Of a stretch of DNA of 47,914 nucleotides, positions 1 through 47,914 are shown piece by piece (position 1 is the first letter of the stretch; every line of letters begins with the position of its first letter). The translations under genes and the position numbers were made by a program. The stretch comes from Phycisphaera mikurensis (lineage in GTDB: Bacteria; Planctomycetota; Phycisphaerae; WQYP01), in NCBI GenBank assembly GCA_022730455.1, contig DZDI01000007.1, positions 1 to 47,914 on the forward strand, written 5' to 3'. The notes below the pieces were generated by a model. That model worked only from the letters and a program-made list of their open reading frames with translations. It was not told the origin of the DNA and made no database searches.

Positions 1-4
1 ATAA

Positions 5-205
5 ATCGAAAATAAGATTCCCGGCTTTGGAGAGTATTACAAGGTGAGATTCAAGACCTTTCGCGTGGAAAGAAGGTCTCATCTGCTGAAGGTGTGCCGG
101 TACGTGGAACGCAATGCCCTGACGGCGGGTGTATGTCCACACCGTGGCGACCAGAAGCGAAAGGGACCGATTGGATGTCAGTGCCAGCCGAGGATGTCCC
201 TATGA
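5..205 (+). pseudogene. Remnant of REP-associated tyrosine transposase (IS200-like, RAYT)
   Basis: The frame running through positions 41-130 reads RFKTFRVE, then HLLKVCRYVERNALTAG. This is the hallmark C-terminal segment of REP-associated tyrosine transposases (Y1_Tnp superfamily, usually 'GRFKSF...H...V.RYVERNP.RA'). The frame is closed by a stop at 2-4 and loses similarity after the Gly at 128-130, ending at a TGA at 203-205. There is no upstream catalytic HUH region inside the window and no start codon, so this is a decayed fragment or the tail of a broken gene. The similarity is judged from the motif alone. The stop at 2-4 argues that it is dead rather than merely cut by the window edge. 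Confidence 0.6.
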
Positions 206-363
206 TGATACGAGGTAGGACAGCCGCACAGTGGGCCGGCTGGGGCTGGAACAGACGATGCGTCCGCCGAGGGCCAAAACGAAGGGCGCCACCCCATAAT
301 ACCAGTAACGTCCCCGTTTCACGCTATCATTGTCGGCAGAATTAAACAGGAAAGGCTAATTAT

Positions 364-1710
364 ATGACATTCAAGGATTTGAATAAAAATGAACCAATCG
401 TCGCACCAAAGCCCACCTCTGCAGGTGCTGGGCAGATATTACACCGGAGGCATTTTCTGGGGACGGCGGCCATCGGTGTGGCGGGTTTAGCGGCCCCAAT
501 GATGGGCGGCATCCGTCCGGCCATGGCAGTTGGAGCGATGGGACCAAAAGGTGGTGACTTCGATGAACCCTTTCTAGATGTCCGAAAATTCGGCGCACGC
601 GGCGACGGCCGAACGGACGATACTGCAGCCATTCGGAAAGCCGTGGCACAGGCTGCCGCCAAAGGAAATAAGCTTGTTTTTCCGGCAGGTCAATTCCTGG
701 TGTCTTCACCGATTGAGGTGAAGGCAGGCGACCGGGGCATATGGCTGGCCGGGGCAGGGCAGAATGTCACCTATGTGATTACCCGTCAAGCCGACGCATC
801 GATTTTTTCGTTTTCCGGCAATGTGATGGCACTTTCGGATATGACGCTCATGGGGTCGAATACGGCCCTCAGTGGGGCGCTGGTAACTACACAATGTGCC
901 ACCGAGAACATCACACGTTGTCTGTTCTCAACCTATTACGACGCGATACATGCATTGGGTAATGTCGCGCTGATAGGTGATTGCAGTTGGCAGGAGCCGC
1001 AATCCGGCGATTCCAATGGAATTATTGTTGACGGTTATGCCGGTGGGATGCTGGTGAACAACGCGATCATGTACGTTCCGAATGTGACACCCAACAGCGG
1101 TATAAAGGCGTTGGAATGCGGCGCGCTGCAAATATCCAACAGTAATATTATGAGACAGAATCATGATTTATTGATTGCGCCGCCGAAGGGCCGAGGGGTC
1201 TTTTCAGTGAACGCGGTCAACACTTTTTTTGATACAGCAACAACCGGCATTAATATTTCGCCGCAAGGCGGCGCGGTGTCTCGGTGTTCCTTTGCTCAAT
1301 GCTGGGCCAGCAGCCATACAAAGAGTGGTGTCTATATCGGTGGTTCGGGTCTGATTGACGGCATTCAGTTCATCGGCCTGCAGATCAATTTTTGCCATGA
1401 AAATGGTCTGTCAATAAATGCCCCGGCCAAAAATATCATGGTGGAAGGTGGTGAGGGGGTTCACAATGGAGGGGCGGCCATCAACATTGGCGATAGCGTC
1501 ACCGGTGTCATGATCAACCATTTCTTTGCCGGATCCGGATTTGGTGGAAGCGGACCCGACTATGGCAATGACTATGGGATAGTAGTAGGCAAGGGTTGCG
1601 ACAATTACCAGATTGCCAACTGTCACCTTTTGGGGAATCGGTCCGGTGCAATGCTTGATCATTCTTCTTCTTCAGCAGCCAAGAGGATTGTGGTGAACAA
1701 CATGGTCTAA
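364..1710 (+). CDS. Tat-exported pectate-lyase-like beta-helix protein
   Basis: The 448-residue protein has a twin-arginine signal. RR at residues 28-29 is followed by a hydrophobic stretch (about 31-50) and a likely cleavage after AMA near 54. Residues about 70-86 read LDVRKFGARGDGRTDD, the classic opening of the pectate_lyase_3/GH28-type right-handed beta-helix ('VKDFGAKGDG.TDDT.AI'). The rest has the repetitive N/G-rich, short-turn pattern of a parallel beta-helix. Such proteins bind or cleave uronic-acid-rich polysaccharides, or serve as phage-like or surface helices; I cannot assign a substrate. The ATG at 364 has GGAAAGG about 8 bases upstream. It stands alone, with the transposase remnant upstream and metK convergent downstream. 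Confidence 0.72.
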   Translation: MTFKDLNKNEPIVAPKPTSAGAGQILHRRHFLGTAAIGVAGLAAPMMGGIRPAMAVGAMGPKGGDFDEPFLDVRKFGARGDGRTDDTAAIRKAVAQAAAKGNKLVFPAGQFLVSSPIEVKAGDRGIWLAGAGQNVTYVITRQADASIFSFSGNVMALSDMTLMGSNTALSGALVTTQCATENITRCLFSTYYDAIHALGNVALIGDCSWQEPQSGDSNGIIVDGYAGGMLVNNAIMYVPNVTPNSGIKALECGALQISNSNIMRQNHDLLIAPPKGRGVFSVNAVNTFFDTATTGINISPQGGAVSRCSFAQCWASSHTKSGVYIGGSGLIDGIQFIGLQINFCHENGLSINAPAKNIMVEGGEGVHNGGAAINIGDSVTGVMINHFFAGSGFGGSGPDYGNDYGIVVGKGCDNYQIANCHLLGNRSGAMLDHSSSSAAKRIVVNNMV

Positions 1711-1863
1711 TATCCTCAAGTACCCGGGGCGGTCGGTGCCATATTAAAAATACAGGCGTGCGTTGAGTTGATTATTGAGGTATGTCGGAGGCGCAACACC
1801 ACACGCACCACCCCTTGGCGCGCCACCGGAGGCGTAATGTTACTTGCGGGCTGAAAAAGAGCC

Positions 1864-3111
1864 TCACACGGCCACAGTGGTCTTCCTACCGCCAGATACG
1901 CCTGCAAGTTGAGCCAATTCTGCAGCTTTGTCGGTTCGTTCCCAGGTAAATTCCGGTAGTTCGCGGCCAAAGTGGCCATGCCGTGCGGTGGCCAGATAGA
2001 TGGGCCGTAGCAAGTCGAGCTGTTGAATGATATCTCGTGGTCGCAGCGAAAACGTTTTGCGTATTAATTCCTCGATGCGTGACTCGCTGATGGTTGCCGT
2101 ACCTTCGGTATCCACGAGAATACTAACGGGGTCAGCGACGCCGATGGCATAACCGAGTTGCACTTCACAGGCGGTTGCCAAACCGGCTGCCACGATATTT
2201 TTGGCAACATAGCGGGCCATGTAACTTGCGGAGCGGTCCACCTTGGATGGGTCTTTGCCGGAAAATGCGCCGCCGCCATGGCAGCCGCGTCCACCGTAGG
2301 TATCAACAATAATTTTTCGTCCAGTGAGACCGGAATCGCCGCACGGCCCGCCAATGAGAAATTTTCCGGTGGGGTTGATATGGAAGATGATTTTGTCGTT
2401 CCACAATTCCGGGCATTGAGTCATAATTACAGGGCGGATGAGTTTTTCAATAATTTCGTGCCGTGCCTGCGACGAGAACGTATCAGTTGTGGCATCAACT
2501 ACGTCGGCCGAATGTTGAGTGGACAATACCACGGTATGTATGCGAGATGGGCGGCCGTCGTGATATTCCACGGTCACTTGGCTTTTGGCATCAGGGCGCA
2601 GCCATGGCAGGGTACCATTTTGCCGTAATTCGGCTTGCCGCTCCACTAGGCGATGGCTTAGATAAATGGGCAATGGCATTAGAGTCGTGGTCTCATTGCA
2701 GGCAAATCCAAACATAATGCCTTGGTCGCCAGCGCCCTGTTCGTGCGATTCAGAGTGATTTACCCCGCGGGCGATATCCACGGATTGCCCGTGGATGGCC
2801 CTGAGCACGGCACAGGAACGATAGTCAAAGCCGGTTCCGGGGTCATCGTAGCCGATGCTGGCAATCGTCCGCCGGGCGGTTTCCTCGGCATTGTTCAAGG
2901 CATTAATGCCTGCTTCGTTATGTACCGTTACCTCACCCGCTAGCACAACCAAGCCGGTTGTGACAAGGGTTTCACAGGCTACGCGGGCTTTGGGATCGGC
3001 GCGTAAAAGCGAGTCCAGAATGGCATCAGACACTTGGTCTGCCACTTTATCGGGATGCCCCATGCTGACCGATTCGCTGGTAAATAAATGATTTTCTCTT
3101 CCATCTGGCAT
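1864..3111 (-). CDS. metK: S-adenosylmethionine synthetase
   Basis: MetK makes S-adenosylmethionine from methionine and ATP in the cytoplasm. The 415-residue product carries the N-terminal GHPDK motif (residues 18-22), the [13 protein letters not shown]-binding motif near residue 120, and the glycine-rich [16 protein letters not shown] loop in the middle domain. All are diagnostic of the bacterial enzyme, which is usually 380-420 residues. I chose the ATG at 3111 rather than the upstream frame opening because [16 protein letters not shown] matches the family N-terminus and GAGGG lies about 8 bases before it. A sigma70-like promoter and a short hairpin-bearing leader lie upstream. SAM also feeds the radical-SAM enzyme RimO encoded further along. 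Confidence 0.97.
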
Positions 3112-3151
3112 TGACGCATACCCTCTTAAAAGTCTGAAATTCGGCCGTCCT

Positions 3152-3176
3152 ACGGCGCCAATCAACCAGTCGCCGT
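3152..3176 (-). promoter_or_regulatory. Hairpin in the metK leader
   Basis: Positions 3152-3157 and 3171-3176 form a perfect 6-bp G/C-rich stem with a 13-base loop. It lies inside the roughly 70-base leader between the predicted metK start site (near 3184) and the ATG at 3111. A structured leader in front of metK could be regulatory. I do not recognise the conserved core of any SAM riboswitch class in it, so a regulatory role is only a possibility. Confidence 0.3.
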
Positions 3177-3190
3177 ATTCAAGCCGGGAC

Positions 3191-3219
3191 AGGATAGCTT
3201 AAAATATGCCGAATGGCAA
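3191..3219 (-). promoter_or_regulatory. Predicted sigma70-type promoter of metK
   Basis: Read on the minus strand, TTGCCA (3219-3214) is followed by exactly 17 bases and TATCCT (3196-3191). This is a good -35/-10 pair pointing at metK. Transcription would begin near 3184, giving a leader of about 70 bases. Confidence 0.5.
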
Positions 3220-3376
3220 AAATAACCGGCATTGCAGAAAATATTGGCATCTGCTTATCGGTAGCTTGGTCAAATTTAAGCATCCGGTTAGCATCGCCAA
3301 GCAGCCGCGACGTACACTATAATGGGTATGGCGCTTGGCTGATATGACAGATTTTTGAATTGCGGGCAAATGGGCT

Positions 3377-3808
3377 ATGGACGAAGCACTGAAAAAGCAA
3401 TTACCATGTGAGGCTATTGCTGAGCCGGAATTTCCGCCTGCTGCATTTGAGTTTGTGCAGCGCGGTTTGGCGTACACGGTTACTCATGTACACCCCAATT
3501 ATCAGTCGTTGGATCAAGATTCACGCCATGTGAGCGGCCAGCAATTGGCGATTGGATTAAAAACATACGCGATAAAGTGTTATGGATACTTGGCGCAGGC
3601 GGTCTTAGCCCATTGGGGTGTGCATACCACGCGCGATTTTGGGCGAATTGTTTATGCCATGATTGATCTGGGGATCATGCACAAAACACCCGCTGATTCG
3701 CTGGATGATTTCAACGATGTATTCGACTTTACTGACGTGTTTTCGCCTCCACCGCGCCCGGAGATACCATCACAAGTGGTGTTTTGCCTGCCGAGCGAGA
3801 GGCAATAG
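3377..3808 (+). CDS. Planctomycete/Verrucomicrobia-restricted conserved protein (Minf_1886 family)
   Basis: This is a 143-residue soluble protein of unknown function. The central block HVSGQQLAIGLKTYAIKCYG, followed by W-G-V-x-x-T-x-D-F-G-x-I-V-Y and ending in a DFNDVFDF acidic motif, matches my recollection of the small family called 'Verruc_Plancto-restricted protein' (Minf_1886-like). No catalytic motif or membrane segment is visible. It is transcribed away from metK and converges on the HAD phosphatase gene. The family's phylogenetic restriction is one of the best clues to the organism. Only the lineage label is supported; the molecular role is unknown. No strong Shine-Dalgarno is seen before the ATG. 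Confidence 0.7.
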   Translation: MDEALKKQLPCEAIAEPEFPPAAFEFVQRGLAYTVTHVHPNYQSLDQDSRHVSGQQLAIGLKTYAIKCYGYLAQAVLAHWGVHTTRDFGRIVYAMIDLGIMHKTPADSLDDFNDVFDFTDVFSPPPRPEIPSQVVFCLPSERQ

Positions 3809-3867
3809 TTTATAGCCACAGCTTGGAGTGGCTTGCTGAGGATCGGACATCCATGAACGGCGGGGCA

Positions 3868-4524
3868 TCATCCACGGCGACCGGGCGTAAAATACCACGG
3901 CCTCACATCTACGCAGCGCATCTGTGCCGCCACAGCAGCCTGAAAACCTAAGGCACCATCTTCATAGACAAGACACCGTTCGGGCAATACACCAATTTTT
4001 TCCGCAGCCAGAAGAAACGTATCCGGCGCGGGTTTGCCGTGCCGCACATCGTCCGCGCATACGACAATGGGAAAGTAATTCACAAGACCTGCAGCCTCCA
4101 GTTGGGCTTCCACCACACGTCGCACGCCGCCGCTGGCTACAGCCATAGGCCGTTGTCCCTGGTAGCGGCGTGCAATATCGATCACCGGTTCAATAACTTG
4201 TATTTCACTCAGACGTCGCAGATAGGCCGCTTCCTTGCGATGGGCAATGTCCGATCCCACGTCCGCCTTGCCGTGCTCCGCCGCGAGCATATCGGCAATT
4301 TTAAGTGTGGGCATGCCTGCAAGTTGATAGAAATGGGCTTCGTCAAAGCCTATGCCATGGGCTGCGAGCGCCTCTTGCCAAGCGTGAAAATGCACGGGCA
4401 TGGTATCAACCAGAGTGCCGTCGCAATCAAAAATAAGTCCGGCGATGTCCGGCGGCAATGGTGCAAGTGGATCGGTCTGCCACGGTTCAAGCGCACCGGA
4501 AATAATATTTTTCTGGTCTGACAT
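3868..4524 (-). CDS. HAD-superfamily phosphatase, beta-phosphoglucomutase-like
   Basis: The 218-residue protein has the four HAD motifs in order: FDCDGTLVD with the Asp33 nucleophile and Asp35 acid/base, Ser131 in AVASGG, Lys164 in RHGKPAP, and acidic Glu188-Asp189 in VYEDG. The helical cap between motifs I and II has the size seen in beta-phosphoglucomutase/GPH-type (subclass IA) enzymes, so the likely substrate is a small phosphorylated sugar or similar. I chose the ATG at 4524 because GAGGA lies just upstream; the frame opens 13 codons earlier with a poor context. It lies 43 bases beyond the stop of the APC permease gene on the same strand and may be co-transcribed with it. The exact substrate cannot be told from sequence. 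Confidence 0.85.
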   Translation of the reverse strand: MSDQKNIISGALEPWQTDPLAPLPPDIAGLIFDCDGTLVDTMPVHFHAWQEALAAHGIGFDEAHFYQLAGMPTLKIADMLAAEHGKADVGSDIAHRKEAAYLRRLSEIQVIEPVIDIARRYQGQRPMAVASGGVRRVVEAQLEAAGLVNYFPIVVCADDVRHGKPAPDTFLLAAEKIGVLPERCLVYEDGALGFQAAVAAQMRCVDVRPWYFTPGRRG

Positions 4525-4567
4525 TCTGTTCCTCATATTATCTGGTATGTCATTGATCCGCACACCA

Positions 4568-6682
4568 TCAGGCGTGAATCAACAGCGGTATATCCGGGGG
4601 AAGTTGATCCGCGACAGCGGTCAGCGTATCCCCATGGAGCACGCGCAGCAGTGAGGCCCGACGCGACACACCCATAAACAGGGCGTTTACGCCATAGGTG
4701 CCGGCAAAATCCAAAATGGTGTATCCGACATCAGGCGACACGGCATAGATCGGGATCAGCGGAATTTGCTTTTCTTGAGCAATTTTGTGAATGAACTTAA
4801 ACACTTCGATGGCCTCAGGGTCTTCTTCCAGCGTCGGTCCGTCGGCCTCCATTTCAAATGCCAATTGCAACTGCCGTACAAAAAGCACAATCATAATGCT
4901 CTCGGTTTCCCGGGCATATTCTGCGGCAAATTCCAGAAGCCTCCTTCCACCACGGGTGGCCACCAGCACTTTACGCATGGACATATCAAGTTCCTTAGCG
5001 GGCGTGCCAAAGACCAGTTCACTGGGTTGCTTCTCGATCAATGCTTCGGGCTTGAGTTTAAGCGTCGCCACCTGGTTGCGATATTTATAAATTGCTGTGG
5101 TTCCAAGGCCCGCAAACAGCACGGCACCTGTCACCAGCCAGCCGCCGTAAACCGGTTGGTGGGGGAAAAAGTGGATGGATAGGCTCGCCAGCATCAACGC
5201 CAACAAATAGCCACCTACGCAGCTTAGCAGCATCGTTGTTGCCTGTGTGCGCTCGCTGAGCCGCGGATATTGTTTGGTGTAAAAGCGAGCCAGCAGACCG
5301 GCGGCCAATACGGACAGAGCAAAAATCAACGCCTCATGTTTGACAGCCGCCAATGTGAATTCAATGCAGAGCATAATGGCACCGACGGTGCCAAGGAAAA
5401 TACGCTCCCATGTTTTAAGTTCCAGTTTGCGGTTGATGGCCGTGCTGCTGAGGTTAATGGCAATTGCGCCCACCACACCGATGGCATACAGATCGGCGAG
5501 CGTATCGAGATTATGAAAAATGGACAAAATGAGTATTGGCACCGCGACGGCGGGTAGTAATGCGATCCACGGTACGCCGAACGGATTGAGGCGCGCAAGG
5601 ATTTTCGGTAGTTCGTTATCGCGTGACATGGTGTATTGGATGCTCATCATGGCACCGATGGCGGTATTGACGGCCGAAATCAGCAGCAGTCCAAATACCA
5701 GACCGCATAACCAGCCAAAGGGTTTGCTCACAAAGTCGGTGGCCATCACGCGTAAGGCGGAATTCTGAATGGCGTTTTCCCGATTGTAGTTTTTGTCGAT
5801 GTTTTTCACTTTGGCAACCAGCGTTGGGTGCTCCCGCCAATCGGCGTTGTTGGCCTTAAATTGCCTTACCTGCTGGTGCAGCACGACTGCGGGTGTGGTG
5901 AATCGTTCCAGCGGCTTAGCAGGATTCGGCCCCAAGGCGTTCATTCCAACGGCTAAAAGCAAATTGAAAATCACCACTTCTATCAGCACCGGCATAATGG
6001 TTTTGCGGGCCGTTTTAGCTACTGGTTTAATCATCACGCCCGTCATGTTGGCCACGGCTTCTACGCCTGAGAGGGCCAGCACCACATTGACGAAAGCGAT
6101 CCATTTGTCCCACGGCTTCCCGGTTAGTTGACCATGCGTCGTGATGTTATGCCACCCATGGGCCAGGTGGGGTATGGCGGATACGCTGATGATTAACGTA
6201 AGGGCAAAGGTGGCGATGGCGACGATCAGGGCCAGAATCCCTACGCGGCGCAGGCCAAAATAGTTTAATAAACCAATGAGAACGATCGCACCGACGGCGC
6301 ACGCAGGAACCCATATACCTCTATTAGGCACGCCCAGATACTGCATGCCATCGTAGGCAGAAAGAGCTGCGGTGACAATGTAGTCAGCGCACAACAGCAA
6401 GGCGCCAACCACTGCAAGTTGCCTATTGAGATGTTTGGCAGATGAATAAACGCCGCCGCCATCGGGAAAACATCGGCAGATGATCGTGTAGGCAAAACCT
6501 ACCATCGCCACCAGCACACCGACGCCCAGCACATACCAGAAGCTGGCGTAAAGCGAATAGAAAAAAGCGAGGCCCAGAACGTAAAAGCGGCTGGTACCCC
6601 AATCGCCATAGAGAATTGCCGACGCATGATACCACTTGAGTTCGCGGGGGCGTTCTCGATGTCGAACGGAAAAATCAGTCAT
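4568..6682 (-). CDS. APC-family amino-acid permease with C-terminal universal-stress-like domain
   Basis: This is a 704-residue membrane protein. The first about 530 residues hold around 12 hydrophobic segments. The N-terminal part (AILYGDWGTSRFYVLG, then CRCFPDGGGVYSSAKHLNRQ) matches the APC (amino acid-polyamine-organocation) transporter fold. The last about 140 residues are soluble and begin MRKVLVATRGGRRLLEFAAE. They resemble a UspA domain and contain a hydrophobic strand-rich core (ESIMIVLFVRQLQL). The fusion suggests transport gated by nucleotide or energy state, as proposed for other APC-Usp proteins; the substrate is unknown. It is divergent from the histidine kinase gene, with a 381-base gap between them. 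Confidence 0.82.
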   Translation of the reverse strand: MTDFSVRHRERPRELKWYHASAILYGDWGTSRFYVLGLAFFYSLYASFWYVLGVGVLVAMVGFAYTIICRCFPDGGGVYSSAKHLNRQLAVVGALLLCADYIVTAALSAYDGMQYLGVPNRGIWVPACAVGAIVLIGLLNYFGLRRVGILALIVAIATFALTLIISVSAIPHLAHGWHNITTHGQLTGKPWDKWIAFVNVVLALSGVEAVANMTGVMIKPVAKTARKTIMPVLIEVVIFNLLLAVGMNALGPNPAKPLERFTTPAVVLHQQVRQFKANNADWREHPTLVAKVKNIDKNYNRENAIQNSALRVMATDFVSKPFGWLCGLVFGLLLISAVNTAIGAMMSIQYTMSRDNELPKILARLNPFGVPWIALLPAVAVPILILSIFHNLDTLADLYAIGVVGAIAINLSSTAINRKLELKTWERIFLGTVGAIMLCIEFTLAAVKHEALIFALSVLAAGLLARFYTKQYPRLSERTQATTMLLSCVGGYLLALMLASLSIHFFPHQPVYGGWLVTGAVLFAGLGTTAIYKYRNQVATLKLKPEALIEKQPSELVFGTPAKELDMSMRKVLVATRGGRRLLEFAAEYARETESIMIVLFVRQLQLAFEMEADGPTLEEDPEAIEVFKFIHKIAQEKQIPLIPIYAVSPDVGYTILDFAGTYGVNALFMGVSRRASLLRVLHGDTLTAVADQLPPDIPLLIHA

Positions 6683-7063
6683 AAACCCTCAAACCGCGGG
6701 CCGGTGCAGAATCCAAACGGTCGGCAACGGGCCGTCCTGTCTGTTTCAAACCTACATTGGAGCGCCTTCACCGCCCGAGATGACCATATAGGTATCATCA
6801 ACCGCCCAGCCCGGGCGCATAAACCCAACCGCGTTGATCGGCAGCGGCTGCAGCTTGGATGCGGAACCACATTGGCCCACGTCTCATCCTCGTGAACGAC
6901 GATATTACGGATAGTCGCGCATCCGTCAACAAATCGGCGTGTCGAATATCGTAAAGATGAAAAATGTATTTTTCCGTGATTGTGGCAGTGTCCTTCGGAA
7001 ATAGGTAAATGTGGGCGACAGCATTTAGCGCCCGGCCCATTCGCCGGTATCTTTTTACCTGAT
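6683..7063. other. Intergenic region between divergent genes
   Basis: This is a 381-base gap between the APC permease (minus) and the histidine kinase (plus). It should hold both promoters, but I see no convincing -35/-10 pair, no operator-like palindrome and no RNA gene. Short open frames here have no codon-level support. Confidence 0.4.
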
Positions 7064-8467
7064 ATGACTGATCGATGGCAGGCAGCCAAAAATTTCTGGT
7101 TATTTGCAGTCGCAGCGATGCTGGTGTGGAATGCGCTTTGGTTTACTGCTTGTTTGCTGGTATTTGTGCGAATTACGCCGTCGGTCGATAACCAGTCGAT
7201 CCGGCCGGTCGCTCAGTCACTGGTAGATACCCTACGGCTGGGGCCGCCGCCATTTCATGACTCGTTCAAAAGCTATCTCACGTGGGCGCGGCAGCGGCGC
7301 AATGTCATCAAGGGATACTGGAATCTGGCGCCATACATTCGGTATGTTGCCCTGTGGAGCTCGGGCGGGACGATAGCGCTGCTGGTCGCAGAAAAGCACT
7401 CCCGTCCGCACCTTGTCCGCAATTTTATTGACCATGCCTTGCCACCTCGAGTCTGGCCCAGTCATCCCGGGAATAAAATTCGCGTGATCAACTCCGTCCC
7501 TTGGGATCGCCGTCAAGGGCCCATGGGTGATTTAAGCCTTCCGATCTCCTGGCCGGGTGGCTTTCACGGACATCTCAGCGTTGGAGTGAGTATGCGGCAA
7601 CTGGGCCGTCGAGATTGGGGTGGATTCAGTCGGCAGCGGTGGCTAATTGGCGGACTGGATGTCGCCGGAATGGTCATCATCCTAGGCCTCATCATTTTAG
7701 TTGGTTCTCGTTTGAGAGAATCTCAACAGCAGCAGATACAGGCCATGCGTGCCCGCACCAGTCTTTTAAGCGAGCGGGGAATGCTTGCATCCATCTTGGC
7801 TCATGAGGTGCGATCACCCCTTACTGCCCTTCGCTTTAACCTGCATTTCCTCAGGGCGATGATTGAAGGCCCCACACCCGATCCATCGCGGCAAATGGAC
7901 ATCATCAGCACTTGCCAGAGAGAAATGCGTCGCCTCGATGCGATGCTTGACGACTTTCTGGTACGCACGCAGGTGGTAGGTCTACCGGAGGAAACGTCGA
8001 TCAACAAGGTCGTCGAACAGGCGATGGATTTTCTTAATCCATCCATGCAGGCTCATGGGATCAGAGTGGTGACGCATCTCGATACCACCAATCCTCGGGT
8101 GGTGGTATCAGCGGATGAGTTGCGCCAGGTTCTATTAAATCTTTGTGCCAACGCTCAGGAAGCGATGACAAGGGGTGGAACACTGGCTATTTCAACCGTC
8201 GGCGAGGCGGAAAGTGTTGTACTGTTTGTCCGTGATAGCGGAAAGGGCATCCCTTCGGATTTACATACGCGCCTCTTTGAACCCTTCTTTTCCACCAAAC
8301 CCAATGGAAGTGGTTTGGGATTGGCTTTGGTTCGGCGTGTGGTCAGTGGTGCTGGCGGCAGTATCTACTTTGAATCGGCTGCCGGTGCGGGGACTACTTT
8401 TCGTGTTGTGTTTCCGCGGTCCAAAGCATCCACTGGTGATGTCCAGTCGAAGGGGCCGCCGGTCTGA
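7064..8467 (+). CDS. Membrane-bound sensor histidine kinase
   Basis: This 467-residue orphan sensor kinase has a transmembrane helix near the N-terminus (about residues 12-35), an extracytoplasmic region of about 165 residues with no recognised sensor fold, a second transmembrane helix near 195-215, and a short linker. The dimerisation box LAHEVRSPLTALRFNLHFL follows, with phospho-acceptor His247. The C-terminal HATPase region has an N-box (LLNLCANAQEAM), G1 (VRDSGKGIP), an F-box (FEPFFSTK) and G2 (GSGLGLALVRRV). The ATG at 7064 is preferred over an upstream TTG because the hydrophobic anchor follows directly. No response-regulator gene is adjacent, so its partner lies elsewhere. Confidence 0.88.
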   Translation: MTDRWQAAKNFWLFAVAAMLVWNALWFTACLLVFVRITPSVDNQSIRPVAQSLVDTLRLGPPPFHDSFKSYLTWARQRRNVIKGYWNLAPYIRYVALWSSGGTIALLVAEKHSRPHLVRNFIDHALPPRVWPSHPGNKIRVINSVPWDRRQGPMGDLSLPISWPGGFHGHLSVGVSMRQLGRRDWGGFSRQRWLIGGLDVAGMVIILGLIILVGSRLRESQQQQIQAMRARTSLLSERGMLASILAHEVRSPLTALRFNLHFLRAMIEGPTPDPSRQMDIISTCQREMRRLDAMLDDFLVRTQVVGLPEETSINKVVEQAMDFLNPSMQAHGIRVVTHLDTTNPRVVVSADELRQVLLNLCANAQEAMTRGGTLAISTVGEAESVVLFVRDSGKGIPSDLHTRLFEPFFSTKPNGSGLGLALVRRVVSGAGGSIYFESAAGAGTTFRVVFPRSKASTGDVQSKGPPV

Positions 8468-8626
8468 ATATCAGATACCTCCATAGTCAGGATCGTGGAG
8501 CAATTTGAGATTTTCGCCGATAATTCCACCGGGAGGTGCATGGGGCGGCTGCTATCACGCCAGTTGCTTCTCTGAAGGTCTTCGCGAAAAGCGTGACGCG
8601 ACATTAGCTTAAAGAAAGCGGCAAAA

Positions 8627-9883
8627 TTGAAAATTATTCTGGTAAACCAGACATTTTATCCCGATTTGGCGTCCACCGCCCAGTACAGTTTCGATTTGTG
8701 CCGCTTTTTAACCCAGCAGGGGCATCAGGTATCCGTTGTCACTTCCCGCAGTCTGTACGGCGAGGCAGGCGCCAAGCTGCCCGGACGCGAGACGGTTGAG
8801 GGCATCGAAATACATCGTGTAGGCCTGAGTCTGTTTGGAAAAAAGTCAATCGCGCTTCGGCTCATTGATTTTGGTCTTTTTTATGTGTTATCGCTTTTTC
8901 GTACACTTACACTTCCCAGGGCGGACGTCACCATCGCCCTGACGACGCCCCCTTTCATCGCCACGGTGGGGTATCTGCGCAAGTTGGTGCGCAGAAGCAA
9001 ATTTGTTTATTGGGTGATGGACCTTTACCCCGATACCCCGATAGCTTGCGGTATGATGCGGCCAGATTCTTTACTGGCAAAATTTCTGGGGGCGGTAAAT
9101 AGCTTTACTCTCCGGCACGCAGACTGCAATGTACTGCTGGGGCGTTGCATGGAAAAGCTGGTCATGGCCAAAGGCGCCCCCGCCCGGCGGTGCGCGATTA
9201 TTCCTGTGTGGAATGTCGCAGAAGAGGGTGTAATTAAATCTCCCGAGCTAAGCAGCTACCGGCAGGAATGGGGCTTGGAGGGCAAATTTGTCGTCATGTA
9301 TTCAGGGAACCTGGGCATTGGCCATGATGCCCGAACGTTATATCTGGCGGCGGAAGAATTGCGCCATCACTCGGCCATCCGATTTGTTTTTGTGGGAGGG
9401 GGCAAACGGGCAGAGGAGCTCAAGGCCTATGTGCAGGATAAACAACTTGAAAATGTGTTAATTAAACCATATCAGCCACGCAGCCGATTGTCCGATCTGC
9501 TCTCCTTGGGCAACGTCCATATGATCAGTCTCCTTGAGCGGGCCACCGGCGTCATGCTGCCGTCGAAAGTGTACGGCATCATGGCTGCGGGACGGCCGGC
9601 CATATTTGTCGGCAGTCCGCAGTCCGAAGTCGCCATGGTGCTGACAGAAAACCAGTGCGGCTGGGTAGTGAAAAACAATGACGTCGCCGGCCTGGTAAAA
9701 ATCATCCAGGCGCTGCCGGAAGATACCCATTTGGATGCCATGGGGCGACGGGGCCAAGTTGCCAATGAGCGGCTCTATAAAGACACCCGCTGTCTTGAGG
9801 CGTGGCAGGCCATGCTTACAAAATTGATAAAATCGCCCCCTGATTCGCAGATATCGAAGGTGGATGCTAAGCCGCAGTCATAA
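8627..9883 (+). CDS. GT4 glycosyltransferase, WbuB-like
   Basis: This is a 418-residue GT-B fold glycosyltransferase. The N-terminus, KIILVNQTFYPDLASTAQY, and the later segment YWVMDLYPDTP are typical of the WbuB/WcaI-like GT4 branch that adds sugars to lipid-linked O-antigen or capsule precursors. The C-terminal nucleotide-sugar domain shows VMYSGNLGIGHD and the motif LPSKVYGIMAAGRP. Translation starts at a TTG (8627), which gives the canonical MKIILVNQ start; the Shine-Dalgarno is weak (AAAGAAAG). The stop lies 37 bases from the convergent tadA. The gene is probably functionally tied to the glycan-type cluster at 10.7-18.8 kb, although tadA interrupts the strand. Confidence 0.87.
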   Translation: MKIILVNQTFYPDLASTAQYSFDLCRFLTQQGHQVSVVTSRSLYGEAGAKLPGRETVEGIEIHRVGLSLFGKKSIALRLIDFGLFYVLSLFRTLTLPRADVTIALTTPPFIATVGYLRKLVRRSKFVYWVMDLYPDTPIACGMMRPDSLLAKFLGAVNSFTLRHADCNVLLGRCMEKLVMAKGAPARRCAIIPVWNVAEEGVIKSPELSSYRQEWGLEGKFVVMYSGNLGIGHDARTLYLAAEELRHHSAIRFVFVGGGKRAEELKAYVQDKQLENVLIKPYQPRSRLSDLLSLGNVHMISLLERATGVMLPSKVYGIMAAGRPAIFVGSPQSEVAMVLTENQCGWVVKNNDVAGLVKIIQALPEDTHLDAMGRRGQVANERLYKDTRCLEAWQAMLTKLIKSPPDSQISKVDAKPQS

Positions 9884-9919
9884 CCGGATACCGTGAAAAG
9901 ATTGAGGCCGCACGCCGAC

Positions 9920-10525
9920 TCACTTTGATGGTTCGGCGGCGCCGCGGTTGGATGATTTGCGGCGTACCGCGAAAAATTCTTTCAGCAGTCGGCTGGCCTC
10001 GTCGCTCAGCAAGCCGCTGGTCACCTCCGGCCGATGATTCAGTCGTATGTCGCCGGCAATATTGTACAGTGACCCTGTAGCTCCGGCCTTGGGGTCGAGG
10101 CAGCCAAAGACGATGCGCCGGATGCGGGCATTGGTCAGCGCGCCGGCGCACATGGTGCATGGCTCAAGCGTGACATACATCGTGCAATCAATGAGTTGCC
10201 AGTTTCCGAGCTGTCGGCCGGCAGCGCGGAGGCACAATATTTCGGCGTGGGCCGTGGGGTCTTTGAGTGCCTCTCTTTGGTTATGGGCCTCGGCGATAAT
10301 TACCGACTTGGCGCCGGGGCCGGGGCCCCATCGTACAATCACCGCGCCCACCGGTACCTCGCCCGACAGGGCAGCTTGTCGGGCCTGATCCAGAGCGAGA
10401 TTCATATAGAATTCATCCCAGACATTTTGCAACGGTTGGCTCAGGCCATGTTGTTTCCGTGGCGAGGCGGGGTAAACTGGTATCGTTTTGGGAACTTCCA
10501 TACTGCAACAGTGTACCTGACACAT
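9920..10525 (-). CDS. tadA: tRNA-specific adenosine deaminase
   Basis: TadA converts adenosine-34 to inosine in the tRNA anticodon. The product shows the zinc deaminase signature: HAE (His93 ligand, Glu95 proton shuttle) and PCTMC (Cys123 and Cys126 ligands). The surrounding sequence is typical of TadA rather than a cytidine or guanine deaminase (DEFYMNLALDQARQAA, EVPVGAVIV, then GSLYNI and LNHRPEV). Two ATG codons, at 10525 and 10501, are possible starts; the core domain begins only around residue 36, so the N-terminal extension is uncertain. The gene is divergent from the HAD-IB phosphatase and convergent with the glycosyltransferase. Confidence 0.9.
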   Translation of the reverse strand: MCQVHCCSMEVPKTIPVYPASPRKQHGLSQPLQNVWDEFYMNLALDQARQAALSGEVPVGAVIVRWGPGPGAKSVIIAEAHNQREALKDPTAHAEILCLRAAGRQLGNWQLIDCTMYVTLEPCTMCAGALTNARIRRIVFGCLDPKAGATGSLYNIAGDIRLNHRPEVTSGLLSDEASRLLKEFFAVRRKSSNRGAAEPSK

Positions 10526-10655
10526 GGGCAAGCCACTTGCTTTACAGGTACGATTTAACCTAAACTACTGCAACGAGCGGCGCAGGGGAAAGTTGTAGGA
10601 ATTGGGAAGCGGAGCGTTTTTCCTCTTTTTAGCCGCTTTATTGAAGGATTTTGCA

Positions 10656-11381
10656 TTGAACGAACTACGCCGGTTGCGCCCTTCAGATTCACAAGTGTGG
10701 ATTGACTTTGATGGCACAATCTCCCAGCGCGATGTGCTGGATGACCTAATTCGAAAATTTGCAAAAAATGATTCGTGGCGCTTAATTGAAGAACGGTGGG
10801 CGGAAGGCTTGATTGGTTCCTTCGATTGTCTCCGCCAGGAATTTGCCCTTTTACGTGTTGATGCACCCGAATTAACCGACTTTGTGCGTAAAATACCGAT
10901 TGACTCAGGTTTTGAAGCCTTGATTCACCTACTGCAATCCATGCGTGTACCGGTGGCGATTTTAAGCGATGGGGTGGAGCGGTTTATCCGCCTCATTATA
11001 CATGAAAATGGCTTTGCCAAAATTCCGATATATGCCAACCGCATAGCCCATTGCGGAGATAGGTTGTCGCTGCGATGCCACCTGCGGTTCAGTGGTTGCG
11101 ATAGTGGGGCGGCGCACTGCAAATGTCATACTGCTGGCCAAATTGGCCAACCGGGGCGAAAGACCATTTACATTGGCGATGGGCGCAGCGATTTATGCCC
11201 GGCTGTTAAAGCTGATCTGGTGTTTGCCAAGGGTGTGCTTGCCAAAGAATTGACTCACCGTCAGAAGGCATTTATTCCGTATACCACGCTTGGGGATGTG
11301 GCACGCTGCCTCCAAATGGTATGGTTACCCGAATCCATGGCGGTTGGCATCGATGCCGAGCCGCGTTGCGCTGCCCGCTGA
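10656..11381 (+). CDS. HAD-IB phosphatase, MtnX/SerB-like
   Basis: The 241-residue protein has HAD motif I WIDFDGTISQRD (Asp17 nucleophile, Asp19), motif II AILSDGVERF and motif IV YIGDGRSDLCPA. The layout, with a small helical cap after motif I, fits the subclass IB family that includes MtnX (2-hydroxy-3-keto-5-methylthiopentenyl-1-phosphate phosphatase) and phosphoserine phosphatase. I place the start at TTG 10656 because AAGGA lies 7 bases before it and the core strand follows shortly; an upstream TTG frame opening adds 18 hydrophobic residues without a ribosome site. It is the first gene of a long forward run, so it may dephosphorylate an intermediate of that pathway. Confidence 0.78.
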   Translation: MNELRRLRPSDSQVWIDFDGTISQRDVLDDLIRKFAKNDSWRLIEERWAEGLIGSFDCLRQEFALLRVDAPELTDFVRKIPIDSGFEALIHLLQSMRVPVAILSDGVERFIRLIIHENGFAKIPIYANRIAHCGDRLSLRCHLRFSGCDSGAAHCKCHTAGQIGQPGRKTIYIGDGRSDLCPAVKADLVFAKGVLAKELTHRQKAFIPYTTLGDVARCLQMVWLPESMAVGIDAEPRCAAR

Positions 11382-11445
11382 CGCCAAAAGACGGGTAAAC
11401 GGCTAACCGCCATTGCTTCGGCGGCTGCCATATGGACGTATTGCT

Positions 11446-12783
11446 ATGCCAGATTCCAATCTTCAATTTCCCTCGTCGACCCACCCAACTGATCCGATTC
11501 ATTTTCATTGGCAATCACTGCTGGAACGGAAAACAAATCCTGCCATTGATGCCGAATTAGTGGAAGTGCTTCAACAGTGTATCGCCATACCGAGTCTCAG
11601 TGGCCACGAAAAGCCTATAGTTGAGCTGCTTGCCCGCCGTGCCAATGAATGGGGGATGCAGGTGGATGTCTTTGAAACCGATGAATCTCGATTAATGTGG
11701 CATCCCGTCTTGGCGCAGCGGCATTTGCCGCTTGCAGGGCGACCCACCGCGGTAATTTTATTAAAAGGCGATGCGCCTGGCCCAACCTTGATGTTTAATG
11801 CCCACAGTGATGTGGTCAGCGCCGGAGATGAGAGCCAGTGGCGACATGCCCCATGGTCAGGTGTGGTGGATGGGGGGCTTATCTATGGCCGCGGTGCGTG
11901 CGACACAAAAGGTCCGTTGGTTGCTGCACTCGGCGCGATGTTGAAGATTAAACACTGCGCTGGCAATCGGTTTCGAGGGACGGTTGGGTTAGAAATCATC
12001 CCCGGTGAAGAAGATTGCGTAGATTTGGGCACGCTGACCAGTGTGGATCGGGGTTATAGTGCCGATGCCGCCATCATCCTTGAACCTACCGAAGGATTGC
12101 CCCGATGCGCATCACGGAGTGGTTTGCGGTTTGAGATCACGGTTTCCGGGCGAGCGGTGCATGGCACAGTCAAATGGCTGGGATCCGATGCGATTGCCGG
12201 ATTACGGCAGGTACTTGCCATACTGGAGGATTTGGAACGTGAATTCAGTCGTTGCGATCGGGACGATCTATATGCCGACTATCCAGTGTTGCGACCGATT
12301 ACCGTCGATCATGTTGTCGGTGGCCAATGGCAAGGAATGGTCTGCGACAGAGCCAAATGCAGCGGGTATTTTGAATTGTGTCCGGGAGATGATATGGAGC
12401 AGTGGGGGAATCGTCTGGCATCGGAATTAAAATCGCGGTTCGTGTTACCTCAGGATATCAAGCCAGAATTAGAGATTAAATGGGTTGAGCGATATCAAGG
12501 GTTTTCTACCCCCGTCGGATCGACACTGTGTCAGGCGGCAGAGATGGTGATAAAATACGCGTCGGCGGCGGGCCGTTGGGAAAAGTGGCGTGGGTTTAAT
12601 TCCGGATGTGAAGGGGGGCTTCGGTTTGGCCTCCACCGTACGGAAACATTGGTGTGGGGGCCGGGATCTTTGGCGCAGGCTCATCGCGTGGATGAATATG
12701 CCTCGATCCGGGAGGTGTTGGAGTGTTCCAACTTGATGGCGGCGGGCGTTGTAGCGTACCTGAATGGTGAACGTGAGGTGTAG
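11446..12783 (+). CDS. M20-family metallo-amidohydrolase (ArgE/DapE-like)
   Basis: The 445-residue enzyme has all the di-zinc M20 landmarks: His120 in FNAHSDVV, bridging Asp153 in GRGACDTKG, the Glu188-Glu189 pair in IPGEEDCVD, a Glu in LEPTEG, and the C-terminal His in AHRVDEY. The lid domain between about 225 and 340 includes VSGRAVHGT. Members deacylate N-acetylornithine or N-succinyl-diaminopimelate, or cut dipeptides. Its position next to a HemL-like aminotransferase and an adenylate-forming enzyme suggests it removes an acyl or aminoacyl group in the same pathway rather than serving arginine synthesis. The ATG at 11446 has only a weak upstream GGA; the frame opens 11 codons earlier. Confidence 0.82.
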   Translation: MPDSNLQFPSSTHPTDPIHFHWQSLLERKTNPAIDAELVEVLQQCIAIPSLSGHEKPIVELLARRANEWGMQVDVFETDESRLMWHPVLAQRHLPLAGRPTAVILLKGDAPGPTLMFNAHSDVVSAGDESQWRHAPWSGVVDGGLIYGRGACDTKGPLVAALGAMLKIKHCAGNRFRGTVGLEIIPGEEDCVDLGTLTSVDRGYSADAAIILEPTEGLPRCASRSGLRFEITVSGRAVHGTVKWLGSDAIAGLRQVLAILEDLEREFSRCDRDDLYADYPVLRPITVDHVVGGQWQGMVCDRAKCSGYFELCPGDDMEQWGNRLASELKSRFVLPQDIKPELEIKWVERYQGFSTPVGSTLCQAAEMVIKYASAAGRWEKWRGFNSGCEGGLRFGLHRTETLVWGPGSLAQAHRVDEYASIREVLECSNLMAAGVVAYLNGEREV

Positions 12784-12801
12784 AGTTGGTACTCGGCCGT
12801 G

Positions 12802-14211
12802 ATGGACTGTATATTGTTGATGGACAGAAATATGACACTACCCGCCAAGGTTAAAACACAATTGGGACTGCATCATGGAACCAATGCCTCGCGGCAGTGG
12901 TTCGCAAGGGCTTCGGCCGTGCTTGCCGGTGGTGTCAGCAGTTCCGCCCGATCAAGCACGACCGGTGATTTGCCTTACCCGCTTTACATGACTCGGGGTG
13001 CGGGATCGCATATCTGGGATGCCGACGGTAACGAGTTCATCGACTATCTGCTGAGTTACGGCAGCGTCATTCTTGGCCATCAGGACCCGGACTTGACGGA
13101 GGCCGCCAGTGCACAGTTAAACACAGGGACGATGTTCGGCACGTGTAATACCCTGGAAGTTGAGCTGGCGGAGCAGATTTCTCACATGGTACCGGTCGCG
13201 GAGCTGGTGCGGTTTTCAAACTCAGGTTCGGAGGCCATCTGCGGGGCCATCAGGGCGGCTCGTGGTTATACGGGGCGAACACGAATATTAAAATTTGAGG
13301 GGCATTACCATGGTTGGGTCGATGTGCTGGCCATAAGCAACCGGCCGGGTGAGAAAGATGCTGGCCCGCTGGACCATCCGCTAAGCCAGCCGCATTCCCG
13401 CGGTATCCCTCAAGGGATTGTAGATGATGTTCTCATTGCCCCGTGGAATCATCGCGGGCATGTCCGGCAGATACTCGATGAAAATGAATCAGAACTGGCC
13501 GCTATCATCGTCGAACCGATCGTGGCTAACAATGCCTGTATCATGCCGGAGGCAGGTTTTCTGGATTTTCTGCGAGAGGAGTGCACCCGCCGTGGAATAT
13601 TGCTTATTTATGACGAAATTGTTACTGGTTTTCGCCTCGCCCGCGGCGGGGCTGCCGAATATTTCGGCGTCCGGCCTGATCTGATCGTCTGGAGTAAAGC
13701 TATCGGTGGCGGCTTTCCGGTCAGCGCGTTTGCAGGTCGTCGTGACGTCATGACCCCCATTGCCTCCAATACTGTCAAGCACGGTGGTACATATAACGGC
13801 AATCCTTTTTGTGCGGCGGCAGCGCTGGCCGTGCTGCGAAAAATAAATGAACCCGGCGTGCTGGAATCAATCCATCACCACGGTGATGGGATCATCGATG
13901 CGATTCGTCAATCTGCCCGGCATTGTGGTGTTCCTTGTTGCATTCAGGGCATGGGGGGGATGTTTCAGGTGGTGTTCACTGCCGATGGCCAGCCCCTCCG
14001 TCATTACCGCGACCTGCTCAAAGCCGATGCCCGTCGATATGGTATATTCCGGCAGGCATTACTGGAACGCGGCGTGCACATTAACAGTTCAGGTTCGGCG
14101 TGCTGGTTTGTCAGTGCCGCGCACGGTGCTAATGATGCCTCCACCAGAGACGATCTGAATTATGCATGCACAGCGATTGGAGAGGCAATGAGATTGTGCG
14201 CTTCGGCCTGA
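12802..14211 (+). CDS. HemL-like class III aminotransferase
   Basis: This is a PLP-dependent class III aminotransferase. Key points are GSEAICGAIRAARGYTGR (PLP phosphate site), GHYHGWVD, the Asp271 in IYDEIVTGFR that holds the pyridine nitrogen, and the Schiff-base Lys299 in WSKAIGGGFP. The pattern is closest to glutamate-1-semialdehyde 2,1-aminomutase. At 459-469 residues it has an N-terminal extension compared with HemL (about 430), and it sits in a biosynthetic run, so I think it is a paralogue acting on a different amino or keto substrate, not the haem enzyme. The start is uncertain: ATG at 12802, 12820 or 12832 are all in frame and none has a good Shine-Dalgarno. It begins 18 bases after the M20 gene. 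Confidence 0.8.
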   Translation: MDCILLMDRNMTLPAKVKTQLGLHHGTNASRQWFARASAVLAGGVSSSARSSTTGDLPYPLYMTRGAGSHIWDADGNEFIDYLLSYGSVILGHQDPDLTEAASAQLNTGTMFGTCNTLEVELAEQISHMVPVAELVRFSNSGSEAICGAIRAARGYTGRTRILKFEGHYHGWVDVLAISNRPGEKDAGPLDHPLSQPHSRGIPQGIVDDVLIAPWNHRGHVRQILDENESELAAIIVEPIVANNACIMPEAGFLDFLREECTRRGILLIYDEIVTGFRLARGGAAEYFGVRPDLIVWSKAIGGGFPVSAFAGRRDVMTPIASNTVKHGGTYNGNPFCAAAALAVLRKINEPGVLESIHHHGDGIIDAIRQSARHCGVPCCIQGMGGMFQVVFTADGQPLRHYRDLLKADARRYGIFRQALLERGVHINSSGSACWFVSAAHGANDASTRDDLNYACTAIGEAMRLCASA

Positions 14212-14312
14212 TATCGGATGGGGCCGGTGGAAATTGCGGCGGACGATGCCGTTTGGTGGCGGAATATGGGGATGAATCGCAAAATAATCAGGAATAAAGG
14301 CGATACGAATCA

Positions 14313-15683
14313 ATGATCTGGAGCAACGTTGATAAAATTATTGACCGTCTGTCACCGCTGAATTTATTGCGGCTGTACCGCCTGACGCCTCCATGGTTAG
14401 TCGATCGTGTCCGAATCGCCCGCTTTCGGCAGACGATTCAATGGGCTGCACGCGAATCGCCATTTTACCGTGAGGCTTTCGCTAAATGGAAGATTGACCC
14501 CGGCCGAGTGAGGCATCCGCGTGATCTGGGCGAGTTTTTCACGGCGCCAGAAGACGTGGTGGCGGATCCCGAAAAATTTCTATGTGCCCATCCCTCCATT
14601 GTGTTTGAGTCTTCAGGAACCAGTGGAAAAAATAAAAACATATTTTATAGCCACCGTGAAATCCTGCAGATGGGTCAAATTATGGCTGCCGGCATGATGC
14701 TCATGGGTTTGGCGCCCGAAGACCGTGTGGCCAATGCATTTGATTTTTCGATGTGGATTCCCGGCATGCTTACCCATTCCGCCTTGATGAATGGCGGGCA
14801 GTTTTGCATGGCCTTCGGCAAGGTCGATCCCATTGAAGTCTACCGCCGTTTGGAAACCTATCGATTTAACGTAGTGATGGGCGAGCCAACATGGTTGATT
14901 CGGCTGACAGAGATTGCTGAGCGTGAGGGATCATTCCCCTTGAAATTACTCATGGGTGCCGCGGAGGAAATGCCTCCCAACGCAGTGCCGTGGATAGAAA
15001 AAGTTTGGCAGGGTGCCAAAGTACGCATGTGCTACGGCAGTGTTGAGCAGGGCGGCGGTATTGGGTATCAGCCGTGCGATGAATTTGAAGGCTACCATGT
15101 CGATGACTCAGATTTTTATCCGGAGCTGATGGATTTGGATTCCGAGGGCTACGGTGAACTGGTGTATACAACACTGCGGAGGCGGGTCATGCCGCTGATT
15201 CGCTATCGTTCGCGCGATATAACCAAGTTGATGGATACACCTTGTTCATGCGGCGTGCCCGGCATGCGGATGAGTCGACTGCGCGGGCGCCGAGATGAAC
15301 TTGTGGTGGCCAGCGGCGGAAATTTATATCCGTTGATGTTTGAGCGTATTTTCCAATCTGTACAAGGACTAACCGGCGAATGGCAGATTATTTTCCGGCT
15401 TAATGGCATCCGGGAAATTCTTGAAATGAATATTGAAACCGATCGAATGGATATTGAGGCCTTGGAAAAGGAAATTCATCGGAGTTGTACCGAATTATAT
15501 CCAGATTTAATGAAAAATCTGGCGCTGGGTATATTTGAAATGCGATTGATCACCCATCCACATGGACATATTCGCCAGGGCAGGAAACTCAGACGAATGC
15601 TGGACCAACGCTATACCGCAAATCGGGCACCGGAAGAGGCTATGGTTCGATCCAATCCGATAGAGGTAGAACGTGTCATTTAA
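14313..15683 (+). CDS. PaaK/CapK-like adenylate-forming enzyme
   Basis: The 456-residue protein resembles phenylacetate-CoA ligase. It has the phosphate loop SSGTSGKNK at about 100-108, the region MCYGSVEQGGG in the adenylate-binding position, RYRSRDIT, and RLRGRRDELV at the hinge into the small C-terminal domain. PaaK-like proteins outside phenylacetate catabolism occur in capsule and secondary-metabolite clusters (CapK type), where they activate a carboxylate as an acyl-adenylate. No phenylacetate degradation genes are nearby, so this second role is preferred by context. It overlaps the following SGNH hydrolase gene by 11 bases, which implies co-translation. The acyl substrate is unknown. 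Confidence 0.82.
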   Translation: MIWSNVDKIIDRLSPLNLLRLYRLTPPWLVDRVRIARFRQTIQWAARESPFYREAFAKWKIDPGRVRHPRDLGEFFTAPEDVVADPEKFLCAHPSIVFESSGTSGKNKNIFYSHREILQMGQIMAAGMMLMGLAPEDRVANAFDFSMWIPGMLTHSALMNGGQFCMAFGKVDPIEVYRRLETYRFNVVMGEPTWLIRLTEIAEREGSFPLKLLMGAAEEMPPNAVPWIEKVWQGAKVRMCYGSVEQGGGIGYQPCDEFEGYHVDDSDFYPELMDLDSEGYGELVYTTLRRRVMPLIRYRSRDITKLMDTPCSCGVPGMRMSRLRGRRDELVVASGGNLYPLMFERIFQSVQGLTGEWQIIFRLNGIREILEMNIETDRMDIEALEKEIHRSCTELYPDLMKNLALGIFEMRLITHPHGHIRQGRKLRRMLDQRYTANRAPEEAMVRSNPIEVERVI

Positions 15684-16431
15684 CAAACTTAATCCAAATC
15701 ATGCATCGTCGTCCATCACATTGCTCATTGTAGGGGATTCCATCACGCTGGGCGTGGCGGATATGCGTGGTAACGATGTTTTGGCATATGTTGATCGCTC
15801 CTACGTGGATATCATTCGAGAGCAGTTTCCTCAAGTGGTCATCAAGGTCGATGCCGATCTGCATCGGTCAACCATTGGCGGATCACAATGTCTGCCACCA
15901 CTACTGGCGGCACACAGACCGCAAGTAACTCTGTTGATGCTGGGCGGCAATGATGCCGACCCTGATTGGAAACGTTTTGTTGTAAGCAATGGCCGTGTGG
16001 CACGCAGTCGCATTGAGTTATCGCGTTATGTCGAAAATGTGCGAGTCATGGTGGAAATGGTACGGACAGCGGGCTCAATACCCATATTGGCGGATATCCC
16101 GAATCAGTACCTGGACAGGCGCAACAAAGTGTTGTCAGCATTGGCTGGCCGTGATTTGACGTCGATGATTGCCGCCAACGGAGGCGAACAATTTTGCAAC
16201 AGAATGCTGGAAACATACCGCGAAGCGGTGGCTGCCCTGGCTGGCGATTTGACCGTGCCATTGGTGGCCTATGGTCATCGGCTAGCCCAACAATCGCTTG
16301 AGGATGTCGTGGGGCCTGATGGCGTCCATCCGAGTTCATTGGCACATGGTATCATCGCCGCGCAGGTGATCATCACTCTTAAGCCTATTATCAGAACACT
16401 CAATGCATCATTTGCCGGTGCGTCCATTTGA
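15673..16431 (+). CDS. SGNH/GDSL-family hydrolase or acyltransferase
   Basis: The 252-residue protein has the SGNH blocks: block I VGDSITLG with the Ser nucleophile, a glycine block, block III LGGNDAD with the Asn, and block V DGVHPS with the catalytic Asp and His. Such enzymes add or remove O-acyl groups on glycans and lipids. No signal peptide is visible, so it is probably cytoplasmic. The GTG at 15673 is preceded by GAGG about 6 bases away and lies inside the end of the PaaK-like gene. Its stop TGA overlaps the TTG start of the next gene, so these three are translationally coupled. Activation by the PaaK-like enzyme followed by acyl transfer here is an attractive but unproven link. Confidence 0.8.
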   Translation: MSFNKLNPNHASSSITLLIVGDSITLGVADMRGNDVLAYVDRSYVDIIREQFPQVVIKVDADLHRSTIGGSQCLPPLLAAHRPQVTLLMLGGNDADPDWKRFVVSNGRVARSRIELSRYVENVRVMVEMVRTAGSIPILADIPNQYLDRRNKVLSALAGRDLTSMIAANGGEQFCNRMLETYREAVAALAGDLTVPLVAYGHRLAQQSLEDVVGPDGVHPSSLAHGIIAAQVIITLKPIIRTLNASFAGASI

Positions 16432-16814
16432 ATCCGTCATCCTCAAACAAACCGTTGCTGCTGATTGGACTGATTTTGGCGATTCTACTGGATACTGCCG
16501 TTCAGTTATGCTGGAAAGCGGCGGAACCGCGTCAGGCCACACCTGGCGGCGTCATATTCGCCACCATCACAAATCCATGGTTTGTCGGTGTTGCTGTCTT
16601 GATGGTGTGCCAGTTGTTTAACTGGATGATGGTACTCAGCGTCGCGGATGTCAGTTTGGCACAACCGATTACCGCACTCGGCTATGTTACGGTCGCCGTA
16701 ATGTCGTTCGTGCTCTGGCATGAGACGCTTACTATCGAGCAGACCGTCGGTGTGGGGAGCATCCTTGCTGGGGTGGCGCTGGTGAGCCAGACGCATAGGA
16801 GTTTGGCCAAATAA
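16428..16814 (+). CDS. Small DMT/SMR-type membrane protein, first of a pair
   Basis: The 128-residue protein has four hydrophobic helices and belongs to the drug/metabolite transporter superfamily (EmrE/ArnE/ArnF-like half-EamA proteins). The last helix region, PITALGYVTVAVMSFVLWHE followed by a GxxLAGVAL motif, is characteristic. With the second SMR gene it probably forms a heterodimer; the ArnE/ArnF pair flips an undecaprenyl-linked aminosugar across the inner membrane. The TTG start (16428) overlaps the preceding stop and has no separate ribosome site. The last five residues and the stop codon (AGG AGT TTG GCC AAA TAA) lie within the terminal inverted repeat of an inserted MITE-like element, so the original C-terminus may have been altered. 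Confidence 0.78.
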   Translation: MNPSSSNKPLLLIGLILAILLDTAVQLCWKAAEPRQATPGGVIFATITNPWFVGVAVLMVCQLFNWMMVLSVADVSLAQPITALGYVTVAVMSFVLWHETLTIEQTVGVGSILAGVALVSQTHRSLAK

Positions 16815-17078
16815 TAACAGGACTGCGACGGCATGATTTTCGGCGGACATCAAGAAGCGGCGACGAGGGCGTATCTGGAGAAAATGATACGCCGCAGAAG
16901 CCGCGCCGCGGAGGCTGGGCGAAAGGCACGCCTCCGTCCCGGGGGCGAACCGGAAACGCCTTGTCTGCGGCGTTCTCGGGTATCAACGACTCATCTTCAC
17001 CAGAGTCGTCGGCCCGTTGTCTGGCATCCGGAGCGTTTCCGGCACATCGCAGCCTTGCGATTAGTTGGACGGATTTCC
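16798..17078 (+). mobile_element. MITE-like repeat, copy A (about 280 bp, terminal inverted repeats)
   Basis: Non-coding element bounded by imperfect inverted ends: AGGAGTTTGGCCAAATAATA at the left, and the right end, whose complement reads GGAAATCCGTCCAACTAATC. It aligns along its whole length with the reverse complement of 44761-45034. Shared blocks include GCATCAAGAAGCGGCGACG (one difference), an internal hairpin (GGCGTATC...GATACGCC), CTGCGGCGTTCTCGG and GCATCCGGAGC. No transposase is encoded. It separates the two SMR genes and supplies the stop codon of the first. This copy is more diverged at both ends than copy B. Confidence 0.8.
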
Positions 17079-17104
17079 AGGGCATACAGGATGGAGGAAA
17101 AAGC

Positions 17105-17461
17105 ATGAATCCACTTGGGGTCACTACCCTGACGGCCGCTATATTACTTGAGATATGCGGACAGTTATGTATGAAGCGGGCGATGAGCCAGCCCGTAGAG
17201 AGCTTTCGCGACGCTCTCCGGCGGGTATGCACCAACCATTGGCTGCAAGTGGGCATTTCAGCCTTCCTGATCGAAGCCGTCTTCTGGACGTGGACACTTT
17301 ATCTGGTACCTCTGAACATCGCGTTTCCGATGGGTTCGTTGTGCTTTGCTGGAGTGGCGGTCGGTGCGGCCTACTTCCTGCATGAGCCGATTTCGCGCAT
17401 CCGATGGCTGGGCATTGCAATGATTCTTCTGGGCGTGGTATTGTTAGGCGTGAGGCTCTGA
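17105..17461 (+). CDS. Small DMT/SMR-type membrane protein, second of a pair
   Basis: The 118-residue, four-helix membrane protein is of the same DMT/SMR class. It has LLEICGQLCMKRAMSQPV at the first helix, a central W-T-x-T-L-Y-L-V-P-L-N-I-A-F-P motif, and a C-terminal IRWLGIAMILLGVVLLG helix. The segment 'VPLNIAFPMGSL' is the part most like EmrE/ArnE-type lipid-carrier transporters. The ATG at 17105 follows a strong GGAGGA; in-frame sequence further upstream lies in the MITE-like element and is not coding. It ends 8 bases before the next glycosyltransferase start. It probably pairs with 16428-16814 to form a heterodimeric flippase or exporter; the substrate is inferred only from neighbours. 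Confidence 0.8.
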   Translation: MNPLGVTTLTAAILLEICGQLCMKRAMSQPVESFRDALRRVCTNHWLQVGISAFLIEAVFWTWTLYLVPLNIAFPMGSLCFAGVAVGAAYFLHEPISRIRWLGIAMILLGVVLLGVRL

Positions 17462-17469
17462 AGAGCACA

Positions 17470-18750
17470 ATGATAAAGACCTCGGCATGGGATGAAGTTG
17501 ATTCTGTAGAGCGATCCTGTCTGGATCAACTGTTAAATGGCGACAGCCGCAGTCTGCGGGTGTGGTTGGTGCACGATTGGCTTACCGGCATGCGCGGCGG
17601 CGAGAAAGTACTGCTAGAGTTAATACGACTGTTTCCATCCGCGCGTGTGGCCACTTTGTTCTACACGCCCGGATCGGTACATCCGGAAATTGAGCGCCGC
17701 ATATCGGCAGTGTCCTGGCTGCAAAGACTGCCGAACATTGATAAACACTATCGGTCGCTGCTGCCTGTTATGCCGCTGGCGATTAAGTCGGTGCGAATCA
17801 GCCCAGCCGATCTGGTCATAAGCACCAGCCATTGCGTGGCTAAAAATGTCCGTACTCAGTCCCCGCATCTCTGCCATTGCTTTACGCCCATGCGCTACAT
17901 CTGGGATATGCAGGGCGCATATCTGCAATCGCGAGGGCTCATCACTCGTGTGGCACTTGGGGCGCTGACTCCCTGGCTGCAACGCTCCGATAGAACGGGG
18001 CATCAAAGCGTCGATCAATTCGTCGGCACTTGCCGCAACGTATGCCGACGCATCGAACGAATTTACAGGCGTCCCAGCCTCGTGGTGCATTCGCCGATTG
18101 ATGAGATGTATTTCCAGCTTGGTGTGTGTAAGCCGGGAAACTTTTTTCTCGTGGTTTCGGCACTCGTGGAGTATAAACGTATCGATCTGGCGGTGGAATT
18201 TTTCAGTCAATTGGATGTGCACAACCGAGAGCGGTTTGGAAAGCTCGTCGTCATAGGCATCGGGCCGGATTTGAAGCGACTGCAGGCGATGGCGGCGCAG
18301 GCCGGCGGCAATGTGGAATTCAAAGGTTGGCAGGATGACGATTCCGTTCGGTGGCATTATCAAAATTGCCGGGCCCTGATTTTCCCGGGCGAGGAGGATT
18401 TTGGCCTGACGCCCATTGAGGCGATGGCCTGTGGTCGTCCTGTAGTAGCCTTTGGTAGCGGCGGTATTTTAGAAACGGCTATTCCGTTCGCTGAGGCCGC
18501 CGATAATACGCGAGCGACGGCAATATTTTTTCGGCGGCAAACCCTGGATGATTTTCAGGCTGCGATCGAACGATTTTTAGCCCAAGAGCCTCATTTCGAT
18601 CCAATGATCCTTCACGATCGGGCAATGGAATTCAGTCGCGCGAAGTTTCGTGCCCGCATCGCCGCCATCGCCCAGGGCGTACTGGCAGGGCGTAAGAACA
18701 GATCGGACGATACTGAATATGTGTCCTTGCCGGTCAAAAAAAATGATTAA
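17470..18750 (+). CDS. GT4 glycosyltransferase (WbaZ-like)
   Basis: This is a 426-residue GT-B glycosyltransferase. The N-terminus has [20 protein letters not shown], and residues in the first domain read [13 protein letters not shown], both typical of WbaZ-type mannosyl or rhamnosyl transferases in polysaccharide assembly. The C-terminal donor site has [25 protein letters not shown], and the EX7E motif [20 protein letters not shown]. The ATG at 17470 is used (GAAGAG just upstream), because the earlier in-frame ATG lies inside the preceding gene. It follows the SMR pair by 8 bases. The short distances suggest that the transporter and this transferase are made together. Confidence 0.86.
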
Positions 18751-18818
18751 AATGGCTTACAATGCAGCGGCCATCGGTGGCGGCGTTTTCTAGTTTTAAT
18801 CGCGAAAGGATCATCCCA

Positions 18819-20636
18819 GTGCAGACAGCTAAGTTTTCCCTCGGCAGACCGGTGAATCGACTTGTTACCAGCAACCCGAAAATTGGCATTCGACCTGCGA
18901 TTGACGGTCGCCGGGATGGCGTACGCGAATCCCTTGAAAATCAAACCATGAAAATGGCACAGAGCGTGGCTGCACTTTTAACGGAAAACCTGCGGCATGC
19001 GGATGGTACTCCGATTGCTTGTGTGATCGCAGATGGCACCATCGGCGGTATGGCAGAGGCCGCCCGTTGCGAGGAAAAGTTTTCCGCCTCCGGTGTTGGG
19101 CTGAGCATAACCGTCAGCCCTTGCTGGTGCTACGGAGCAGAAACCATGGATATGAACCCATTAATACCCAAGGCGGTCTGGGGTTTTAATGGTACGCAGC
19201 GGCCTGGCGCGGTATATTTGGCGGCCTTGGGCGCCGGACATTCTCAGAAAGGCCTCCCGCTGTTTAATATTTATGGCCGCGACGTCCAAAACCCCGACGA
19301 GACGGTCATCCCCGCTGATGTCCGACAAAAATTACTGGATTTTGCCTCTGCTGGGCTGGCCGCGGCGTCGCTTCGTGGGCGGTCATATTGCTCCATCGGC
19401 GGAGTATCGATGGGTATCGCTGGTTCAGCCGTCGATGAAGCCTTTTTCAATACCTATCTCGGCATGCGTGTGATGAGTGTCGATATGGTTGAAATTACGC
19501 GGCGCATCGAACGCAATATTTTTGATGCTAAGGAATATGCCAAAGCCATTGATTGGACACGTCAGTTTTGCCGCATGGGACTGGACACCAATAAAGCTTC
19601 TTATCGCCGTAGCCGCAGTCAGAAAAATAAAGAACTTGAATATTGTGTCAAAATGACACTTATCGTCCGCGATCTTATGGTGGGTAATTCACAGCTCGCC
19701 AAGCAGGGGTTTCATGAAGAGTCTATGGGGCACAACGCTATTGTTGCAGGATTTCAGGGGCAACGGCAATGGACCGATCACTACCCCAATGGCGATTTTC
19801 TGGAAACTATCCTCAATTCCTCATTTGACTGGAACGGCATTCGACAGCCATTTATCGTTGCGACTGAAAACGACGCGCTAAATGGTGTGGTCATGTTAAT
19901 GGGGCATCTGTTGACCGGATCCGCCCAGATATTTGCGGACGTCCGAACTTACTGGAGCCCCGATGCGGTACATCAGGCTACAGGTCATCACCTTGCGGAT
20001 GCCGCAGGCGGCGGACTTCTGCATTTGATTAACAGTGGATCGGCCGCTCTGGATGGCACGGGCTGCGCCTTATCGGGTGGTGAGTCGATCATTAAACCAT
20101 GGTGGGATGTGACAAGCCGGGATGCCGCCGCATGTTTATCATCCGCAGAGTGGTGCCCTGCAATTTATGAATATTTCCGGGGCGGCGGATTTTCCATTCG
20201 TTATCGCACACGTGGTGGTATGCCCGTCACAGCGGCACGCATCAATCTGATTCGTGGCCTCGGTCCGGCACTTCAGATTGCCGAAGGCTATACCGTAGAT
20301 TTGCCCGGTGATGTTCATGATGCACTCGACCATCGAACCAACCCGACTTGGCCCACCACGTGGTTTGCCCCGCGCTGTACCGGCCATGGTGTTTTCCGCG
20401 ATGTCTACACGGTTATGAATAGTTGGGGTGCGAACCATTGTTCGCTGTCATACGGACACATTGGTCATAAGCTCATTACGCTGGCCTCCATGCTGCGGAT
20501 ACCGGTCTACATGCACAATGTACCGTTGGAAAAGATATTTCGTCCAGGAGCGTGGTTAGCATTTGGTGCCGACGAACACCAATCTTCGGATCTGGCCGCG
20601 TGCCGCAACTTCGGCCCCCTGTATGGAAAATACTAA
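18819..20636 (+). CDS. fucI: L-fucose isomerase
   Basis: The 605-residue enzyme interconverts L-fucose and L-fuculose (and D-arabinose/D-ribulose). It matches the E. coli protein (591 residues) along its length: [19 protein letters not shown] near the start, the Mn-binding Glu350 in ATENDALNG and Asp374 in IFADVRTYW (24 residues apart, as in E. coli 337 and 361), and His540 in [15 protein letters not shown] near the E. coli His528 position. A GTG at 18819 with AAAGGA 8 bases upstream is the best start; the open frame begins 19 codons earlier. No fuculokinase, aldolase or regulator is adjacent. It follows the glycosyltransferase by 68 bases and could either degrade fucose or supply a sugar for the cluster. 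Confidence 0.95.
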
Positions 20637-20922
20637 ATGGTGTATGCACATGGTACTGAGCGGGAGAGCAAAACCGGGACGTAGCTGGTGTTGACGGGTA
20701 GGTGCATAACCGCATCGTCTCTGAGTTCTGCTACTCCCCGCGTGAAAATTCAGACCTGCGGTGCCACTGCGACAGCGGATCAATCGCTATCTGCCAACGC
20801 GCCGGATCAAGCCCGGCGGTACAGCGGCGGGGATATATTCTGTGGTTTACGCACAGGTTAGTTATGTGTAGTTGCTTGTGCGAAGTGGCATGGTTCCATG
20901 GTGGCATGCTAAACTGCCGGTG

Positions 20923-23451
20923 ATGAATTGCCACAAATATTTAACGCCGTTACCCATCGACCAGGCAATGCCTGAGATTCTGCAGCGGATCGAATCGGAT
21001 ACGGCTATAGTGGTGGTGGCCGCCCCCGGTGCGGGCAAAACCACGCGCATGCCTCCCGCTATCTATCAAAGCCGAATTCTGCCGGCGTCGCATCCCGGCA
21101 TTATCGTCTTACAGCCGCGTCGAATTGCTGCCCGCACCGTGGCTGTACGCATTGCCGAAGAAAACAACTGGCAACTTGGCTCAACCATTGGCTATCAAGT
21201 GCGAATGGATAATTGCATCAGCCAGCACACACAAATTACCATAATGACTGAAGGCATTTTAAATCGTCGTCTGCAGTCCGATCCGGCATTGGACGGGATT
21301 GGTGCAGTGATTTTGGATGAATTTCATATGCGTACGATCCATGTGGATCAGGCCCTGGCCATGCTGCTTGATGTACGGGAAAATCTGCGACCCGATTTAA
21401 AATTAATCATTTCTTCAGCCACCATCGACCCCAGACCGGTCTGCGATTTTATTTCTGCATCCTGTATTGAAGTTCCAGGCCGCACCTATCCCGTTGATAT
21501 TCAATATGCCCCGCTCGCCAACAACCCATTGGAAAAGGCATGCCTGCGGGCACTGGAGGCGGGCCTGCAAAAAACGCCTCCCGGTCACGCTCTGGTTTTT
21601 CTGCCCGGCGTGTACGAAATTCATAAGCTTCAGAGGTATCTCGGCCCCTTCGCAGCCGATTGGGGGATGCGCATTTACCCTCTGCACGGCAGTTTGCCGT
21701 TGGCGGAACAGATGGCAGCCATTGTCCATAGTAAGGAGAAAAAAATAATTCTCGCCACCAATGCGGCAGAAACTTCAATCACGGTCGACGGTGTAACATT
21801 GGTGGTGGATTCTGGCCAAGTCCGCAGCGTGTCCTACGATCCGGAACGGGGCCTTAATCGCCTAGCCACCCATCGTGTTTCGCAGGCATCGGCCAATCAG
21901 CGGGCCGGCCGGGCCGGACGTACGGCGGCGGGCCTATGCATCCGGCTTTGGGACTTTGCCGAGTGGAAGCATCAGCCGGTTGCCGACCCGCCGGAAATCA
22001 CCCGGGTGGATTTAGCCAGTCTTTGTCTGGATGTGTATAAGTGGAATCCTGCCGGTTTTGATGCTCTGTCATGGCTTACGCCACCTCCGCCACCGCGGGC
22101 TAAATCCGCCCACACCCTGCTGCGCCAAATCGGTGCTGTCGCGAGCGAATCTGGAACATTTCAGCTTTCTCCATTGGGGCATCGTATGGCAGAATTACCC
22201 CTCCATCCCCGATTATCTCGTATTGTCGTGGCTGGCATTGACGCCGGCCACGCCGCTTGGGCCATCATGACGGCCGCCATATTATCTGATAACGGCGGCG
22301 CACCATCATCCCGCGGTGATGCCGCTTTGTGGAATATTTACACCCATCTTGAATATATGGCGGAGCACCAGAGCCAAAGGCGCAACACCGCTACAGGGGC
22401 GGTGGGAGTCGCGGGATCTGTCCACAGGCTGTTTCGCCAACTCTGCCGAGCCTGCCGTCAGTCGGCAACTTTGCCCCCGTTGCCGCCAGAGGATGTCATG
22501 GCCGGTCTATTACTTGTGGGCTTTCCCGATCGGGTATGCATGATGGATGCGAACGTGCCATCCAAGGGCGTCATGGTGGGGGGCGTGGGGGTGCAAATTG
22601 GCCGATGGCAAGTGAATCCTGCCACGGAGATCATTATCGCTCTGGACATTCAGAAAAATGATGATCGCGAGCAATTGGCGTCTATTCATCTCGCGGCGAG
22701 GCTTTCCATCGCGGCGCTACTCAACTCTAAATTGCCGGGGTTGGGCGTACAGCGAACGCTTTGCTGGGATGATGAAAAAAGGTGTGTCAACGCCTCGGTG
22801 GAAGCCCGCCTAGGTGACCGGCGAATAAAATCGCATCGGGATACCGCGCCGGATTTGAGTGCTGCCCGTTTACTCGCCCGTCGCCATCTGCAGCCACTAT
22901 GTGCCGAGATGCTGAGTCGTGGTAGTCCAATCGCGTCACTCGGTGAACGGATTAAACTTCTGGGGCGGTGTGGTGGCGGTGCTCGACTGCCTCCTCTGAC
23001 CGCCGAACTTCTTGCAGACCGGCTCTCCGACCACATGAGCGATGGCGAACTGCGCCCCATGCCAGATCAGAGACAGATAATCGAAATAGCAATGGCGGCG
23101 CTGCCGTACGCCGACCGCCGCGATCTTGATTTGCTCACGCCGACGGAAATCACGTTGGCGTCCGGTAAACTCACAGCCATCCAGTATACGTCGGATGGCC
23201 CAATTTTGGAGGCTCGTATCGCTGATTTGCTGGGTACACACGCTTCCTTATGCATCGCCAATGGCCGGGTGCCAGTGGTCTGCCGCATTCTCGGCCCGAA
23301 TTTTCGGCCCGTGCAGGTAACTGCCGATTTGGCCGGGTTTTGGCGCGGCTCCTATCATCAAATACGCAAAGATATGCGTGCAAGGTACCCGCGTCATCCG
23401 TGGCCGGAAGACCCATTGGCGTATGTGCCGCCCGTCAGGCCGCGGCAATAA
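20923..23451 (+). CDS. hrpB: ATP-dependent RNA helicase HrpB
   Basis: This is an 842-residue DExH-box helicase of the HrpB type. It has Walker A APGAGKTTRMP (Lys39), the DEFHMR box near residue 132, SSATID, ATNAAETSITVDGV (motif V) and QRAGRAGRT (motif VI). A long C-terminal region carries the HrpB-type tail (WPEDP near the end). Bacterial HrpB proteins are usually 800-850 residues; the cellular role is poorly defined. I chose the ATG at 20923 because ILQRIESDTAIVVVAAPGAG is preceded by the short leader normal for the family; the frame opens 17 codons earlier. The 286-base gap upstream shows no clear feature. Confidence 0.93.
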   Translation: MNCHKYLTPLPIDQAMPEILQRIESDTAIVVVAAPGAGKTTRMPPAIYQSRILPASHPGIIVLQPRRIAARTVAVRIAEENNWQLGSTIGYQVRMDNCISQHTQITIMTEGILNRRLQSDPALDGIGAVILDEFHMRTIHVDQALAMLLDVRENLRPDLKLIISSATIDPRPVCDFISASCIEVPGRTYPVDIQYAPLANNPLEKACLRALEAGLQKTPPGHALVFLPGVYEIHKLQRYLGPFAADWGMRIYPLHGSLPLAEQMAAIVHSKEKKIILATNAAETSITVDGVTLVVDSGQVRSVSYDPERGLNRLATHRVSQASANQRAGRAGRTAAGLCIRLWDFAEWKHQPVADPPEITRVDLASLCLDVYKWNPAGFDALSWLTPPPPPRAKSAHTLLRQIGAVASESGTFQLSPLGHRMAELPLHPRLSRIVVAGIDAGHAAWAIMTAAILSDNGGAPSSRGDAALWNIYTHLEYMAEHQSQRRNTATGAVGVAGSVHRLFRQLCRACRQSATLPPLPPEDVMAGLLLVGFPDRVCMMDANVPSKGVMVGGVGVQIGRWQVNPATEIIIALDIQKNDDREQLASIHLAARLSIAALLNSKLPGLGVQRTLCWDDEKRCVNASVEARLGDRRIKSHRDTAPDLSAARLLARRHLQPLCAEMLSRGSPIASLGERIKLLGRCGGGARLPPLTAELLADRLSDHMSDGELRPMPDQRQIIEIAMAALPYADRRDLDLLTPTEITLASGKLTAIQYTSDGPILEARIADLLGTHASLCIANGRVPVVCRILGPNFRPVQVTADLAGFWRGSYHQIRKDMRARYPRHPWPEDPLAYVPPVRPRQ

Positions 23452-23496
23452 TAACCCTTTGGTATTCCCTGGTTAAGGTATGGCAGGAGATATTTG

Positions 23497-24477
23497 ATGA
23501 AAGCGTGGTTGCTTGACAAACTCGGTTCAATTGAAAATTTAAGATTGACCGATGTGCCCGAACCCGAACTGAACAGTGGAGATGTGCTGCTGGAGGTACT
23601 CTATGCGGCGCTCAATCCTGCCGATCGATATCTGGCCGAGGGTGCCTATCCCGCTCGGCCACCGATGCCGCATATTCTGGGCCGCGACGGCGTTGGAACG
23701 GTTTTGGCGGTTGGTGCAGGTGTAAGCGGATGGCAGGTGGGTGATCATGCTCTGATCATTCGTGGCCCGATCGGGGTGGATCGGGCCGGTACGTTCGCTC
23801 AGCGAGTCGCCGTGCCGGCCAATTGTCTGGCGCACGTACCGGCTGGTTGGACGCTGCAACAGGCGTCGTGTGCCACCTTGGTATATCTCACGGCGTGGCA
23901 GGCGCTGACGCAATTTGGTTCACTGGGCCGCTCGGTGGTATTGATCACGGGTGCATCGGGCGGTGTTGGTGTGGCGGCCACACAGTTGGCATCCGCCATG
24001 GGGCATCATGTCGTCGCTCTGTCCCGGTCGCAGCATAAGGCCGCCAGACTCCGCACACTCGGAGCGGCGTTTACGGCCAACCCTGCAGATCCGACGTGGC
24101 GGAAGGCGGTTCTCGCGCATCTCGGATCTCGTCATGTGGATTTGGCCATTGATAACATCGGCGGTGCAGGCTTTTCAGAAATGCTGCACGTCATGGGCAT
24201 GTGGGGAAAAATCAGTGTGGTTGGGCGATTGGCCGGTCCGGTCCCTGAATTTAATACCGCAAGTTTATTTTTCCGTCGGTTACGTATTGGTGGTGTGGCG
24301 GTTGGAAGCTATACATCGGACGAGGCCCGGCAGGTGTGGCGGCAGGTGCTTGAAACGCTCGCCGCCGGCAGTCATCGTCCACTTGTTGACGCTGAATTTT
24401 TATTTGATCAGTTGCCTGCAGCCTTTGAAACTCTGGCTGCTGGCCCCATGGGAAAAGTACTTCTACGTGTGAAATAG
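23497..24477 (+). CDS. Quinone-oxidoreductase-like MDR family NAD(P)H dehydrogenase
   Basis: The 326-residue medium-chain dehydrogenase/reductase has an N-terminal GroES-like domain (DVLLEVLYAALNPADRYLAEG, then HILGRDGVGTVLAVGAGV) and a Rossmann domain with LITGASGGVGVAATQLASAMG. There is no structural or catalytic zinc Cys cluster, so it belongs to the zinc-free quinone oxidoreductase-like group, which reduces quinones or enones with NADPH. AGGAGA lies before TTG/ATG at 23494-23499; I use the ATG at 23497. It lies 45 bases after hrpB and converges on pgpA. The physiological substrate is not predictable. Confidence 0.88.
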   Translation: MKAWLLDKLGSIENLRLTDVPEPELNSGDVLLEVLYAALNPADRYLAEGAYPARPPMPHILGRDGVGTVLAVGAGVSGWQVGDHALIIRGPIGVDRAGTFAQRVAVPANCLAHVPAGWTLQQASCATLVYLTAWQALTQFGSLGRSVVLITGASGGVGVAATQLASAMGHHVVALSRSQHKAARLRTLGAAFTANPADPTWRKAVLAHLGSRHVDLAIDNIGGAGFSEMLHVMGMWGKISVVGRLAGPVPEFNTASLFFRRLRIGGVAVGSYTSDEARQVWRQVLETLAAGSHRPLVDAEFLFDQLPAAFETLAAGPMGKVLLRVK

Positions 24478-24488
24478 GGTACGGTGTT

Positions 24489-24992
24489 TCAAAAATGCCA
24501 GATGCGCAGGGCAATTTGCAGCAGGACATTGACCTGTATTCCGGCCGCAATGTCATCCCAGAAGACACCCCAACCAGCGGGTAACTTTTCCAGTTGACGG
24601 CAGGGGGGCAGTTTAAGCGTATCGGTCAGACGAAACAGCACGTATACGACGGTCGCTGCGATCCAAGACCCTGGTGCGTTGCCAATGGCTGCAGCAGGCA
24701 GCGGTAAAAATAGTGTCGCCGTAAGGTAGCCGGCGTATTCATCCAGAACGACTTGCCCGGGATCTTTCTGGCCAAAAAAGGTTTCCGCCCACGGCCCGAG
24801 ACGAACGGTCCATACCCCCGCCAAAATAATAATTATCACCGTTACGCCTAGGCGCAACGCCAGCGGACATCCGCTCCATAGCAGAAGCCACCAAATCAGC
24901 GCCGGGCCGCAGGAGCCCCAACTACCCGGTGCGGGCTTGAGGAACCCTAAGCCCCCGCCGGTGATAACCCATTTTTTTAATGTGTCGCTCAG
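24489..24992 (-). CDS. pgpA: Phosphatidylglycerophosphatase A with apparent non-standard start
   Basis: PgpA dephosphorylates phosphatidylglycerol phosphate to phosphatidylglycerol. The frame reads LKKWVITGGGLGFLKPAPGS near the N-terminus, then KDPGQVVLDEYAGYL, and FWDDIAAGIQVN near the end. These are the conserved family blocks, including the DE and DD acidic pairs. From the stop at 25041-25043 down to 24858 the frame has no ATG, GTG or TTG. The likeliest start is CTG at 24992, with AAAGGTGG about 7 bases before it; this gives 167 residues, a normal length. An ATG at 24999 is in another frame and would need slippage on the run of seven A's. It lies downstream of pgsA, so the two consecutive lipid steps are adjacent. 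Confidence 0.82.
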   Translation of the reverse strand: MSDTLKKWVITGGGLGFLKPAPGSWGSCGPALIWWLLLWSGCPLALRLGVTVIIIILAGVWTVRLGPWAETFFGQKDPGQVVLDEYAGYLTATLFLPLPAAAIGNAPGSWIAATVVYVLFRLTDTLKLPPCRQLEKLPAGWGVFWDDIAAGIQVNVLLQIALRIWHF

Positions 24993-25092
24993 TTGCCATC
25001 CACCTTTGCATATTGATCGTGACCGTTGTTTGCCAACGCGCTATATACCGCATTGAATCATTGCTCAAGGCCTTCGCCCATTCGGTCTCCGG

Positions 25093-25755
25093 CTAATCGA
25101 TCAATTTTCTCGCCATGGAAATATATTGCCAGGCGGAAAGCACGGTAATGCCCAGCGTCAACCAGATGGCTATATCCCGCGTGTACAGCAGCCACTTTAA
25201 TGGATCTGGCGGGAGATAATATCCCAGTAACAGGCACACCATCACACCGATAACGGCGGCGCACTGTACCACCATCTTAACCTTGCCTGACCATTGCGCC
25301 CGAAAATCAATTCCTCGTGATTCCGCCAATGAGCGAATACCCGTGACCAAAAACTCACGCGCGATCAGCACAACGGCCATCCATAACGTCATTCCCGTCG
25401 GCGAGAAGTGCAAATGTATCACATTGGCGGGAATCGGCCATGCTGTCCAACCCGGAACCGAGAAAAAAACAAATGCACCACAAATCAGGATTTTGTCGGC
25501 AAAGGGATCCACCACCCGTCCGAACGCGCTCTCCACTTTCCACACCCGTGCTAAATATCCATCCAGCATATCGCTGGCGACGGCTATTATGAAAAGCCCG
25601 AGGGCCAGCCATATCCACGCCACCGCAGCGTAGTTCGGCGGGTGGATATTAATCGCAATAAAAAAGAGCGCGGTCGCCACCAACCTTCCAATGGTGATTA
25701 AATTAGGAATATGTCGATGCTTGCTGGCAGAATGCGGAGAATCAGCCGGTACCAC
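25093..25755 (-). CDS. pgsA: CDP-diacylglycerol-glycerol-3-phosphate 3-phosphatidyltransferase
   Basis: PgsA makes phosphatidylglycerol phosphate from CDP-diacylglycerol and glycerol-3-phosphate in the inner membrane. The 220-residue protein has the full CDP-alcohol phosphotransferase motif: Asp62, Asp65-Gly66, Ala69-Arg70, Gly79, Asp83 and Asp87 in the required spacing, followed by several hydrophobic helices. The N-terminal HIPNLITIGRL matches PgsA. A GTG at 25755 follows GGAG about 6 bases upstream. It starts 14 bases after the rimO stop and lies just before pgpA, which performs the next reaction. This gene order makes a rimO-pgsA-pgpA operon likely. Confidence 0.93.
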   Translation of the reverse strand: MVPADSPHSASKHRHIPNLITIGRLVATALFFIAINIHPPNYAAVAWIWLALGLFIIAVASDMLDGYLARVWKVESAFGRVVDPFADKILICGAFVFFSVPGWTAWPIPANVIHLHFSPTGMTLWMAVVLIAREFLVTGIRSLAESRGIDFRAQWSGKVKMVVQCAAVIGVMVCLLLGYYLPPDPLKWLLYTRDIAIWLTLGITVLSAWQYISMARKLID

Positions 25756-25769
25756 TTAATTCTCCAATT

Positions 25770-27266
25770 TTAAAGGCTGTCCAACATGGGTAAGGGAGTG
25801 GAGCGTGTCTTTACCGTCTTGAGCGTTTTAACCTTGTGTCCGATCAAATCGTAGCTGTCAAAATCGTCAATGCGCACTTGCATCAGTTCTCCTGGTGCAG
25901 CGACGACATCATCGATCTGCACGATCCCGTCAATATCCGGTGCCTGCCCGCTGAAGCGTCCCGTGGCAGTACGATCTTTCCGATTGGCAGCGTCAATGAG
26001 CACTGAGAGTTCTCGCCCGATCATCGCCCGATTTTTTTTCAGTACCACTTGCTGCTGGGCCAGCATTAACTCCTCACGCCGTGACGCCATAATGGGCGCA
26101 GCCACAGCACTGGTTTGCCACAACCTGCCGGCTGGCGTTTCCGGCTCCGGCGAATATTCAAAAACGCCCATACAGTCAAATCCGAAATCCGAAACAAATT
26201 TCACCAATTCGGCATGTTGCCGGTCCGTCTCACCCGGAAACCCGGCAATCATCGTTGTGCGAATCACCATGCCAGGTATCCAGCGCCGCAGTTTGTCCAG
26301 CAGGGTTTCAATTTGCTTGCGTGTCACCTTCCGGCGCATAGCGTAGAGTATGTCATCATTAATATGCTGCAACGGCATATCGATGTATTTTACCATCCGG
26401 CTCGTGTCGGCGATCTCCTTGATCATGTCGTCCGTAAAGCAGCTCGGATATGCGTACATCAACCGGACCCATCCGGCGCTGCATTCCGCATCAATAGTCC
26501 GCAGCAGCCCCGACAAGCCTTGCCCCGGTCCGTCGTAACCAATGTCTGTGCCGTAGCTGGTGGTGTCTTGACCAATCAAATTCAATTCAAAAGCACCGTC
26601 CGACGTAAGTTCACGCGCTTCCGTCAAGATGGCAGCCAGTGGTTTGGACCGCATGCGTCCGCGAATGGACGGTATCGTGCAGAATGTGCACCCTTGATTA
26701 CAGCCCTCGGATATCCGCAGATAGGCATAATGGCGCGGTGTCAGCCGCAGGCGCGAGTCATCCGCTTCAAAATACCCTTTGCGGCTTCGATCATGCCTGG
26801 AAATAAATTGGGTGACGGAATGAAACGGTCCCAAATCCACCTTAGCCTGATCCCTTTGGCCGCCCCGTACCGCCGCAACAATATTTTCCCGATCAAATAC
26901 GCCGACCAACGCGTCCACATCGGGGGCCTCATCCAGCAATTTCGCCCGTTGCCGCTGTACCAGACACCCCGCTACGACAACGCGCTTCTGGCGGCCTTCT
27001 GCCTGTGCTTTGGACTTAAGTTCCAACGCCGCATTAATAACCTCCAGTGCCTCGGCTTTACTGGCCTCCAAAAAGCCGCAGGTATTGACCACAATTGTGT
27101 CGGCCTGATCATGATCTGCCGTTATGGCAAACCCATCTGCGGCCAATAATCCCAACATGCGCTCGCTATCGATCAGGTTTTTAGGGCAGCCCAGCGAAAC
27201 AAATGCAACGGTCGGCTCCGCAGTGGGCTGCAATGTATTTTGTTTACGTTTATTTCGCCCAGCCAA
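25770..27266 (-). CDS. rimO: Ribosomal protein S12 methylthiotransferase
   Basis: RimO adds a methylthio group to an aspartate of ribosomal protein S12, using two [4Fe-4S] clusters and SAM. The product has the N-terminal UPF0004 domain (FVSLGCPKNLIDSERMLG and VVNTCGFLEASK), the radical-SAM motif EGCNQGCTFCTIPSIRGRMR (Cys189, Cys193, Cys196), and a C-terminal TRAM domain. PKNLIDSE and IRGRMRSKP separate RimO from MiaB. The start is uncertain: TTG at 27266 has an upstream GGGGA and gives about 498 residues, while the frame opens at 27332; the conserved part starts about 19 residues after this TTG. It is longer than the usual 430-450 residues, partly from the N-terminal leader. Confidence 0.93.
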   Translation of the reverse strand: MAGRNKRKQNTLQPTAEPTVAFVSLGCPKNLIDSERMLGLLAADGFAITADHDQADTIVVNTCGFLEASKAEALEVINAALELKSKAQAEGRQKRVVVAGCLVQRQRAKLLDEAPDVDALVGVFDRENIVAAVRGGQRDQAKVDLGPFHSVTQFISRHDRSRKGYFEADDSRLRLTPRHYAYLRISEGCNQGCTFCTIPSIRGRMRSKPLAAILTEARELTSDGAFELNLIGQDTTSYGTDIGYDGPGQGLSGLLRTIDAECSAGWVRLMYAYPSCFTDDMIKEIADTSRMVKYIDMPLQHINDDILYAMRRKVTRKQIETLLDKLRRWIPGMVIRTTMIAGFPGETDRQHAELVKFVSDFGFDCMGVFEYSPEPETPAGRLWQTSAVAAPIMASRREELMLAQQQVVLKKNRAMIGRELSVLIDAANRKDRTATGRFSGQAPDIDGIVQIDDVVAAPGELMQVRIDDFDSYDLIGHKVKTLKTVKTRSTPLPMLDSL

Positions 27267-27433
27267 AATCCATCCCCAAAATAAAGATTGTGGTTCGCTC
27301 CGCCATTTTGCGCCGGCGCAACAACTGCGCACCCATCTACGTTAGCCGACTGAAGCGTTCAAAGCCAGCGTCCCACGGCTTGGATGAATTACAATCCAAG
27401 GCATGGCATGGCGAAGCGATGCGACAATGGTGG

Positions 27434-27489
27434 CGCATGCGGGGCGTTTTCGGCACATTGCAGCCCTGCTATTTCTTGGACAGACTCCT
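27434..27489 (+). repeat. Terminal fragment of the MITE-like repeat (third copy)
   Basis: GCATGCGGGGCGTTTTCGGC and the following bases down to TTGGACAGACTCCT match the right ends of the two full copies (16798-17078 and the complement of 44761-45034). The rest of the element cannot be traced to the left, so this is a degraded solo end. It lies in the 489-base gap between rimO and the PEP-CTERM gene, just upstream of that gene's predicted promoter. Confidence 0.6.
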
Positions 27490-27515
27490 GGACAAAAAAA
27501 TCTATAGTTTTCTAC

Positions 27516-27545
27516 TTGACATTAAACTGGTTATAGGAATACACT
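27516..27545 (+). promoter_or_regulatory. Predicted sigma70-type promoter of the PEP-CTERM gene
   Basis: TTGACA (27516-27521) is followed by 18 bases and TACACT (27540-27545). This perfect -35 points at the PEP-CTERM gene. It implies a leader of about 200 bases, which contains an imperfect G/C hairpin at 27706-27728 followed by a T run (27735-27740) just before the ribosome-binding site. Confidence 0.55.
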
Positions 27546-27755
27546 CCGACAAGACGCGAGTCAGGGTCGGGTAGAGCAAGCCAAAGGGATCAGCGATTTC
27601 CAAGTTTGCAGCGTTCGTTTGCTGTCTCGCTGGTTTTCGGATTAGTACAGGACGTTTGGCGTGTGCCGCGAGGTCATTGAGTGCGTGCCCATGGAGTTTG
27701 TGGGTGGCCATGCCCTTGTGGGCAGCCAGCGAGATTTTTTACAGGAGGTTTTTCG

Positions 27756-28493
27756 ATGACTAGGTCAGTAGCTTTGGGAATATTAGCTGTGGGCCTTTCC
27801 GCCTTGGCCGCTCCGTGCGCATTCGCTGTGCCAACCATGACCATAACGGTTGGCTTAGTGAATCAGACCGCTACTTTGACAAGCGTATCGAGCACATTTG
27901 GCGCGGGCAGTTATGCGGCGGCGGCGGGGACATTTGACGGTTTCGCATACGGCGGGGTGCTTGTGACCACTTCGGGTGACGCGATGCAGACTCAATTCAG
28001 CTCTGTGAGCGACACAACCTCCGGGCCGGGAGCAATCTCATTTACCGTTACGGACTCGGGATTTACCACAGGTTCGCCCAGCATTAATTTTGCTTCCATG
28101 CAAGTTTCTGGTTCTGCCACCGCGACCAATGCGACAAATAATCAAACCATCGATTTTAACGGGAATGCTGCGCCGTTGAGCGGGTTATCGACGAGCCAGA
28201 ATTCAGGCGCATTGTCACTGAATACGAATCCAGGGGTATTTCCTTCCTCCTCCACCGTATATAACACGTCGGGTATCAACCTGAATACGCCCAGCCCAAC
28301 TGCTTCCATTACAAATAAATGGACGCTTGATCTGAGTCCTTCAAGTGTAGTAAACGGTGGGTTGCTGGCCACCAATTTGTCAACCTCATCGGTGGTCGTA
28401 CCTGAGCCGGCGGCGATCGGACTTCTGGGAATCGGCGGGGCGGTGGCAATGCTTGGTTTCCGCCGTCGCAACGCTAACGTATCCGTCCGTTGA
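27756..28493 (+). CDS. Secreted PEP-CTERM sorting-domain protein
   Basis: The 245-residue protein begins MTRSVALGILAVGLSALAAP, a Sec signal peptide with a likely cut after AFA near residue 24. The body is rich in Thr, Ser, Asn and Gly with low charge, as in surface or exopolysaccharide-associated proteins. The C-terminus has the PEP-CTERM tripartite signal from residue 215: VPEP, a hydrophobic segment (AAIGLLGIGGAVAMLGF) and an Arg-rich tail (RRRN). Such proteins are processed by an exosortase and probably anchored or released at the outer envelope; no exosortase is in the window. AGGAGG lies 7 bases before the ATG at 27756. It is a single-gene unit with its own promoter and terminator. The function of the body domain is not recognised. 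Confidence 0.87.
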   Translation: MTRSVALGILAVGLSALAAPCAFAVPTMTITVGLVNQTATLTSVSSTFGAGSYAAAAGTFDGFAYGGVLVTTSGDAMQTQFSSVSDTTSGPGAISFTVTDSGFTTGSPSINFASMQVSGSATATNATNNQTIDFNGNAAPLSGLSTSQNSGALSLNTNPGVFPSSSTVYNTSGINLNTPSPTASITNKWTLDLSPSSVVNGGLLATNLSTSSVVVPEPAAIGLLGIGGAVAMLGFRRRNANVSVR

Positions 28494-28548
28494 CTCAGCT
28501 TGCTGGCCAGAAGCGCCTATACTTAACTTCGCAGGAACTCCTAATGCG

Positions 28549-28575
28549 GGCAACCATTGTGGTTGCCTTTTTTTT
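28549..28575 (+). terminator. Rho-independent terminator after the PEP-CTERM gene
   Basis: A 7-bp stem GGCAACC/GGTTGCC with a 5-base loop (ATTGT) is followed directly by eight T's. It ends 82 bases after the PEP-CTERM stop and insulates that gene from the SpoIIM-like operon. Confidence 0.85.
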
Positions 28576-28881
28576 ACGAGAACCTGAAATTTTATTGGCG
28601 CGCCTTGGTGAGACAGCTCCGCGCCGCGGTTTCTTGACGGGCATCAAAGATGACATCCTTGTAGCGCCGCCAATCATTCCGGCGGGTTTCAGGCAGGGCA
28701 TAGGTAACCCGGCGTCTGAATAACAAATCGAACGCGCTGGCTGGCCGAGTGTTACCATACCAAGTTGGTGAGCGGAATAGAGACCGGAAGTGGCATGATG
28801 GCCGTGATTCCTACTCGTCATTGCTTTTTACCTGCATTTTGCAGAAGATGCGTTGTACAAGCGATTGCAGGAGCGGCAACG
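28576..28881. other. Intergenic region upstream of the SpoIIM-like gene
   Basis: These 306 bases separate the terminator from the GTG start of the SpoIIM-like gene. They should contain the operon promoter, but I see no convincing -35/-10 pair. Open frames here have poor starts and no recognisable protein sequence. Confidence 0.4.
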
Positions 28882-30024
28882 GTGAATCTCAATGATTTTA
28901 TAGTGTCACGCCGACCACGCTGGGAACGTTTTAGTTACCTGCTGGATCGTTACGACGGTGTGGGCAGCCTGCCGCTGACGACGAAAGATTCAGAGGAAAT
29001 ATTCACTCTCTATCGTCTGGTGTCCAGCGATTTAAGTCTTATGAGTACCGCTGGCGGCAGCGCTGCGGTGACCGAATATCTGCAGCGCTTAATTGCTCGC
29101 GGCTACCAGTCGCTTTCGCCACCACAACATGTGTCACCCTTTCGTGCGTGGTGGCGATTGTTAAGGCATGACTTTCCGGCGGCGGCACGACGGCAGTGGA
29201 TGGTCCTACTGCTGGCCGCAGGGGTAATGTTTGGTGGCACCGTTTTTGGATGGATCAGCACCAGCATACATCCATCGACGGCCCTGTCCATTGTGCCGCG
29301 GGAGTTTTGGCGGCAACGGCCAGCGCAGAGAGTGGAATCACGTTTCAAGATGCAGTCCGGAACGCATTTCAGTTTTTCAATCGGTCAAAATTTAGCATTT
29401 ACGGTGATGCTTTTTACTCACAACATTCTGGTTGGGGTGCTCGGTTTTGCTACTGCGGCAGTCTTCGGCATCATCAGCATAGGTCTGCTTTTTTACAACG
29501 GCATGATGCTTGGATCGCTGGCGCAACGTTATTTTGCAGATGGTGTTGGTACTTATTTATTGGCGTGGGTGGGACCGCATGGTTCATTTGAACTCCCCGC
29601 CATTTGTGTAGCCAGTGCCGCCGGATTAATTATCGCTCGGGCGGAATTAACGGGGGGGGGACGCTTCGGATCCGTTTTAGTGGCCATTCGTGCCCAACGA
29701 CACGATATTGTTTGCCTGCTATTAGGCGCTGCCCACATGTTTGTAGTTGCAGGAATATTTGAGGGTGGTTTTAGCCAACTAACAAACGCTATCATCCCTT
29801 ATTGGCTCAAGATAGCAGTCGCCGCCCTGTTGTTTCTGATTCTGGTTGAATACCTGTTCTTCATTCCTATCGATGATGCAGGCAGTAAGCCGCCAGCACT
29901 TGAGTATTTCAGAAATGTCTCTGGCGATGCGAATGCTGTTGCAAATGCAGAGCGCGACGGCTTGGGGTTGTTCCAACGTCCGTCTCTCGCTTTGGCCCGA
30001 GAGAAAATGAAAGAGGCGCCATGA
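28882..30024 (+). CDS. SpoIIM-like (stage II sporulation protein M family) membrane protein
   Basis: The 380-residue protein has a soluble N-terminal region (VNLNDFIVSRRPRWERFSYL, then LYRLVSSDLS). A membrane domain of about five or six helices from residue 110 on matches the SpoIIM/DUF95 family found in many non-sporulating bacteria. In Planctomycetes and others it sits with MoxR ATPases and VWA proteins, and a role in envelope assembly or chaperone-type insertion is suspected but not shown. I use the GTG at 28882 because AGGAG lies 8 bases before it; the frame opens 39 codons earlier in unlikely sequence. Its stop overlaps the ATG of the next gene (ATGA), so the two are coupled. Confidence 0.82.
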   Translation: MNLNDFIVSRRPRWERFSYLLDRYDGVGSLPLTTKDSEEIFTLYRLVSSDLSLMSTAGGSAAVTEYLQRLIARGYQSLSPPQHVSPFRAWWRLLRHDFPAAARRQWMVLLLAAGVMFGGTVFGWISTSIHPSTALSIVPREFWRQRPAQRVESRFKMQSGTHFSFSIGQNLAFTVMLFTHNILVGVLGFATAAVFGIISIGLLFYNGMMLGSLAQRYFADGVGTYLLAWVGPHGSFELPAICVASAAGLIIARAELTGGGRFGSVLVAIRAQRHDIVCLLLGAAHMFVVAGIFEGGFSQLTNAIIPYWLKIAVAALLFLILVEYLFFIPIDDAGSKPPALEYFRNVSGDANAVANAERDGLGLFQRPSLALAREKMKEAP

Positions 30025-31043
30025 AATCTGAAATACCGGCAGATAGTCACGCATTACGTACCGCCAGCATGGATACCGCGACCTTGGAGGAACAGATTGC
30101 AGATTTTGGTAATGATTTCCGGCGTTTATGCACTGGTGTGGAGCAGGTGATTATCGGCCAGCATAGGGTGGTAGAAATGACCATCGTCAGCCTGATTGCC
30201 GGAGGGCATGTGCTGCTGGAGGGTGTTCCTGGTCTTGGAAAGACGCTGCTGGTAAAGACGCTCTCTCGCCTGCTGAATATGCAGATGTCACGCATTTCAT
30301 TTACGCCGGACTTAATGCCATCTGACATCATTGGCAGCCATATTCTGGTAACCGATGAAAATGGCGTACGAAGGCTGAAATTTCAGCCGGGGCCGATTTT
30401 TGGGCATTTGATTCTCGCCGATGAAATCAATCGGGCATCGCCAAAAACGCAATCAGCGCTTCTGGAGGCGATGAACGAATCGACGGTCACTGTGGGGCGT
30501 GAACAGCATAAATTGCCGCGTCCGTTTTTTGTTCTCGCCACGCAGAATCCCATTGAAATGGAGGGGACGTTTTCACTTCCCGAGGCACAATTGGATCGTT
30601 TCATGATGAAGCTTTGCGTCGAGAATTTAGCCGGTGATGAATTGATGCGAGTCATCGCTGGTTCGATTGGCGACCGACCACCCGATAATGTTTTAGGGCC
30701 GGACCGTCTGGGTGAAATGCAGAACTTGGCGCGGCACGTGCTGGTGGCACCTGAAATCTTGCGTGTGGCCGCCGGTTATCTGGAACATACCAATCCTGCA
30801 TCTCCAACCGCCAGCGAAACGGTAAAAAAATATGTTCGATTAGGTGCAAGTCCGCGCTCCGGCCAGCATTTGCTGGCATGCGCCAGAGTCCTGGCATTGA
30901 CGGCAGATCGAACGCACGTGGCACTAACAGACATTAACGCGGTTGCGCTGGCGGTGCTGAGCCATCGACTAATGCTCAGCTTCGAGGCTGTAGCGGACCA
31001 AATTAGTGCATCGGACATCATTGCCGAAATCATTAAAAGGTAA
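30021..31043 (+). CDS. MoxR-family AAA+ ATPase
   Basis: This is a 340-residue AAA+ ATPase with Walker A LLEGVPGLGKTL (Lys74), Walker B ILADEINRASPK (Asp134 and the Glu after it), the sensor 1 region FVLATQNPIEMEGT, and a C-terminal lid with VRLGASPRSGQHL. The sequence is typical of MoxR (APE2220-type) proteins, which remodel or help load metal or cofactor into VWA-domain partners. It overlaps the SpoIIM-like gene by 4 bases and is followed by the VWA protein gene 141 bases later. The usual DUF58 partner gene is not present between them. Confidence 0.92.
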   Translation: MKSEIPADSHALRTASMDTATLEEQIADFGNDFRRLCTGVEQVIIGQHRVVEMTIVSLIAGGHVLLEGVPGLGKTLLVKTLSRLLNMQMSRISFTPDLMPSDIIGSHILVTDENGVRRLKFQPGPIFGHLILADEINRASPKTQSALLEAMNESTVTVGREQHKLPRPFFVLATQNPIEMEGTFSLPEAQLDRFMMKLCVENLAGDELMRVIAGSIGDRPPDNVLGPDRLGEMQNLARHVLVAPEILRVAAGYLEHTNPASPTASETVKKYVRLGASPRSGQHLLACARVLALTADRTHVALTDINAVALAVLSHRLMLSFEAVADQISASDIIAEIIKR

Positions 31044-31184
31044 AGACCGTACTGCCGACCATGACCAGCCATCGCGCCGCCGCAACTGTTACGCTGCCCC
31101 TCCGACAGGTTCTTGATGGAAGTTGTTTGTGTGACGCCGAGGATGTGAGGCCCGGCAACCCTCATTGGGGTAATATGGCTGTCC

Positions 31185-33647
31185 ATGGTAATATTCCACT
31201 ATCCATGGATGCTGATCGCCTTTGTTCCGCTTGTCGCGTTTGCAGGGCTATTGGTGGCCAAACGTGGCCGAAATCTACCATGGATAGTGATCGTGTTCCT
31301 CTTTTCTGCAGCTGCATCGGCGCTCCTGGCCGGGGCCGAACCTGTCATGGTTTTCAACCACCAACCCAAACGGATTAACGTGGTGGTAGATAATTCGGCG
31401 GCAACCGCCACGGCTTTCTTTCGTCATCCGCATGTCCTGCGGCAGTTTATCGAAAAACACCTGCCTCACGGCACTCACATTCGAATTGGTTTTGCGGGCC
31501 ATTTTCTGCACGGTTTCAATACCAGCCAAGGTTCTTCTGCGCGGGACACCTGGCCAAAGCAATTCCCATCAAGCACGGCGCGCCACATGAATTGGCGGGC
31601 TCTGGCCGGATCGCATTTATCCGGGCCGATTTGGATATTCACATCGCCTTTTAATTCGTGGCCTGTTATGCCGCCGTCACGGCCAACCGCCCTGAGTCTA
31701 TTTCGCCCGCAAGCCTCTGATATCAGTGTGTGCAATTTGCGCGTTCGTCAGGTGGGGGACGGCACCGTGGATTTGGGCATCGGCATTCGGGCCAGTGGAC
31801 CGATACAAGCCGTCCTGAACGTGCGGCGAGATTCAGTACCGATTGCCCGACAAACCGTGAAGTTCTTGCGCCGTGGCGAACGCATCATCGAATTGGTTGA
31901 CCATCCTCCCGATCCCAGCCAATGGTTACACTACCAAGTGCAATTACAATCACCCGATCCGTGGCCGGTGGACAATCATGGCAGTATCGCACTGCCGCCC
32001 GCGAGGCCGGTAAGGATACTTTGGGTGACAAATCGCCCTGATAAAAAGCCGAATAGTCGTACAATCCGATTGGTTAAACCGGGCAATCTTCCTTCCCATG
32101 CGTCGGAGCTCGTTGGCTATCAGTGCGTGGTGCTCGACAACATTGCAAGTTGGGATATCGATGTTGCGCAAGCTGCGGCATTGGAGCATTGGGTGCGCGA
32201 TAATTTTGGCGGGTTGGTGATGGTGGGGGCCCGCCGCGCCTTTGGTGCCGGTGGTTATGCCGAGGCCACCACCACGGCGCAACGCTTAAACGCTCTTTCG
32301 CCGCTGTCGTCGCATTCACCGCATCCATCATCGGTGGGTATTGTATTTTTGATTGATACCAGCGGTTCCATGGGAAAACGGGTACCCGACACAGGTGGAC
32401 AGACGCGCTACGATCTGGCGGTGGCCGGTGTACTCGATGCAGTGCACTTGCTTGGCCCGCGGGTGCGGGTTCAGGTTCTTGCATTTAGCGGCAAAACGGT
32501 ACGAATAAGGAGCCGAACGCCCAGCCAACTTAAGCACTGCCTCACACGTATTGAGCCCAGCGGCTCCACGCGACCGGACACGGCCCTTCCTATACTGCGT
32601 CGGATTCTTCGTCGCCACGACTGGTTGATTCTCCTGACCGATGGCGGCATTCCTAAAATGTCCTCGCAGCCGTGGAGGCATCTTATCAAAGCCAATGCTG
32701 GCCACATGGTGATCATTGCCGGACGAGAATCGCGTGCAATTCGAGCTTTTCTCCACACGCCGCGCGTTAAATTGCTGAAGACAAGCAATGAACTCCGGTG
32801 GCGGTTTTTGCTGCGAAAGGCGGCGCGCCGAGTTCAAGAATCTCGTGTGAGGCGGACCAGAGTGCAATGGACAACCACGTCGGCAGGAGGGAGCCATCTT
32901 GAAGGCGTAACCCACGATTGGGTGCGGACATATATCCGCCGGAGGGCTATCCTGTTGGCTGGCAATAATCGGCAGCAGTTGCCCTTGGCGGCTTATTGGC
33001 GCGTTGGCCTTGGCAAAGTGGCAGCCATGGCTTTCAGTGGTGGCAGTCGTGCCGATCAAGCTTTGCTTAAGCGGCTTATTCAATTTTCAGCGGCTGGTGC
33101 AGAAAATTCTCATTGGCACCTAAGCCTCCACGAAATCCAATTTGCGGTGCCATCCGCCGCGGGCATTGCGAACAATGGGCCAAAAGCCAAGCGCTGGCGT
33201 TTACGTGTTTCGGCCGATCTTTCCAGGGGTATGAGTCGAAAACTCCGCGCAATTGTTTTTAATAGTGGCCGCCGCAGAGTTTTGGCGTTGTCGATGATAG
33301 CACCGGCGGTTTACCAGACATATTTCACCACCAGTGGCCGAGACTCTTATGTAACCGTGATGTCGGCTCGGCAGTCGATCAATCATTCACCAAGTTACCG
33401 TCTTATTGGGCGGATCTGGCCACTGGATATTTCCGGCCCGTGGTTTCCGGCGACAGGTTCACCGTCGCAACCAGCTTGGAAGGGGTGTGTTATGATGCGC
33501 CCTCACATGAAGCCGGGATTTATCTGGCGACCGCAGGTTAAAGATGATTTAGCCGCGGCAGATTGGCTTTGGATTTTGGCGGCCATTTGCGGCGCGGGGG
33601 CCATGATTGCAGGAAGCATCAAATCGTTGCAGCTTGGTGGTAGTTGA
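31185..33647 (+). CDS. Membrane-anchored VWA-domain protein with GATase-like insertion fold
   Basis: The 820-residue protein has two N-terminal hydrophobic helices (about 5-25 and 33-52) in a BatA-like arrangement, and a C-terminal helix (about 795-815). A GATase1-like region (YQCVVLDNIASWDI, then LVMVGARRAFGAGGYA) precedes a von Willebrand A domain with a complete metal site: D-T-S-G-S at 391-395, a Thr in SGSTRPDTA, and Asp in LLTDGG. This matches the planctomycete class of long VWA/GATase-like proteins found next to MoxR genes. It is presumably the MoxR partner and acts in the periplasm or at the membrane. The ATG at 31185 lacks a strong Shine-Dalgarno. The partner or ligand is unknown. 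Confidence 0.82.
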   Translation: MVIFHYPWMLIAFVPLVAFAGLLVAKRGRNLPWIVIVFLFSAAASALLAGAEPVMVFNHQPKRINVVVDNSAATATAFFRHPHVLRQFIEKHLPHGTHIRIGFAGHFLHGFNTSQGSSARDTWPKQFPSSTARHMNWRALAGSHLSGPIWIFTSPFNSWPVMPPSRPTALSLFRPQASDISVCNLRVRQVGDGTVDLGIGIRASGPIQAVLNVRRDSVPIARQTVKFLRRGERIIELVDHPPDPSQWLHYQVQLQSPDPWPVDNHGSIALPPARPVRILWVTNRPDKKPNSRTIRLVKPGNLPSHASELVGYQCVVLDNIASWDIDVAQAAALEHWVRDNFGGLVMVGARRAFGAGGYAEATTTAQRLNALSPLSSHSPHPSSVGIVFLIDTSGSMGKRVPDTGGQTRYDLAVAGVLDAVHLLGPRVRVQVLAFSGKTVRIRSRTPSQLKHCLTRIEPSGSTRPDTALPILRRILRRHDWLILLTDGGIPKMSSQPWRHLIKANAGHMVIIAGRESRAIRAFLHTPRVKLLKTSNELRWRFLLRKAARRVQESRVRRTRVQWTTTSAGGSHLEGVTHDWVRTYIRRRAILLAGNNRQQLPLAAYWRVGLGKVAAMAFSGGSRADQALLKRLIQFSAAGAENSHWHLSLHEIQFAVPSAAGIANNGPKAKRWRLRVSADLSRGMSRKLRAIVFNSGRRRVLALSMIAPAVYQTYFTTSGRDSYVTVMSARQSINHSPSYRLIGRIWPLDISGPWFPATGSPSQPAWKGCVMMRPHMKPGFIWRPQVKDDLAAADWLWILAAICGAGAMIAGSIKSLQLGGS

Positions 33648-33797
33648 TTATGGATGGCGTATGTGCGTGCCTGTCCATGTTATTCCATCCAGGACGTAGA
33701 GAGGCTCAGGGCGTCAATTGAATGTTTGGCGTTTGCAGATCGTCTGCGTGTAGATTCTTAGGAGGGATTTTTTTTATATAGAAATCAAACTTTTCGA

Positions 33798-33826
33798 TTG
33801 ACAATTCGTAGATACACCGTTAATTA
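33798..33826 (+). promoter_or_regulatory. Predicted sigma70-type promoter of the ABC-GldG operon
   Basis: TTGACA (33798-33803), 17 bases, and TAATTA (33821-33826) form a strong pair. It lies about 140 bases before the ABC ATPase start in the 321-base gap after the VWA gene. The remainder of the gap shows an A/T-rich run (ATTTTTTTTATATAG near 33767) but no terminator hairpin. Confidence 0.6.
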
Positions 33827-33968
33827 CTGACGTGGCGGTGGAAACGGCGAGTGTCATCCGACGGTTTGTGTACCTGAAAATGTCCGCCAGTAAAGATGGA
33901 TCGCCTTGATGGACGGCGACGTTCCGCTGGCTGCTTCGTTCAGGTATTGGTCTGGAAGGTATATAGTT

Positions 33969-34946
33969 ATGTCCTCAAATGCGGATATTGTGGTCAAAAA
34001 TCTCACCAAAACATACGGTAGATTTCCAGCCGTTAATAATATAAGCTTTGAAGTGCCGCGCGGTAGTATTGTGGGGTTTCTGGGACCTAATGGTGCCGGG
34101 AAGACCACGACCATTCGTATGCTAACCTGTTTTTTGCCGCCGACATCGGGGACGGCGTCGGTGGCTGGATTCGATGTTTTCAGCCAGTCCATGGAAGTTC
34201 GCAGTCGGATTGGATACCTGCCGGAAAATGCTCCCACCTACACCGAGATGCGTGTGCAGGAATATCTGGCCTATCGTGGGCGGCTACGGGGAATCAGTCG
34301 ATCCACATTGAAGCAACGGGTGGAGTCCGTCGCGGAAAAGTGCTGGCTGGGGGAGCGGTTACGTTGGCCCATCGGTACCCTGTCCAAGGGATACCGCCAA
34401 CGGCTGGGAATTGCCGACGCACTGCTGAATAACCCACAGGTGTTAATATTGGATGAGCCTACAGTGGGGCTGGATCCAACTCAGATACGAGAAACGCGCA
34501 AAATGCTGGCAGATCTGGCAGGTCAACACACGGTACTGCTTTCGACGCATATTCTTTCGGAAGTTGAATTGACTTGCCAAAGGGTAATTATCATTGGCCG
34601 TGGGCAGATATTGGCACAAGGCACGCCTGAAGAGCTTAAGCAGGAATCTGCCAGGCGTAATTCGTCGGGAGCAAAGTTGGTGGTGGAAGTGCGGGGCCCC
34701 ACGCAACAGGTGAAAATGGCGCTGGGTGCCATGCCTGCGGTGGAGAATGTTGAAGTTCTCAGCGACGGCCCGGTCTGTACGCTGTCATTAAGCGGCAAGC
34801 TGGATGGTGCATTGCGTGAACTCATTGCAAGCACCGTAGTGGGGCGCGGGTGGGCTTTGCGCGAAATGCGTACCACTGGAACATCCTTGGAAGAATTTTT
34901 TGTGCAGATTACCGACCCCGGTACGGCCATGAACCAAGCCGCCTGA
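33969..34946 (+). CDS. ABC transporter ATP-binding protein (GldA-like)
   Basis: This is a 325-residue ABC ATPase with Walker A LGPNGAGKTTT (Lys45), a Q-loop region (GYLPENAPTYTEM), the signature LSKGYRQRLGIA, Walker B VLILDEPTVGLDP and the switch His in STHILSE. After about residue 235 there is a C-terminal extension of about 90 residues, as in GldA/NatA-type ABC-2 exporters. It lies directly upstream of a matching permease, GldG-like and DUF4340 genes. In Bacteroidetes GldAFG is linked to gliding, but in Planctomycetes the function of this set is unknown. The ATG at 33969 follows GGAAGG at 9 bases. Confidence 0.92.
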   Translation: MSSNADIVVKNLTKTYGRFPAVNNISFEVPRGSIVGFLGPNGAGKTTTIRMLTCFLPPTSGTASVAGFDVFSQSMEVRSRIGYLPENAPTYTEMRVQEYLAYRGRLRGISRSTLKQRVESVAEKCWLGERLRWPIGTLSKGYRQRLGIADALLNNPQVLILDEPTVGLDPTQIRETRKMLADLAGQHTVLLSTHILSEVELTCQRVIIIGRGQILAQGTPEELKQESARRNSSGAKLVVEVRGPTQQVKMALGAMPAVENVEVLSDGPVCTLSLSGKLDGALRELIASTVVGRGWALREMRTTGTSLEEFFVQITDPGTAMNQAA

Positions 34947-34955
34947 AATGCCTGC

Positions 34956-35000
34956 CTAGTGCTCCGTCAATCCTAATTTGTAGGTGTGACAGAGCACTAG
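34956..35000 (+). repeat. 45-bp palindromic element with TAGTGCTC ends
   Basis: The sequence runs from CTAGTGCTCCGTCA to TGACAGAGCACTAG, so both ends are inverted copies, with CCTAATTTGTAGG in the middle. Its complement matches the start of 47871-47914 over about 34 bases with one difference. It lies in the 80-base gap between the ABC ATPase and its permease. Ends of this type with a flanking TA are seen in IS630/mariner-related MITEs, so it may be a minimal internally deleted element. Confidence 0.65.
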
Positions 35001-35026
35001 ATATGATCTGATTGTGGAGTAAGAAT

Positions 35027-35773
35027 TTGCTTAAAACGTTTACAATCGCCCGACGCGAGCTTATGGGATTGTTCTTTTCACCGGTAGCATATGTGGTACT
35101 GGTGGTTTATCTGCTTTTTGTCGGGCTGCTCTTTGCCTTACTGGTTTTTTCACCCGGTGCGGTGGCGGATCCCGGACCCATGTTTGCGTGGAATCATCTG
35201 GCGTTGATGTTTGTTGTGCCATTTATCACCATGGCATTATTTTCAGAAGAGTACCGTTCCGGTCGGATTGAGACGCTTCGTACCAGTCCCATCAGTGATT
35301 TTTCAATTGTGCTGGGCAAATTCCTCGGTGCCTTGGCTTTTTATTGCGTTATTATCGGGTCAAGTCTTGTTTATATATTAATTCTTTCTGCCTTTGGACG
35401 CCCCGATTTTATGCCGGTTCTCACCAGCTATTTTGGCCTGGTGCTCATGGGTATGCTCATGCTATCGATAGGGCTGTTCTTCTCTGCATGTACCCAGCAC
35501 CAGGTGCTTGCTGCGATCAGCAGTTGTGCCGTGCTGGTTGCATTTGGGATTTTATTTCAAGCCATCGGCGGATTGCTGGGAAGCATCATAAGCCAGCCGC
35601 CTGCCTGGCTGAACACCGTGCAACGCGTCATGACCTATATGTCTTTTGAACCACAGATGCAGCACTTTTCCATGGGATTGGTCGATACATCACATGTGGC
35701 CTTTTTTCTCACAGGAACATTTTTCTTCCTCATGTTGACGTATTTGGTTCTTGAAAGCCGCAAATGGCGGTAG
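35027..35773 (+). CDS. ABC-2 type permease (GldF-like)
   Basis: This is a 248-residue integral membrane protein with six hydrophobic helices. The N-terminal LLKTFTIARRELMGLFFSPV, followed by the first long helix and then EEYRSGRIETLRTSPISD after the second helix, is the classic pattern of GldF/ABC-2 permeases (DUF3526-like subgroup). TTG at 35027 is preferred (GGAG 8 bases upstream) over the TTG at 35012 that opens the frame. It partners the ATPase at 33969 and probably works with the GldG-like protein next to it. The 45-bp palindromic element lies just upstream. Confidence 0.88.
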   Translation: MLKTFTIARRELMGLFFSPVAYVVLVVYLLFVGLLFALLVFSPGAVADPGPMFAWNHLALMFVVPFITMALFSEEYRSGRIETLRTSPISDFSIVLGKFLGALAFYCVIIGSSLVYILILSAFGRPDFMPVLTSYFGLVLMGMLMLSIGLFFSACTQHQVLAAISSCAVLVAFGILFQAIGGLLGSIISQPPAWLNTVQRVMTYMSFEPQMQHFSMGLVDTSHVAFFLTGTFFFLMLTYLVLESRKWR

Positions 35774-35841
35774 GCCCTTCGGACGGATGTTGCACTTTAA
35801 ATGTTTATTACCACTCTCACTAAAGCTTGGAGTATAGCTGG

Positions 35842-37950
35842 ATGAGTTCGCAGAAAAATTCAGAAGGGGCGGCGGGTACCGGGTCAGCAGGGACGCGGAG
35901 TAAGTGGATTTACGGCTCCAATGCCTTAGTCCTGGCCGTTGCAGCTCTGATAGTCGTCATTTTGCTCGACTGGATCACGTTCAGGTACAACCATACCTTC
36001 GACATAACCACGGGCCGGATTTACTCGCTCTCGCCGCAAACACACAGGCTTCTGACATTACTGGATAAATCCGGCAAAAAAATCATTTTTGTCAATACGT
36101 TTCCATCCAGTTCGCAGGCCGATGCGTTGGAATTGGCTCGATACGCCCGCGTGCAGCAATTGGTGCATGAATATGAGAGATCCAGCCGTTATATTCGCGA
36201 ATATCGGCCTACTTCACGACGTGCGTTGGAACGCATGATCGAAAAACGATTCGGGAACAGCCTTAAACCGTATGAGATAACCCTTACATCCGCACTACCC
36301 GTTCTGGCACGGATGCACAAGCAACTCACATCCATCGCCAATTCGCTTAGTGCTGTCCCCACGCAAAAAACGATGACATCAGATCAGCAAACGACGCTTC
36401 TTGGTATTGCCGGGTATCTGTCACAAAACGCCCCATCGGATTTGCGTCATCTGATGCGAGATATTAAATCTGAAGCCAAACGGTCTTTAGCCAACTGGCC
36501 CGGGCTGGCCAAGACGACGCAGCGGCGGCTGACGAGAATAGCCAAAAATTTATCAATAGCGATTCAGCCTTCCACCATAACGTCGCTCGCGCCGGCCTAT
36601 CAGACATGGCTCAAGCGCGAAACACCTGCCATCAAAAAGGTGGTGGCGCAACTTCACGCTGCAGTTGCCACTGTTGTAAAACTCAAACCGGTAAAGTCGG
36701 CATCTGCTCTGGCTGAGATCGGTCCGGACCGCCTCCTGATAATTGCTCCGCATTTGGTCAAGGCGGTCACAGCGAGTGAAATATTTCAAGCTCAAGGCAT
36801 ATCCTCAACCTCAAGGCAGTTGCGCTATACTTTCAATGGTGAGGAGGCAATTAACGGCAAGCTGCTGAGCATCCTCAATCCGCACAGGATTAAGGTCGTT
36901 TTTGTCAGCGCTGAGCCTGGCAATTTTACTCAGCATGGTGGCCCATTTTCGGCCATTGCACGTAAGCTGCGGCAACATAACTTCGCGGTTTACGACTGGT
37001 CACCTGTTTCTGCCAATCCGCAATCACCAGGTCCTTCCGGTCCGCCACCAGCAATCGGCAAGGGTGTTGTGTGGGTCGTTCTGAATGTGCCACCTGGTGG
37101 CCATATGGGAATGATGGAAATGCAAGCCGCCGACCGATTGGATATAGAACTTAAAAAGCACCTCGCAGAGGGTGGATCGGCAATGTTTCTGCTCGGTGCG
37201 ATGCCCACACAAATGCTCATGGCGACGGGTGGATCGCCGCCATTCAAGACACTTTTGGCCAGTTACGGCATTCGATATCGCCCCAATCTGGTGGTTGTAA
37301 GCAAGCAGAGTATGGGCCAGGGACGTGCTGTGGTCGGCCCTCAAGTCCGTATCAGCCGTTACAAGAAAAACATCATTACCGGTCCTATGAGTGCGCTGGA
37401 CACCATGTTCATCGGGCTGCCCAGCCAGGGCGCGGGAGCCGTGATGGGGCCGACGGTTGTGGGGCTGACGCCCAAGGCAGCCAAGAATATCCATCGTCAA
37501 ATTATCCTCCGTGTGCCCAGTTCTGTTAACATCTGGGCACAATCATCCGATGCTCCTTTTAAATCGCGTTTTAACCCAGACCAGGATAAACGTGGGCCGC
37601 TGCCAGTCGGCGCATTGGCTGTGAAAGGCAATAGCCGGGTTGTTGCGCTGGGAAACTTATTGTTCATCTACAATGGATTGCTGGAATCGGCGCAAACTAT
37701 TGAGACCGGCAATACCCTTGAAAGTGTCCTCCAGTTTCCGGGGAATTCGGCACTCTTCATGAACAGCATGTACTGGCTCAGTGGGCAATCACGATTGATT
37801 GCGGCCAGTCCTCGGGAAACGGTCGCCATGCGTATTACACCTATGCCTGATGTTGAACTGAACCTCATCCGGATTATTACGTTTCTTGGCCCGGCGGTCG
37901 CTGCCGCAATCATCGGTATCCTGGTACTGATCATGCGACGGCGCGTCTGA
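35842..37950 (+). CDS. GldG-family (ABC-type auxiliary) membrane protein
   Basis: The 702-residue protein has an N-terminal transmembrane helix at about 30-50 and then the GldG opening YNHTFDITTGRIYSLSPQTH with VNTFPSSSQAD. It has a long extracytoplasmic region and a C-terminal transmembrane helix (about 675-695) ending in MRRRV. In the family this extracytoplasmic part resembles a periplasmic ligand-binding or GATase-like module. About 200 residues between 120 and 320 form an alpha-helical insertion that I do not recognise. It partners the ABC ATPase and permease just upstream. GGAG lies 9 bases before the ATG at 35842; a TTG five codons earlier opens the frame. Confidence 0.82.
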   Translation: MSSQKNSEGAAGTGSAGTRSKWIYGSNALVLAVAALIVVILLDWITFRYNHTFDITTGRIYSLSPQTHRLLTLLDKSGKKIIFVNTFPSSSQADALELARYARVQQLVHEYERSSRYIREYRPTSRRALERMIEKRFGNSLKPYEITLTSALPVLARMHKQLTSIANSLSAVPTQKTMTSDQQTTLLGIAGYLSQNAPSDLRHLMRDIKSEAKRSLANWPGLAKTTQRRLTRIAKNLSIAIQPSTITSLAPAYQTWLKRETPAIKKVVAQLHAAVATVVKLKPVKSASALAEIGPDRLLIIAPHLVKAVTASEIFQAQGISSTSRQLRYTFNGEEAINGKLLSILNPHRIKVVFVSAEPGNFTQHGGPFSAIARKLRQHNFAVYDWSPVSANPQSPGPSGPPPAIGKGVVWVVLNVPPGGHMGMMEMQAADRLDIELKKHLAEGGSAMFLLGAMPTQMLMATGGSPPFKTLLASYGIRYRPNLVVVSKQSMGQGRAVVGPQVRISRYKKNIITGPMSALDTMFIGLPSQGAGAVMGPTVVGLTPKAAKNIHRQIILRVPSSVNIWAQSSDAPFKSRFNPDQDKRGPLPVGALAVKGNSRVVALGNLLFIYNGLLESAQTIETGNTLESVLQFPGNSALFMNSMYWLSGQSRLIAASPRETVAMRITPMPDVELNLIRIITFLGPAVAAAIIGILVLIMRRRV

Positions 37951-38006
37951 AATCTGGCATATGTAATCAGCCGCGACCTATGGTCAGTGGCTCTAGGAGA
38001 TGTATT

Positions 38007-39914
38007 GTGAATTTTAAGCTTACGGCCTCCATTCTTATTGTTATGCTGGGTCTGCTGGCGGTGGTGATTTTCTTGCGCCACCAATCCTCCAGCCGCATTC
38101 ACCAGTCCCATGGCCAATTGTTTACGACCGCCAAGTCCCCCGTTGTTGACTTATCCTTTTCGGCTCACCAGAAGCCGACGTTGCAAATGGCCAAGCGCGG
38201 AGCCCACTGGTATATTCTCTCACCGCGAAAAGCCTGGGGACGCGATTTTGCGATTGGTGAACTTTGCAATCAAATCGTTGCCCTCAAAGAACATTTTCGT
38301 GTGCATTTGGCATCCAGTGGTCAATACTCCGCCGCCAAGCTAGGACTGAAACCAGCACGGGCTTCACTGGTAATGACGCGGGCTGATGGCAAAAAACTTG
38401 AACTTCAAATCGGACGGAGTACTTTGGGCGGGCGATTATATGTTGCGACCAATCCCCGCTATGCTTCGGTGGTCTCTCGCAGGTGGCTGCACAATTTGCT
38501 AAAGGGCGAATCGCACTTTGCCACCAAATCTTTAACGCGTTTCCATGCCGCCGCTGTCGAAGCGATTTCAATCATTCGAGGTGCAAAGCGATTGCAGATC
38601 ACTCGCCATGGTAAAGGTTGGGTAATTAACTCTCCCGTGCTGGTGCGTGCTAACCCCACCAAAGTCACCAACTGGATCAGCAATCTGCAATTGCTGGCTG
38701 CCCATCGATTTACCACTTCATCGGACCAAAAACTTAAACACGTGGCCTGCCAGGTGATTGTGACGTTTCGTAAAACTCCACCCATCAATGGCCTTCCGCG
38801 CAAGACCAAAACTAAGATACCGCCACCGCTGCTCGTATCCTTTGGAAGTTACACGGATTTGACGCATCATTACGTGCGGGCGTTAAGCAATGCCAATCCT
38901 GTTATGGCCATCGTCCGATCCACCAGCGTTGCACAACTAGATCGATCCGTCCGTCACTTCCAGGATCGCGCTTTGACGCGTGCTAACCTCACCTCCGCTA
39001 CGGCTATCGCCATTACACGCACACGGACCAGCCTACCGTTTGCCCCCGCCGTGCTTCATCTCATTCGTACGGGCAGCATCTGGAAAATGGGTACGAGTGA
39101 TACCACCTTTGCCGGTGGCCCTCTCCTATCAGCCCGTAAGGCTGCGGTTGCCAAATTACTGCAGAGCCTCGCTGCTGTGCGTGCTAAATCATGCAACAAT
39201 ACGCCATCGCCTAAACTGCTGCATATGCAGCCTATCGGCAGCCTATCCATCCGTCTGCCTCATCGACTTCACCCGCTGGTTGTCACCTTCGGATCGGGAA
39301 ACAAACGTGGTCTTTCACCAGTAAAAGTAAGCGGATGGCGAACCATATACATGATATCGACCACGCGCATTGCACCCTTGCTGCCTGATGCCGCCGTATT
39401 GCGATCGCATACCGTTGCTGACGTCCCTGCATCGCGCGTGCGCCGGATCGTCGTGCAGCAGGGAAAGAATGCTACGCAGTTTGTCAGAACCAAAGGCGGT
39501 TGGGTGATTGAGCCGGGGACCAGAAAGATTTCACAGGTGGATGTGGCGTCGTTCACCGCCGAGCTGAGTCCGATCCAATGTCACAGATGGCTTACAGCTT
39601 CGCCTCCGCATGCCAATGCTATCAAAGTAAAAATTTCTTATCGCGCGCAAAGCTCGCCGACCAGCAAGCAAAAGCCTGAATCCGCTGCGTCTTCCTCCCT
39701 GCGCAACGGTACGTTGCGGCTATGGTCAAAAAGGAGCATCAAGTCGGCAAAGGGTAAAAATCGCGGCAAAGTCGAAACGTTATATTATGCCCAATGGTTT
39801 ATGGGGAATGCCTCAGGGGCACCTTGGGTGTTTTCACCGCGTCAAAGTTTAGTCTCTGGTGTCGAGCAACTTGTTGTGGACAGTAAAGGGCGTGTGGTGG
39901 CGGCCAAAAAGTAA
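38007..39914 (+). CDS. DUF4340 domain-containing membrane-anchored protein
   Basis: The 635-residue protein has one N-terminal transmembrane helix (LTASILIVMLGLLAVVIFLR). It is followed by an extracytoplasmic region with repeated blocks of the type 'LKLGRSTLGGRLYVATNPRY' and 'VSFGSYTDLTHHYVRALSN', typical of DUF4340 proteins, which occur with GldG. The protein is strongly basic with many Ser, Thr and Arg residues. A GTG at 38007 with AGGAGA about 6 bases upstream is the best start; an ATG nine codons earlier opens the frame. It is the last gene of the ABC-GldG set. Its molecular role is unknown; a scaffold or sensor for the exporter is plausible. Confidence 0.78.
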   Translation: MNFKLTASILIVMLGLLAVVIFLRHQSSSRIHQSHGQLFTTAKSPVVDLSFSAHQKPTLQMAKRGAHWYILSPRKAWGRDFAIGELCNQIVALKEHFRVHLASSGQYSAAKLGLKPARASLVMTRADGKKLELQIGRSTLGGRLYVATNPRYASVVSRRWLHNLLKGESHFATKSLTRFHAAAVEAISIIRGAKRLQITRHGKGWVINSPVLVRANPTKVTNWISNLQLLAAHRFTTSSDQKLKHVACQVIVTFRKTPPINGLPRKTKTKIPPPLLVSFGSYTDLTHHYVRALSNANPVMAIVRSTSVAQLDRSVRHFQDRALTRANLTSATAIAITRTRTSLPFAPAVLHLIRTGSIWKMGTSDTTFAGGPLLSARKAAVAKLLQSLAAVRAKSCNNTPSPKLLHMQPIGSLSIRLPHRLHPLVVTFGSGNKRGLSPVKVSGWRTIYMISTTRIAPLLPDAAVLRSHTVADVPASRVRRIVVQQGKNATQFVRTKGGWVIEPGTRKISQVDVASFTAELSPIQCHRWLTASPPHANAIKVKISYRAQSSPTSKQKPESAASSSLRNGTLRLWSKRSIKSAKGKNRGKVETLYYAQWFMGNASGAPWVFSPRQSLVSGVEQLVVDSKGRVVAAKK

Positions 39915-40107
39915 TTCACTCTTCAGGCCGCCATAAATAAAAAGTCTCCGTTTATGCCTCTGCCGGCAATGAGTTTGCAGAATGGGCTCAATCGCGGCTG
40001 AGGCGATGACGGGTCCATGGCATGACAGTCCGCATCAATCGCCATACAATCAGGTGCCGGTGTGATACAGCACTGGGATGTTGGCACTAGGAGTTTTTAA
40101 AATATTC

Positions 40108-41460
40108 ATGCGCCGTGTAGTAATCACTGGTACCGGCGCTGTGAGTCCCTTGGGATTGACAGCGGAAGCCTCGTTTGATGGATTCAAATCTGCCCGCTGC
40201 GGTGTGGATACCATTCGATCCTTTGACGCGTCGTCGTTTCCCTGTTCGGTGGCGGGCAGCGTACCTGCGTTCAAAACTACCGAGTTTGTGCCCAAAAGTT
40301 ACCGAAAATCTGCAAAAATAATGGCACGCGATATTGAACTTGCTGTGGTTGCTGCCGACAACGCCGTGCGTGATGCGCGTTTGGCCACACGGGGTATTCT
40401 CGAAGCCAGTGGCGGACAGCCACCGGATGATACTTGGCACGTGCCTGACCCATCGCGAGTGGGTTGCAACATCGGTGCGGGCCTGATCTGCGCCGACCTT
40501 AACGAATTAACTGAAGCTATGGTTCGAGCTGCCAATTCCGATAATACGTTGAGTTTGGCCAAATGGGGAAAATCAGATAATCCCGAGGAATCCAGCGGTA
40601 TGGATGCCCTCGCGCCGCTATGGCTGCTTAAATACCTGCCCAATATGCTTTCTTGTCACGTCAGTATCATTCACGATACGCGGGGTCCATCCAACACCAT
40701 CACCTGCCAGCAGGCGTCGGCAGGGTTGGCGCTGTCGGAGGCATGCCGAACCATCGAACGCGGGCAGGCGGATATTGCGTTGGTCGGTGGCGGCGAGAGT
40801 CTGGTGCATCCTATGGGGTTGATGCGTTGGACGCTGCTGAATCTGCTCAATCGCAAAAGCAACGGCGATCCATCCAAGGCCTGCCGTCCTTATGATAAAA
40901 ATTGTGAAGGGACCGTTGTGTCGGAAGGCGCCGGGGTGCTGGTGATTGAGGAATTGGAACATGCGCGCCGGCGGGGCGCTCATATTTATGCAGAAATTAA
41001 AGGCTTGGCATCTTGTGCCAGTGGACTGCCGCTTGGAAAGGCTGATCCTTTCGGTGAACCGCTCAAGCAGGTGGCGCTCAGGGCGATGGCCGATGCCAGG
41101 GTGCTGCCGGAGGATATAAGTCTACTCATGCCGCCAGCCAATGCACTGCCGCATCTTGATCTTTCGGATGCAATGGGCATCCACGCCCTATTTCACTGTG
41201 TGCCAGCCATTACGACACCGCGGGGGGCCATCGGCGATCCAGGTGCCGCGAGCCAGGCCCTTGATCTGGTATTTGCCGCCCAGATGCTGGACCGGCAGGT
41301 GCTGTGTCCCACGCTCAATTCCGATCAACCACTGGATAGTCTGCCGGTGGTGGGACACGCGGCGGATCCGTACGATTTAGATAATATTTTGATATTGGCC
41401 CGTGCGCTGGCGGGGCAACATTCCGCCATACTGCTGGGCCGATATCGGGAGGCGCGATAA
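40108..41460 (+). CDS. Beta-ketoacyl synthase homologue lacking catalytic residues (KS-beta/CLF-like)
   Basis: The 450-residue protein has a full thiolase-fold KAS sequence (MRRVVITGTGAVSPLG, then VSEGAGVLVIEELEHA). However, in the GPSNTITCQQASAGLAL block the position of the nucleophilic Cys is Gln202. A Cys is present two residues earlier (Cys200), which should not be confused with it. The first catalytic His region reads NALPHLD instead of NAHGTST, and the second reads AIGDPGAA instead of TGHLLGAAG, so both His are lost. This is the pattern of the chain-length factor (KS-beta) of type II polyketide synthases. It is followed after 1 base by an intact KAS, so a heterodimer is likely. The ATG at 40108 gives the family N-terminus; a Shine-Dalgarno is poorly placed. 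Confidence 0.85.
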   Translation: MRRVVITGTGAVSPLGLTAEASFDGFKSARCGVDTIRSFDASSFPCSVAGSVPAFKTTEFVPKSYRKSAKIMARDIELAVVAADNAVRDARLATRGILEASGGQPPDDTWHVPDPSRVGCNIGAGLICADLNELTEAMVRAANSDNTLSLAKWGKSDNPEESSGMDALAPLWLLKYLPNMLSCHVSIIHDTRGPSNTITCQQASAGLALSEACRTIERGQADIALVGGGESLVHPMGLMRWTLLNLLNRKSNGDPSKACRPYDKNCEGTVVSEGAGVLVIEELEHARRRGAHIYAEIKGLASCASGLPLGKADPFGEPLKQVALRAMADARVLPEDISLLMPPANALPHLDLSDAMGIHALFHCVPAITTPRGAIGDPGAASQALDLVFAAQMLDRQVLCPTLNSDQPLDSLPVVGHAADPYDLDNILILARALAGQHSAILLGRYREAR

Positions 41461-41461
41461 A

Positions 41462-42769
41462 ATGCGGCATCGTGTGGTGATAACGGGTATGGGCTGGGTG
41501 ACGCCGCTGGGTCACGATATTGAAACAGCGTGGCGGCATCTGCTGGCGGGCAAGAGCGGCGTGGCACCCATACGCAATTTTGATGCCAGGTCCTTTCCAA
41601 CCACCTTCGCGGCTGAAGTGAAAGACTATCGGATCCCACCCGATATGATCACATCGGAAAAGCACAAAAACATATCGCGAGCCACTTACTTTGTCCTAGA
41701 TGCCGCGCGGCAGGCATGGATGCAGGCAGGTCTGCCTGAGCCTGAATCGGTGTCGCATAAACCATTAAATCCTTATGAAATCGGGATTTATCTTGGCAGC
41801 GGAGAGGGATCCCTGGATTTTACAGCGTTTACGCGCACGGCCATCGGAAACTGGAGCCGTGAATCCGGCAACCTGAATATGGTCGGTTGGGGGCGCGACG
41901 CCCTGGCCGCATTCGATGCGCAGAGAGAAATTGAGCAGGAACCAGCGCTGCCGATTAATCACCTGAGTATGGAATTTAATGCCTGCGGCCCGGCGCTGAA
42001 TTGTCTTACGGCTTGCGCTGCATCCACGCAGGCTCTGGGAGAAGCAACCGAGATCATTCGCCGCGGTGATGCAAAGATTATGATTTCCGGCGGTACCCAT
42101 TCGATGATCCACCCCTTTGGGGTCACGGGTTTCAATCGGCTCACCGCCCTGTCGACACTCAATGACCAGCCGCAGCGAGCTTGCCGCCCGTTCGATGCGA
42201 CGCGCAGTGGATTTGTCATTGGCGAAGGGGCCGGAGTGCTGATATTGGAAAATCTTGGCCACGCGCTTGGGCGCCAGGCACCGATTTTGGCCGAGGTAGT
42301 TGGCTACGGCAGCTCGGCGGATGCGTATCGCGTCACCGACCAGCATCCGGAGGGACGTGGTGCCGTAATGGCTATTAATGAGGCGCTCAAGGACGCGGGA
42401 TTGACACCCGCCGATATCGATTACATTAACGCGCACGGTACTGGCACCAAAGAAAATGATTCTACCGAGACGCACGCCATCAAAGTTGCATTTGGAGAGC
42501 ACGCGGCCAACGTGCCCATCAGCAGTATCAAGAGCATGATGGGGCATTTAATTGCCGCGGCCGGTGCCGTCGAAGCGATCACCTGCGTGCTGACCATCCG
42601 TGACCAGATCATCCCGCCCACTGCCAATTACAGTGTTCCTGATCCGGATTGCGATCTGGACTATGTGCCCAATAAACCACGCGCAGCCCGGGTGCAGGCC
42701 GTTATGTCCAACAGCTTTGGCTTTGGCGGACAGAACGATACCTTGATTATCAAGCGGTATACACCTTGA
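41462..42769 (+). CDS. Beta-ketoacyl-ACP synthase, active partner (KS-alpha-like)
   Basis: The 435-residue condensing enzyme has an intact catalytic triad: Cys185 in CLTACAAST, His325 in NAHGTGTKEND, and His362 in SMMGHLIAAAGAVE. The N-terminus, MRHRVVITGMGWVTPLGHD, and the C-terminus (NSFGFGGQNDTLIIKR) are canonical for FabF-type enzymes. It catalyses decarboxylative condensation of malonyl-ACP with an acyl chain. It lies 1 base after the inactive homologue, so the pair is translationally coupled and probably forms a KS-alpha/KS-beta dimer. No acyl carrier protein, ketoreductase or malonyl transferase is nearby. Whether it makes fatty acids, polyenes or another chain is not known. Confidence 0.92.
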   Translation: MRHRVVITGMGWVTPLGHDIETAWRHLLAGKSGVAPIRNFDARSFPTTFAAEVKDYRIPPDMITSEKHKNISRATYFVLDAARQAWMQAGLPEPESVSHKPLNPYEIGIYLGSGEGSLDFTAFTRTAIGNWSRESGNLNMVGWGRDALAAFDAQREIEQEPALPINHLSMEFNACGPALNCLTACAASTQALGEATEIIRRGDAKIMISGGTHSMIHPFGVTGFNRLTALSTLNDQPQRACRPFDATRSGFVIGEGAGVLILENLGHALGRQAPILAEVVGYGSSADAYRVTDQHPEGRGAVMAINEALKDAGLTPADIDYINAHGTGTKENDSTETHAIKVAFGEHAANVPISSIKSMMGHLIAAAGAVEAITCVLTIRDQIIPPTANYSVPDPDCDLDYVPNKPRAARVQAVMSNSFGFGGQNDTLIIKRYTP

Positions 42770-42784
42770 GTCGTTTTTGTATGT

Positions 42785-42812
42785 TTGACTGAAAAACCTG
42801 TGTGATTAAAAC
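42785..42812 (+). promoter_or_regulatory. Possible promoter of pgi
   Basis: TTGACT (42785-42790), 16 bases, and TAAAAC (42807-42812) form a moderate -35/-10 pair in the 74-base gap before pgi. The start site would lie about 25 bases before the ATG. Confidence 0.4.
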
Positions 42813-42843
42813 TTATGACAATCCGTAGCTGAGGAGTTGAATA

Positions 42844-44469
42844 ATGGATAAGCAGTCTTTAGAAACGCTTTGGAATAAATATAAAAATCATTTTATTGAC
42901 TGTCGCCGCATCGGATTGGCGCTTGATGTCAGCCGGATGAATTTTTCCGACTCATTTCTGGTGGAGATGAAGCCGGCTCTACGTGCCGCATTTGCTGCGA
43001 TGACTGAGTTGGAAAATGGAGCCATTGCCAACATCGACGAAAATCGTATGGTGGGGCATTATTGGCTGCGCAATGCCAAGCGTGCGCCATCGTCCGAAAT
43101 AACCGAGGAAATAGATTCAAATCTCGACGCGATAAAGACGTTTGTCAAAAAGATTCGTCGTGGTGAAATCAAATCTCAAAATAAAAAAAAATTCACCGAT
43201 GCCCTGATCATTGGCATTGGAGGATCAGCGCTGGGGCCACAGTTTGTATCCAGTGCCCTTGGTTCGGCCAAGGACCGTCTGACAATGCACTTTTTTGATA
43301 ATACCGATCCGGACGGCATGGATCGCGTTCTGGAGAGGATTGGTAAATCATTGTCTCGTACTTTGACGGTCGTCATCAGTAAATCAGGTGGAACCAAAGA
43401 AACCCGTAACGGCATGCTTATCACTCAGGCGACGTATGCGGCTAAGGGGTTGGATTTTGGTCGCCACGCGGTCGCCGTAACCGGATCCGGAAGTGAACTT
43501 GACCACTTTGCCCAGTCGCATCACTGGATTGCACGTTTTCCCATGTGGGATTGGGTCGGCGGACGCACCAGCGAACTTTCTTCCGTGGGTTTGCTGCCTG
43601 CCGCCCTACAGGGCATCGATATTGATGGCATGCTCAAGGGAGCCAGAGATGCTGATGCCGTCACCCGCAAACCCGATCTGTGCGAAAATCCAGCGGCCAT
43701 GTTGGCCCTCATGTGGTACTACATCGGAGATGGAAAGGGACAGAAAGACATGGTCATTTTGCCGTATAAAGACCGCCTCATGCTGCTGAGCAAATACCTG
43801 CAGCAGTTGGTGATGGAATCTCTGGGTAAGCAATTGGATCGCAGCGGTCAAGTCGTGAATCAAGGGATAGCGGTCTACGGAAACAAAGGCTCAACCGATC
43901 AACATGCCTATGTGCAGCAGCTTCGTGAAGGTGTAAATAATTTCTTTGTCACATTTATTGAAGTGCTGAAATCCTCCGCCATGGAAGAAAACGCATCGAT
44001 GGCTGAGGCCGTTGAAGTGGAGCCGGGTATTCATTGCGGCGACTATCTGTCTGGATTTTATCAGGGTACTCGCAGTGCGCTATATGAAAATGGACGCGAG
44101 AGTATAACTCTGACCATTGATGAAGTTACACCTCGGGCGATCGGCGTGTTAATTGCCGTCTTTGAGCGTGCCGTTGGCTTATATGCCGAGCTGATAAACA
44201 TCAATGCTTATCACCAACCCGGTGTGGAGGCGGGTAAAAAAGCGGCGTCTGCGGTCATCGCTTTACATCAAAAAGTAATGTCACAATTGCGAGCGGGTAC
44301 TCGTGGTACGGCCGAGCAGATTGCTTCAGCCCTCGGTGAGAGGAGTAATGTGGAGACCGTCTTCCACATTCTGCGCCGCCTTGCCGCCAATCCTGGGCGT
44401 AAAGTTGTGATGACTGCCGCCTCAGAAGATGCTCCGGTTACCGAAAGCGTGTTTGGCCTTGAAGCCTGA
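42844..44469 (+). CDS. pgi: Glucose-6-phosphate isomerase
   Basis: PGI interconverts glucose-6-phosphate and fructose-6-phosphate in the cytoplasm. The 541-residue protein shows [16 protein letters not shown] (phosphate binding), [45 protein letters not shown], and the C-terminal [17 protein letters not shown]. All are conserved in the classical family. The length is close to the usual 530-550 residues. AGGAG lies about 8 bases before the ATG. It follows the ketosynthase pair and converges on the SRP RNA gene. It could supply fructose-6-phosphate for envelope sugars but is generally a housekeeping gene. Confidence 0.96.
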
Positions 44470-44541
44470 TCATGAGGTACAATCGGATGCGCCACGCCAA
44501 AAAGGTAAATACTGGCCTCCTGTGTAACTTTGGGATGGAAA

Positions 44542-44661
44542 GGCTTCGGTCATGGTCGGGCTACCGACGGCACCGGACCGAGCAAGCTTATGGCTGCTTC
44601 CTTCCGGACCTGACCAAGTTCACAGCCGACCCGTGCATCGGGCCCGACCATGACCGAAGCC
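44542..44661 (-). ncRNA. ffs: Signal recognition particle RNA (4.5S, ffs)
   Basis: On the minus strand a 20-bp perfectly complementary helix joins 44661-44642 with 44561-44542. It encloses the conserved domain IV hairpin: GGTCAGGTCCGG, the GGAA tetraloop region, then GGAAGCAGCC. This is the hallmark of bacterial SRP RNA, which binds Ffh and guides membrane proteins to the translocon. The total length of about 120 nucleotides fits the short bacterial type without an Alu domain. The ends are set by the outer helix and may be a few bases longer. It is convergent with pgi. Confidence 0.93.
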
Positions 44662-44672
44662 TGTGTCTGGAC

Positions 44673-44702
44673 AGTGTAACCGATAACGGTTTCTCATTCC
44701 AA
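44673..44702 (-). promoter_or_regulatory. Predicted promoter of the SRP RNA gene
   Basis: Reading the minus strand, TTGGAA (44702-44697) is followed by 18 bases and TACACT (44678-44673). The start would be close to 44665, a few bases before the 5' end of the SRP helix. A TTGACA is also present further upstream but is not spaced correctly for this -10. Confidence 0.5.
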
Positions 44703-44760
44703 CGTACCTGTCAAGGTTAATGGTGCGATGGCGCAGAGAAGTATGTGTTATTTTATAGAT

Positions 44761-45034
44761 AGGAGTCTGTCCATGTAATAGCAGAGCTGCGATGTGCTGG
44801 AAATGCTCCGGATGCAAGGCGTCGGGTCGACGGCCACTCTGGTGAAGATGAGTCCGAGAACGCCGCAGACGGGGTGTTTGCGGCACACCCTCCGGGCGGC
44901 ACGTCTTTTGACCGGCCTCTGCGGCGCGGCTTCCTCGGCGTATCATCTTCGCCCGATACGCCCTCGTCGCCGCTTCTTGATGCCCGCCAAAATCTGTGCC
45001 GTCGCAGTCCCTGTTATTACTTGGACAGGCTCCT
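44761..45034 (-). mobile_element. MITE-like repeat, copy B (274 bp, well-kept terminal inverted repeats)
   Basis: The ends are AGGAGTCTGTCCATGTAATA and, as complement of the other end, AGGAGCCTGTCCAAGTAATA. These differ at only two of 20 positions. A TA dinucleotide can be drawn at both borders (TA|GGAG...CTCC|TA), as for IS630/mariner-type target duplication. The body aligns with copy A (16798-17078) in reverse orientation, including the GGCGTATC/GATACGCC hairpin. No transposase is encoded. It lies between the SRP RNA and aroC, ending 29 bases before the aroC start. Confidence 0.82.
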
Positions 45035-45063
45035 AGGCCATAGTAAAAGAGGAAAATGAAAAA

Positions 45064-46224
45064 ATGGCAACTTTGTCATATCGCACAGCAGGCGAATCGC
45101 ATGGCCCGGCTCTCGTCAGCATCGTAGAAGGTTTACCCGCCGGTCTGTCACTGGATATGGACGTAATCAACGGTGAACTAAGGCGGCGGCAGGGGGGATA
45201 TGGACGGGGCGGTCGACAAAAAATTGAAACAGATACGGTAACATTTCTTACCGGCGTGCGGCGCGGGCAAACCATTGGATCGCCGGTAACCATAGAGATC
45301 AAAAATCGAGACTCGCGCTTAGATGACACACCGGCGCTTGTAAAACCGCGCCCGGGACACGCCGACCTAGCCGGAGCCGCTAAATGGCTCAGTACCGATT
45401 GCCGTGAAACCCTTGAACGCGCCAGCGCTCGCGAAACGGCGAACCGGGTGGCGGTTGGGGCGATCGCTAAATGCCTGCTTCGAGCGTTTCACATTCAGGT
45501 CGTGGGGTATGTTACACGTATCGGCATGGCGGCGGCTAACGTTGATGGGGCGGCATCGGCCGAAAACCTGCTCGCAGGTGTAATGAATAGCGAAGTTTAC
45601 TGCCCGGACGTAGCCGCCAGCCAGAAAATGATTGAAGTCATACGTGAAGCCAAGGTTCAAGGCGATACGCTTGGTGGAATTGTAGAAACACGGGTGTTTG
45701 GCTGTCCCGTCGGGCTGGGCAGTTGTGCCCACTGGGACATGAAACTCGATAGCCGAATCGCCGCCGAGGTGATGGGGATTCAGGCAATCAAGGGCGTTGA
45801 GATAGGCATTGGATTTCAAGCGGCCATGCTACCGGGTTCAGAGGTGCATGATCCCATCGAATTCGATCCAAAACAGCGGAACTCACCAAATTTGGGATTC
45901 ACGCGCCCAACTAATAACGCCGGTGGCCTGGAGGGGGGCATGACCAATGGCCAGCCCGTGGTGGTGCGGGCCGCCATGAAGCCCATCAGCACATTGCTCA
46001 AAAAACCCATGCCCAGTGTTGACCTGAATACCAAACGGGCGGATAAGGCTGATTACGAACGCAGCGACGTGTGTGCCGTACCTGCAGCCGGGGTGGTCGT
46101 TGAAAATGTGATCGCCTTTGAAATTGCCCGCAGCATGGTCGAAAAATTTGGCGGCGACTCCATGACTGAGATGCAGACCAATTATCGGAATTATATAAAG
46201 GCTGCCGCCGCGCTAGGACAATAA
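45064..46224 (+). CDS. aroC: Chorismate synthase
   Basis: AroC converts 5-enolpyruvylshikimate-3-phosphate to chorismate with reduced FMN, the last shared step of aromatic amino acid synthesis. The 386-residue protein starts LSYRTAGESHGPALVSIVEG and has RRRQGGYGRGGRQ, RASARETANRVAVGAIAK, and a C-terminal block (RADKADYERSDVCAVPAAGV). All are family signatures. GAGG lies about 10 bases before the ATG. The MITE-like copy B lies 29 bases upstream, so the aroC promoter must be inside or beyond that repeat. No other shikimate genes are nearby. Confidence 0.96.
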   Translation: MATLSYRTAGESHGPALVSIVEGLPAGLSLDMDVINGELRRRQGGYGRGGRQKIETDTVTFLTGVRRGQTIGSPVTIEIKNRDSRLDDTPALVKPRPGHADLAGAAKWLSTDCRETLERASARETANRVAVGAIAKCLLRAFHIQVVGYVTRIGMAAANVDGAASAENLLAGVMNSEVYCPDVAASQKMIEVIREAKVQGDTLGGIVETRVFGCPVGLGSCAHWDMKLDSRIAAEVMGIQAIKGVEIGIGFQAAMLPGSEVHDPIEFDPKQRNSPNLGFTRPTNNAGGLEGGMTNGQPVVVRAAMKPISTLLKKPMPSVDLNTKRADKADYERSDVCAVPAAGVVVENVIAFEIARSMVEKFGGDSMTEMQTNYRNYIKAAAALGQ

Positions 46225-46408
46225 TTCGAATCCAATAGTGCGCCGATATATCGCGGATAACAATACTTGCGTGCTTGAAGAATCATTCGCTACGGCTTGG
46301 CGTCATGTGGGCCGTAACCCGGTGCGATCGATCGCCTGCAGTCTGGCCGCCCATGTTTCACGACAGACTCTCGGAAAATAAGCATGAAATATCGATAAAT
46401 TATTGTCA

Positions 46409-46437
46409 TTTACGGACGCCTTGCATCGTCCTAAAAT
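46409..46437 (+). promoter_or_regulatory. Predicted promoter of the prepilin-type gene
   Basis: TTTACG (46409-46414), 17 bases and TAAAAT (46432-46437) make a good -10 with a moderate -35. The start site near 46444 would leave a leader of about 77 bases. The rest of the 296-base gap after aroC shows no other clear feature. Confidence 0.45.
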
Positions 46438-46520
46438 GTGTGGCAGCGTCCATTTCTAGTTTATGGTTCACCATCTAAGTCTCCTCCAGCGGATATACAG
46501 CGTTAGAAAGAGAGGCGCTT

Positions 46521-47825
46521 GTGCCAGCGCCGAAATGGCTGTGTACCGTAATGGTGGATGGCTGTATGGTTCGTCGGTGTCAGCAAGCGTTTACACTTGT
46601 CGAAATGATCACAGTCGTAGCAATTATCGCTTTGCTTGTGGCCGTTCTACTGCCCTCACTGCGTATGGCTCGTGAACTCGCCAATCGAGTTCAGTGTGCC
46701 GCCAATTTGAAGACATGGGGGGCGGCCTGCCTTGGATTTGCTGCCAACCACAAAGGGCATTTTCCGGCTGCTTACGGGTTTGGTGAATCGTCCCAAACAC
46801 CGCAGGGGGCACAGGTTGCCACATCTCTGATGCAGCAGGATGATGGCTGGTACAAGCAAATATTGGACGAAAATAGCGCAAACCCCGGCCAGGCCAATTA
46901 CAGTAAATATGCCAGCCCTCCATATGATAATGGTCAGACGGGCACCCAATTTCCACTGTTGCTTAGTAACGATAATCTTAACGAAAGTGGGGCTAATTAT
47001 GGTGCGGAGTGGCAACGCTTTGGTACCCCATACGCCGATTTTCTTCAATACGGCGGCACCGGTGTAACTACGCAATATGCATCCGATGGAACTGCCATTT
47101 CCAGCGCCCAAGGTGGCCTGCAAATACCCTACGAGTATTCTTGGGATCCGACTCAGCTTGGCGTGTATAACAGTGTGCCAACAGAATTTCGTGGACAGCA
47201 GAAAATATGGCTTGCCCCGTGGATGGTCTGCCCAAGTTGTCCATTCATCCATGATCTGTTTGCCGGTGAGCAGCTTTACCAATGGGGTTATTTCATCATG
47301 ACCACCTACGACTACATGGGTTGCGCAACGCAGCGAACTCTCAACTCGTTCAATCAATATGGTGGCGGCGGATTTCCCAATGGTATTGGGTTAAGCAGCG
47401 GCTTCAACGGGAGCATATATCCCACGTGGGGCTACCATGTCAACCAACCGGCAGCAACTACCAGCGATCCGCCCAGTGATATCCTTTGCACCGATGCCGT
47501 CGCGTGGGGAGGTGGAAGCATGCAGGGCAACTTGTACCTTATCAATCACCCGCATTACACCGATCCCGACGCACCTGCGTATGAGAATATTCTTCATGCG
47601 GATGGTTCGGTGCAAGGGGTTGACGATCCCGTCTTTTACAACACACAAGATCAGGCGTCAAACACACTCACCAATGCCAACTGGGCTGAAGCCCATGTAC
47701 CATCTCCCAGTCCAAATGGTATTGGAGAGGTCGATTTTAAACCCGGCGACCCTCGCGCCTGGGCCGATAACTGGAACACGATTTGGACCGGTTGGTATTT
47801 CTACTGGCCAAATATGCCGAAGTGA
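46521..47825 (+). CDS. Large prepilin-type N-terminal cleavage/methylation domain protein
   Basis: The 434-residue protein has a 23-residue basic leader, then the type IV prepilin motif FTLVEMITVVAIIALLVAVL with cleavage between Ala23 and Phe24 and the conserved Glu five residues into the mature protein (Glu28). The mature part is a long globular domain, rich in Tyr, Trp, Gly and Asn, with no other recognised fold. This overall form, a pilin helix joined to a large domain ending with a 'HADGSV' block, is very common in Planctomycetes, where dozens of paralogues per genome occur. A GTG at 46521 with AGAGAGG about 6 bases upstream is preferred. It stands alone, with no secretion or pilus genes nearby. 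Confidence 0.85.
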   Translation: MPAPKWLCTVMVDGCMVRRCQQAFTLVEMITVVAIIALLVAVLLPSLRMARELANRVQCAANLKTWGAACLGFAANHKGHFPAAYGFGESSQTPQGAQVATSLMQQDDGWYKQILDENSANPGQANYSKYASPPYDNGQTGTQFPLLLSNDNLNESGANYGAEWQRFGTPYADFLQYGGTGVTTQYASDGTAISSAQGGLQIPYEYSWDPTQLGVYNSVPTEFRGQQKIWLAPWMVCPSCPFIHDLFAGEQLYQWGYFIMTTYDYMGCATQRTLNSFNQYGGGGFPNGIGLSSGFNGSIYPTWGYHVNQPAATTSDPPSDILCTDAVAWGGGSMQGNLYLINHPHYTDPDAPAYENILHADGSVQGVDDPVFYNTQDQASNTLTNANWAEAHVPSPSPNGIGEVDFKPGDPRAWADNWNTIWTGWYFYWPNMPK

Positions 47826-47870
47826 GCTGCCCGCTCGCTTACCATGCGGGATCGCTCCAAAGTCGATCTC

Positions 47871-47914
47871 CTAGTGCTCTGTCACGCCTACAAATTAGGA
47901 TTGATTGGCCGCAA
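47871..47914 (+). repeat. Edge of a TAGTGCTC-type repeat, cut by the window end
   Basis: The sequence starts CTAGTGCTCTGTCACGCC and continues CTACAAATTAGGATTGA. It matches the complement of 34956-35000 over about 34 bases with one difference, then diverges (TTGGCCGCAA). The other end lies beyond the window. It is probably the terminal part of a larger element of the same family. Confidence 0.6.

Follow-up and report, generated by a model that had tools for sequence, protein, structure and literature searches.

The evidence supports a mobile repeat as the source of the last five residues and the stop codon of SMR1, a gene for a small membrane protein, and as the cause of a 290-nt separation between SMR1 and its overlapping partner, SMR2. 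The window, which is the whole 47,914-nt stretch of DNA analysed here, belongs to a 3.2 Mb genome (G000) assembled in 394 contigs and 93% complete. Its features are listed in Table 1. We consider it highly probable that a MITE related to IS1182 inserted in the ATGA-overlapped SMR1-SMR2 pair, replaced the tail of SMR1 and split the pair, and that insertions of this family at 3' ends are tolerated.

Table 1. Features of the window discussed in the text
Feature	Position	Strand	Remarks
SMR1	16428-16814	+	128 aa, listed start TTG; final residues and TAA from the repeat; ArnE/EamA-like (predicted EmrE-like fold) small membrane protein
Copy A of the MITE	16797-17078	+	Right end at about 17078, degenerate
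Left terminal inverted repeat of copy A	16797-16816	+	R-S-L-A-K-TAA encoded at 16797-16814
Probable remnant of the old SMR1 tail	17076-17108	+	Old frame ..AYRMEEKA-stop; TGA overlaps the SMR2 start; left edge approximate
SMR2	17105-17461	+	Second EamA-like small membrane protein
Third-copy fragment	27435-27489	+
Copy B of the MITE	44760-45035	-	TA on both sides

The new end of SMR1

The left end of copy A reads AGGAGTTTGGCCAAATAATA, and the SMR1 ORF continues through it as ..QTH-R-S-L-A-K-TAA. The last five residues and the stop are the first 18 nt of the repeat end, counted from 16797, and the A of the TA junction is the first base of the Arg codon. The first-pass annotation had reported this overlap, which was confirmed in the 128-aa ORF, and had correctly given the copy B counterpart, which reads AGGAGCCTGTCCAAGTAATA on the minus strand from 45034. 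The span it assigned, 16798-16833, does hold the repeat end, which starts at 16797 or 16798, and the stop, at 16812-16814, but the remainder is element interior.

SMR1 matches at E 1e-5 or better were found in 18 of the 150 genomes searched, the window's own genome included. With the weak, partial match of G040 left out, 16 other genomes were compared. Three of them (G001, G002 and G003) belong to the same genus and carry no insert at SMR1. The proteins of these congeners resemble that of the window as far as T122-H123(-R124) and no further. The three insert-free tails differ from each other (..THRSEANP-stop, ..THKIGTAGKPV-stop and ..THRPQAGGMPSSQAS-stop), the gene ending ..SRTHRSEANP-stop in G001, ..SRTHKIGTAGKPV-stop in G003 and ..SRTHRPQAGGMPSSQAS-stop in G002. 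None of the 16 orthologues ends in SLAK-TAA, and at residues 125-128 agreement with the window falls to 16% of orthologue cells, from 52-56% in the body of the protein. The proposal that an insertion rewrote the C-terminus was thus upheld by the orthologues, since similarity ends at the junction and a remnant resembling the old tail lies beyond the element. No insert-free relative with more than about 80% protein identity was found among the genomes searched. G001 has one repeat end in its whole genome, which is the control level.

Another possible explanation is that SMR1 ended here originally and that the repeat merely adjoins it downstream, matching its end by chance. G001 does have T-H-R-S in common with the window before diverging, but the stretch from GG to TAA is only 3 of 17 positions off the consensus of 116 ends from the same genome, and the tails of the 16 orthologues differ. 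The same tag also ends seven other ORFs of this genome, which already contradicts a chance match, and we regard this explanation as extremely unlikely.

The SMR1 stop is a TGA that overlaps the partner's ATG (ATGA) in 13 of 16 orthologues; in G002, SMR1 ends in TAA and the arrangement differs. In the window, the SMR1 stop ends at 16814, the SMR2 ATG is at 17105, and 290 nt lie between them. The sequence before this ATG, ATG GAG GAA AAA GCA TGA, reads MEEKA-stop in the old frame, with the TGA overlapping the ATG. It is the probable displaced tail of SMR1 together with the old ribosome-binding site of SMR2, an argument that uses the remnant pattern alone. GAG stands four codons before the TGA in the window and in 10 of 12 orthologues shown, a set from which the three lacking ATGA were excluded, as was G026, which is nearly identical to G015; GGG is found in 2 of the 12. 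Orthologue tails with GAG at this place include SEANP-stop, LEEHP-stop and AENAA-stop. The conservation of GAG could come from the SMR2 ribosome-binding site alone. Copy A is flanked on the right by AG, not TA, and its right end is degenerate, so a target-site duplication cannot be shown for it. The exact reading frame of the empty site was dropped as evidence, with the right boundary uncertain by a few bases and an indel in the right end. In G010 (L045) and G017 (L044), SMR1 and SMR2 form a single fused chain of 327 aa, which would fit a heterodimer.

Taken as a course of events, the SMR1 stop and the SMR2 start would have overlapped as ATGA before the insertion. Copy A, a non-autonomous MITE, would then have entered the CA-TA site that is seen near the 3' end of SMR1. 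SMR1 now reads into the terminal repeat and ends after RSLAK, and the ATGA junction and a matching remnant of the tail are left beyond the element.

The effect of the new tail on the protein is probably small. The SMR1 model (mean pLDDT 84) gave EmrE and Gdx-Clo as its six best PDB matches, with TM scores by target of 0.58-0.78, a best E of 0.043 and none at 0.001, and an EmrE-like helical fold is predicted. A sequence profile search found NIPA2 alone, weakly. Scores against EamA (28.1, cut-off 28.2) and ArnE (41.4, cut-off 92) stayed under the curated cut-offs of Pfam and NCBIfam, and no Multi_Drug_Res match was listed among the curated family models; SMR2 is also under its Pfam cut-off. The initial label of SMR is therefore in agreement with the predicted fold but not with curated family membership. 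Pfam similarity covers SMR1 up to residue 120. The last predicted helix spans 103-127, its final residues being modelled with low confidence, so that the fold has probably been spared and the predicted helices remain. Because the changed residues lie where this helix closes, the protein would still work. The cost, if any, may be the loss of translational coupling between SMR1 and SMR2 and a long hairpin between the two cistrons.

It had also been suggested that the end of copy A diverged from copy B under selection on the coding sequence, a view that found no support. Set against the majority sequence of five other own copies, the coding stretch of copy A, from GG to TAA, has differences at 4 of 17 positions, compared to 37 of 250 elsewhere in the element (Fisher p 0.31), and seven other ORFs of the genome keep RSLSK, RSLSM or RSLSE. 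Four or more differences in the first 20 nt were counted in 6 of 116 own ends, one of which is that of copy A, with 4. These data give no sign of special constraint on the coding end of copy A, the sample being small and compatible with weak constraint. A stronger form of the idea is that the new end is maintained as a domesticated C-terminal tag or stop cassette. Two of the three changes from the consensus of own ends are synonymous (CTG to TTG and AAG to AAA, with TCC to GCC nonsynonymous), and the frame is still intact though copy A has diverged. However, differences are not fewer in the coding stretch than in the rest of the element, and SMR1 tails vary freely among orthologues, which makes domestication very unlikely.

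The MITE family and IS1182

The inserted element is a MITE: it is short, occurs in many copies, has terminal inverted repeats (GGAG[TC]CTGTCCA[AT]GTAATA) and carries no transposase gene. Open frames that overlap copy A reach 174 aa at most. A 21-base pattern with up to 3 mismatches found 187 repeat ends in the genome (94 + 93), compared to 0 for the reversed-pattern control, and at least 42 matches to copy A were listed, with 40 of 146 first-look candidates scored. Among 12 own elements with both ends found, six measure 271-280 bp and the others 130-385; in G002, eight of nine paired elements measure 278-292 bp and one 220. Many own copies keep one end, and most of the 15 ends shown have no partner. 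Six loci (L112, L113, L118, L123, L125 and L126) keep one intact end and are broken off inside at varied points. Matching 2-bp flanks were seen in 4 of 12 own paired elements and in 0 of 9 in G002, and none is visible at copy A. A two-base target-site duplication is seen at copy B but does not appear to be general.

Folded as RNA, the element's interior forms a long hairpin at -125.5 kcal/mol (z -3.84), as would be expected of a MITE. An alignment of 21 copies has 85 predicted pairs, 23 of them with at least one two-sided change. No promoter was found inside copy A, and its other strand has one terminator-like site, with 0.4 expected by chance.

Matches to copy B were found in 15 of 61 genomes. 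Outside the window's genome, the best reach 81-93% identity in G003 and 72-78% in G002, two members of the same genus. In the family's other genera most lie at 69-76%, with one G027 copy at 85%, and many of the matches are full length. Searched with a 17-base end and a tolerance of one mismatch, 25 of the 28 genomes of the family gave one or more ends, several at control level. By this count, high numbers were seen in G000 (173), G002 (254), G003 (60) and G016 (56), and six members of genus g3 have 44-104 ends each. A scan of GTDB r220, which may leave out records near the window's genome, found the exact 22-base end in two records, both 'Planctomycetota bacterium' MAGs of the WY1 series.

Several other observations were made at copies of the element. 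Copy B sits between a small SRP RNA gene (44551-44649, Rfam match) and, by eye, an aroC-like start at 45064; a 151-codon ORF at its outer end was rejected as a gene, being by eye antisense to that start. A second inverted repeat, at 34967-35000 and 47871-47904 (34 nt, 97% complementary), ends in ..GAGCACTAG, and sequence similar to it adjoins copy L022 and lies inside the copy on C237. On C115 of the window's genome (18450-19445, L110), two facing element ends are 992 bp apart; the span was considered as a transposase and rejected, its frame being methyltransferase-like by eye.

The ends of the MITE are found on IS1182-family elements of relatives. In G006, a 483-aa transposase lies between two MITE-like ends that are separated by 1731 bp; it scores 348 bits against the IS1182 model (NCBIfam NF033551), above the cut-off of 270. 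A related copy with the same ends and an open frame is present in G015. The copies of G003 and G020 have the same ends and inner stops, and pass the model solely with neighbouring pieces; those of G017 and G027 have the same ends and are in pieces; that of G004 has inner stops, and one of its ends is clear and the other degraded. The terminal repeats of these copies, GGAG[TC]CTGTCC[AG]NNTAA, are like those of the MITE. An IS1182-model match in G024 (C88) lacks such ends, which makes the IS1182 elements with MITE-like ends a subgroup. Whereas G006 has an intact copy, no IS1182 transposase was detected in the window's genome, or in G002 and G016, all of which are copy-rich. The element thus looks orphaned there, unless the gene lies in unassembled sequence. 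Since the ends are common to both, the MITE was most likely once moved by an IS1182-family transposase of the kind apparently encoded by autonomous elements in relatives, outside the window's genome.

Two IS1182 copies from different genera, on C74 of G003 (L209) and C55 of G020 (L210), have equal numbers of inner stops and the same immediate flanks, a likeness due to transfer or bin contamination. The intact copy of G006 (C114, L202) sits where a neighbouring frame of 158 codons ends in TAG (..SSVAN-stop).

Other genes that end in the element

Beside a TA, the element's leading G makes TAG in one frame, and the next frame reads RSLSK-TAA. A landing in a native TAA or TAG would thus remake the stop as TA+G and leave the protein unchanged, and a landing in the neighbouring frame would add the stop-ended tag RSLSK. 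Of the 187 own ends, 116 distinct ones were fetched, 111 with at least 330 nt of flank, and 31 frames of at least 90 open codons run into an end. All 8 ORFs in frame 1 stop at the element's TAA with the ending RSLSK, RSLAK, RSLSM or RSLSE (RSL[SA][KME]), 13 of the 17 in frame 2 stop at the junction codon, TA+G or TA+A, and the 6 in frame 0 stop later. In G002, frame 1 ORFs end in RSLS[KE] in 6 of 6 cases.

Six genes, five of them picked as recognisable, were compared with same-genus orthologues. For DnaA, bL21 and RecG, all in frame 2, the relatives end at the same residue, though the G002 DnaA tail is too diverged to place exactly. Relatives have other tails for the three frame 1 genes, namely SMR1, a glycosyltransferase and a metallophosphoesterase, the last without a G002 match. 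As native stops of DnaA, bL21 and RecG, G003 has TAG, TAA and TAG, G002 has TGA, TAA and TGA, and G001 has TGA throughout. The element seems to sit inside the native stop codons of these genes and to remake them, with a TA target that would follow from the stops of G003 alone, plus that of G002 for bL21.

ORFs supported by known families or orthologues in the two genomes number 14 in frame 2, 6 in frame 1 and 2 in frame 0. Those in frame 1 are SMR1, the metallophosphoesterase, DUF58, a PD-(D/E)XK nuclease (part of the profile) and the glycosyltransferase in the window's genome (5 of 8), and DegT in G002 (1 of 6). Those in frame 0, DEAD and PAP2, are both from G002 (2 of 7, compared to none of the 5 scanned of 6 own). 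Frame 2 therefore holds 14 of 22 supported ORFs (p 0.0035), a rough test, since the scan did not extend to eight more ORFs of frame 2 whose stop comes later or lies out of reach.

Landings at stop codons exceed a rough expectation in two genomes. In the window's genome, 13 of 57 TA-flanked ends sit at ORF stops, compared to 3.9% expected per end (p 2.6e-7). The expectation comes from 185,541 bases in which 889 TA lie outside ORFs, 70 of them in stop codons. The own ends were partly found with a pattern starting with TA, and one of the 13, at copy B, is the antisense ORF. Nine of the 13 ORFs have a Pfam match or orthologues, and 9 of 57 remains in excess (p 3.7e-4). The replicate in G002 used an end pattern without TA, with 54 distinct ends fetched of 254 and 21 of them TA-flanked. 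Junction stops were found at 6 of the 21, compared to 4.5% expected (p 2.6e-4), and five of the six have Pfam support (Sel1, DUF1015, dUTPase, ribosomal protein S2 and EF-P), giving 5 of 21 (p 0.002). In both genomes the background is a simple ORF-based gene model of the regions around repeat copies, and the expectation is rough.

This excess could reflect a target preference of the transposase for CTAG-like sites and not the survival of harmless insertions. CTA precedes all 12 ends of the six two-ended IS1182 copies (two copies share flanks, leaving about 10 independent ends), which hints at such a target; MITE ends often have C at position -3, and the stop-codon landings of both genomes would fit. 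However, the flanks of MITEs are looser, and few elements have matching dinucleotides. At several junction stops the TA follows an A (GGCATA in RecG; GCCATA, CGCATA and CTCATA), although bL21 has CTA. The same excess would also result from selection against insertions that hit promoters and genes. We regard target preference as a rather unlikely explanation. Survival of harmless insertions would be expected if the protein is unchanged or barely changed, so that insertions at 3' ends are tolerated and accumulate.

Known systems and meaning

Published MITEs already include ones that overlap the 3' end of a gene or provide its stop, and the SMR1 case is thus a well-documented instance of a known phenomenon. 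In Coxiella burnetii, according to the portion of the paper available, QMITE1 and QMITE2 overlap the 3' ends of functional genes (ubiB, pntAA, mutT, recN, ruvB and others) by 1-50 bp, and a QMITE gives enhC a 33-residue C-terminal extension in one strain (PMC5896051). They resemble the present MITE in overlapping gene 3' ends but differ from it in sequence and host, and that portion describes no remade stops or frame-by-frame count (PMC5896051). Among the enterobacterial repeats RU-1, RU-2 and RU-3, a repeat replaces the normal stop beyond the conserved domain of the amidase ECA3499, as the insertion does in SMR1, but adds about 34 residues where SMR1 gained 5 (PMC2759123, seen in part). MITEAba12 of Acinetobacter is described, in the accessible part of the source, as fused to a gene 3' end with a new stop and with ends common to a resident IS (PMC6382973). 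It is related to ISAba12 and makes 9-bp duplications, and its gene lost 398 residues, whereas in SMR1 the tail alone changes (PMC6382973). IS1182, among other families, is over-represented between converging genes, by the portion available of PMC9208149. Neither an IS1182-derived MITE of Planctomycetota nor MITEs remaking stops were found among the best-ranked matches of the literature searched, which covered few subscription journals, nor in the available portions of PMC5896051, PMC2759123, PMC6382973, PMC2229807, PMC4495683 and PMC9208149. The remade stop codons in essential genes are the less familiar part.

The SMR1 case shows how a repeat becomes coding sequence and can undo the overlap of stop and start in a membrane-transporter pair, an account that rests on the orthologues without the insert and on the surviving remnant of the old tail. 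Essential-gene ends with the element are those of dnaA, rplU and recG, checked against relatives, and of rpsB and efp in G002, which are candidate native stops. Remaking of stops suggests how repeats reach about a hundred copies in a 3-Mb genome and occupy the ends of essential genes. For annotators of this lineage, C-termini of the RSLSK type are a warning of mobile-element sequence. More tentatively, and with the balance still somewhat against it, the MITE and its IS1182 parents may represent a class of stop-codon-tolerant, perhaps stop-codon-seeking, mobile DNA that spreads harmlessly through the 3' ends of essential genes and splits overlapping operon pairs.
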